Source: Oligoflexia bacterium (GTDB lineage Bacteria; Bdellovibrionota; UBA1018; CAIMNF01). Taken from it: a stretch of 38,795 nucleotides of DNA. Each line of letters starts with the position of its first letter. Within the stretch, counting starts at the first letter, position 1. The stretch is taken from the NCBI GenBank assembly GCA_903845155.1, contig CAIMWN010000213.1, positions 1-38,795 of the forward strand. Direction: 5' to 3'. The position numbers were made by a program, and so were the translations under genes. Below, piece after piece: positions 1 through 38,795 of this stretch. The notes beneath the pieces were generated by a model. The model saw nothing but the letters and a program-made list of their open reading frames with translations, searched no databases and was not told where the DNA came from.

Positions 1-716
1 ATCCATTGATCACCCTGCTTAATGTAGGGATGATTCACGATGGTTTTAGTGACTTCATATCCAACTCCACCATCGTTCTCAATGAACTCGAATGGAACGA
101 GCGGGTCACTATATTTTTTAAATCCATCCACCACCTTGGGGTCAGAGAGAAAGGTTTTAAATCTCTTGGTAAAATCGACGCGAATAGGATCAAGGTCGGT
201 TTCAAATAAGGTGTTCGCATCCGTGAGTTGTTTTACGACCTGAGCGATGTCCGTATCATTAATGCCTTTGTCCTTTAAGAAACTGGTGATGGCAGCCCCA
301 GGCGCATTGTCTCGTAATGATCTCACCAATAAATAATTCTTGGCGGTGGCATCAATGACGATGCTGAAAGTTTTTTGGTATTCAGCGAGAATCGCATCAA
401 TCCGCTTCCGTTGGCCGAGTTCCACCTTTTTCACAGTACTTAAATAATCCTGGATTGTACTCACTACAGAATCATTATAGGAGAGAAATTCTATCAGTTG
501 CGTTTCGGTGAGCTCCTTTTGATCTTTGCCGATCATGTCTTTAAAGGAATCATTCAAAATTTTTCTGGATGTGGGAGCTGCATAAATCTGCCGTACGAGT
601 GAGAGTGTAGATTCAATTTGAGTCAGTTCCCCTTTGAGCACAACCTGCGAATAGCAAAGGGGTTCTGAAGTCAGAAGGAAAAGGGATGTAAAAAATAGGG
701 CATAGAACGACTTCAT
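1..716 (-). CDS. Partial exported protein of unknown function (C-terminus off the window)
   Basis: The frame is open from the ATG at 716 to the left edge of the window, giving 238 codons and no stop, so the 3' end lies outside. It begins MKSFYALFFTSLFLLTSEPL, a typical Sec signal peptide with cleavage likely near residue 20-24. The mature part is mostly helical and charged (for example KVELGQRKRIDAILAEYQK) with no motif I recognise. The start is supported by a promoter-like TTGACT-N17-TACTCT only 8 nt upstream, which predicts a nearly leaderless mRNA; no Shine-Dalgarno sequence is present. Reality of the gene is fairly certain; function is unknown. Confidence 0.75.
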   Translation of the reverse strand, partial: MKSFYALFFTSLFLLTSEPLCYSQVVLKGELTQIESTLSLVRQIYAAPTSRKILNDSFKDMIGKDQKELTETQLIEFLSYNDSVVSTIQDYLSTVKKVELGQRKRIDAILAEYQKTFSIVIDATAKNYLLVRSLRDNAPGAAITSFLKDKGINDTDIAQVVKQLTDANTLFETDLDPIRVDFTKRFKTFLSDPKVVDGFKKYSDPLVPFEFIENDGGVGYEVTKTIVNHPYIKQGDQW

Positions 717-724
717 AGTCGCAG

Positions 725-753
725 AGAGTATCATAGCTGATTAATTCAGTCAA
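725..753 (-). promoter_or_regulatory. Promoter for the leftmost gene (leaderless type)
   Basis: Read on the minus strand: -35 TTGACT (748-753), a 17-bp spacer, and -10 TACTCT (725-730). The start codon begins 8 nt after the -10, so transcription should start 1-2 nt before the ATG. Confidence 0.55.
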
Positions 754-882
754 CTATGTAATTGACGTAGGCAAGTTTAGAATTGTTTTTTACATAAGCT
801 TATTATAATAAAGCCTTGTGCATTCGGAGTGGATGAGGAAATATTTTTTGGGTAAGCATTTTTGACCTGAAATGAATTTCAT

Positions 883-1509
883 TTATTTTAGCGTTGCAGG
901 AGCAGGCGTCCCGGCCTCAATCTTGTTCTTGATTCTCAATTTCATTTCCATTTTGAGGTCTGGGGTTTTGTCTAAATCCATTTCTACGTTACAACTCTTA
1001 ATTCGACGATTGCTGAGTGCTTCTTTAAATGAATCCGTTTCGATGGTCACATCACTACAGCTTGCGACATGGATGAGCAGATACTGTTTTCCCTCTTCCT
1101 CCACGAATGGGAGTTTGAGTTGTATGGCGAGCTGTACAAATGCGGACGTGTACTCTCTCTTCAGAATAAATTTTATCTCTTTCGTTTGATCATAACGCGT
1201 TTCATTGGGTGCCAGTGGCTTTTCATTTTCCCGCGCTTCTGCGCGTTTTTCCGCCTTTTTAGACCAAAAATTCATAGCGGGGATATTGTGAACGCAATCG
1301 ACGGCCCCTGTGGCGATATCACGTTCGCACACCAATTCTTTAGCTTCTACATTTATGTTTTTATTGCCAGTTTTCCAGTTGAGCGGTGCCGCAATTTTGA
1401 GAAGTGCGATTTCCAGTTTTTGAGCTTCCGGCCCACGGAAGTAAAAAGTATCCTGAGCAAAAACTGATTTGCTGGTTAGAAGTGCCATGCATAGAATGAC
1501 GTACTTCAT
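883..1509 (-). CDS. Small exported protein of unknown function
   Basis: A 208-residue product starting MKYVILCMALLTSKSVFAQ, a clear Sec signal peptide with an AXA-type cleavage site near residue 18. The ATG at 1509 was chosen because AAGGAAC lies just upstream and the frame before it does not look like protein. The mature region has several cysteines (LVCERDIATGAVDCVHN; VASCSDV; RIKSCNVEM) that may form disulphides, a Lys/Glu-rich centre, and a Pro/Ala C-terminus. No family recognised. A TAGACA-N16-TATAAT promoter lies about 60 bp upstream. It is divergent from the gene at 1790. Confidence 0.75.
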   Translation of the reverse strand: MKYVILCMALLTSKSVFAQDTFYFRGPEAQKLEIALLKIAAPLNWKTGNKNINVEAKELVCERDIATGAVDCVHNIPAMNFWSKKAEKRAEARENEKPLAPNETRYDQTKEIKFILKREYTSAFVQLAIQLKLPFVEEEGKQYLLIHVASCSDVTIETDSFKEALSNRRIKSCNVEMDLDKTPDLKMEMKLRIKNKIEAGTPAPATLK

Positions 1510-1567
1510 TTTGTTCCTTACTCCATTACTCTGGAAGTTGCTTGAGTGCGTGATTGCGCTGGGTCGG

Positions 1568-1595
1568 ATTATAGTCAATGCGCTGAATTTGTCTA
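1568..1595 (-). promoter_or_regulatory. Sigma70-type promoter for the 883-1509 gene
   Basis: On the minus strand, -35 TAGACA (1590-1595), 16-bp spacer and a perfect -10 TATAAT (1568-1573). The predicted 5' UTR is about 50 nt and contains a good Shine-Dalgarno site, unlike the leaderless genes nearby. Confidence 0.6.
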
Positions 1596-1754
1596 TGGTA
1601 AATGTATAGTGAGTGCTCCCTTCATGCAATGAGATTCGTTGAGTGGAGTAGAGTGTGGCGATTGAATGAGTGGTGATCATGCAGTGTGAGTTTATGCAGG
1701 TGAATACGAATGCTTTTTCCAAGTTTTGCAGAAGGCATTACTACACTAATTGTA

Positions 1755-1783
1755 TTTACAAAACGCAATTCTCCTTCTATGAT
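1755..1783 (+). promoter_or_regulatory. Leaderless promoter for the 1790-2641 gene
   Basis: -35 TTTACA (1755-1760), 17-bp spacer, -10 TATGAT (1778-1783), then six bases before the ATG at 1790. The transcription start should fall at or next to the start codon, and no ribosome-binding sequence is present. Confidence 0.55.
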
Positions 1784-1789
1784 GCGAAA

Positions 1790-2641
1790 ATGAAAACGAT
1801 AATGCTGTTTGCGTCGGTGCTTTTGTTGTCCTCCTCAGTCTATGCGAACTGCTTTTCTCCGATTACTAAAAAATTTAAAGACGGACCTGGTATCGCGAAA
1901 GGTTCCCTGAAAGGGCATTGTATTGATACTGTGCAGGCTTTGCCGGTACAGATTTTATCAAGATCTGACGACACCTTGGTTTTAAAAAATGTGAAGAGCA
2001 AGGGCATGCATGGGGTTTTAGTAATGCATCCAACGAAAGACTTAGTGGAAACCATTTTTCATCGCGAGCGTTTTGCGCCAAAATGGATTGCAGCCCACAC
2101 TCAAGTAAGACTGAAGTTTAAAACGGGCTCTTTGCATTGGTATAAAAGTGAAGCGGACTTACGAAATGTGGGGATTCCTGATCACGTATTTTCAGACCTC
2201 CTTTTGAGTATTGAGGCGGTGGGTGAGGAAGGATACCAGTATGGCCTTTTGGAGGGCGCAGAAAATCATTTTGCCCTGGTTTATCACGCAATCAATCAAG
2301 ATGATAAAGTGAAGTCTTCAATCAATGAGGAACATAATACCATTAATCAGTGGGCATTTAATTTTTCAAGGCAGCAGGGGATCGAGTTCTTAAATCGTTT
2401 TATCGCGCGCTCAGAAAAAAAGGGGCTTAACGAAATGTACAATACAATCACTAAAAACTGCACGAACGAGTTATTTAGAACATTAAATGCGATGGCCGAG
2501 AAGCCTTCTCACTTCAGTCATTTTGACTTAGGTCGGTCTAGTTTGCCAATTATTGCTCCAGGGATACTACAGTCCCATGGGTTCATTCCTGAAAAGGCGA
2601 TGCTCGACTTGAATGTAGAAGTGGGCTCTCCGTTTCTGTGA
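1790..2641 (+). CDS. Exported protein resembling DUF4105 / Lnb N-terminal periplasmic domain
   Basis: 283 residues. It starts MKTIMLFASVLLLSSSVYA, a signal peptide that fixes the start at 1790; the frame upstream is open but lacks signal features. The C-terminal half contains MYNTITKNCTNELFRTLN, close to the FYNTLTNNCT signature I associate with DUF4105 (the Lnb N-terminal periplasmic domain), where an Asn-Cys pair is conserved. The preceding segment (residues about 130-200) has the LSIEA and HFALVYHAI stretches expected of the same fold. The family is thought to act in the periplasm, possibly as a cysteine peptidase or transferase, but its substrate is not established. The assignment rests on one motif and could be wrong. 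Confidence 0.6.
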   Translation: MKTIMLFASVLLLSSSVYANCFSPITKKFKDGPGIAKGSLKGHCIDTVQALPVQILSRSDDTLVLKNVKSKGMHGVLVMHPTKDLVETIFHRERFAPKWIAAHTQVRLKFKTGSLHWYKSEADLRNVGIPDHVFSDLLLSIEAVGEEGYQYGLLEGAENHFALVYHAINQDDKVKSSINEEHNTINQWAFNFSRQQGIEFLNRFIARSEKKGLNEMYNTITKNCTNELFRTLNAMAEKPSHFSHFDLGRSSLPIIAPGILQSHGFIPEKAMLDLNVEVGSPFL

Positions 2642-2710
2642 TCTTGCACACCTATGAGTGATACTTTTACTCAATCATCAACGATAATCATTACTTCTGT
2701 TTGCATGGTA

Positions 2711-2740
2711 CTTGACAAAACAAGTCAAGAATGCTAATGT
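2711..2740 (+). promoter_or_regulatory. Strong promoter with overlapping inverted repeat
   Basis: -35 TTGACA (2712-2717, perfect), 17-bp spacer, -10 TAATGT (2735-2740). The -35 lies inside the inverted repeat CTTGAC-N7-GTCAAG (2711-2729), placed where a repressor would block RNA polymerase. It drives the gene at 2799, leaving a 5' UTR of about 50 nt. Confidence 0.6.
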
Positions 2741-2798
2741 GCTTAGCGAATGGAAATAATGTGAGTCTGAGGTCAGGCTCCAAAGAACAGTGGAATTT

Positions 2799-3728
2799 AT
2801 GAAAATCGTCTTCATCCTTACCGCCTTAAGCGCGTTCAGTTTTAGTCAACAAGGGCTTGCTCAGAATTTTGGAATTGGTGAGCTTGCGCCCTTGCCTCCT
2901 GATCGTCCGATCACCGTAAGCACAATGAACACTCAATCGCAAACTTTCGTTATCGATACGTACACACATAAAAAGTGTGAATCAAGCGAAGGTGCCCATG
3001 TAGTTTTACCCCTAGATTTGAAAACCAAAAAAGTGATCCCTGCGTGTGCACCTGAAGTTTTATACATGTGGAAGAATGATAGCGACGTTACGCGATATTT
3101 GGGCACCGATTCTCAGTATCTTCCTTCGAGAGGACCGCTATGGGGCTGGCGAACGCCGCTGGGTACTTTTGCATATGGTACTCAATTGATCAGGATGAAA
3201 TTAAAACCGGAAACACAGTTTTATTGGCATAAAAGTTGGGAAAAGGATGGGGGTTGCAGTCATCTTACTTCGGAACAGCAAAAGAACACGGTCGTATTTG
3301 GGTATTATGGAGGCAAGAATTTTAGCGAGTATGTGATTTGTTCTCCAGAAGTGGTGGAGTCGTGGAGTTATCAAACCACTGAGATTTACAATGAAGTGAT
3401 GGCTGAGTATTATTGGATTAAAAATAATTACCAGGACTTCACCCAGTTTGATCGCTTCTATAAAACTATTTCTACCCAGAATTTCACCGACCAGGATTAT
3501 AGTGCAACCAACTTCCTTCATTTTAAAGTCGACAATCAAGATTGGACTGAATTCGCACTTTTGAATAAGCTTACCAATCTAAAACGAAAACTAGATGCGG
3601 GAAGTAGGGGGGGTATTACTTATGCTCCAGGGGTCTCACCAGATCCGGAACGTCACAATAGAGTAGAGTATCCAGATTATTTTAATGCACTCCAGAGGTC
3701 CGATTTAAATTCTCAATCATTTAATTAG
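2799..3728 (+). CDS. Exported protein of unknown function
   Basis: About 309 residues beginning MKIVFILTALSAFSFSQQGLAQ, a Sec signal peptide with cleavage after LAQ. A GTG at 2790 in the same frame would add three residues (MEF) and cannot be excluded. The mature protein is rich in aromatic residues, with PLWGWRTPLGTFAYG near residue 115 and FGYYGGKNFSEYVICSPEVVE near residue 170, plus four cysteines. I do not recognise the family. It has its own strong promoter and ends tail-to-tail with the histidine kinase, the two reading frames overlapping by 4 bp. Confidence 0.75.
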   Translation: MKIVFILTALSAFSFSQQGLAQNFGIGELAPLPPDRPITVSTMNTQSQTFVIDTYTHKKCESSEGAHVVLPLDLKTKKVIPACAPEVLYMWKNDSDVTRYLGTDSQYLPSRGPLWGWRTPLGTFAYGTQLIRMKLKPETQFYWHKSWEKDGGCSHLTSEQQKNTVVFGYYGGKNFSEYVICSPEVVESWSYQTTEIYNEVMAEYYWIKNNYQDFTQFDRFYKTISTQNFTDQDYSATNFLHFKVDNQDWTEFALLNKLTNLKRKLDAGSRGGITYAPGVSPDPERHNRVEYPDYFNALQRSDLNSQSFN

Positions 3729-5185
3729 TTACGGGGGAGTGTGATTTTTACCACCCCGCCCACCACCAAGCCCTGCTCGTTTAATCGATTACTGGGAGTG
3801 ACACTGCCGCGGTGTACTTCTGCAGCGGCCTTCATGATTACCGTTCCCAAGCCTACCGATAGACGGCCGCTTCGATTCGTACCCAATGAGCGGGTGGTTC
3901 GTCTCATTCCAAAATTTTGCAATTGTTCGGGGGTGAATCCTTCTCCATTATCTTCAATTTTAATGGTGAGTAATTGGTTCTCGTGATCCATTGCAAGATC
4001 GACTCGTACTTCACTCTTCGTAAAAGAAAATGCATTCTCAAGAGCATTCCGGAATAGTCTTCTCATGAGCATTGAGTTGCCCATGTATCGAACGGAATCC
4101 GGAATGTTTTTTTTCAGTTCAACCTTGTACCCAAGAGCAGAATATTTAGTGGCGACTCCGTCTGCCTCTTCATTGAGTAGTTCATCCAGCATCATTGGTT
4201 TTAGCCCGGCCTGATACATGGGCTCGCTTACTTGGGCAAGGACGAGCAGATCTTCAACCAAGTTTTCAAAATAGTTTGCCTCTTTAATGGTCAGAGACAT
4301 AAATTCATCTTTGGTGGTTTTGTCCATCAACTCTGATTTTGAGTGGAGGGTTTCAAGCAAATTTTTCAAAGATGCAACAGGCGTACGTAAGTCATGTGCG
4401 AGATCTTGTAGGAGGAGCATCCTCGCTTTTTCAACATTCTTTAAGTGCTCCACCAGGCGTTCAATTTCTTCCGCCATCTTATTAAACCGAGACATCACCT
4501 GTCCGGCCTCATCCATTTTTGAAATGGGGAGTCTGGCCTTGAGGTTACCATTTTGTAATTCTGCAATCACCGAATCGACGAGTTTTACTTTGTCTCCGAA
4601 GTTTTTGAACAACAATAAAAGTGCGCATCCTGCCCCGAGCAAAATAGACAGGACCAGCATTCCAAGCGGCAAGAAAAACATTTTTTGAAAATGCCCTGGT
4701 GGTCCCATTCGGGGGGGGAGTTCAAGGCAAGCGTATAAATAGGCGGGCTCTTTACCGTTCAAACGCACAAGTTCACATGGAGGGGGTTGTGGTGTATGCG
4801 ATTCATGATCGACTTCATTATTTAAGGAAATTAAATCATAACTTTTTTCAGGAAGATTCAATTTATCCCATTCAATTTTATGCTCGATCTCCTTCCCAAA
4901 GATGGGTTTTCCATGCTGATCTAGAATGGTAAAACGAAAGGGGAGGGTGTGGTGATTGAGTGACTCAAGCTTGGTCAAGGCGACCTCGTGATGAGTGGGA
5001 TCAAACTCATCCATTACTTTTGCAAAAAAAGCTGCCGAGGGAGGCTTAATTCGATCTCGAACCGGTCGATCTCTTTCAGACAGGGTAAAAATAATGTGGT
5101 TACAAATATACCCTACCGCAATAAATACGAGAATAATAAGCGCAGTAATGAAGTAGTGTTTTCTAAAAATTCGACTACCAATCAT
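3725..5185 (-). CDS. Sensor histidine kinase with HAMP domain
   Basis: 486 residues. Two membrane segments (about 11-34 and 169-193) bracket a periplasmic sensor region of about 135 residues. A HAMP linker follows, then the dimerisation H-box LAHDLRTPV with phospho-acceptor His264. The ATPase domain shows an N-box (RRLFRNALENAF, near 375-386), G1 (DNGEG, 412-416) and a G2-like GLG (445-447). It should autophosphorylate on His264 and pass phosphate to the response regulator encoded just upstream. The two genes overlap by 4 bp (ATGA), indicating translational coupling. The sensor region has His and Pro clusters (HESHTPQPPP) and matches no sensor domain I know, so the signal is unknown. Confidence 0.93.
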   Translation of the reverse strand: MIGSRIFRKHYFITALIILVFIAVGYICNHIIFTLSERDRPVRDRIKPPSAAFFAKVMDEFDPTHHEVALTKLESLNHHTLPFRFTILDQHGKPIFGKEIEHKIEWDKLNLPEKSYDLISLNNEVDHESHTPQPPPCELVRLNGKEPAYLYACLELPPRMGPPGHFQKMFFLPLGMLVLSILLGAGCALLLLFKNFGDKVKLVDSVIAELQNGNLKARLPISKMDEAGQVMSRFNKMAEEIERLVEHLKNVEKARMLLLQDLAHDLRTPVASLKNLLETLHSKSELMDKTTKDEFMSLTIKEANYFENLVEDLLVLAQVSEPMYQAGLKPMMLDELLNEEADGVATKYSALGYKVELKKNIPDSVRYMGNSMLMRRLFRNALENAFSFTKSEVRVDLAMDHENQLLTIKIEDNGEGFTPEQLQNFGMRRTTRSLGTNRSGRLSVGLGTVIMKAAAEVHRGSVTPSNRLNEQGLVVGGVVKITLPRN

Positions 5186-5853
5186 TTTTTCTCCAGTCGA
5201 TATCCCACGCCGTAGACTGAACTGATCTGAATTGTTTGGATTTGTAACTGTTTGAATCTCGAGCGAATATGGCTAATGTGTGAATCAATAGTTCTATCAA
5301 AAATTTCGCCGTCTTTATCGAGAAGGTCAAGGAGTGCTTGTCTGGTTACTACCGTTTCTGCGTGCCGGATAAAATATACTAAAATATCGAACTCACGGCG
5401 ATGAAGTTCAACTTCTTGTTCGCCAAAAAGCACTTTCCTGCTTTCAAGCGAAATGCTCAATTCACCAAAATGAAGTTCTTTTCCTTTTGCTTGGTTCATT
5501 CGCAATAGGCTACTGATTCTGGCGAGCAGTTCCTGATTTCCAAACGGTTTTCTGACATAGTCGTTAGCGCCCGCTTGTAGGCCCTCTACTACTGAAGCTT
5601 CGTCGATTTTTGCTGTCAGAATCACCACCGGAATCAGTAAATCTTTTTCGCGAATTTTTTTAAGAAAGTTAAGACCATTTCCATCGGGAAGATTCAAATC
5701 CAAGACTACTAAATTAGCCGCGTTTGTTTGGTATAATTCGGAGGCATCCTTTAAACTTTTACCCCAGTTCACGCGATAGCCAGAGAGTTCAAGGTTTACT
5801 TGTAAGCCTTTGCCTAAAACGGGGTCGTCTTCTATTAGTAAAATATTAATCAT
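5182..5853 (-). CDS. OmpR-family response regulator
   Basis: 223 residues from the ATG at 5853, preceded by GAGAG. An upstream in-frame extension does not resemble protein. The receiver domain has acidic residues at EDD (8-10), phospho-acceptor Asp52 in VVLDLNLPDG, Thr80 and Lys102 (RKPFG). The C-terminal winged-helix domain has HRREFDILVYF and the terminal SVYGVGYRL characteristic of OmpR/PhoB. It is the cognate partner of the following kinase, which overlaps it by 4 bp. A long hairpin terminator lies between this gene and its upstream neighbour, so the pair probably has its own promoter in 5854-5920. Confidence 0.93.
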   Translation of the reverse strand: MINILLIEDDPVLGKGLQVNLELSGYRVNWGKSLKDASELYQTNAANLVVLDLNLPDGNGLNFLKKIREKDLLIPVVILTAKIDEASVVEGLQAGANDYVRKPFGNQELLARISSLLRMNQAKGKELHFGELSISLESRKVLFGEQEVELHRREFDILVYFIRHAETVVTRQALLDLLDKDGEIFDRTIDSHISHIRSRFKQLQIQTIQISSVYGVGYRLEKK

Positions 5854-5920
5854 AGTTCGCTCTCGTCGCTCAAATAATAACAGGTTTGAAATTGAAGTGT
5901 AGTAGTTAAAAATAAACAAA

Positions 5921-5960
5921 AATGGTCGTCATTGTGACGAAGGTCACAACGACAACCATT
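5921..5960. terminator. Long bidirectional hairpin terminator
   Basis: Two 18-base arms (5921-5938 and 5943-5960) pair at 16 of 18 positions around a 4-base loop GAAG. Reading on the minus strand, the stem is followed directly by a T-rich run (TTTGTTTATTTTT), as expected for rho-independent termination of the gene ending at 5994. The hairpin also isolates the response-regulator gene from upstream transcription. The length and central GTGAC/GTCAC symmetry would also suit a protein-binding operator. Confidence 0.75.
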
Positions 5961-5993
5961 CTTTTGCTCAAATCAATTCATGAATGGGGGCAT

Positions 5994-6491
5994 TCATTGC
6001 ACGGAGCTACTCACCGTACTGGTGCTTGAGCCAGAAGCTGTGCCTGAACCAGAGCCGGCACTTGAGGCAGCACCCGAGCTTGAAGCAGAGCCTGTGCTGT
6101 TTGCGCTCCCTGTATTAATGCTCGGAGCGGGGCGGGCCTCCTGTTTACAAGTCGTAATGGCTGCGGTAATCGAAGCTTTGATGCCATCGTTCAGTGCAGC
6201 TTTGCGTGCGGCAGGAGTGTTGGGGAGCACTATGCCCGATTGCGCTAGGGTCTCACCCACACAAACACCGATATAGAAAATTTGCTTATTCACTGCATGA
6301 CGTCTATCCCACTCGCGATTACCGCGTTGTTGGTGATCGATGTTACTTGCTTGTGGATTCGCGGCGGCGTTGGGCGAGTATTCATCTGCGCGTGAAAGGT
6401 CCATCAAGCAGAGCAGGCTCAATACGCCCAAAACTCCCAAGTACATCCAGTAAGTTGTGTTGCTTTTGTTGTTCATGTTTGTATTATTCAT
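5994..6491 (-). CDS. Small membrane-anchored or exported protein with Ser/Gly/Ala tail
   Basis: 165 residues from the ATG at 6491, which is preceded by AAGGAGA at ideal spacing. Residues about 13-35 (YWMYLGVLGVLSLLCLMDL) form a signal anchor or uncleaved signal peptide after an Asn-rich start. The central region has two cysteines (GVCVGE, TTCKQE). The last 40 residues are nearly all Ser, Gly, Ala and Thr, a flexible low-complexity tail. No family recognised. It is divergent from the papain-like lipoprotein at 6701, which has a similar Ser/Thr-rich linker, so the two may share a location in the envelope. Confidence 0.75.
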   Translation of the reverse strand: MNNTNMNNKSNTTYWMYLGVLGVLSLLCLMDLSRADEYSPNAAANPQASNIDHQQRGNREWDRRHAVNKQIFYIGVCVGETLAQSGIVLPNTPAARKAALNDGIKASITAAITTCKQEARPAPSINTGSANSTGSASSSGAASSAGSGSGTASGSSTSTVSSSVQ

Positions 6492-6510
6492 TTTTTTCTC
6501 CTTCAATTTG

Positions 6511-6529
6511 GAGACAGTCTTGCTGTCTC
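6511..6529 (-). promoter_or_regulatory. 5' UTR stem-loop before the 5994-6491 gene
   Basis: GAGACAG and CTGTCTC (7 bp, perfect) flank a 5-base loop, just upstream of the Shine-Dalgarno site. A -10-like TATAAT lies further upstream at 6579-6584 on the minus strand. The hairpin could protect the mRNA or tune initiation; there is no direct evidence for either. Confidence 0.35.
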
Positions 6530-6662
6530 TGATGATGAAGATAAGATTAAACTGTGGAGCAATCATGGAAGATCCTCTATTATATTAAACTAAATCTATG
6601 TTAATTATGATGTCGCGTTTTTATTGATTATTTTGGCACAACAGGGGGAGGATGTTGCAAAC

Positions 6663-6691
6663 TTGACAGAATTGGTCGGATATGCTAAGAT
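6663..6691 (+). promoter_or_regulatory. Strong extended -10 promoter giving a nearly leaderless mRNA
   Basis: -35 TTGACA (6663-6668, perfect), 17-bp spacer, -10 TAAGAT (6686-6691) with the extended TGC just before it. The start codon at 6701 is only 9 nt after the -10, so the predicted 5' UTR is about 2-3 nt. No Shine-Dalgarno sequence is visible. Confidence 0.65.
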
Positions 6692-6700
6692 GCCATCACG

Positions 6701-8134
6701 ATGAATCGCACCAATCTTAAAAATCTGAGTTTTACCCTGTTGCTTTTGTTAGTCGCTGCATGCGGTTCGCAGAGTAAGCCATTAAAGCTGGCTAATTCAT
6801 CAATGCTGATTAGCGATCATGTTCAAGTAGGGGCAGGGGCACCGACTTCTTCAAATGGCCCTTCAACAGTAGTCAACACTACGCTCATACCAAAAGTGGT
6901 GAGCACCACCGTGAACACCAGTAGCGGTATTGGAACTGATACTAGAACTACCACTTCTTCGTCTGCCATTTCTGATGCCTGTACCGATGTTCGCTTCGAT
7001 CAACCCGCTGCCGATGGAACACCAGGGTCGATGCAATTTGTTCCAGTACGAGATCAGGGCGCTTACGGAATCTGTTATGCGGAAACAGCTACGCAAATGG
7101 TAGATGCATACCGTTTTAGTGTTTTAAAGGACCCTGCCCACGAGCTTCATAGTGCCGTACTGTCAACTGCAGTCGGACTCAACATTGAACTCAATAAGGA
7201 TCCCTTTGCGGGCGGACAGATTTGCAATGCCACGAACTTTATTAAGACGGACGGTTATTACGATTCATTCTCGGTGAGCACTTGTATTGTAAAGCACGAA
7301 ACAAAAGATGTAGTCACGACACTTTCAAGTTTCTATGATGCATTTTGGATGGATCAAAATAACTACAAAAAAACTCAAGCAGTTAATTTGGCGCCTGATG
7401 CCTTGAATGCGGCATGGTCGGTACATTTCAACGACGGTTTGGCCAGTCTTACTCAGCAAATTCAGGATTGGTTGGGAACTCAAGGGGTACTGAGTTATCT
7501 GAAGCCGAGCCAAGCGGTAATCAAAGACCTACTCAGTCTCACAAAATTACGTTTTATCTGGGGAATTGAAGGGTATCAGTGTTTCGCGGCAAGCCCAACT
7601 TATCATGTTGAATTACCGTCCTGCAAAAATACGAATATCCTTAATTACGCACCCACACAGCGAGTGGCGAGCATGAATTCTCTTTTAGATCATTCTAATG
7701 GCCAGCCCATTGGAATCAGTTATTGCGATCGAGTATTGACCGTGGGAGCTAGCTACGGCGGGGTAGGAAGTAATGGGGGCGCAGCTCAATGTATTCCCGT
7801 TCTCGATTCAAAAAGAAATGTCATTCCAGGAAACGGAATGCACGCTAGTTTAGTGATGGGTCGAAGAAAAAATCCAAAAAACCCAGAGGTCTGTCAATTT
7901 TTAGTGCGGAACTCATGGGGCGCAACTTGCAAAACTAAACCAAGTCCTGTGACCCTTCCGGATGATCTTAAAAACGACCCATCGCTCCCGTTTTCATTTC
8001 AAAAGTCCATTGCTCCAAGCGAGATCTATGCTCCTGAATGGGATTGCGACGGAGGCAATATTTGGGTAGATGCGACGGCACTTGCGAAAAGCGTCTATTC
8101 ACTCAGTACCTTTTCGGCGAAAGTTTCAAAATAA
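6701..8134 (+). CDS. Papain-like (C1 family) cysteine peptidase lipoprotein
   Basis: 477 residues. The N-terminus is a lipoprotein signal with lipobox VAAC, making Cys21 the lipidated residue. A Ser/Thr-rich linker (about 45-90) follows. The papain catalytic set is present: Gln119 and Cys125 in RDQGAYGICYAET with the same 6-residue spacing as papain Gln19/Cys25, His381 in GNGMHASLVMG, and Asn404 in LVRNSWG. The His and Asn motifs sit far downstream because of a large insert (about 160-330) containing extra cysteines. It should be a surface or periplasmic thiol protease; in a predatory or scavenging bacterium it could digest external protein, which is inference. No obvious separate propeptide. 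Confidence 0.88.
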   Translation: MNRTNLKNLSFTLLLLLVAACGSQSKPLKLANSSMLISDHVQVGAGAPTSSNGPSTVVNTTLIPKVVSTTVNTSSGIGTDTRTTTSSSAISDACTDVRFDQPAADGTPGSMQFVPVRDQGAYGICYAETATQMVDAYRFSVLKDPAHELHSAVLSTAVGLNIELNKDPFAGGQICNATNFIKTDGYYDSFSVSTCIVKHETKDVVTTLSSFYDAFWMDQNNYKKTQAVNLAPDALNAAWSVHFNDGLASLTQQIQDWLGTQGVLSYLKPSQAVIKDLLSLTKLRFIWGIEGYQCFAASPTYHVELPSCKNTNILNYAPTQRVASMNSLLDHSNGQPIGISYCDRVLTVGASYGGVGSNGGAAQCIPVLDSKRNVIPGNGMHASLVMGRRKNPKNPEVCQFLVRNSWGATCKTKPSPVTLPDDLKNDPSLPFSFQKSIAPSEIYAPEWDCDGGNIWVDATALAKSVYSLSTFSAKVSK

Positions 8135-8491
8135 ATTGAAATAACCACGAATCAAACTTCTCATTTCGGGAGTTTGATTCAGGAATTGTATCCCCACGGT
8201 TTGTGCATCAAAGCGAACAATTCGGAATTTGAACTCCATTTTGAAGTTTGAATTCAATTCGAGTGATCCTCGAAACTCTGTGCCCAAGGTAATTTCAGAA
8301 AGACCGGGCGATCGCTCAATGCTTGCGCCTCCTTCCGATATGTCCCTGATTCGTAAATCTTCTGGGATGGCATGTTCAGCAAGGCTGAGAGTCTTGGTGT
8401 TAAGCTCAGTGATTTGACAGCCACTCAAACGTTGAATGTCGTTTGTTCTTTTGAAACGCCTTCTGGACGGTTCCCTAGTGAATAATTGCAT
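8126..8491 (-). CDS. PilZ domain protein (putative c-di-GMP receptor)
   Basis: 121 residues from the ATG at 8491, which follows GGGGGA. It shows the PilZ signature: an Arg-rich RRRFKR near residue 10-15 and DISEGGASI near residue 50, the two elements that hold cyclic di-GMP in this family. It is a single-domain protein, so it probably works through a partner. The 3' end overlaps the end of the convergent papain-like gene by 9 bp. Confidence 0.82.
   Translation of the reverse strand: MQLFTREPSRRRFKRTNDIQRLSGCQITELNTKTLSLAEHAIPEDLRIRDISEGGASIERSPGLSEITLGTEFRGSLELNSNFKMEFKFRIVRFDAQTVGIQFLNQTPEMRSLIRGYFNLF
8149..8180. terminator. Hairpin near the convergent gene ends (possible terminator)
   Basis: GAATCAAACT and AGTTTGATTC pair over 10 bp, extendable with wobble pairs, around a 12-base loop. 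It lies 15 bp after the papain-like gene and inside the last codons of the PilZ gene. There is no good U-tract on the plus strand, so termination is possible but not certain. Confidence 0.35.
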
Positions 8492-8603
8492 AACGAATCC
8501 CCCATAGTGAAGAGATGCAAATGCCATGCCTTGCAAAAACACACATAGTTTCAAATCTGTGTTTTCTTCGACACTGTAAATGAGTTTTACAACTGACTAA
8601 AGT

Positions 8604-9599
8604 TTAGTCCCTCAAAACAATATAAAGGGGATAATGATCTGAACCTTTCAATGAAATAATCGAACTGAGGTCAAATTCAGTTCCTGGTGAGACGAGGGCG
8701 TGGTCGATTTGGAGTGAAGGAAAGTGTTGGTATTCATCTGAATCGAGTGAGGGAAAACTCGCACGTTCTTGAGAGAAAGGGGATAGTGTACTATTCATAT
8801 TTTTAGAAATAACGGAAAAACCGTGTGTCGGAATTCTATAGACATGGTCAGGCATGTTGAAGTCGCCGTAAAGTAATACGCCAGGTAGTTTCATTTCAAG
8901 TGCTAGCTTTGATTCCAATAGTTCCCTAAACCGTCTAATTTGATAAAAGAGTGGATTATGCGAGCCTTTGAGAATTTCCGCACCAGTAATGAGCTTTCCA
9001 TGAAGTGCTTGAAATTTCCTCCAGCAATCATAGAGATGAATTGGAACTAGCGTAAATATTTTTTCTCCTTTTTTTACGCTCAAGATTTGAAGGTAGCGTG
9101 TGCAGGTATCGGTTTCCCCACACCATTCTTTTCGAAATTGGGATTTCTCTTCGGTGCTCATTTTTCTAAATGGAACAAAATCTAATGGATTGAGGCTTTT
9201 TTCAATCAGCGGAAATTTGCTATAGGTCACAACGCCATTCAAAGGAGTGTCTTTGTAGGAAATGAATTTTTTAAATGGGTAAAGTTGGTTGATTGCTGGC
9301 AGGAGGGTTTTTGAAAACTTACGGATGTCGTCGTCACTGTATTCAGCGAAAGACATGATATCTGGGGCTGCTGGCGAGTGGATCAATTGATTTAAGTTGT
9401 CAGTGAAATCAAGTTTTGGAGTCTGAGTACTTGCCTGACCATGATGAATGTTCCACCACAGGACCCTTAGCCCATTTTGAACTTTTCCCATGGACTCTAG
9501 AATGGTGTGATCGGCCGGTTGATCGAATCGGTAAACCTCGTCGGCAAAAGCTGAAGAGAATCCTGAAATAAAAAGAATGAATGCAAAACGCAATGCCAT
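8604..9599 (-). CDS. Exported endonuclease/exonuclease/phosphatase (EEP) family protein
   Basis: 331 residues from the ATG at 9599. It has a signal peptide (MALRFAFILFISGFSSAFA) and the ordered EEP motifs: WWNIHHG (Asn, metal site), MSFAEYS (catalytic Glu), PIHLYD, GDFNMPD (Asp/Asn pair), IDHALVS and a terminal GSDHYPL (catalytic Asp-His). The fold cleaves phosphodiesters: DNase I-like nucleases, sphingomyelinases or inositol phosphatases. The exact substrate cannot be read from sequence. Export suggests action on extracellular DNA or lipid. An inverted repeat covers its promoter. Confidence 0.87.
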   Translation of the reverse strand: MALRFAFILFISGFSSAFADEVYRFDQPADHTILESMGKVQNGLRVLWWNIHHGQASTQTPKLDFTDNLNQLIHSPAAPDIMSFAEYSDDDIRKFSKTLLPAINQLYPFKKFISYKDTPLNGVVTYSKFPLIEKSLNPLDFVPFRKMSTEEKSQFRKEWCGETDTCTRYLQILSVKKGEKIFTLVPIHLYDCWRKFQALHGKLITGAEILKGSHNPLFYQIRRFRELLESKLALEMKLPGVLLYGDFNMPDHVYRIPTHGFSVISKNMNSTLSPFSQERASFPSLDSDEYQHFPSLQIDHALVSPGTEFDLSSIISLKGSDHYPLYIVLRD

Positions 9600-9609
9600 G
9601 ACGTTTGAC

Positions 9610-9638
9610 AAGGTACCAAAGATTGGTACTTCTGTCGA
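9610..9638 (-). promoter_or_regulatory. Promoter with operator-like inverted repeat for the EEP gene
   Basis: On the minus strand, -35 TCGACA (9633-9638), 17-bp spacer, -10 TACCTT (9610-9615), with 10 nt to the ATG. An inverted repeat GTACCAA-N3-TTGGTAC (9613-9629) lies across the spacer and the -10, a natural position for a repressor. Confidence 0.45.
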
Positions 9639-9693
9639 AGTAATTTAAACTGCATTAGTAGAATAAATGAATTTCGTTTAATTCGGCGGATTC

Positions 9694-11427
9694 TTAAAGC
9701 TCTTCTGAAAAAACCTTCTCGGTAATTTTCCAAAACTGCTCCTGTTTCCTCGCAATGACGAATGCAGGCAAGCGAAAAATCTGTTGGTACTTAATCACGT
9801 CCAGTGGACTTTTAATGATGGCTGCGAGTTCGGGGCGCCTTAAGTGCGAGCGGAGAAAATTGATGTTGAATTTCTTAATCGAAGTTGGATTACTGAAAAA
9901 ATGAGCCTCACTGAGATATTGGCCGTCAAAGTCGTAATATCGAATTTCTAAATAGGGGTTTAAGTTTTTATCCTGACGCTCTTCAAAGGTGATGCGATCG
10001 GGGGTCATGACATGTGAGTTTTTTGAAAGTTTTGCTTGTTTCAGTTTTGCATCGGCATCAATGAGAGTCGTGCCGCATTTTTCACAAGCCTTCGCGGTAA
10101 TGTCGTTCTCAGTCCCGCAACTGTGACAAAGTTTTAAGCGATAACGAAAGCCACAGGGGGTAATCTCAAGTGTCTTTGGATCTTGCGTAGCCCCACGGCA
10201 TTTTCTACCGAAATGCTCAAGGATCTGTCCCTCGGAATCCACATGCCCCCAAAAGTCATTCTCAAAATCGCAAAGAGGGCAGGGGACTTTTACAGGCACT
10301 GACTTTCTTGGTCTCTTATCACTAATTTCTGGGGCATAAATATCATGCCCCATCCCGGTATAATCTAAGACATAACAATCTTTTTTGTCCTCACTCAGGC
10401 GAAGTCCGCGGCCAATAATCTGTTGATAGAGACTATTGGATTCGGTGGGGCGCAAAATCGCGATCACATCCACATGAGGAGCATCAAAACCAGTGGTAAG
10501 CACAGATACATTGACGAGGTATTTAAATTTTTTCTTTTTGAAGTCATCAACAATTTGATCGCGCTCTACCATGCCTGTTTCACCCACCACCAAACGCGCA
10601 TCGGCGGATGGCAAATAGGTCATGATTTCTTCTGCATGTTTTACTGAACTGCAAAAAATCATCACCCCTTTTCGATGGTAGCGTTCGGTAATATCGATAA
10701 TGTTTTTAATGATAAAGGGAGTGAGGCGTTTCTGACTTTTTAAAATCTCTTCTACTTCTGTCGCCGTGTACATTCGATCTTTTTCCGATAGTTCCGAAAA
10801 ATCATAACAAGTAACCGGGATGTCGACCTTCACCGGGGTTGTAAGGAATTTGTTTTGAATCATATAGGAAAGAGGGAGTTCAAAAACGCATTGTTTGAAA
10901 AATCGAGGTCGTTCTGTTTTGACTTCACCCGTGCACGAGTATTCATAAATCCAACCGAGTCCCAGACGGTAAGGGGTGGCGGTGAGGCCCAAAATGCAAA
11001 GACCGGGATTACGGTCGAGAAGTTTTTTGATGACTTCCTGATATTGGGTGGCACCTTCATCGGCGACTCGGTGGCATTCATCAATGACGAGTAGGGAGAA
11101 ATTATGAAAGAACTCATCGGGTGCACGCGCAATAGACTGCACGCTGCCAAAGATCGCTTTCTCTTCCGACTCTTTTTTGCCTAAGCTTGCCGAAAAAATT
11201 CCGGCGGAGAGTCCGTAGCTTTTGTATTTCTCGTAATTCTGTTCGACGAGTTCTTTCACATGAGCAAGTACGAGTACGCGGCCTTTGGCAATTCGGGCGA
11301 GTTCAGCAATGACTAGGCTCTTTCCTGCCCCTGTTGGAAGGACCACCATAATCGGAACGCGTTTTTTTTGAAAAAACTGAACTACGTTTTTCACCGCGTC
11401 TTGCTGATAATCGCGAAGCTGATACAT
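9694..11427 (-). CDS. radD: RadD-type superfamily 2 DNA repair helicase
   Basis: 577 residues, close to E. coli RadD (YejH, about 586), which it resembles throughout. Motif I is PTGAGKS (31-37), motif II DECH (115-118), motif III TAT (148-150), and motif [10 protein letters not shown] lies in the second RecA lobe after [12 protein letters not shown]. The C-terminal part has zinc-ribbon cysteines ([16 protein letters not shown] with CEKCG) and ends with the WKITEKVF type seen in RadD. The family acts in recombinational repair of damaged or crossed-over DNA. A -10-like TAAGAT sits 6 nt before the ATG, and there is no Shine-Dalgarno site. Confidence 0.93.
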
Positions 11428-11433
11428 GAAAGT

Positions 11434-11439
11434 ATCTTA
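11434..11439 (-). promoter_or_regulatory. -10 element of a probable leaderless radD promoter
   Basis: TAAGAT on the minus strand lies exactly 6 nt upstream of the radD ATG. No convincing -35 is present at 16-18 bp, so this is weaker than the other examples. Confidence 0.35.
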
Positions 11440-11518
11440 AGGTCTTGAAAGGGAAATTGCACAGAAGAAATGCGTAATCGGTGGAATTGGCATTAAGGCT
11501 AGCTGGCCCACGTCAAAA

Positions 11519-12550
11519 GTGACGGCTGGAAGTAATGGCATTTCAATGAAGCGTCACCTTGCTTCTAACGCTCTATTGAATGCTTCTTATAGCGAACTTG
11601 GTAATCAATTTGTCATTCTCACGTGTGTATTTTGGGACGGTTTTTGCTCAGATGATGACGGTTACCAGAAATATTGGAAAGATCATTTTGGTTTTGGAAA
11701 CACAGAAGAACAAACGGGAGTTGAATTCAGCCACTTACGCCAAAAGTTTTATCACCCAGTTCCATATTCATCAATAAATCCGTTCGATTCTCCGAACGGT
11801 TTATTTGCTAGCAACCACTTAGATATTGATCCGCTTGCCGATGCTTTTCTGTCCTCTACTGAACTCTCGGAAGCAGTAGGTAAGCTTGGCTCTAGCCTTT
11901 CTAAGGAAGACACCACTTTTTTGGAAAATGTATTTTCTAATTATAAAGAACCTCTAAGGGAGCTTATAACACAAAGTAAGGTATTTGAAAAAGCGGCAAA
12001 AGACCTTGATGCAATCTTACAAAACCCTGATGTATTGACTATCAGCCAGTTTATCGTCTATTTTTATGGAATCGAATCCCCAAGCTCTTTTCATATTCGG
12101 CATGCCTGGTCTCCCCCGATCAATAGAAATGGTGGTTTCCCAACTGGTCATTTTTTAATTTTAAATAAAAACCCACTAATTCATATGAATCAAACCGACG
12201 ACGATTTAACACTTCATGAATTTACCCATGCTGTTTCATCACAGCAAACCGATGCCCAAAAGAAAATATTTACAGAAGTCTTTCTAAAAGGTTGCCCTAA
12301 AGCAAAGACGTTGAAAAAGAATGAGGTTTTAGAGGAACCTCTTGCCGTTGCCTTAGGCCAGATGCTTTATCTCGACACTTATCATCCTATTCGGTATCAA
12401 ACTACAAAAAGTTGGTACGCCGGTAAGTGGGTTGGAGAACTTGCAAAACAAATTTATCCGTTGGTAAAATCCTACTATTCAAATCGTCGCAAAAAAGATT
12501 CCGAGTTTATTGAATCTATTGCGGTTATTTGCAAGCAGTCGCTTAATTAG
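11519..12550 (+). pseudogene. HExxH-type metallopeptidase-like gene, probably missing its 5' end
   Basis: The frame gives up to 343 residues from a GTG at 11519 (an ATG at 11546 is the alternative), but it is open back to about 11444 with protein-like sequence and no start codon there. Neither candidate has a ribosome site or a signal peptide, so the 5' end may be lost. The C-terminal half has LHEFTHAV (zincin HExxH) and a downstream EEPLAVALGQ that could supply the third zinc ligand. It resembles secreted zincins in outline only. It sits beside other damaged material. It could also be an intact gene with a non-standard start. Confidence 0.5.
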
Positions 12551-12582
12551 TTTTTTTAGACGGATCCTCGTCATTTTCATAG

Positions 12583-12634
12583 GGAAATAACTCCTCTCCG
12601 CCCCAGAAAATTCTCTATTAAATATTGGCCATTA
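12583..12634. repeat. Degenerate ~52-bp direct repeat, copy A
   Basis: Begins with GGAAATAACTCC and ends with TAAATATTGGCCATTA. The same two blocks occur with almost the same spacing at 13616-13668; the middle parts differ. Copy A lies 33 bp after the truncated peptidase gene. Confidence 0.6.
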
Positions 12635-12663
12635 AATCGCGATCATTCCCGGAAGATCTCTGA

Positions 12664-12999
12664 AAAAATCAGCTAACTGTTCCCTTTCAGGAAAGAATAG
12701 ATTCTCCGTTCATCTACTGGGGTGCTAAACCTGATTTCTTTGATGCGCCCTCAATGCTTCTAGATGATCGCTCGAAAAGGCTAAACGTGAATTGGACTGC
12801 TGATGCGTTCTTAGTTGCCTCACCAGACGGCGTGATGACGAAAACGATTGTCCCGATCGCGAGTTTTTCCTGGGGTTACAATACCGACAAAGACAAAAAA
12901 GTTACTTTTATCGGTCCGAAAAACACTCGCGTCAGCGATTGGTCAAAATTCTCAAAAATGCTTAACAAGCTGTATCCATCTTGGAAAACTCAAAAATAG
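12664..12999 (+). pseudogene. C-terminal remnant of an unidentified gene
   Basis: The frame is open from just after a TGA at 12661-12663 to the stop at 12999 (111 codons) and reads like protein from its first codons (VPFQERIDSPFIYWGAKPD). The first ATG is at 12754, deep inside this sequence. No start codon or ribosome site precedes the conserved-looking part, so this is probably the 3' end of a truncated gene. Content: Asp/Trp-rich, with WTADAFLVASPDG and FSWGYNTDKDKK. No family recognised. Confidence 0.5.
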
Positions 13000-13023
13000 A
13001 TGGACGATAATCATATAAAGTCT

Positions 13024-13530
13024 CTAAATGCCAATTTTCCTTCTGTCAGGCGGAAGTGTAGGCGTAGTGATTTCAAGGTCGTCTAACCTTTCGAAAACGA
13101 TTTTAAATAGTTTGTCAGATCCTTTTTCTAGTTTTTCCATTCGGTATAAGAGCGACTCTTCTAACAATATTTGTCTAATTTTCACAAATGTCCGCATGAT
13201 CGAGATGTTCACCTTGACAGCTCGCGGACTGTTCAAAACTCCTGATAGCATCGCCACCCCTTGTTCTATAAACACGAGAGGTAGGTATTTTCGATGTCGG
13301 CCGTGCTCAGATCTTAAGGTACCAATTTGGCACCTTAAGATTTCATATTCATCAGTGGTAAGTTGAAACATAAAATCTTTTGGAAATCGTTCGATATTCC
13401 GGCGCACGGCCCGATTAAAGGACTTCGTCTCAACTTCATAGAGGGTTGCAAGGTTGCTATCAAGCATCACCTTTTGTCCGCGAATCACATAGATCATCTT
13501 TTCAATATCAGAAGCGGTTGTGGTTTGCAT
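13024..13530 (-). CDS. ORF6N domain protein
   Basis: 168 residues from the ATG at 13530. The N-terminus carries the ORF6N pattern: MIYVIRGQKVMLDSNLATLYEVETKSFNRAVRRN, then FPKDFMFQLT and YLPLVFIEQGVAMLSGVLNS. ORF6N domains are DNA-binding modules typical of phage antirepressors (KilA-N relatives) and also occur as single chromosomal genes in many bacteria. The C-terminal 50 residues are helical and charged. It lies between the two copies of a degenerate direct repeat and converges with a gene fragment, which suggests acquisition from a mobile source. It is probably an isolated former mobile-element gene; its target is unknown. Confidence 0.8.
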   Translation of the reverse strand: MQTTTASDIEKMIYVIRGQKVMLDSNLATLYEVETKSFNRAVRRNIERFPKDFMFQLTTDEYEILRCQIGTLRSEHGRHRKYLPLVFIEQGVAMLSGVLNSPRAVKVNISIMRTFVKIRQILLEESLLYRMEKLEKGSDKLFKIVFERLDDLEITTPTLPPDRRKIGI

Positions 13531-13615
13531 AAGGCCCAAATATATTGCAAGTTTCAATCCAAGTTTTGCCCCTTGATTCGTGAGCGTAAAAGCTATTTAT
13601 AGGGGACAACTTTCA

Positions 13616-13668
13616 GGAAATAACTCCGCAAAATTAACGCAGGAGCCTCTGCTAAATATTGGCCATTA
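13616..13668. repeat. Degenerate ~52-bp direct repeat, copy B
   Basis: Same end blocks as copy A, GGAAATAACTCC (13616-13627) and TAAATATTGGCCATTA (13653-13668), in the same orientation and 1033 bp further on. Together they bracket the gene remnant and the ORF6N gene. Confidence 0.6.
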
Positions 13669-13830
13669 TTCTCAAAAGATGACGACAAAGCACTCAGTTC
13701 GTAAAGAGGCCCATTGGTTTATGTCCAACACTGGTTGCGTGGTGATGGTTGTTAGCGCGGCGCAGTAGCGCATAAAGAACAAAGTCACATATCGTTTTAC
13801 TACTCTATTCCTTTTTGAGCACCCATTCGC

Positions 13831-13836
13831 TATGGT
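13831..13836 (+). promoter_or_regulatory. -10 element for the PhnA-domain gene
   Basis: TATGGT, preceded by TTCGC, lies 6 nt before the ATG at 13843. No Shine-Dalgarno site. The context TTTTTGA...TTCGCTAT is closely repeated before the methyltransferase gene at 22376, supporting a shared promoter type. Confidence 0.4.
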
Positions 13837-13842
13837 GTTGAA

Positions 13843-14346
13843 ATGTCAATTCAAGCCTATCCCGATTTCTTAAAGTTACTGAACACCGCTCTGATCGATG
13901 CCGATGCCGATCAAGACGAAACGACCACAGGGCAATATGCGGCCAAACTTTCAGGCGATGCCCGCGATCGTTTACAATCACAGATTCAAACGCTCATTCA
14001 AAAAGATGCGCTTCCTCTTGAAGCGATCGGAACTGAATCGAATCGTTGGTTCGGCAGCGATGATGAAGCTCGCACTTGGCTACAAACTTTGGCGAAGGGT
14101 TTTGGTGAAGCAGGCGCAAATAATGATTCTGATTTAGTAGTCAAAGATTCAAATGGGGCAGTGCTGGTCGAAGGTGACTCGGTCTCCGTCATTAAAGATT
14201 TGAAAGTAAAAGGTGGTTCTAGCGATTTAAAACGCGGAACGATCGTCAGAAAAATTCACCTTACCTCAGATCCAGAATTAGTAGAATGCAGAGTAGATGG
14301 CAGCACGCTCGTGCTTCGTACCGAATTCTTGAAAAAATCAAATTAA
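13843..14346 (+). CDS. PhnA C-terminal domain protein
   Basis: 167 residues. The last ~68 (from VVKDSNGAVLVEGD through DLKVKGGSSDLKRGT to LVLRTEFLKK) are a good match to the PhnA/YjdM C-terminal domain as I remember it. YjdM normally has an N-terminal zinc ribbon; here the ~95 N-terminal residues contain no cysteine and are an acidic helical region with a DADADQDE stretch. The role of PhnA domains is unclear; the name comes from proximity to phosphonate genes in E. coli and is not evidence for that pathway. It is followed after 10 bp by a small membrane-protein gene, so the two probably form an operon. Confidence 0.78.
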   Translation: MSIQAYPDFLKLLNTALIDADADQDETTTGQYAAKLSGDARDRLQSQIQTLIQKDALPLEAIGTESNRWFGSDDEARTWLQTLAKGFGEAGANNDSDLVVKDSNGAVLVEGDSVSVIKDLKVKGGSSDLKRGTIVRKIHLTSDPELVECRVDGSTLVLRTEFLKKSN

Positions 14347-14356
14347 GCGGGGACGT

Positions 14357-14689
14357 ATGACTTTTCCAGTTCATTTCCAAGCAGCGTCTACTTTGATTAA
14401 AGTGGAGTCGATCGCCATTCTCCTCTTTGCAGTCGTTTTTTTTGTCATAGGGCTGCTGAGGCTCGTCGAATTCAAGGGAATTGGATTATCCACGAAAAAA
14501 CGCATCGTTTTCAGTGTTTTACACGTGCTTGGATGTTTGTCTTTTTCAGCCGCACTTGTGCTCGGCGTGGTTAATCTTTACGAAGATCATCGCACGCTCA
14601 TGTTCAGTACTTTTATTGGTGCTATGGTTTTATTAGCGCCAGGGCAATTTATGATTGGGCAACACCGGCGGCGGCAGCTAGAGCTTTAG
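14357..14689 (+). CDS. Small membrane protein with three or four membrane segments
   Basis: 110 residues with hydrophobic stretches at about 18-36 (IAILLFAVVFFVIGLLRLV), 50-70 (IVFSVLHVLGCLSFSAALVLGVV) and 80-97, ending in a basic HRRRQ tail. The ATG is preceded by GGGGAC. It follows the PhnA-domain gene by 10 bp. Its last 41 bp overlap the 3' end of the convergent RND permease gene. Function unknown. Confidence 0.65.
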   Translation: MTFPVHFQAASTLIKVESIAILLFAVVFFVIGLLRLVEFKGIGLSTKKRIVFSVLHVLGCLSFSAALVLGVVNLYEDHRTLMFSTFIGAMVLLAPGQFMIGQHRRRQLEL

Positions 14690-17600
14690 CTCTTTCTTCC
14701 ATAATGAGTGCATCCGGTTTTTCAAGTTTACTGAACAAGCTGTAAACGACCGGTACTACAAACAAAGTCAAAAGGGTGGAGGCAATGACTCCACCAATGA
14801 TCGCAATCGCCATGGGTATGGTGGTTTCAGATCCGGGCCCGAGTGAGAGAGCTTCCGGTAGTGCACCAGCAACGGTCGCAGATGACGTCATTAAGATTGG
14901 GCGAAGTCTGATCGGACAAGCTTTAAGTAGAGCAGGGCGCACGGCGAGGCCATCGTTCCGTACTTGATTGGTGAAATCGACTAAGAGAATGGAATTCTTC
15001 TTCACGATCCCCATCAAGAGAATGAAGCCGATCAAACTGTACATATTGATGGTTTGATGACCCACCCAGAGGGCGATAAACGCGCCTGAGAAACTGAAGG
15101 GAAGGGCCATGAGAACGGTGACTGGGTGGATGAAGCTATCAAATTGGGACGCGAGCACCATATACGAAACCAATAGCCCCAAAATCATCGCGTAAATTAA
15201 ACTCTGAAACGATTCTTTGAAACTCTGGGAGCTTCCAATCATCTTGACCAAATATCCGGGCGGGACGATGGATTTCGCGAGCTTTTCGGTTTTATTGATC
15301 GCTTCTTCTTGTGAATGACCCGGAGCTGGATTGCCGTAAACGGTAATCGCGCGGGCGCGGTTCAGGCGCGAGATGAGCATCAAGCTTGGTTTGTTGGTCT
15401 CAGACACTACATCAGACAAACGAACGGTTTCACCCCGATTATTTCGAAGTTGGATTTTATCAAGATTAGGGAGCGCATCCCTTTGATCGGCATCCAAGCG
15501 AAGTTCAATTTCATAACGATGTTTACCCTTGGGGTAAGCGGTTTCACCGGTAATGATCTGTCCGCCCACGAGTTCGTTTAATTGACTAGTCACGGTGCTG
15601 AGTGAAACGGCATGAGCTGCAAGTTTGTCACGATCAGGGATGAGTTGTACTTCCGGCATATTTTCTTGCACGTCAGTATTCACATCCACGACGAAATCAC
15701 TTTGTTTCATTTTATCCATGATGTCGCGGGTGGTTTTGGTCAAAGTTTCCCAATCAGGGCCTTGAATAATAAACTCAACCGGAAACCCACGGGAAGCGGC
15801 AAAACCTCTGAGCGATAGATCCTGTACGACCACTTCCATGCCCTTCATTTTCTTGCGAAGTTCACCTCTAATTTTTTTAATTAATTCGGTTTGAGAAAGT
15901 TTTCTTTTGCTCGGATCCACCAAGCTCACAAAGGCTTGCCCTTGATTGACGGCATCGCCACCGAAGCCACCGACCGTACTAAAGACACCATCCACTTCAG
16001 GAATTTTTAAAAGATGATCTTCGACTGCTTTCATCTTTCCATCCGTTACCCCGAGCGCAGTTCCCACCGGTAGTTTAAATCTGAGCATCATTTGAGATTG
16101 ATCCTGGGCTGGCATCATTTCGCCTGGAATGAGTTTTGATACAAAGAGGCTGGCAACAAATAATAAAATGGCTGCTGCTACGGTTTTCCAACGGTGTGAA
16201 AGGAGAACGCTCAAAACATTTTCATAACTCTTTGAGAGTTTACCAAAAAAACGATCCATAAAACCGGCAAGACCTTTGGGTTCATGATCGACTCTGAGGT
16301 AGCGCGAACAGCGCATCGGTGTAAGTGTGAGTGCTTCCAGGAGTGACAGGAGAACTGCCGCAGTAACAGTAATTCCATATTGGAAGAAATAGCGGCCAAT
16401 AATACCCTTCATGAACACAACGGGCACGAAGATCGCGACGACGGCAAGCGTGGCGGCCATCGCAGCAAAGCTAATTTCATTGGCGCCCTTAATGGCTGCT
16501 TCTTTCTTGCCCGCACCCAATTCGCGATGCCTGACAATATTCTCGAGCATCATGATTGCGTCATCGACCACGATCCCGATCGCGAGGCTGAGTCCCAAAA
16601 GAGTAAAGGTGTTGAGGGTGAAATTAAAAAAGAAGAACGCAATGAACGTTCCAATAATCGATGTCGGTATGGAAAAGAGTACGTTGATGGTGGAAGTCCA
16701 TGATCCCAAGAAAAGATAACAGACGAGTGAAGTGAGGAGTGCTGATAGCATCAGCGTGAAGAGGAGCTGACTCACCGATTGTTTGATGAAACGGGTGCTA
16801 TCCGAACGAATCTCTAAATGATAGTGAGGTGGCAGAAGAGGGGTGAGCTCTTTTGCCTTGGCGCGAATTTGGTTTGCAACTTCAACTGCATTTGATCCGT
16901 GCTGTTTTACAATCCCGAGACCGATTGCTGAATGGCCGTTAAAACGCGAAATTTTACGCACATCCGCAGTTCCCTCTTCAATGGTGGCTACTTGACTGAG
17001 TTGGGTAGGTTTATAATTTGGCCCCAGATTCCCGCGATTTTGAATGCGAATTCGTCCAAAGTCTTCCACGCTCGACGCTTCGCCCATGATTCGAACATTA
17101 TAATCTTTAGTAGGGTTGGTGAGCTGGCCAGCTGGCGTTTCAATTTGTTCTGCTTTAATAGAAGTGAGAACGTCGTCGGCAGTGATGTTGTATTGATTGA
17201 GTTTCTTAAGATCCATCCATACCCGAAGGGCAGGATCGACATAACCGCCAAGCGCGATATTGCCCACGCCGGGCACCACACCCAATTGGTCATAAAGAAA
17301 ATCACGGGCGAAAATCATCATGTCAATTTTCTTAGTCGTGGGATCATCACTCGTGAGTACGAGCCAAACGATGGGCTGATCTTCTGGGTTACTTTTTCGG
17401 AGGGTGGGCGGGAAAAGGTTGAGCGGAAGTAGGTTGCGAACCTGATCAATCTTGTTTTGAATTTCTTCCATCGCTCGATCAATATTTTGATTGAGTTCAA
17501 ATTCAACTGAGATCGATCCTGAGCTTTGTTGAGCAGTGGAGGTGACGCTTTTGATCCCATCGATTTCCATGATGGCATCTTCGATCGGGTCCAAGACTTG

Positions 17601-17783
17601 ACTCTCAATGACCTCAGGCGCGGCACCATTTAAACTCATCGAAATACTAACGACCGGGAAATCAACATCGGGGAGTTGACTGATCCCAAGCCGTTGAAAG
17701 GAAATGAGCCCGAAGACGACCACTGCCGCCATCAACATCCAGGCAAAAACTGGTTTTCTAATCGCAATTTCTGGAAGACTCAT
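14649..17783 (-). CDS. RND-family efflux permease (second of a tandem pair)
   Basis: 1044 residues, full length for an AcrB/MdtB-type permease. The N-terminus IRKPVFAWMLMAAVVVFGLI is the first membrane helix. TM4 holds GIVVDDAIMMLENIVRH, with the Asp pair used for proton relay in AcrB (Asp407/408). The ISQLPDVDFPVVSIS porter start and the terminal helices with LLMGIVKKNSILLVDF (TM10-11) are in place. It should export drugs or other amphiphiles using the proton gradient. The start overlaps the end of the first permease gene by 4 bp (ATGA). Two similar permeases in tandem recall MdtB/MdtC, which form a mixed trimer. Confidence 0.93.
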   Translation of the reverse strand: MSLPEIAIRKPVFAWMLMAAVVVFGLISFQRLGISQLPDVDFPVVSISMSLNGAAPEVIESQVLDPIEDAIMEIDGIKSVTSTAQQSSGSISVEFELNQNIDRAMEEIQNKIDQVRNLLPLNLFPPTLRKSNPEDQPIVWLVLTSDDPTTKKIDMMIFARDFLYDQLGVVPGVGNIALGGYVDPALRVWMDLKKLNQYNITADDVLTSIKAEQIETPAGQLTNPTKDYNVRIMGEASSVEDFGRIRIQNRGNLGPNYKPTQLSQVATIEEGTADVRKISRFNGHSAIGLGIVKQHGSNAVEVANQIRAKAKELTPLLPPHYHLEIRSDSTRFIKQSVSQLLFTLMLSALLTSLVCYLFLGSWTSTINVLFSIPTSIIGTFIAFFFFNFTLNTFTLLGLSLAIGIVVDDAIMMLENIVRHRELGAGKKEAAIKGANEISFAAMAATLAVVAIFVPVVFMKGIIGRYFFQYGITVTAAVLLSLLEALTLTPMRCSRYLRVDHEPKGLAGFMDRFFGKLSKSYENVLSVLLSHRWKTVAAAILLFVASLFVSKLIPGEMMPAQDQSQMMLRFKLPVGTALGVTDGKMKAVEDHLLKIPEVDGVFSTVGGFGGDAVNQGQAFVSLVDPSKRKLSQTELIKKIRGELRKKMKGMEVVVQDLSLRGFAASRGFPVEFIIQGPDWETLTKTTRDIMDKMKQSDFVVDVNTDVQENMPEVQLIPDRDKLAAHAVSLSTVTSQLNELVGGQIITGETAYPKGKHRYEIELRLDADQRDALPNLDKIQLRNNRGETVRLSDVVSETNKPSLMLISRLNRARAITVYGNPAPGHSQEEAINKTEKLAKSIVPPGYLVKMIGSSQSFKESFQSLIYAMILGLLVSYMVLASQFDSFIHPVTVLMALPFSFSGAFIALWVGHQTINMYSLIGFILLMGIVKKNSILLVDFTNQVRNDGLAVRPALLKACPIRLRPILMTSSATVAGALPEALSLGPGSETTIPMAIAIIGGVIASTLLTLFVVPVVYSLFSKLEKPDALIMEERAKALAAAAGVAQS

Positions 17784-20700
17784 GCGTGCACAGCTCCTGT
17801 GGCAGCTGCGGGTCTATCATCATAGTCTTCTACTTCCGGACGTTCCCATTTTGAAAATAAACTGTAAACGCAAGGAACCACATACAAAGTGAGGAAGGTA
17901 GAAATAGCCACGCCACCAATGATGGAAATTGCCATCGGAACGCGGGTTTCCGCACCAGCTCCAAAATTCAAGGCTTCCGGTACCGCACCCGCGATGGTGG
18001 CGATTGAGGTCATGAGAATGGGGCGCAGGCGCACCGGACAGGCTTCCAACAAAGCGACATCAGGCGACGAACCTTCTGCTCTGCGCTGATTCGTAAAGTC
18101 CACCAAGAGAATGGAATTCTTTTTCACAATACCCATCAAGAGAATGAGGCCGATCATACTGAATAAACTCAAGGATTGATTGCATAAATAGAGTCCCACG
18201 AGAGCGCCCGACAAGCTGAAGGGAAGTGCCATCAAAACAGTTACGGGGTGAATGAAGCTGTTGAACTGAGAGGCGAGCACCATGTATGCAACTGCAATGC
18301 CGAGCAACAAGGCGAAAATTAAACTGGTGAATGCTTCTTTGAATGCTTCCGCACTTCCGGTGACTAAAATGCGATACCCTTCGTTGGCAGGCAAAATTTC
18401 CGCAGCCGCTTTCTCCAGTACCTCCAGTGCAGCTTGCTGTGACTTTCCGTGAGTCACATTTGCAAACATAGGAATGGCTCTCGCGCGGTTCATCCGCGTG
18501 ATGAGCTGCGGGCCGGTGGTGACTTTCACATCCATCGCTTCTTTGAGTGGAACGAGTTCTCCGTTCGATCCGCGGTTATTCCTAAGGTATAAATTTCCGA
18601 TGTCTTCTGGATTCGCATGTTGTTCTGGATTTGATCTTACGCGAATGTAATAGCGGTGATTGTCGAGTGGGTATTGTGTATTCGCATTAAAAATCTGTCC
18701 ACCAATAAGCGTTGCCACTTCTTGACCCATGGAGCTTACGCTCACACCAGACGCAGACGCTTTGTTTCGATCGGGAATAATTTGAACCTCTGGCATCCCA
18801 TCTTGGTAATCACTATTGAGATCTTCGATGAGTCCACTTGCTTCCATTTTCTTCGCAATGGCTTCTGAATAACCCATGAGTTTATTCCAATCAGGCCCTT
18901 CGAGTGTGAATTCAATCGGGAAACCGCGTGAGGCACTGAAGCCCGTCAGTGATAAATCTTGGGTAAATACATTATTGCCTGGAAGGGCCGCTTTTAAGGC
19001 TAAACGCACGCGATCCATCACTTCCCGTTGCGAAGCTTTCCGTTTGTTGCCTGGGGTAAGGATGACGTGAATGTTACCAATGTTGACTACGTTGTTCCCT
19101 TCGTAATTTCCGATGGTCGTATAGTAGTCTTGAATTTCAGGTTGAGTCTTGAGGTAAGTTTCTGCTCTTTTGAAGACCAAGTCAGTGGCTGCAATGGACG
19201 TCCCGACTGGGGCTTTAATGGTGATCAGAAATAGTGATTGATCCTGTTCCGGGATGAGCTCTTTTCTCAAAGTCGTCAAAAACATCATGGAGGTACTGAA
19301 AATCAAGAGTGAAATCATCACTACGGTGAGGCGATGATTGAGGGACCACTGAAGCGTTTTTTTGTAGGATTCAGAAAGTTTGTTCATGAAATTATCCATC
19401 ACCTTGATCATGAAGGTTGGATTGTCATGGGCGGAGTGCATAAAGCGAGCGCAACGCATTGGAGTCAGGGTGAGTGCTTCTAAGAGCGAGAGAAAAACGG
19501 CGACGGTAACAGTGATTCCATATTGGTAGAAAAACTTACCGACCACCCCTTGCATGAATACGACTGGAATAAAGATTGCTGCAATCGCGATCGTGGTCGC
19601 AATCGCGGCGAAGGTAATTTCTTTGGAGCCATCGATAGCGGCACGGAGACGGTTTTTACCCATTTCATAATGCCTGACAATATTCTCAAGCATCATGATG
19701 GCATCATCGACTACGATCCCGATGGCGAGACTCAGTCCGAGCAAGGTGAAAGTGTTCAAAGTGAAGTTGAAGAAATAGAGGGCGATGAATGCTCCCACGA
19801 TTGAAGTTGGAATGGCGAGAAGCACGTTGAAAGTAGAAGACCAAGAACCCAAGAAAAGGAAACACACGATCGCAGTTAAAATAGCTGCGTAAATGAGTGA
19901 CATGTTCAATTCATTTACGGATTCTTGAATGTACTTGGTGGTGTCGAGTTTGACGTCCATGTGATAGCCAGGCAAGAGGGTGGGGCGCAGTTGCTCCACT
20001 TTTTGGCGAACCAGTTTCGCGACTTCTACTGCATTGGATCCGTGTTGTTTTACTACACCCAAGCCCACCGCAGTTAAGCCGTTATAACGAGAAATTGCCC
20101 GTAGATCTGAGATGTCCTCTTTAATGGAAGCTACGCTCGATAGTAAAATCGGCTTATAATTGGGTCCGCCGCCGCGTGAGTTGATTCGTATTCTTGAGAA
20201 ATCCAATGTAGAGTGAGCCTCACCGAGAACACGAATGTTCATTTCGGTGAGTGGAGCTTCAATCCGTCCCGCAGGTTGCTCGATTTGCTCGGATTGAATG
20301 CTGGTTAAAATATCTGAACTCGTCAGTTCATATTGATGAAGTTTCTTAGAATCGATCCACACGCGCAAGTTTGGATCCACATACCCGCCCAGAGTCACAT
20401 CTCCCACGCCTTGAATCGTAGAGAGTTGGTCTTTGAGTGTATTTCGGGCGTAAATCATTTGTTTATAGAGGGGTACTGTTTCATCCGCAGTCACCATAAC
20501 CCAAAGAATAGGTTGATCTTCAGGGTTGGTTTTAGTGACGACGGGTGGATACAATGCAGTAGGAAGACGATTGTTGATCTGATCGATACGGTTCACGACT
20601 TCTTCGAGCGCGATATCAATGTTGTGATTCAAATTGAACTCACAAGTCACGTTTGCAACACCTTGGCTTACGCTCGAAGAAACGGTCTTCAAGCCTTCAA

Positions 20701-20920
20701 TACCCATGACTGCGTCTTCGACAATATCGACCACTGCCATTTCCATTACTTCGGGTGCTGCGTTATCCAGGCGAAGCGCGATGTTCACGATGGGAAAATC
20801 GACATCGGGCATCTGACTGATTCCCATTCGTTGAAACGAGATGGCTCCGAAAATGATCAATGCAAACATTAGCATCCATGCAAATACGGGGCGTCGAATG
20901 GAAATTTCTGAAATACTCAT
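17780..20920 (-). CDS. RND-family efflux permease (first of a tandem pair)
   Basis: 1046 residues, preceded by AAGGAGA at good spacing. It aligns by eye with the following permease over its whole length (for example RRPVFAWMLM and PEDQPI, and an identical GIVVDDAIMMLENIVRH), so the pair arose by duplication. The proton-relay Asp pair and the TM10-11 motif GIVKKNSILLVDF are intact. No membrane-fusion protein, outer-membrane factor or regulator gene lies on either side, so partners must be encoded elsewhere. A nested palindromic region upstream is a candidate control site. Confidence 0.93.
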   Translation of the reverse strand: MSISEISIRRPVFAWMLMFALIIFGAISFQRMGISQMPDVDFPIVNIALRLDNAAPEVMEMAVVDIVEDAVMGIEGLKTVSSSVSQGVANVTCEFNLNHNIDIALEEVVNRIDQINNRLPTALYPPVVTKTNPEDQPILWVMVTADETVPLYKQMIYARNTLKDQLSTIQGVGDVTLGGYVDPNLRVWIDSKKLHQYELTSSDILTSIQSEQIEQPAGRIEAPLTEMNIRVLGEAHSTLDFSRIRINSRGGGPNYKPILLSSVASIKEDISDLRAISRYNGLTAVGLGVVKQHGSNAVEVAKLVRQKVEQLRPTLLPGYHMDVKLDTTKYIQESVNELNMSLIYAAILTAIVCFLFLGSWSSTFNVLLAIPTSIVGAFIALYFFNFTLNTFTLLGLSLAIGIVVDDAIMMLENIVRHYEMGKNRLRAAIDGSKEITFAAIATTIAIAAIFIPVVFMQGVVGKFFYQYGITVTVAVFLSLLEALTLTPMRCARFMHSAHDNPTFMIKVMDNFMNKLSESYKKTLQWSLNHRLTVVMISLLIFSTSMMFLTTLRKELIPEQDQSLFLITIKAPVGTSIAATDLVFKRAETYLKTQPEIQDYYTTIGNYEGNNVVNIGNIHVILTPGNKRKASQREVMDRVRLALKAALPGNNVFTQDLSLTGFSASRGFPIEFTLEGPDWNKLMGYSEAIAKKMEASGLIEDLNSDYQDGMPEVQIIPDRNKASASGVSVSSMGQEVATLIGGQIFNANTQYPLDNHRYYIRVRSNPEQHANPEDIGNLYLRNNRGSNGELVPLKEAMDVKVTTGPQLITRMNRARAIPMFANVTHGKSQQAALEVLEKAAAEILPANEGYRILVTGSAEAFKEAFTSLIFALLLGIAVAYMVLASQFNSFIHPVTVLMALPFSLSGALVGLYLCNQSLSLFSMIGLILLMGIVKKNSILLVDFTNQRRAEGSSPDVALLEACPVRLRPILMTSIATIAGAVPEALNFGAGAETRVPMAISIIGGVAISTFLTLYVVPCVYSLFSKWERPEVEDYDDRPAAATGAVHA

Positions 20921-20970
20921 GGTGTCGTTCTCCTTGCGGACCAGCTTATCAGCAAGGCTTGGTCGCTTGC

Positions 20971-21018
20971 ATTAATCAATTAGCATAGCTAACGAATTTT
21001 GTGTACGATTTGATTAAT
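20971..21018 (-). promoter_or_regulatory. Nested inverted repeats upstream of the RND operon
   Basis: Outer arms ATTAATCAA (20971-20979) and TTGATTAAT (21010-21018) are exact inverted copies 30 bp apart. Inside, TTAGC-ATA-GCTAA (20980-20992) is a second perfect palindrome, overlapping a minus-strand TATGCT that could be the -10. This layout fits repressor or activator control of the efflux genes. No regulator gene is adjacent. Confidence 0.45.
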
Positions 21019-21062
21019 GACGCAATCGCTCTTTCCAAGCGGGGTTGCCTCAACTAATGTGA

Positions 21063-21353
21063 ATGAAGATGATGATCATTTTGAAAACATCGAAAGGCCG
21101 AGAAGTTTTTGTGAATGACGGTTCCGGAAAGGAAATTGATACTTCACGGGAGGTGCTTCTTTTGCATCCCGTGGTTCATTATTACTACAAAGACGGAACT
21201 AAAGGGTCGGCTACTCAGAGTATGGATGGGGATTCATACGACGTATAGAGCTGGCAATAATATTTTGCGATCAGCAGCGAAAACGGAAAACTCGTAAAAT
21301 CTACTGCTCGCGTTAACACGAATTCAGTGGGTAAGTATTTGAAAATGCTATGA
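21063..21353 (+). pseudogene. Short decayed reading frame with two in-frame stops
   Basis: A 61-codon frame (KTSKGREVFVNDGSGKEIDTS...) ends at TAG (21246-21248). The same frame then meets a TAA at 21258-21260 and continues with protein-like sequence (YFAISSENGKLVKSTARVN) to a TGA at 21351. Taken together, 97 codons look like one small gene broken by two nonsense changes. No Shine-Dalgarno site. The first part alone could instead be a true 61-residue protein. No family recognised. Confidence 0.35.
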
Positions 21354-21424
21354 TCTTTGTAGGGTTGAATTCTCGCGGAAGAAAAGTTTTTTGAGATTGA
21401 GCTCTTCCGCGCTAAGCCCCTTGG

Positions 21425-22342
21425 ATGACTCATCTTTTTACAAGTCGTCAAGCTCTTCCAGTCGTACTTACAGCGTGTCTATTATACTCCCCCTTTATCA
21501 CCGATGTGAGTGATGCACTTTGCGACTTACTCCCTGCAAATTATCTTAGTTTCCCGGTGGGTCTAAACACGGGGCTCAGCGAAGCGGAATACAATCAAGT
21601 CCTAGACGAAGTGGATGCAACATTTGGATCTGAAGTTGCAAATCATGGAGGCAAGTTAATGATTGGTCGGCGGCAATGGGATAAGCCCGAAGTCAATGCA
21701 CATGCGTTTCGAAAGGGACATCGTTGGCATATTGAGGTGGACGGTGGAACTGCCCGTTTCCCGAGCATGACGATGGATGGACTGAGGCTTGTCGTCTGTC
21801 ATGAGCTTGGGCACCACCTGGGCGGATATCCCCAGTATGATGACAATACGAAGATGTCGATTGAAGGACAGGCCGATTACTACGCCACCTTGAAGTGTAT
21901 GCGTAAACTATTTTCAGGCGACGATAATGTGGCAGCGGTTTCTCGCATGACGGTTCATCCTTTGGTGCGTGAAAAGTGTGAAATGCAATTTACTACCGAT
22001 CAAACACGCGCACTTTGCATTCGGAATGCAATGGCATCTGAGGTTTTGGCGATCGTTCTTCATGAGTCAACCCATGAGCATACCCTGAAGCCAAGTTTCG
22101 AGACTCCGGTAGCCCGCGTGGTATCAAGTATTTTTGAAGGACATTCAAATTCCCAGTGCAGGCTCGATACTTTTTTCAATGGATCACTTTGTGGTGTTGA
22201 TGCGAATGAAGATATGAACAGTGCTCAACCCGAACCTGGTACCTGCTCAGAGGAGAGGGGCGATGTTCATGGCGTACGCCCCCGTTGCTGGTACAAGCCA
22301 CTCAAGCCAACATCTCACCGAATCATTGCCGCACTAAGATAG
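21425..22342 (+). CDS. Exported zinc metallopeptidase-like protein (HExxHxxGG)
   Basis: 305 residues. A hydrophobic N-terminus (QALPVVLTACLLYSPFITDVSDA) serves as signal peptide. The zincin motif CHELGHHLGG gives His126, Glu127 and His130, and EGQADYYA supplies Glu147 as the likely third zinc ligand about 17 residues on, a gluzincin-like layout. The mature protein has roughly ten cysteines (GTCSEERG, PRCWYKP), suggesting disulphides outside the cytoplasm. It ends 33 bp before the methyltransferase gene and reads in the same direction. A secreted protease is likely, though the exact family is not identified. Confidence 0.75.
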   Translation: MTHLFTSRQALPVVLTACLLYSPFITDVSDALCDLLPANYLSFPVGLNTGLSEAEYNQVLDEVDATFGSEVANHGGKLMIGRRQWDKPEVNAHAFRKGHRWHIEVDGGTARFPSMTMDGLRLVVCHELGHHLGGYPQYDDNTKMSIEGQADYYATLKCMRKLFSGDDNVAAVSRMTVHPLVREKCEMQFTTDQTRALCIRNAMASEVLAIVLHESTHEHTLKPSFETPVARVVSSIFEGHSNSQCRLDTFFNGSLCGVDANEDMNSAQPEPGTCSEERGDVHGVRPRCWYKPLKPTSHRIIAALR

Positions 22343-22362
22343 TATTTTTGACTTTATTTCGC

Positions 22363-22368
22363 TATACT
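22363..22368 (+). promoter_or_regulatory. -10 element of a leaderless promoter for the methyltransferase gene
   Basis: TATACT, preceded by TTCGC, lies 7 nt before the ATG at 22376. The upstream block TTTTTGAC...TTTCGCTAT resembles the sequence before the PhnA-domain gene. No Shine-Dalgarno site is present. Confidence 0.45.
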
Positions 22369-22375
22369 CAGACCG

Positions 22376-23314
22376 ATGTCGCATCTTCATGGCTATCTTG
22401 CATTTCCCGGTTTTCTTGACGAGTTAAAAGAAGAACTCAAGTTTGGCGGCATTAAGCCTAAGAAAATGGAAATTCACGGAAACTTGATTCTCGTGGACGG
22501 ACAAAAAAAGAAACCTGTTTGGGCGATGAATATTTGGGGTTCGGTTGAACGCCTTAAAATTGAATCCGTTGCGGATGCGATTCGAAAACTGAAAGCGATG
22601 GGGCTCCGGTGGTCGCACATGCCGTATCTCCATCATCGGCGCGTGGAATTAATATTAAAGGGGCTTAACGTCGCTGCCTCCAAAGCCTTTCATTTTCCTG
22701 AAGATCAGTTACCCACAAAAGCTCTCGGTTCCTTTGTGATGATCGCCCCCGATGAGATTTTAGCTTCCTCTCATTGCTCACAAACGATTCCACATGGTGA
22801 AATGACGTTTAAAGAAGACAAGTCAGTTCCGCCCACACGCGCATATCTCAAGCTTTGGGAGATTTTTACGCGCTTGGGAGTGAAACCAAAATCGGGTGAT
22901 GATTGCATTGATTTAGGCAGTTGCCCTGGTGGATGGACTTGGGTTTTGGCTAAATTGGGTGCCCAGGTGGTGAGCATTGATCGAAGTGAAATTGACTCGA
23001 AGGTGCTCGCTATGAAAGGCGTACGTTTTATACAGGGGAATGCCTTTAGTTTAGATCCCACTCAGTTTGAAAAAATGGATTGGGTTTTTTCAGATGTAAT
23101 TTGTGAACCTCAAAAACTTTTAGAATTGGTTCAGAAATGGTTGGCACAATTCCCCAATGCGAATTTTATCTGCAGTGTGAAATTTAAAGGGGATACGGAT
23201 TTTCGTGTGATGAACGCATTTATTCGTATTCCTGGCTCATCACTCGTTCATTTGAATTGCAATAAGCACGAAGTGACCTGGGTGCGGTTGGCAGCTCAGG
23301 CTATTGAACCGTAA
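22376..23314 (+). CDS. RlmM/FtsJ-like 2'-O-ribose RNA methyltransferase
   Basis: 312 residues. The Rossmann core has IDLGSCPGGWTW (motif I, 178-189), the usual SAM site of RlmM and FtsJ. The K-D-K-E tetrad can be placed at Lys159, Asp240 (FSDV), Lys269 (SVKFKG) and Glu299 (NKHEVTW). The C-terminal HLNCNKHEVTW matches the E. coli RlmM end (LYHDREEVTVHVRR). RlmM methylates the ribose of C2498 in 23S rRNA. This protein is about 50 residues shorter at the N-terminus, so the target may differ. Its end overlaps the next gene, on the opposite strand, by 14 bp. Confidence 0.83.
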   Translation: MSHLHGYLAFPGFLDELKEELKFGGIKPKKMEIHGNLILVDGQKKKPVWAMNIWGSVERLKIESVADAIRKLKAMGLRWSHMPYLHHRRVELILKGLNVAASKAFHFPEDQLPTKALGSFVMIAPDEILASSHCSQTIPHGEMTFKEDKSVPPTRAYLKLWEIFTRLGVKPKSGDDCIDLGSCPGGWTWVLAKLGAQVVSIDRSEIDSKVLAMKGVRFIQGNAFSLDPTQFEKMDWVFSDVICEPQKLLELVQKWLAQFPNANFICSVKFKGDTDFRVMNAFIRIPGSSLVHLNCNKHEVTWVRLAAQAIEP

Positions 23315-23804
23315 TATTTTCGATTCCGATCACGCTTCCAAAAACTCTTTTTGCTGCTAAATACATGGTCGTGAATTTTTGAGGAATTCCGTTTTGGTCA
23401 TTCGCCACTGCACTCCAGGCTTGTCCTTGCCGCGTGATTGAAAAATTGAAAAAGTGGTAAATGTTTTGAATTCCGTCATATAAATAATTGAGTGTGAGTG
23501 GGCCACCGCTGGTTGAATTAAAGTTCTGAGCCATAATAATGATGGCGTCTTTCCCGCCTGATTGATAGATGACCACGCCACTCGGAAGGTCGGCGAGTGA
23601 GACAGGAGTGTTCATACCACTTTTAGTGTAATAGATATCGCTTATATTGGAGTCCACATCTACGTCTACACCCACATTCATGGTTCCGCTGAAAGCATCA
23701 CTCGTTGCGGTGAAGAGAGGAATTTTTGTGTCCGCAAGCGATGCAGAGGAGAAGGTGATGATTCCAAGAATCAGTGCCAAACTTAATTTCAATTTCATAA
23801 GCAA
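23301..23804 (-). CDS. Small exported protein of unknown function
   Basis: 167 residues with signal peptide (KLKLSLALILGIITFSSASLA). Start choice: a TTG at 23804 has AAGGA at the best distance (about 6 nt), while the ATG at 23798 is 12 nt away; the two differ by two residues. The mature protein is rich in Asp, Ser, Thr and Tyr with a beta-like pattern (VGVDVDVDSNISDIYY) and no cysteine. No family recognised. Confidence 0.7.
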   Translation of the reverse strand: MLMKLKLSLALILGIITFSSASLADTKIPLFTATSDAFSGTMNVGVDVDVDSNISDIYYTKSGMNTPVSLADLPSGVVIYQSGGKDAIIIMAQNFNSTSGGPLTLNYLYDGIQNIYHFFNFSITRQGQAWSAVANDQNGIPQKFTTMYLAAKRVFGSVIGIENITVQ

Positions 23805-24007
23805 ATTACTTCCTTTGAAGTCAGGATAGGGGTGAGAGGCGCACCATTAAAATAGGTAATTTTTGCTGCGTAATGTGCGTTAAAATGCGTCTTTGCGTCA
23901 GGTAATGGTAATGATAGGCGTTTATCTTTGAGGTCACTATTCATTTACATCGATTAAATTTAAAAAACCCTTGAGCAGAGAGTTACTTTCGAATGACACG
24001 CACTCTA

Positions 24008-27000
24008 TCAAAATGGTTCCATAGAACGCGGGTGCCCACCCGGAGTGAGGTTTCGCCCTTCGACTTTTTTTGCTGGTTCCGAAATTTTATTTACTTGCAA
24101 GGATCGTCCTACGCCAAAAATCTGAACTTGTCCGCTTGCAACAATCAAACGCTGTGTGGTGATGATGTCTCGGTACTTTTCATACACTTCTTTTCTCAAA
24201 ATCAAATCCATCGTTCCAAACTCATCTTCGAGAGTAATAAAGCACGCACCCTTTGCAGTGGGTGGCCTTTGCATCACGATGGTCACGCCTGAGAGGGTGA
24301 TCCATTTTTTATAGCGTGCCGCTTTTAAGTCTCGGCTCGTGCATTTCGGAAGATTTGGGTTTTCAGCACGAATGGCCATCATGATATTTCCGCGCGTGGA
24401 GTAAGAGAAGGCTTCATGCTCAGAGCGCATGGTTTCAAAAAGTGTCATTTGCTCAAAGCTTGCCTGTGGTGCCCCCTCGGGGATGAGGGTGGTATTGGCG
24501 ATGGCGCTCCAGAGTGTAAGTCGCTGATCATGGCCAAAGCAGCGAAAGGCATCTCCCAGTGCTAGCGTTTCGAGCACCGCCCTGGGCAGGCCGGATCTCG
24601 TTAGAAAATCTTGCAAGTGTTGAAAGGGCTTTCGTTCACGCTCCTCGATGAGCTTCGTGACCGCCTCTTTTGAAAGCCCACGCACTTCCCCGAACCCCAT
24701 CCTGACCGCGCGCCATTTCGGTGAGCTCGCACAGGTTTCCATGGTTGCATCCCACATTGAATATCTCGGATCGAGCGGGAGAACCGTAACACCACTTCGT
24801 TTTGCACTTTGAATGAGGCTATCTACTGAATAAAAACCCATGGGTTGCGAATTGATTAAGCCGCACAGAAATTCGGCGGGGTAGTGGCATTTTAAATAGG
24901 CCGATTGGTAAGTGATGATTGCAAAAGAAGCCGCATGCGATTCAGGAAAGCCGTAGTGCGCGTATCCTTTGAGATAACTAAAAAGCTCTTTCGCGTAATT
25001 TTCGTGAACTCCGTTTTGAATGAGGCCATTGAAAAAACGTTCTGCAATTTTATCGACACTTTCTACTTCTCTGAAACTCGCAAGCGAACGCCTCAGTTGA
25101 TCGGCTTCACTTGGGGTAAAGCCCGCACATTCAATCGCAAGTTTCATTACTTGCTCCTGAAAAATAGGAACTCCGTAAGTCCGGCTTAAGATTTTTTTAA
25201 AAACCTCATCATGATAGCGATAGTGAACTCCTCTTCGTTCCGCCATTCGCCGCTGAATATAGGGATGCACCATTTCGCCCACACTCGGCCCCGGGCGCAC
25301 AATGGCCACCTGAACGACCAGATCATAAAAATTTCGAGGCATGGTTTTAGGCAGCATGGATCGTTGGGCCCGCGATTCAATTTGAAAGGTTCCCTCGGTA
25401 TCGGCCGCGCAAATCATGTCGTAGGTTTTTTTGTCTTCAGCGGGGATATTCCTTCGATCCATCCCTATGAGGTCGCAAATTTTATGAAGTGCAGTTAAAA
25501 AACCAAGCGCGAGTAAGTCCACCTTCAGTAAGCCCACCGTATCGAGATCATTCTTGTCCCACTGAATGATGGTCCGGTTTACCATGCGTGCGGGTTCAAT
25601 GGGTACGGTCTCGATGATAGGGTGCTCAGATAAAGTGAAGCCGCCCGAATGAATGGAAAGATGGCGCGGAAAATCGGTAAGTTCTGCGACGAGCGCTTCA
25701 ATGACGGGGCGTTTGTGCGCTTCCTCACCTGCGATGCTTTCAAAGTTTCGTTCAAGCTCCTGCGCGGAAATCGTTCCCACCGGAATTCCCACCGCTTTTG
25801 AGATTTCAAGAAACGCGCTTCTACTTTGATAAGTGCGAACTGCAGAAATCATTCCCGCTCGCTCGCGTCCGTAGCGCGCGTACACATATTGAATCACTTC
25901 TTCCCTGCGTTCGTGTTCAAAGTCCACATCGATGTCGGGCGGTTCTGCGCGATTCTCGCTGATGAAGCGCTCAAATAACAAGTTCATCCGGACCGGGTCA
26001 ATGGGGGTGATGCCCAAGACATAACAGCAAATGGAGTTCGCGGCCGAACCTCGGCCCTGGCAAATAATGTTTTGTGAGCGGGCGAAATGAACAATATCGT
26101 GAATGGTCAGAAAATAGGCGGCATAATTCATTTTCTTGATGAGCGCGATTTCGTGGCGGATTTGTTTTTCTACATCGAGCGGAATGAGGCCTCGGTAGAT
26201 GAGGTGCGCTCCCTCGTAAACGAGCTTCTCAAAATACTCCTGTTCAGTGAATCCAGTGGGAATGAGTTCACGCGGGTAAGTGTAAGAAAGTTGGCTGAGT
26301 TGAAAGCTGCAGCTCTCTGCAATCTCGAGCGTGGATTGAATTGCGGAAGGGAGATCACGAAAGAGTGCGCGCATTTGAAGCGGAGTTTTTAAATGGCGTT
26401 CATCATTACCAAAAAGTTTGAAGCCCGCGTCTTTTACGGTGGTTCCCTCTCGTATGGCGGTCAGACAATCTTGCAAGCGTCTCCGTGTGGGAAGTGCGTA
26501 GTGAACGTCATTGTGCGCGATGATGGGAAGAGCGAAAGCGTTTGCGTGCTCGAGCGCAAACCTGGTCCGCGTTTCATCCAGTCCATCCAAGTAACGACAC
26601 AAAGGCAGATAGAGCCGTTTGGGAAAGAGCTCCTTTAAAAGATCCAGGCGCGTTTTTTCTGTTAAATCAGGAAGTGCGATGAGTCCCTGTGATTCCGGGC
26701 GTTCAAGGTGAGTAATGAGTTCACTCAGCTGAAGCATCGCTTCGCCTTTTTCTTTTCCCTGATGGGTGGTGGTGATGAGCCTGCAAAGCACGCCGTAGGC
26801 CGCACGATCTCGGGCGAGGAGGGTGAGTGGGGGATGGTCTTTTAAAGTGAGTTCTGCGCCGGCGATGAGTTTTACATTCTGGCGATGTTTTTGTTCTTCA
26901 AAGGCGCGGGGAAGCGCGTATACGCCATTGACGTCTGTGATTCCCACGGCGTTAATGCCCAGTTCGGACGCGCGAGAAATGTATTCACGTGAATCAGACG

Positions 27001-27049
27001 CACCTCTGAGAAATGAAAAATTAGATTTGCACTTGAGCTCCGCGTACAT
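24008..27049 (-). CDS. dnaE2: Error-prone DNA polymerase III alpha subunit DnaE2 (ImuC)
   Basis: 1013 residues. N-terminal PHP domain (NFSFLRGASDSREYISRASELG, GITDVNGVYALPR). The polymerase active site is PPDIDVDF with catalytic Asp372 and Asp374, preceded by CQGRGSAANS. The C-terminal OB fold is present (WITLSGVTIVMQRP, residues near 930). DnaE2 copies damaged DNA during the SOS response together with ImuA and ImuB. Its ATG directly follows the stop of imuB with no gap, so the genes are translationally coupled. Size and domain order are normal for the family. Confidence 0.95.
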   Translation of the reverse strand: MYAELKCKSNFSFLRGASDSREYISRASELGINAVGITDVNGVYALPRAFEEQKHRQNVKLIAGAELTLKDHPPLTLLARDRAAYGVLCRLITTTHQGKEKGEAMLQLSELITHLERPESQGLIALPDLTEKTRLDLLKELFPKRLYLPLCRYLDGLDETRTRFALEHANAFALPIIAHNDVHYALPTRRRLQDCLTAIREGTTVKDAGFKLFGNDERHLKTPLQMRALFRDLPSAIQSTLEIAESCSFQLSQLSYTYPRELIPTGFTEQEYFEKLVYEGAHLIYRGLIPLDVEKQIRHEIALIKKMNYAAYFLTIHDIVHFARSQNIICQGRGSAANSICCYVLGITPIDPVRMNLLFERFISENRAEPPDIDVDFEHERREEVIQYVYARYGRERAGMISAVRTYQSRSAFLEISKAVGIPVGTISAQELERNFESIAGEEAHKRPVIEALVAELTDFPRHLSIHSGGFTLSEHPIIETVPIEPARMVNRTIIQWDKNDLDTVGLLKVDLLALGFLTALHKICDLIGMDRRNIPAEDKKTYDMICAADTEGTFQIESRAQRSMLPKTMPRNFYDLVVQVAIVRPGPSVGEMVHPYIQRRMAERRGVHYRYHDEVFKKILSRTYGVPIFQEQVMKLAIECAGFTPSEADQLRRSLASFREVESVDKIAERFFNGLIQNGVHENYAKELFSYLKGYAHYGFPESHAASFAIITYQSAYLKCHYPAEFLCGLINSQPMGFYSVDSLIQSAKRSGVTVLPLDPRYSMWDATMETCASSPKWRAVRMGFGEVRGLSKEAVTKLIEERERKPFQHLQDFLTRSGLPRAVLETLALGDAFRCFGHDQRLTLWSAIANTTLIPEGAPQASFEQMTLFETMRSEHEAFSYSTRGNIMMAIRAENPNLPKCTSRDLKAARYKKWITLSGVTIVMQRPPTAKGACFITLEDEFGTMDLILRKEVYEKYRDIITTQRLIVASGQVQIFGVGRSLQVNKISEPAKKVEGRNLTPGGHPRSMEPF

Positions 27050-28378
27050 TTATTCAAACCACCCATGCAAAAAGTATTGACGATGTTCGTCTTCAAAAAT
27101 CCAAAGAGGAGGACCTTCGCGAATCCCTACTTCATAGTACTTTCTAAATTGTGCCTGAAAATTGGGCGATTCCAGCCATTCACCGCTTAAGGATTCCACA
27201 CACGACCAAGACTCGATGGTGTAGGTTTTCTTTTTAAACTGAATTTTTTCACGGTCCACGGTGATTGCTTGAGGAGTGCTGAGTAAGCGGCTCGGTCTTT
27301 TGGCGAGAACCCGGGTGACGTCGGCGTGAGCTTCTTTGTCGTGCTCTCGCTTCTTCCAGCTCTTTTCGGGAAACCGTTCTTCGCGAATCACGGCCCTAAA
27401 TACATGCGCCTTTCCCACGCTCTCCGAGAGCTGGGCTGCGATCGATGCATAGGCTTCTTCAATTTCATCCCGCTTATGAAAAAGATGTTGCTGTCGTTGG
27501 TAGCCAGGTGTGGTTTCTTTCATTTCAATTCGAAGGCTACGCACAGCAGATTCAAGAGGCTTTGATGCAAGTTCGCGTTCGAGTCGTTCATGTAAAATGG
27601 GAAGGGTCCGGCGGGTGCTTCCTTGAGGCATCATAAAATCGAAATCAAAAGCGCGAAGCGGTTCCCTGACGGTGCTGTACGATTCGAGTTTCAGTTCGAT
27701 TCGCAGGCGTGCGCAGCGGAGCGCTCGTCCTCGAAGCCTACTATACAAGCGATCGAGCACCGTCTTGCAGTGAAAGAGCAGGGGTTCAAGCCAATGACAA
27801 TAATCATCATGCGCGAGCTCAAGGGTTTCTTCGATGACCTCACGGGGTGACCATTTCGGCCATGCCAGATCAAGGCGGTGCTCCACTTGCGAACGAACGT
27901 ATAAACTCCACGGACCAAAGCGCGAAGGAAGTTCGGAGGCGGGGATTTTTAAAAACTGATCTACCTGGTGAAGGGAGAGTTGTCTCAAAGTTTTAATCAT
28001 TTTATCTAACTCTGGGCGATTTTTAAGCGAGAGCAGAAAGGGATCGGCAAAGTCATGGAGGCTCGTGAGATCTAAGCTCGCCAGTGCTTCCATCGGGTTT
28101 GATACTTCATAGCGAGCTGAAATGAGTGCGGAGACGGCATCGTTCTCAATGGCAACGCGTGCATCTTGCACCCACTCTTTGCCAAATCTTCGCAGTAAAA
28201 CCTGAATCCGCATGAGGAAGGTAGTTTCACTGTAGAGAGATTTGCTTTTTCCAATTTCTAAAAATACCGCTTGTTCTGGTCTAATGGTGATTTCAGGAGT
28301 GAAGCGAAGACAGGCTTCGGCGAAAGCACTGAGGTCGCGCGGGGTTTTAAATACAATGCACGCGACCCGTACTTTCAT
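27050..28378 (-). CDS. imuB: ImuB, inactive Y-family polymerase-like scaffold
   Basis: 442 residues ending HGWFE, the usual C-terminal form of ImuB. As expected for the family, the N-terminal catalytic acidic residues of Y-family polymerases are missing: the first strand reads VRVACIVFKT with no Asp. It contains a thumb/finger-like helix-hairpin region (LSLHQVDQFLKIPASELPSRFG) and a little-finger domain. ImuB links DnaE2 to the sliding clamp and recruits ImuA. Its ATG overlaps the imuA stop by 4 bp, and its stop abuts dnaE2. Confidence 0.88.
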   Translation of the reverse strand: MKVRVACIVFKTPRDLSAFAEACLRFTPEITIRPEQAVFLEIGKSKSLYSETTFLMRIQVLLRRFGKEWVQDARVAIENDAVSALISARYEVSNPMEALASLDLTSLHDFADPFLLSLKNRPELDKMIKTLRQLSLHQVDQFLKIPASELPSRFGPWSLYVRSQVEHRLDLAWPKWSPREVIEETLELAHDDYCHWLEPLLFHCKTVLDRLYSRLRGRALRCARLRIELKLESYSTVREPLRAFDFDFMMPQGSTRRTLPILHERLERELASKPLESAVRSLRIEMKETTPGYQRQQHLFHKRDEIEEAYASIAAQLSESVGKAHVFRAVIREERFPEKSWKKREHDKEAHADVTRVLAKRPSRLLSTPQAITVDREKIQFKKKTYTIESWSCVESLSGEWLESPNFQAQFRKYYEVGIREGPPLWIFEDEHRQYFLHGWFE

Positions 28379-28914
28379 GGAGTGCTCACTTCATGACGGG
28401 TTTTAAATTTTAACACTCGGGTTTGGAGATCGTTCAGGCATTCAAGTTGTACCGAGATCTGCCATGCGTGCATGGGTTTTTGAGCAAGCAAAAATAATGT
28501 TGAATTCGCTTTCTCGCTTAAGAGCTGGAGGGTCTTTAGCGCGCGGACGTCATCAAATAAACTCGGGCTGACGACGATATCAAAAACTTGGCTCCGAATT
28601 GCTTTGCGTAAAGGTGAGAAAATAGTTTCACCCGCTTCCACAAATAAAAAATTTTCAAGATTGCATCCGCGTTGTTTCAGGGCGGTGGGGAAGAGATTGA
28701 ATTTTTCTTCAAGCCAACACACGCGCAGTTCCTGATGCTCGCGCAAAAAGGCAAGCAACCACTCCACGCGAGTGTGCCCGGTGAGTTCCACTAGTGCACC
28801 GCGTGGAATCCCTGCGGGGAGAAGCGAAGACGAGAGTATTTCTTGAGTGGAATGACTCAAGAGAGCTCCAATCTGTTCTCGAAGTTCGGCGAGCTGAATG
28901 CGTTTTTCTGTCAT
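28375..28914 (-). CDS. imuA: ImuA-like RecA-fold protein, short and without a normal Walker A
   Basis: 179 residues, shorter than typical ImuA (about 230-260). The GIPRGALVELTGHT segment near 35-48 is the ImuA/RecA start of the ATP site, but the expected Gly-Ser-Gly-Lys-type loop reads GHTRVEWLL, so ATP binding is doubtful. It continues with RecA-like strands (VCWLEEKF; FDIVVSPSLFDDVRALKTLQLLSEKA). Position first in an operon with imuB and dnaE2, with a 4-bp overlap, makes the assignment secure despite divergence. Palindromes just upstream are candidate SOS operators. Confidence 0.82.
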   Translation of the reverse strand: MTEKRIQLAELREQIGALLSHSTQEILSSSLLPAGIPRGALVELTGHTRVEWLLAFLREHQELRVCWLEEKFNLFPTALKQRGCNLENFLFVEAGETIFSPLRKAIRSQVFDIVVSPSLFDDVRALKTLQLLSEKANSTLFLLAQKPMHAWQISVQLECLNDLQTRVLKFKTRHEVSTP

Positions 28915-28915
28915 G

Positions 28916-28951
28916 ATCTAACCTCGAATGCGGTTAGATTAAGGTTAATCT
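28916..28951 (-). promoter_or_regulatory. Two overlapping palindromes before imuA (candidate SOS operator)
   Basis: ATCTAACC (28916-28923) and GGTTAGAT (28932-28939) are perfect 8-bp inverted copies around 8 bp. Sharing the second arm, AGATTAA-GG-TTAATCT (28936-28951) is another perfect inverted repeat. They begin 2 bp upstream of the imuA ATG. LexA is known to control imu operons in other bacteria. These sites do not match the TTACN3GTAA box I recall for Bdellovibrio, so binding by LexA is inference. Confidence 0.5.
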
Positions 28952-28970
28952 GAGGAAGTGTTTTTAGTCT

Positions 28971-28990
28971 ATTTTTAAGGCCTTAAAAAT
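28971..28990. repeat. Perfect 20-bp palindrome upstream of imuA
   Basis: ATTTTTAAGGCCTTAAAAAT is its own reverse complement over all 20 bp. It lies between the operator-like repeats and the long palindrome and may be a protein-binding site or hairpin. Confidence 0.6.
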
Positions 28991-29070
28991 GAAATCCTCA
29001 ATAGTGTTCGGTTTTTGTTCGGTATCGCTGCGCGTTGATAGCGGGCTGTTTTCTAAGAAATTTAGTGCTT

Positions 29071-29305
29071 CTAACTGAAGCTGTTTTCAATTGCCCCCTT
29101 TTCGCTTCTGACCGCAATTGGTAATGGTTTGTAAACTCCCCTCTTTTTAAAGCATTTTATTGGGGATATGAATCCGGATGAGATCGTAAGACAGCCCAAG
29201 GACGGGCGACCCCAATAAAATGCTTTAAAAAGAGGGGAGTTTTCCGACTAATCATCGACGTGGTCAGCAGCAAAAGGGGCAGTTGCAAACTGTTCGTGCG
29301 TTTAG
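29071..29305. repeat. ~235-bp imperfect palindrome with 33-bp perfect inner arms
   Basis: The inner arms, 29133-29165 and 29210-29242, are exact inverted copies over 33 bp around a 44-bp loop. Outside them, a 19-bp diverged block on each side is followed by matching GACC/GGTC (29110 and 29262) and CCCCTTTT/AAAAGGGG (29095 and 29272); weaker pairing reaches about 29071 and 29305. The loop contains a small hairpin, GCCC-AAGGAC-GGGC. No reading frame fits. It lies in the 392-bp gap between imuA and the SRAP gene, ending at the SRAP stop codon. It may be a MITE or a structured RNA; no U-tract follows it, so a simple terminator is unlikely. Confidence 0.85.
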
Positions 29306-29306
29306 G

Positions 29307-30227
29307 CTACGCTGCCACTTGATGTTCGAAGTAAGTGGGCTGCTTATCATTGAAGACCACATTATAGGTTTTAAGGTCAATGGTGGCGCCTGTTTTTAAC
29401 CATTGCTCCAGATGATTTTCTTTCATAATGATGGGAGTGCGGTCGTGTCCGGCTGCAGCTACTTCAGGATTGGGATCATCTGTAATGAGTGCGAAGCTAT
29501 CGAGTGGAAAATCGCCTTCTTCGTTATGATCAAAAATTGCAGGAACCATCATTTCATGGAGGCCGCGCGGATCAAAACGCAAAACTTTTTTATCTACATG
29601 TTCAAAGAAACTTTTAATAGTCAGTACACCATGCTTTTTCCCAAAAACTGATTTCCACCAAAACACTTCGGGCAAGCTGTCGCGGCGGGCATTGTAACAC
29701 CCACTGAACTTGCGATCAAACTCAGGATCTTGGCCACTCGGTCTCAAAAGATAACGAAAAGGTCGAATGAGGCGTTCACCTTTGATTTCAACCAAGAGCG
29801 GGGCGTACTGCCCGGGATAGATGCGCGAGTCGCTTTCTAATAGAGAGTCACTTTTTAAGCGACTCATTTTATATTTTAGTTTTTCAATTTTATCGCTCGC
29901 AATGCGTTGGTCGTTCTGTGCTTTTTTTGTGATTTTCGCAGCGAGTGTTCGTTCAGCATCCTTCAATCTTTTAGTTTGGGTAAAAAGCTCCTTTTCGCTC
30001 TCGGAAATTTCTTGCTCATTCCAATCGCGAATGTATTTTTCAATCTTCTTTTCAATGGCGGTCCCGCCGTGGTGAAGAAAGGAATGCTCGAGTGCTTTTG
30101 GGATCTTGGCTCCGCTGCCATCGATGCGCTCTTTAAAGAGACGCGCAAACTCATCATGATCAATTCGAGCTTGATAGCGGATCCCTAATTTCTTGCAACT
30201 TTGTTCAACCAAGGCTGAGTAACACAT
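29307..30227 (-). CDS. SRAP (YedK/HMCES-type) abasic-site protein with coiled-coil insertion
   Basis: 306 residues beginning Met-Cys, as the family requires: Cys2 becomes N-terminal after Met removal and crosslinks to abasic sites. Asn179 (CYNARRDS), Glu209 (FFEH) and His261 (GHDRTP) complete the active site. E. coli YedK has about 222 residues; the extra length is a Lys/Glu-rich, probably coiled-coil insert at about 55-130. The protein shields abasic sites in single-stranded DNA, in keeping with the nearby imu operon. A -10-like TACACT lies 6 nt before the ATG and there is no Shine-Dalgarno site, suggesting a leaderless mRNA. Confidence 0.9.
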   Translation of the reverse strand: MCYSALVEQSCKKLGIRYQARIDHDEFARLFKERIDGSGAKIPKALEHSFLHHGGTAIEKKIEKYIRDWNEQEISESEKELFTQTKRLKDAERTLAAKITKKAQNDQRIASDKIEKLKYKMSRLKSDSLLESDSRIYPGQYAPLLVEIKGERLIRPFRYLLRPSGQDPEFDRKFSGCYNARRDSLPEVFWWKSVFGKKHGVLTIKSFFEHVDKKVLRFDPRGLHEMMVPAIFDHNEEGDFPLDSFALITDDPNPEVAAAGHDRTPIIMKENHLEQWLKTGATIDLKTYNVVFNDKQPTYFEHQVAA

Positions 30228-30233
30228 GGAGAC

Positions 30234-30239
30234 AGTGTA
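30234..30239 (-). promoter_or_regulatory. -10 element of a leaderless promoter for the SRAP gene
   Basis: TACACT on the minus strand, preceded by GC, lies exactly 6 nt upstream of the start codon. The -35 region is not convincing. Confidence 0.4.
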
Positions 30240-30340
30240 GCGTTGAATTGGGTAATTGGCATCATGAAATAGAGATGAAAAGGGGGCTTGTTTTGGTTAA
30301 AAACAGTTGCTTTGAAACTTTAACTGTAGCTTAATCATCC

Positions 30341-30358
30341 TTAACAAGGATTTGTTAA
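30341..30358. promoter_or_regulatory. Inverted repeat between the SRAP and DUF1428 genes
   Basis: TTAACAA-GGAT-TTGTTAA, perfect 7-bp arms. It sits about 70 bp before the DUF1428 start and 115 bp before the SRAP start, so it could control either. Confidence 0.35.
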
Positions 30359-30426
30359 CGCTCTTAAAAGTGGAAAACCGAAAAACAACAAAGCGATTCG
30401 CAAAATCGCAGTGGAGAAAAACTAAT

Positions 30427-30798
30427 ATGAAAAAAAATTATGCTTATGTTGATGGAATGATCTTACCAGTGCCTAGTAAAAATATCGCAGCTTACAAAAA
30501 AATGGCCACTACTATGGGCAAGATTTGGATTGAACACGGAGCGATCAATTACACTGAATGCATGGGTGACGATGTTCCTGCTGGGAAATACACTTCATTT
30601 GCAAAAAGTGTAAAACTGAAAAAAGGCGAAGTCGTCTTTTTTTCATGGATCACTTACAAAACTAAAGCTGATCGAAACAAAGTATTGAAAAAGGTGATGT
30701 CCGATCCACGCGTTGTTAAATTCATGGATTCTGAAGTGATTCCTTTCGACGGCGAAAGAATGTTTTGGGGCGGATTTAAGCCAGTAGTCAGTCTTTAA
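30427..30798 (+). CDS. DUF1428 family protein (YbaA-like)
   Basis: 123 residues from the ATG at 30427, with GGAG 10 nt upstream. The sequence follows E. coli YbaA closely as I recall it: YVDGMILPVP, CMGDDVPAGK, EVVFFSWITY, a conserved MSDPRVVKFMD, and PFDGERMFWGGF. The family has a ferredoxin-like (dimeric alpha-beta barrel) fold and no established function. It is cytoplasmic and monocistronic, ending at a strong bidirectional terminator. Confidence 0.88.
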   Translation: MKKNYAYVDGMILPVPSKNIAAYKKMATTMGKIWIEHGAINYTECMGDDVPAGKYTSFAKSVKLKKGEVVFFSWITYKTKADRNKVLKKVMSDPRVVKFMDSEVIPFDGERMFWGGFKPVVSL

Positions 30799-30828
30799 TT
30801 AGCCAATATATTAAAAAAAGATAAACCT

Positions 30829-30860
30829 AAAGGCGAGCGCTTGTTTAAGTGCTCGCCTTT
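30829..30860. terminator. Bidirectional rho-independent terminator
   Basis: Arms 30829-30842 and 30847-30860 pair at 13 of 14 positions (the last as G-T) around GTTT, with a GC-rich core GGCGAGC/GCTCGCC. On the minus strand the stem is followed by a T-run (CTTTTTTT). It serves the convergent DUF1428 and VOC-fusion genes and overlaps the stop codon of the latter. Confidence 0.85.
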
Positions 30861-32202
30861 ATATGTTTAAATACTCTTTAATGTTCTTCATTTGTTCAGT
30901 CCAACCACCCTCATTCATGCGATAAGCTTCTTCACGGCGATACTCGGGTACCTGATCAAAACCCGACTCAGTCAGTGTTAAAGTGGTGCCATATTCGGCT
31001 TTTTTCAGTTTGAATTCAACCAGGGTAGGTGGTTCCTTGGTGTAATCCACTTTGGTGTCAATTGCATAAGGATGCCAGGTGAACGAGAATAGGTTTTCAG
31101 AATCCATCTTCTGCACTACTGCCTCCCATTTGTAATGTTCGTAGCCAGGATAGGTGATGTTCCCTCGCGCAGTTTTTCCTGGCACGAAGGGACCTTTGAG
31201 ATTAACTCGGAACCACTTACCAAACTCGCGGTAATCGGCCAAGGCTTGCCACACTCTTTCGATGGGTGCCATGAGTTCAATTTGTTTTTCGATCACATTT
31301 TTGTAATCTTTTGATAGGCCATGGCTTACTGCTTGTTTGAGTGCATGAAGGTCGAGCTTCTTCATTTTCACCACTGCCGCCATCAAGCGGTTCGTTTGCT
31401 CGGGATCATTCTTCAACATTACTTCTTCAATAAATTTAGGGACAATCTGCCATGAGATTCCAAATTTATCTTTAAGCCAACCACATTGTTCAGCCTCGGG
31501 ATCGGCTGAGAGTTTTGTCCAGAGCTCGTCGATTTCATCTTGAGTGTCGCAATTCACCATAAAGGAAATCGCAGGGCTAAATGTAAAGTCATGTTCGATC
31601 GGGCTTTCAAGCGCCACAAACTCTTGCCCAAGTAAATTGAAGCGCGCATGAAGGATTGCACCAGTTTTATCATCACGCGCGATACTTTCAATTTTGGATG
31701 AGGCAAAAAGGGAAGTGTAATACTTCATCGCTTCTTCTGCTTTTTTTGCTTGTTCTTGAGTGAAGAGTAGAGCCGGACTGATTTTTTGTTTGCGATTGCT
31801 TAAGATGAGCTGCCATGAAACCCCGAACGGGTCCGCACACCAGCCGTATTTTTCAGCGAAAGGGTATTGGTCTAGCTCAATAAATGTTTTTCCATCTTTT
31901 GAAAGGTTTTCCCACAGGGTATCGATTTCTTTCTCGCTTTCGCATGCGACCAAGAGAGAGAGTGCTTGGGTGTGTTTAAAGTAAGGACCGCCGTTTAATG
32001 CTAAGAACTCTTGGCCCTCAAGTTTGAAAACCTCGGTCATCACACTTCCCTTGGTTTGCCCAGAAGCCTTGGCTGCCGCTTCACCGTAATGAGTGGTTCC
32101 CACGATCTCAGAGTTTTTAAAAAGTGAAGTGTACAGTTTGACTGCTTCTTCGATGTTGTTGTTGAACCAGAGACACGGGACAATTTTTTGAGTTTTCATC
32201 AT
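30859..32202 (-). CDS. Three-domain fusion: two PhnB-like VOC domains plus SRPBCC (AHSA1-like)
   Basis: 447 residues. Residues about 5-135 are a PhnB-like VOC domain (PCLWFNNNIEEAVKLYTSLFKNS ending CADPFGVSWQL). Residues about 140-265 are a second one (EEAMKYYTSLF to CGWLKDKFGISWQIVP). Residues about 300-447 are an SRPBCC domain of the Hsp90-activator (AHSA1) type (APIERVWQALADYREFGKWF). These small domains are usually separate proteins; fusion suggests that they act on one ligand. VOC proteins include dioxygenases and resistance proteins, so the chemistry is open. AGAGAGG precedes the ATG; a second ATG follows at once. Confidence 0.88.
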   Translation of the reverse strand: MMKTQKIVPCLWFNNNIEEAVKLYTSLFKNSEIVGTTHYGEAAAKASGQTKGSVMTEVFKLEGQEFLALNGGPYFKHTQALSLLVACESEKEIDTLWENLSKDGKTFIELDQYPFAEKYGWCADPFGVSWQLILSNRKQKISPALLFTQEQAKKAEEAMKYYTSLFASSKIESIARDDKTGAILHARFNLLGQEFVALESPIEHDFTFSPAISFMVNCDTQDEIDELWTKLSADPEAEQCGWLKDKFGISWQIVPKFIEEVMLKNDPEQTNRLMAAVVKMKKLDLHALKQAVSHGLSKDYKNVIEKQIELMAPIERVWQALADYREFGKWFRVNLKGPFVPGKTARGNITYPGYEHYKWEAVVQKMDSENLFSFTWHPYAIDTKVDYTKEPPTLVEFKLKKAEYGTTLTLTESGFDQVPEYRREEAYRMNEGGWTEQMKNIKEYLNI

Positions 32203-32333
32203 TGGACCTCTCTCAGGAATGCGTACTTGCCTTCACTATTGTGTAAGATGATTTATTTATCATAACTCGGCACCAGAATTTTTAAAAACTTATTAAGATA
32301 GGGAAAGATTTAGGCAAAAAGTCCTAAGTTTGC

Positions 32334-32339
32334 TACTCT
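32334..32339 (+). promoter_or_regulatory. -10 element of a leaderless promoter for the GDT1-like gene
   Basis: TACTCT with the extended TGC before it lies 6 nt upstream of the ATG at 32346. There is no Shine-Dalgarno site, and the -35 (TAGGCA at 17 bp) is poor. Confidence 0.4.
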
Positions 32340-32345
32340 TTGGTA

Positions 32346-32942
32346 ATGAGCTGGAGCATTATTCTCCCCACTTTTATGTTTATTTTCATTGCGGCGCTAC
32401 CGGGCAGAACCACTTTCGTGATGTTGCTATTGGCGACACGCTCTCGTGCACTTCCTGTTTTTGCAGGGTCGGTGCTTGCGTTTTTAATTCAGGCAATGTT
32501 TTCTGTTTTTTTGGGGAGTTTACTCGGCAAATTCCCGCAACGTTGGGTAAATTTGGGTTCAGGTATTTTATTTTTATTTTTTACCTATCGCATGTGGCGA
32601 GAGCGAAATACGATTGAAGCGGTAGATCTACAGGGTACTTCAAAGTTAGAAAAAACTTTTTCTGTTACCGCTCGTGTCGCGTTTTTATCGGTCTTCGCAG
32701 CAGAATGGGGTGATGTTTCACAACTAGCAATTGCATCAGTTGCCGCACACTATACTGATCACACGATGGTGTGGGTGAGTGCTTCACTGGCTCTGGCATT
32801 AACAGCTGTGGTGGCAATCACTGTGGGCGTTCATGCGCACAAAGTAATTCACCCAAAATTGATTCACATGATTTCAATTTTTGTGTTTGGGTTGGTGGGA
32901 ATTTACTATTTAGTGAGTTCAATTCCTCCTTTGTCGAATTAG
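32346..32942 (+). CDS. GDT1/TMEM165 (UPF0016)-like cation transporter
   Basis: 198 residues with about six membrane segments in two halves separated by a charged loop (RMWRERNTIEA...KLEKTFS). The second half has AAEWGDVSQLA, matching the family motif E-x-G-D-(K/R)-(T/S). The first half carries AALPGRTTF where the motif normally has a Glu and an Asp, so one cation-binding half is altered. The family exports Mn2+ or Ca2+ in exchange for protons. Membrane topology and one intact motif support the call; the ion is unknown. Confidence 0.75.
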   Translation: MSWSIILPTFMFIFIAALPGRTTFVMLLLATRSRALPVFAGSVLAFLIQAMFSVFLGSLLGKFPQRWVNLGSGILFLFFTYRMWRERNTIEAVDLQGTSKLEKTFSVTARVAFLSVFAAEWGDVSQLAIASVAAHYTDHTMVWVSASLALALTAVVAITVGVHAHKVIHPKLIHMISIFVFGLVGIYYLVSSIPPLSN

Positions 32943-32990
32943 TAAATGACTGAAGTGTGTAATTAAACGAAAAGAGTTTCGTGGCGCACG

Positions 32991-33015
32991 CTCACGCAAT
33001 GCTTTGTTGCGTGAG
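32991..33015. terminator. Hairpin after the GDT1-like gene
   Basis: CTCACGCAA and TTGCGTGAG (9 bp, perfect) around a 7-base loop. It ends 3 bp before the -35 of the next gene. There is no U-tract, so it could be a weak terminator or an operator for the TIGR02147 gene. Confidence 0.4.
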
Positions 33016-33018
33016 TTA

Positions 33019-33047
33019 TTGCAATGCGTCATTGAATTTAGTAAGCT
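33019..33047 (+). promoter_or_regulatory. Leaderless promoter for the TIGR02147 gene
   Basis: -35 TTGCAA (33019-33024), 17-bp spacer, -10 TAAGCT (33042-33047), then 6 nt to the ATG at 33054. No Shine-Dalgarno site. Confidence 0.5.
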
Positions 33048-33053
33048 TCGGCC

Positions 33054-33914
33054 ATGCAAAAGATGATGCCAGAAACCAACAAGACGACACGAAAATTAGC
33101 ACTCACTCAATATAGAGATGTGCTCATTCATGAGTTGCAGGCACGGGTTCAAAGAAACCCAGCCTACTCACTCACTTCCTTCGCAAGGGATCTTGGTCTT
33201 GCGCCTTCTGGCCTTTCTAGAATTTTGAGCGGCAAGCAAGGTCTCTCGAGCAAGAAGGCAAAACAGATTGCAAAGAAACTTGATTTGAACGAGACAGAGT
33301 CAGGCTACTTTTGTTCTTTAATTGAAGCCGAACATGCACGATCAAAGAATCAAAGATTGCTCGCGCAATTAAAGCTGCAATCACAAGCCGTGGTGGCAAC
33401 AGAGCTTTCACTTGAGTATTTCAAAACAATCTCGGATTGGCATTATTTTGCGATTTTAGAAATCACTAACGTTAAAGGATTTGTGAATGATGCAAGTTGG
33501 ATCGCCCACTATTTGGGCCTCAGTATCGAAGTAGTAGAAGCATCCATCCAGCGCTTGGTGAAGTTGGAATTATTGAAGGTAACGCCAGCAGGTATGCTCG
33601 TAAAAACGAATGATTATTTAGCTACTTCAAACGATATTCCGAGTCGTGCGATTAGATCATACCATCAGCAAATCTTACGTAAGGCAGAAGCTGCACTATT
33701 TGAACAAGCAGTGGATGTACGTGAATTTTCTGCCATTACTTTCCCAATGAGTCAAGAAGACATGCTTTGGGCGAAACAAGAAATTCGCAATTTTAAAGAG
33801 AATCTTGCAAAGCGTCTCGTTCAAAAAGAAACAAAAGAATGTCTCTATCAATTCTCAATGCAGCTTTTTTGCTTGGAACAAGGCAAAACCGTGGAGGAAA
33901 ATACCTGTGCTTAA
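33054..33914 (+). CDS. TIGR02147/DUF4423 family transcriptional regulator
   Basis: 286 residues. The N-terminal third has a helix-turn-helix (TSFARDLGLAPSGLSRILSGKQGLSSKKAKQIAKKL, about 42-78). The rest follows the TIGR02147 pattern: ISDWHYFAILEIT, a winged-helix-like LVKLELLK, SRAIRSYHQQIL, and a C-terminal helical part. The family is abundant in Bdellovibrio and Fibrobacter and often lies next to genes for secreted proteins, which holds here: the next gene starts 8 bp before this stop, so the two are translationally coupled. It probably regulates the downstream secreted-protein cluster, but this is inference. Confidence 0.88.
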   Translation: MQKMMPETNKTTRKLALTQYRDVLIHELQARVQRNPAYSLTSFARDLGLAPSGLSRILSGKQGLSSKKAKQIAKKLDLNETESGYFCSLIEAEHARSKNQRLLAQLKLQSQAVVATELSLEYFKTISDWHYFAILEITNVKGFVNDASWIAHYLGLSIEVVEASIQRLVKLELLKVTPAGMLVKTNDYLATSNDIPSRAIRSYHQQILRKAEAALFEQAVDVREFSAITFPMSQEDMLWAKQEIRNFKENLAKRLVQKETKECLYQFSMQLFCLEQGKTVEENTCA

Positions 33915-34971
33915 TTTAAATGTTAAAAAAATTCAATTCATTTTGATTCTGTTTTTGGTTTCGACAACCATTAATTCAAAGTATGTTCACGCACAAGGAA
34001 GTGTTGGTAATGGGGGCGGCGGAGAAGCTTTGTTTGAAAATCAAACCGATATGCTTTCTCTTTGGATGGATAGACAGTTTGCCACAGGGACTCTCGATTC
34101 AAAGTTAAATTTAACGGCTCAAAAGTTGAGTGGGCGAGATTTGGTGTTTAAGTTTAAGAATGCCGTAAAGGTGGCGCACGTTAAGTTTATTCCTACTCAA
34201 GAGCTGGCACGGGAATGTAAGAAAGGTGATTTATCAGCATGCACGCTTATTCAACCCGGTTTCATCTGTGTACCTGACCGGAAGCGATTAACCATTGAAT
34301 GCAGTGAGGATTCTTTTGCTGCACACAAGGGTAATGAACAGTTTGTGTTGGCTTTGCACGCTTATTTGGAATTCGCTGGGCTGGAAAGTCGTCGTGCTAT
34401 TGATGCGGATAAGTCCTTCTCTGAGTTTCCGGTATCTCAGCACATTTTGAGATACGCCGTTCAGATCGAGACGTCCCCGCGTTGGGAATTGTCAGACCAA
34501 ATCCCTAATATTTGTAAAATACAAATTTCGGGTGACGTAGGAGGTGAGATCTCAATTTTTAGTGCATCTTCATTTATATTTGGCCCTACAGACTCATCCA
34601 ATGGCGAGGAGTTTTTTCAATTTGCCGAAAGAAAGGGATATGTGCGGTGCAACCCATATACATATGATTGTATTGACGCTGGAAATGATCTTCATATTGA
34701 AGTTACCTATGGCACGCGGGTGATGATTACACTTAATTCAAGAATTGGCACTGATAAAAAATCATCGATACAGGTTTTCAAATATTATTTAGATTTGAGA
34801 GACGTCGGTTTTTTTGAAAATTGGTATGCTTATAGTAATCTGAAAACTTTTTTGTTTAAAACAAAATACTTTCCAAGCTGTGCCCAATTAAACGAGATGG
34901 TGGGAAAAAATGGACAAGAACTTGAACTTAATAGTAAAAATAGAGAGTTGACTGTTTGGAGGGTGCAATAA
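33907..34971 (+). CDS. Exported protein, paralogue A of a tandem pair
   Basis: 354 residues from the GTG at 33907, with GGAGG 9 nt upstream; longer upstream starts overlap the regulator and lack signals. Signal peptide IQFILILFLVSTTINSKYVHAQ, then a Gly-rich GSVGNGGGGEA. Residues about 42-185 are shared with the next gene: LFEN, LDSKLNL, ECKKGDLSAC (103-112), NEQFVLALHAYLEFAG, and PVSQHILRYAV. The rest (about 190-354) has several cysteines and no similarity that I see. Function unknown. It is coupled to the regulator at its start and to paralogue B at its end. Confidence 0.82.
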   Translation: MLNLNVKKIQFILILFLVSTTINSKYVHAQGSVGNGGGGEALFENQTDMLSLWMDRQFATGTLDSKLNLTAQKLSGRDLVFKFKNAVKVAHVKFIPTQELARECKKGDLSACTLIQPGFICVPDRKRLTIECSEDSFAAHKGNEQFVLALHAYLEFAGLESRRAIDADKSFSEFPVSQHILRYAVQIETSPRWELSDQIPNICKIQISGDVGGEISIFSASSFIFGPTDSSNGEEFFQFAERKGYVRCNPYTYDCIDAGNDLHIEVTYGTRVMITLNSRIGTDKKSSIQVFKYYLDLRDVGFFENWYAYSNLKTFLFKTKYFPSCAQLNEMVGKNGQELELNSKNRELTVWRVQ

Positions 34972-36239
34972 TGTTTAAGTGTAATTTTCGCCTTCATGTT
35001 GTTTTGATATTCGCCATATTCATTACTGGGCCAGTGCTCAATCAAGCTGCTCGTGCGGATGTAGAAAGTAATGCTTCGCACTCAATTTTATTTGAAAACT
35101 TAACTCGCCAAATCTCAAACTGGTTAGCGAAGCATTTGAATGAAGCTAACTTAGATGCTCGGCTAAACCTCAGCGCGGCCAAAATTGCCGAACGTACCAT
35201 GGTTGAAAAGTTCAACGAAGCCGTAGCAAAAACCGCAGTCGAATTTATCCCTGAAAATAAGCTTTCTGAAGAATGCAAGAAAGGAGATTTAATTGCTTGT
35301 GAGCTCGCACGCTCCACACGTACCTGCATCAATTCAATTCTCAAGAAGGCGAGAATAGTTTGTAATGGGGATCTCTATACTAAGCGTGTTGGGGATGAGC
35401 AGTTTGTAATTACCTTTCACGAATATTTAGGAATTGCGGGCATTGAAACCGACAAGTTAGACGATTTAAGGGTGCATTTCTCGCAGTATCCTATTTCAAG
35501 GCATTTGATGAAATATGCGGTTCCAAGTTCTAGGCTTGCTATTTGGCAATTACTTGATCAGGCACCTTCTTCCCCAATATCGGCAAAGCTATCTGATTAT
35601 ACCGCGTTTGTAGATCCTTGCTTGGTGATCTCACAGCTCTATGTGAATGAACTTTCTCCGGTGACTTATTTCCGTTGTACAAAAATGAACTTCTCTCAAG
35701 CCTACATTTATCACCATGTTGAAGACGCTGATGTTTGTCTCGCGATTTCTGAAAAAGGTAAATATGTTGGAATATATGGAAACTATTTCTATCCAATCGC
35801 TGTTGTTAATGGTGATGGTTACAACGCCAAGGGGCAAATGGAAGGGGGTAGCGGATTATTTTGGACTAGGCTGAGAGGGCGTGAAGTGAATCTTCAAACC
35901 TTTTCCACTTCGACAGCAGTACCAGATCAATTTATGGCACATTATGGTATCACCCTTCATGATTACGGCGAACATTATTTTGATTTTCCGAACCAATCTC
36001 ATCAAGTGAGAGAGCAGCGCGCTTACGAAATTGAAATAAACCATCAATCGGATTGGGATTTAAATAAATCATTCGTTTATGAACCCCGTCGGCAGTATTT
36101 AGACATTGAACGAGCTGGATATCGCAAAAGGGCAAAGGTTCATCTTGAAAACATGAAGCTCTCGCTCGAGATCAGTGGCCGTCAAACCTCAAACATTGGC
36201 CAGGTAAGTGATCTGAATTGTAAATTGGAAACACAATAG
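34971..36239 (+). CDS. Exported protein, paralogue B of a tandem pair
   Basis: 422 residues from the ATG at 34971, which shares one base with the previous stop (TAATG) and follows GGAGGG. Signal peptide VVLIFAIFITGPVLNQAARA. Residues about 39-185 repeat the paralogue A domain: LFENL, LDARLNLSA, ECKKGDLIAC (101-110), DEQFVITFHEYLGIAGIE and PISRHLMKYAV. The C-terminal ~230 residues are unrelated, Tyr- and Asp-rich (YGEHYFDFPNQSHQ). A shared N-terminal module with different C-terminal parts suggests a common targeting or partner domain with varied effector parts; this is inference. Confidence 0.82.
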   Translation: MFKCNFRLHVVLIFAIFITGPVLNQAARADVESNASHSILFENLTRQISNWLAKHLNEANLDARLNLSAAKIAERTMVEKFNEAVAKTAVEFIPENKLSEECKKGDLIACELARSTRTCINSILKKARIVCNGDLYTKRVGDEQFVITFHEYLGIAGIETDKLDDLRVHFSQYPISRHLMKYAVPSSRLAIWQLLDQAPSSPISAKLSDYTAFVDPCLVISQLYVNELSPVTYFRCTKMNFSQAYIYHHVEDADVCLAISEKGKYVGIYGNYFYPIAVVNGDGYNAKGQMEGGSGLFWTRLRGREVNLQTFSTSTAVPDQFMAHYGITLHDYGEHYFDFPNQSHQVREQRAYEIEINHQSDWDLNKSFVYEPRRQYLDIERAGYRKRAKVHLENMKLSLEISGRQTSNIGQVSDLNCKLETQ

Positions 36240-36394
36240 GTTCAGTAGCATAAATAAACACAAAATATAAATTACTTGAGTCGCGACATGAACCGCGAGA
36301 GGCAGCGTCGCGCCTAGAGAACAACTTTTCTGAACAAGATGATCAGAATAATTAAAATAGGGATGTTAAAACATGAAACAAAAGGAAGAAGAAA

Positions 36395-36922
36395 ATGAAA
36401 AATAGAAATAGTAACAAAAAAGTGATCGCAGTGATGGTCGGAGTTTTACTCAGTCAAATGGTGACGGTTCAATCGTTTGCTGAAACCAATACCGATCCCT
36501 GTGCCATTTACAAATATACTAAACTTCAACTTACAAAAGAAGAGGCCACGTTAGCGAAGACGGAGCAAGAACTAACCGTTGCTAAGGATAAATTGGATTC
36601 TGCAATCAACAGAGGAATATATACGGTTTCAATATTTGCCTCCACCTCAACAGTAATTTGGTTGGGTAAAAAGGCGTTTACGAAGCGCTTTATCAGCGAA
36701 CTTGAGACTGGCAAGTTGAGCGGCAAAATTGCTATTTATGATACCATTTTTAGCCTTGCTGCCGGACTTACAGTGGCTTCAATTTTAGTATCTGGAAAAG
36801 ACATCTATACGATGAGTGGTGCCGTCTCTGATCTGAAAACAGAAGTTCAGGCGATGATTGACGACAAAAAAGAACTTGAAAAAACTTTGGTTACCATGAT
36901 TCTCAATAGCGGTTGCCAATAA
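36395..36922 (+). CDS. Two-TM coiled-coil membrane protein, paralogue C1
   Basis: 175 residues. AGGAAGAAG precedes the ATG. A signal peptide ends near AETNTDPC; Cys36 and a Cys two residues from the end (SGCQ) are the only cysteines. A Lys/Glu coiled coil (about 45-70) is followed by membrane-like segments at about 75-94 and 114-136, then a second coiled coil (DLKTEVQAMIDDKKELEKTL). The gene at 38059 has the same design, including Cys36 and a GC near the end. The two termini are probably both outside the inner membrane, linked by a disulphide. Function unknown. Confidence 0.8.
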   Translation: MKNRNSNKKVIAVMVGVLLSQMVTVQSFAETNTDPCAIYKYTKLQLTKEEATLAKTEQELTVAKDKLDSAINRGIYTVSIFASTSTVIWLGKKAFTKRFISELETGKLSGKIAIYDTIFSLAAGLTVASILVSGKDIYTMSGAVSDLKTEVQAMIDDKKELEKTLVTMILNSGCQ

Positions 36923-36926
36923 GAGT

Positions 36927-38036
36927 ATGATGCACCTTAGGCGATTCTTTCATCATCTAAAGTTAGTTCAAAAGGGGCGAGGTTCTTTAATCATCCTCGC
37001 CCTTTTGTACTCAATCAATTCCAATGCTTCTTGTAACTTGATTCTGCATAGAATAATGAATCCATTGGCAAGCATCCGTGATGGATATGCACAATTGATT
37101 TTAAAACGCAAATCGCATGAATTTGACGAAAACAAATACTTGAATGCGTTGGCTTCAATTGATGATGGATCGTTTCAAATAAGTGAGGCGCACTCGGTAG
37201 AGGACATGACCGCACTTTATGTTTCTGAAGCCTCAAAAACAAATCCTGATTCAGGGGTTGCAAAAGAGGGATTGGGAGCACTCGCGCCGAGGCGGCGACT
37301 AGCGGTTTTTAATCTGATTCATGAATCACTGAAGATGTGTGGTGTGAGACCAAGGAGTAGTGATCGAATCGCTCATTTACTCTTGCTGCCAGAGAATTCG
37401 CAGAATTTAGGTTTGTTTGATTTTTTGACAAAAAATAAAATAACTCTAAAAAATGATGAGGCGTTGCTGCAGCGGTTTCAGGAGGCGGTACTTTCTGGAC
37501 GTTTGATGAAGCTTTGGGAAAAGAGTGGAGTTTTAAATGCGGATACTAAGATGGCGCGGGTATCAAAGTTTTTATCGCAAAATCAAGTGCAAGTGGTTAT
37601 GGGAAGCGTAATCAACGCCGTCTTGCTTCCGAGTGGGATGGTGTTTCCGTTTCAGCAAAATTGGATTCGATTTTCCCCCCAGGAAATTGAACGAGGTATC
37701 GAACAGGGAGCTTCCGCTTATTTTCCAAAAATTAAATTACGCCTTGGATCCCGAATGAATCAAAATACGCTTCTTTCGTTATCAAAGAAAATTGCCATGA
37801 ATATTGCAATAGTGGCATCTACGCTCGTTGTGGCTGGTGATGTCCTTCATGCTGAAAGTGATGGCATGGATTCGATGAGAGTGGAGATTCAAAAATCTAA
37901 GGAAGAGCGTGCCAAGTCTCAAAATGAAAAACTTTTTGATTTATGGGTTCATGAACAGGAAGAGGAAGTGGGGCATGAAATCGACACCACTACGGCCTCT
38001 TATCATGACGCTAGAATGATTTATTTAGGAAAGTAG
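36927..38036 (+). CDS. Exported or membrane protein of unknown function
   Basis: 369 residues starting 4 bp after the previous gene; ATGATG gives two starts one codon apart. A basic start (RRFFHHLKLVQKGRG) precedes a hydrophobic signal (SLIILALLYSINSNAS). Cysteines occur only early (SCNLIL) and near residue 132 (MCGVRPR). A hydrophobic stretch at about 288-305 (KKIAMNIAIVASTLVVAGDVLHA) may be a membrane segment, followed by a charged helical tail. No family recognised. It is sandwiched between the two related coiled-coil genes in one operon. Confidence 0.72.
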   Translation: MMHLRRFFHHLKLVQKGRGSLIILALLYSINSNASCNLILHRIMNPLASIRDGYAQLILKRKSHEFDENKYLNALASIDDGSFQISEAHSVEDMTALYVSEASKTNPDSGVAKEGLGALAPRRRLAVFNLIHESLKMCGVRPRSSDRIAHLLLLPENSQNLGLFDFLTKNKITLKNDEALLQRFQEAVLSGRLMKLWEKSGVLNADTKMARVSKFLSQNQVQVVMGSVINAVLLPSGMVFPFQQNWIRFSPQEIERGIEQGASAYFPKIKLRLGSRMNQNTLLSLSKKIAMNIAIVASTLVVAGDVLHAESDGMDSMRVEIQKSKEERAKSQNEKLFDLWVHEQEEEVGHEIDTTTASYHDARMIYLGK

Positions 38037-38058
38037 TAAATGAAAATAAAGGAGACTT

Positions 38059-38694
38059 ATGTCAAAACTGAATGGTAAAAGTTCAATCGATAAAAAACTT
38101 CTCACACTGGTAGTCGCGTTCTTCGTTGGCAACGCGTGGGTGCAGGTGAGTGAAGCCCATCCCTGCGATTTTATTACGGCCAGCAGCAGAAAAATTTCGG
38201 AAGAGCAAAAAGAGATTAGGGCGAAAGAGAAGCTTTATGCCCACGCTAAAGATAAGTCGTATCTCTATAACCATTATATTTCGCAATGGAAGCTTTTTTT
38301 TGGGTTTGGGGGAACTGTGTTTGATGCACCAGTTGTCTTTTTTTCGATTCAAAACTGGGTGAATGTGATGAAGAGTGGCGCTCGATTAAGTCGGGAGGGA
38401 AGGATAGTGCTTGTGTCATCGACCGTAATTTTTGCTTTGGCACTTTATACTATATATTCCTTTGATGATGAATCCGCATACGTTGATATTCATGGGAAGA
38501 AACAGCAGAGTGTCCTGGCTAAGCGCAGACGTTTAGGTTATGCCGTGAAAGAATATATGGAAGAACTTTATCTCGCAAAAAAAAACTACAATGAACTTTA
38601 TGAGGCAAATTTAAAAATTGCGCAACAATACGGATGTTATATTCCGCCAGCATGGAAACCCGCCGTGGCTAGAGTGAATATTGAGGATCAGTAA
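38059..38694 (+). CDS. Two-TM coiled-coil membrane protein, paralogue C2
   Basis: 211 residues with AAGGAGA 6 nt before the ATG. Signal peptide KKLLTLVVAFFVGNAWVQVSEA, then HPC with Cys36 as in paralogue C1. A charged helix (RKISEEQKEIRAKEKLYAHA), two membrane-like segments (about 76-97 and 116-135), a second coiled-coil region (VKEYMEELYLAKKNYNELYEANLKIA) and a terminal YGC follow. It shares domain order and cysteine positions with the gene at 36395 but little plain identity. Function unknown. Confidence 0.8.
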   Translation: MSKLNGKSSIDKKLLTLVVAFFVGNAWVQVSEAHPCDFITASSRKISEEQKEIRAKEKLYAHAKDKSYLYNHYISQWKLFFGFGGTVFDAPVVFFSIQNWVNVMKSGARLSREGRIVLVSSTVIFALALYTIYSFDDESAYVDIHGKKQQSVLAKRRRLGYAVKEYMEELYLAKKNYNELYEANLKIAQQYGCYIPPAWKPAVARVNIEDQ

Positions 38695-38795
38695 AATGAA
38701 TACACATTTGCATTGGGGCTAATGGTATTTATATTAACAGGCTCCAGAAAAACTCAAAAAACAGCTGATTTTATAAATGGATAAAGTATAACTGA

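Follow-up and report, generated by a model that had tools for sequence, protein, structure and literature searches.

A dispersed non-coding hairpin element with a conserved loop and concertedly changing arms in an Oligoflexia bacterium, and hairpins of similar design in Bdellovibrionota

Dispersed palindromic repeats of bacteria, namely ERIC, REP/REPIN, BOX and other MITEs, have been reviewed in PMC10969869, and the REP families are described in PMC3733652. They are the bacterial kinds nearest to the element presented here, which is likewise dispersed, intergenic, non-coding and hairpin-forming. However, these repeats are generally recognised by a conserved stem or end, whereas in our element the loop is kept and the stem varies yet remains paired. 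REP/REPIN sequences are palindromes of 20–40 bp carrying a GTAG or CGTC tag (PMC3733652), and the element was not assigned to them as its size and core differ. The double-hairpin and repetitive hairpin-forming elements of mitochondria are also short, dispersed and thought to be mobile, with no enzyme known, but they show the reverse pattern: their stems are conserved and their loops vary (PMC2800124, PMC4478555), whereas our element preserves its core and has stems whose two sides change in concert. Template switching between inverted repeats, also known as quasipalindrome correction, has arm homogenization and spacer inversion as its known products (PMC8604942). Both have a counterpart in our data, the arms being homogenized within copies and a spacer inversion being seen in relatives only (genome G244 against G223). 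That work concerns short repeats inside genes; in contrast, we find many copies with a conserved central core and arms of up to 83 bp.

The palindrome is situated between genes, where no gene was detected, in the window, by which we mean the whole stretch of 38,795 nucleotides that was analysed. Its two inner arms (29133–29165 and 29210–29242, plus strand) are complementary at 33 of 33 positions and 44 nt apart, exactly where the first-pass annotation had placed them, and the left one covaries between copies. The 44-nt loop between them (29166–29209, plus strand; ATATGAATCCGGATGAGATCGTAAGACAGCCCAAGGACGGGCGA) folds into the two small hairpins which that annotation had described, with helices at 29167–29171/29184–29188 and 29194–29197/29204–29207. 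Further, diverged arms had been claimed on both sides, and these could be confirmed: a blastn comparison of the two strands of the element finds 71% identity across 29083–29290, the similarity of the outer left arm to the right arm of the same copy exceeds that of 999 in 1000 shuffled sequences, and the outer blocks pair weakly in the fold out to about the same limits. The outer left arm (29083–29132, plus strand), which also has related ends in other copies, contains near 29095–29112 an end motif common to other copies, CCCCTTTTCGCTTCTGA. The outer right arm (29243–29290, plus strand), delimited by the fold, the self-match and the shuffle test, ends 16 bp short of the stop codon, at 29307, of the neighbouring SRAP gene. 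No U-tract follows the stem on its 3′ side, as had been noted before. The predicted RNA fold of 29040–29340 has an energy of −131.5 kcal/mol compared to −83.4 (sd 5.5) for shuffled sequences (z −8.8; none of 100 shuffles equal to it). Among inverted repeats with a score of at least 18 and a spacer of 15–130 nt, the palindrome is the sole one in the 38.8-kb window, and comparable inverted repeats are rare elsewhere, two Bdellovibrio-like genomes having 2 in every 200 kb.

The neighbouring genes are on the minus strand. The gene for the SOS response associated peptidase (SRAP; 29307–30227) is identified by Pfam PF02586 (E 5e-16). On the other side lies an imuA-like gene (28375–28914), so named by its position only since it has no Pfam match, in an operon with a dnaE2-like gene for DNA polymerase III alpha (24008–27049; PF07733/PF17657/PF02811). 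A candidate operator occupies 28916–28951, directly upstream of the start of the imuA-like gene at 28914; it consists of two short inverted repeats that overlap, ATCTAACC/GGTTAGAT and AGATTAA-GG-TTAATCT. Further towards the hairpin, a perfect 20-bp palindrome, ATTTTTAAGGCCTTAAAAAT, is present at 28971–28990. At 21270–21286 on the minus strand, CCGTTTTCGCTGCTGAT differs by one mismatch from the outer end motif of the element; no hairpin surrounds it and it may be either a chance match or a remnant.

A combination of blastn and covariance models located at least nine dispersed copies in the genome of the window: one each on contigs C213 (the window), C266, C11, C207, C30 and C215, two on C244 and a degenerate one on C229. 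They are intergenic, mostly at gene ends, and adjoin ssb, cysE and other genes. The first-pass annotation had tied the palindrome to DNA-damage genes; this tie is not supported by the other copies, and since the genes beside the copies have no function in common, the SRAP/dnaE2 setting looks incidental. Its view that one ancestral palindrome had drifted, rather than arisen by chance, is supported. The window is contig 213 of the 337 in the assembly. Contigs C207, C244 and C18 end in or close to hairpin arms, the start of C18 resembling the missing half of one of the C244 copies; assembly seems to fail at long palindromes, and with two copies at contig ends the copy number is a lower bound. Across eight copies, conservation is highest in the loop. 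An extra loop stretch of about 40–45 nt is seen in some copies (L037 5501–5660 on C244, L137 and L139), both in this genome and in the relative G292 described below.

No copy was found by blastn in phages or plasmids. The loop pattern matched 33 times among GTDB and viral contigs; none of these matches fitted the model, and they were taken as chance. Rfam gave nothing at the gathering score, and the relaxed matches were mostly to microRNA hairpins through their stem shape. An origin of the loop from tRNA or tmRNA, hinted at by GGTTCAAATCC on the reverse strand, was considered and rejected as no tRNA was found. The absence of copies from 11 congeners carries little weight because these are very distant, their SSB proteins being only about 50% identical. 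A description of such an element was not met in the literature, where coverage of subscription papers was poor.

The arms of the copies have changed together. In the alignment of eight copies, 22 of the 42 pairs have changed on both sides, a number reached by none of 500 shuffles and compared to 3–8 in slid controls, and 92% of the cells are paired. Within the inner 30 nt of well-kept copies, concerted differences outnumber one-arm differences by 8:1, 10:0 and 13:1. The outer arms match their own partners better (mean 25.9) than they match arms of other copies (15.2), although C266, C215 and C229 have no such excess. The inner arms are alike between copies (mean 0.70), and therefore the copies in this genome have spread with their arms. 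Mismatches in the inner 30 nt comprise 7 of the G-U and 5 of the A-C type; the count was restricted to this part and a whole-arm count was dropped because far outer alignments are unreliable. In the copy on C11, the right arm takes in the 3′ end of cysE with its last codons (ORF L017:3379–3975) and the left arm holds a decayed mirror of the same gene end, as good a match being found in 0 of 1000 shuffles. Weaker outer similarity in C30 extends to the region of the neighbour's stop codon, which hints at mirroring of a neighbour gene end there too.

When 369 genomes of the phylum were searched, one match lay outside the genome of the window, in G292. This genome contains 13 hairpins that share a conserved core; their stems are near-perfect and mostly unrelated between copies, and in them all four Watson-Crick pair types occur and G-U is nearly absent. 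With a model built from these hairpins (R3), 148 genomes were searched and 28 proved to have hairpins, up to 23 in one genome. Most of these hairpins have the core NCTCARACAG-[small hairpin]-GAACTCG and arms of 18–83 bp which are about 99% self-matching. In 85 collected hairpins, the two arms of a copy agree outside the inner 14 nt at 2331 positions and disagree at 28. Mismatches in the outer arms are of the G-U type in 10 cases and of the A-C type in 14. Since the A-C type exceeds the G-U type in the inner 6–14 bp, some positions near the core may be constrained. Between copies, by contrast, mean arm identity is 0.26–0.52 depending on the genome, compared to core scores of 0.91–0.95 (in four families with short uniform cores). 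Many arms end at the stop codon of the gene to their left: for 23 of 46 such genes, the distance between gene end and arm is at most about 20 bp. The 3′ end of a tRNA-Leu gene and the last codons of tatC are each mirrored in the opposite arm of hairpins in relatives.

Hairpins of the CTCARACAG...GAACTCG type, for which no existing name was found and whose core pattern is missing from viral contigs, resemble the window family in having a conserved asymmetric core with a small GC hairpin, near-perfect copy-specific arms and positions at gene ends. Their arms also mirror the end of a neighbour gene, as in C11 with cysE and more weakly in C30. However, their core sequence is not that of the window family: the pattern is absent from the copies in the window genome, and the only common motif noticed was the short AGACAGCC adjoining the small hairpin. 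The two families have the same design; as the window copies are not detected with R3, common ancestry of the cores is unproven.

A second family of hairpins was seen in the relatives (G223:C1:976158, L273; G244:C1:916355, L306; G231:C1:594540, L250; G229:C1:987036). Its conserved core, GGCGCCACGAYGGCGCG...GAGCCCGGAYGGCGT, is flanked by long arms whose sequence varies from locus to locus, and it has no Rfam match at the gathering score. A short palindrome, AAAAGGTACCTGCTTACTTTT, is also repeated in these genomes (G223:C1:648980; G229:C1:466267 and 675004; G244:C1:756329, in a varied form).

Comparison of related genomes allowed individual loci to be followed. In G223 (3,782,950 bp), the hairpin at C1:791844–791972 adjoins rpoN, a gene named from its own sequence. 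The corresponding site in G229 keeps the left arm, as a small stem-loop after rpoN, and has neither the core nor the right arm. G244 has no hairpin at this site, though its downstream region differs. Because the empty site keeps the left arm without the core and right arm, the right arm probably arose as a mirror image copied from host DNA; alternatively, G229 could have lost the core and right arm by deletion. A second locus has a hairpin in both G223 and G229, with flanks mostly 87–98% identical, largely above 90%, and element windows only 70–74% identical; here both arms have changed and are still paired. At the same locus in G223 and G244, the core in G244 is inverted relative to that in G223, which is expected of template switching. 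Orthologous hairpins in G240 and G241 differ at three places only and keep old mismatches, so arm copying is not constant.

We consider it probable that the palindrome is a copy of a dispersed non-coding hairpin element with a conserved, probably mobile core, whose arms are made and kept equal by template-switch copying. The conserved structured loop would be the functional part and probably the one that moves. Replication across the hairpin would switch template by fold-back synthesis, and one arm would thereby be copied onto the other. Such copying may extend outward into the host sequence next to the hairpin and mirror it as far as the ends of neighbour genes. The agent would be template switching during replication, and the window family and the phylum-wide family would work alike. 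A broader proposal, which we put forward tentatively and at somewhat below even chances, is that these hairpins form a new class of bacterial mobile element, common across Bdellovibrionota, in which nothing but a short structured core moves, each copy builds near-perfect arms mirroring the ends of host transcription units, and the palindrome shared by element and host is repeatedly rewritten.

One alternative is a structured RNA, either a 3′-UTR or a small RNA, with a conserved apical motif and a stem under selection for pairing. Such an RNA would explain the strong compensatory change, the conserved and structured apical region and, in relatives, the position just after stop codons in a preferred orientation. 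However, stem pairs are almost all Watson-Crick, and RNA pairing alone would not predict the nearly even numbers of G-U and A-C mismatches in the outer arms of the phylum-wide set; tolerance of G-U was not seen in the window family either. The arms are unrelated between copies despite their alike cores, ends of tRNA and protein genes are mirrored, a relative has an empty site and Rfam gives no match. A structured RNA was among the identities suggested by the first-pass annotation; the compensatory changes that such an RNA predicts are indeed present, but their pattern better fits copying of one arm onto the other at the DNA level. We therefore regard selection for RNA pairing as rather unlikely to account for the stem, while a role of the core alone as RNA is possible alongside template-switch copying of the arms.

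The same annotation had proposed a MITE, and its core observation, a dispersed and MITE-like intergenic repeat, stands with the nine copies in the window genome, several of which have a common outer end near CCCTTTTCGCTGCTGA. In its ordinary form this would be an insertion-sequence derivative that is non-autonomous, has long inverted repeats at its termini and is moved by a transposase encoded elsewhere. Many copies with target duplications had been named as support for it, and the copies are there, but no consistent target duplication could be read by eye in their flanks, and none of the inspected places with the same end in the genome resembles a larger element. The end motif is partially shared, yet the outer arms are more copy-specific than shared, and in relatives the arms are wholly copy-specific. 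Fixed termini and a transposase elsewhere are unsupported, and an ordinary MITE appears quite improbable to us. A chance or local inverted duplication with no significance would sit easily in an intergenic region in which no gene is detected, but nine copies with a conserved loop refute it, and the energy of the fold and the phylum-wide class of the same design also stand against it; we give it almost no credence.

Should the arms indeed be kept equal by copying, covariation by itself would be no proof of a functional RNA. The core of this element is kept and its stems are rewritten in step, apparently with host DNA, which is unlike the fixed-end MITEs of bacteria. If copying by template switch is the true explanation, the hairpins would amount to a record of bacterial template switching that nature has produced repeatedly, and would offer a test system for it in a common laboratory predator of the Bdellovibrio type. 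They would also represent a new route by which a non-coding element may spread without carrying its own ends.
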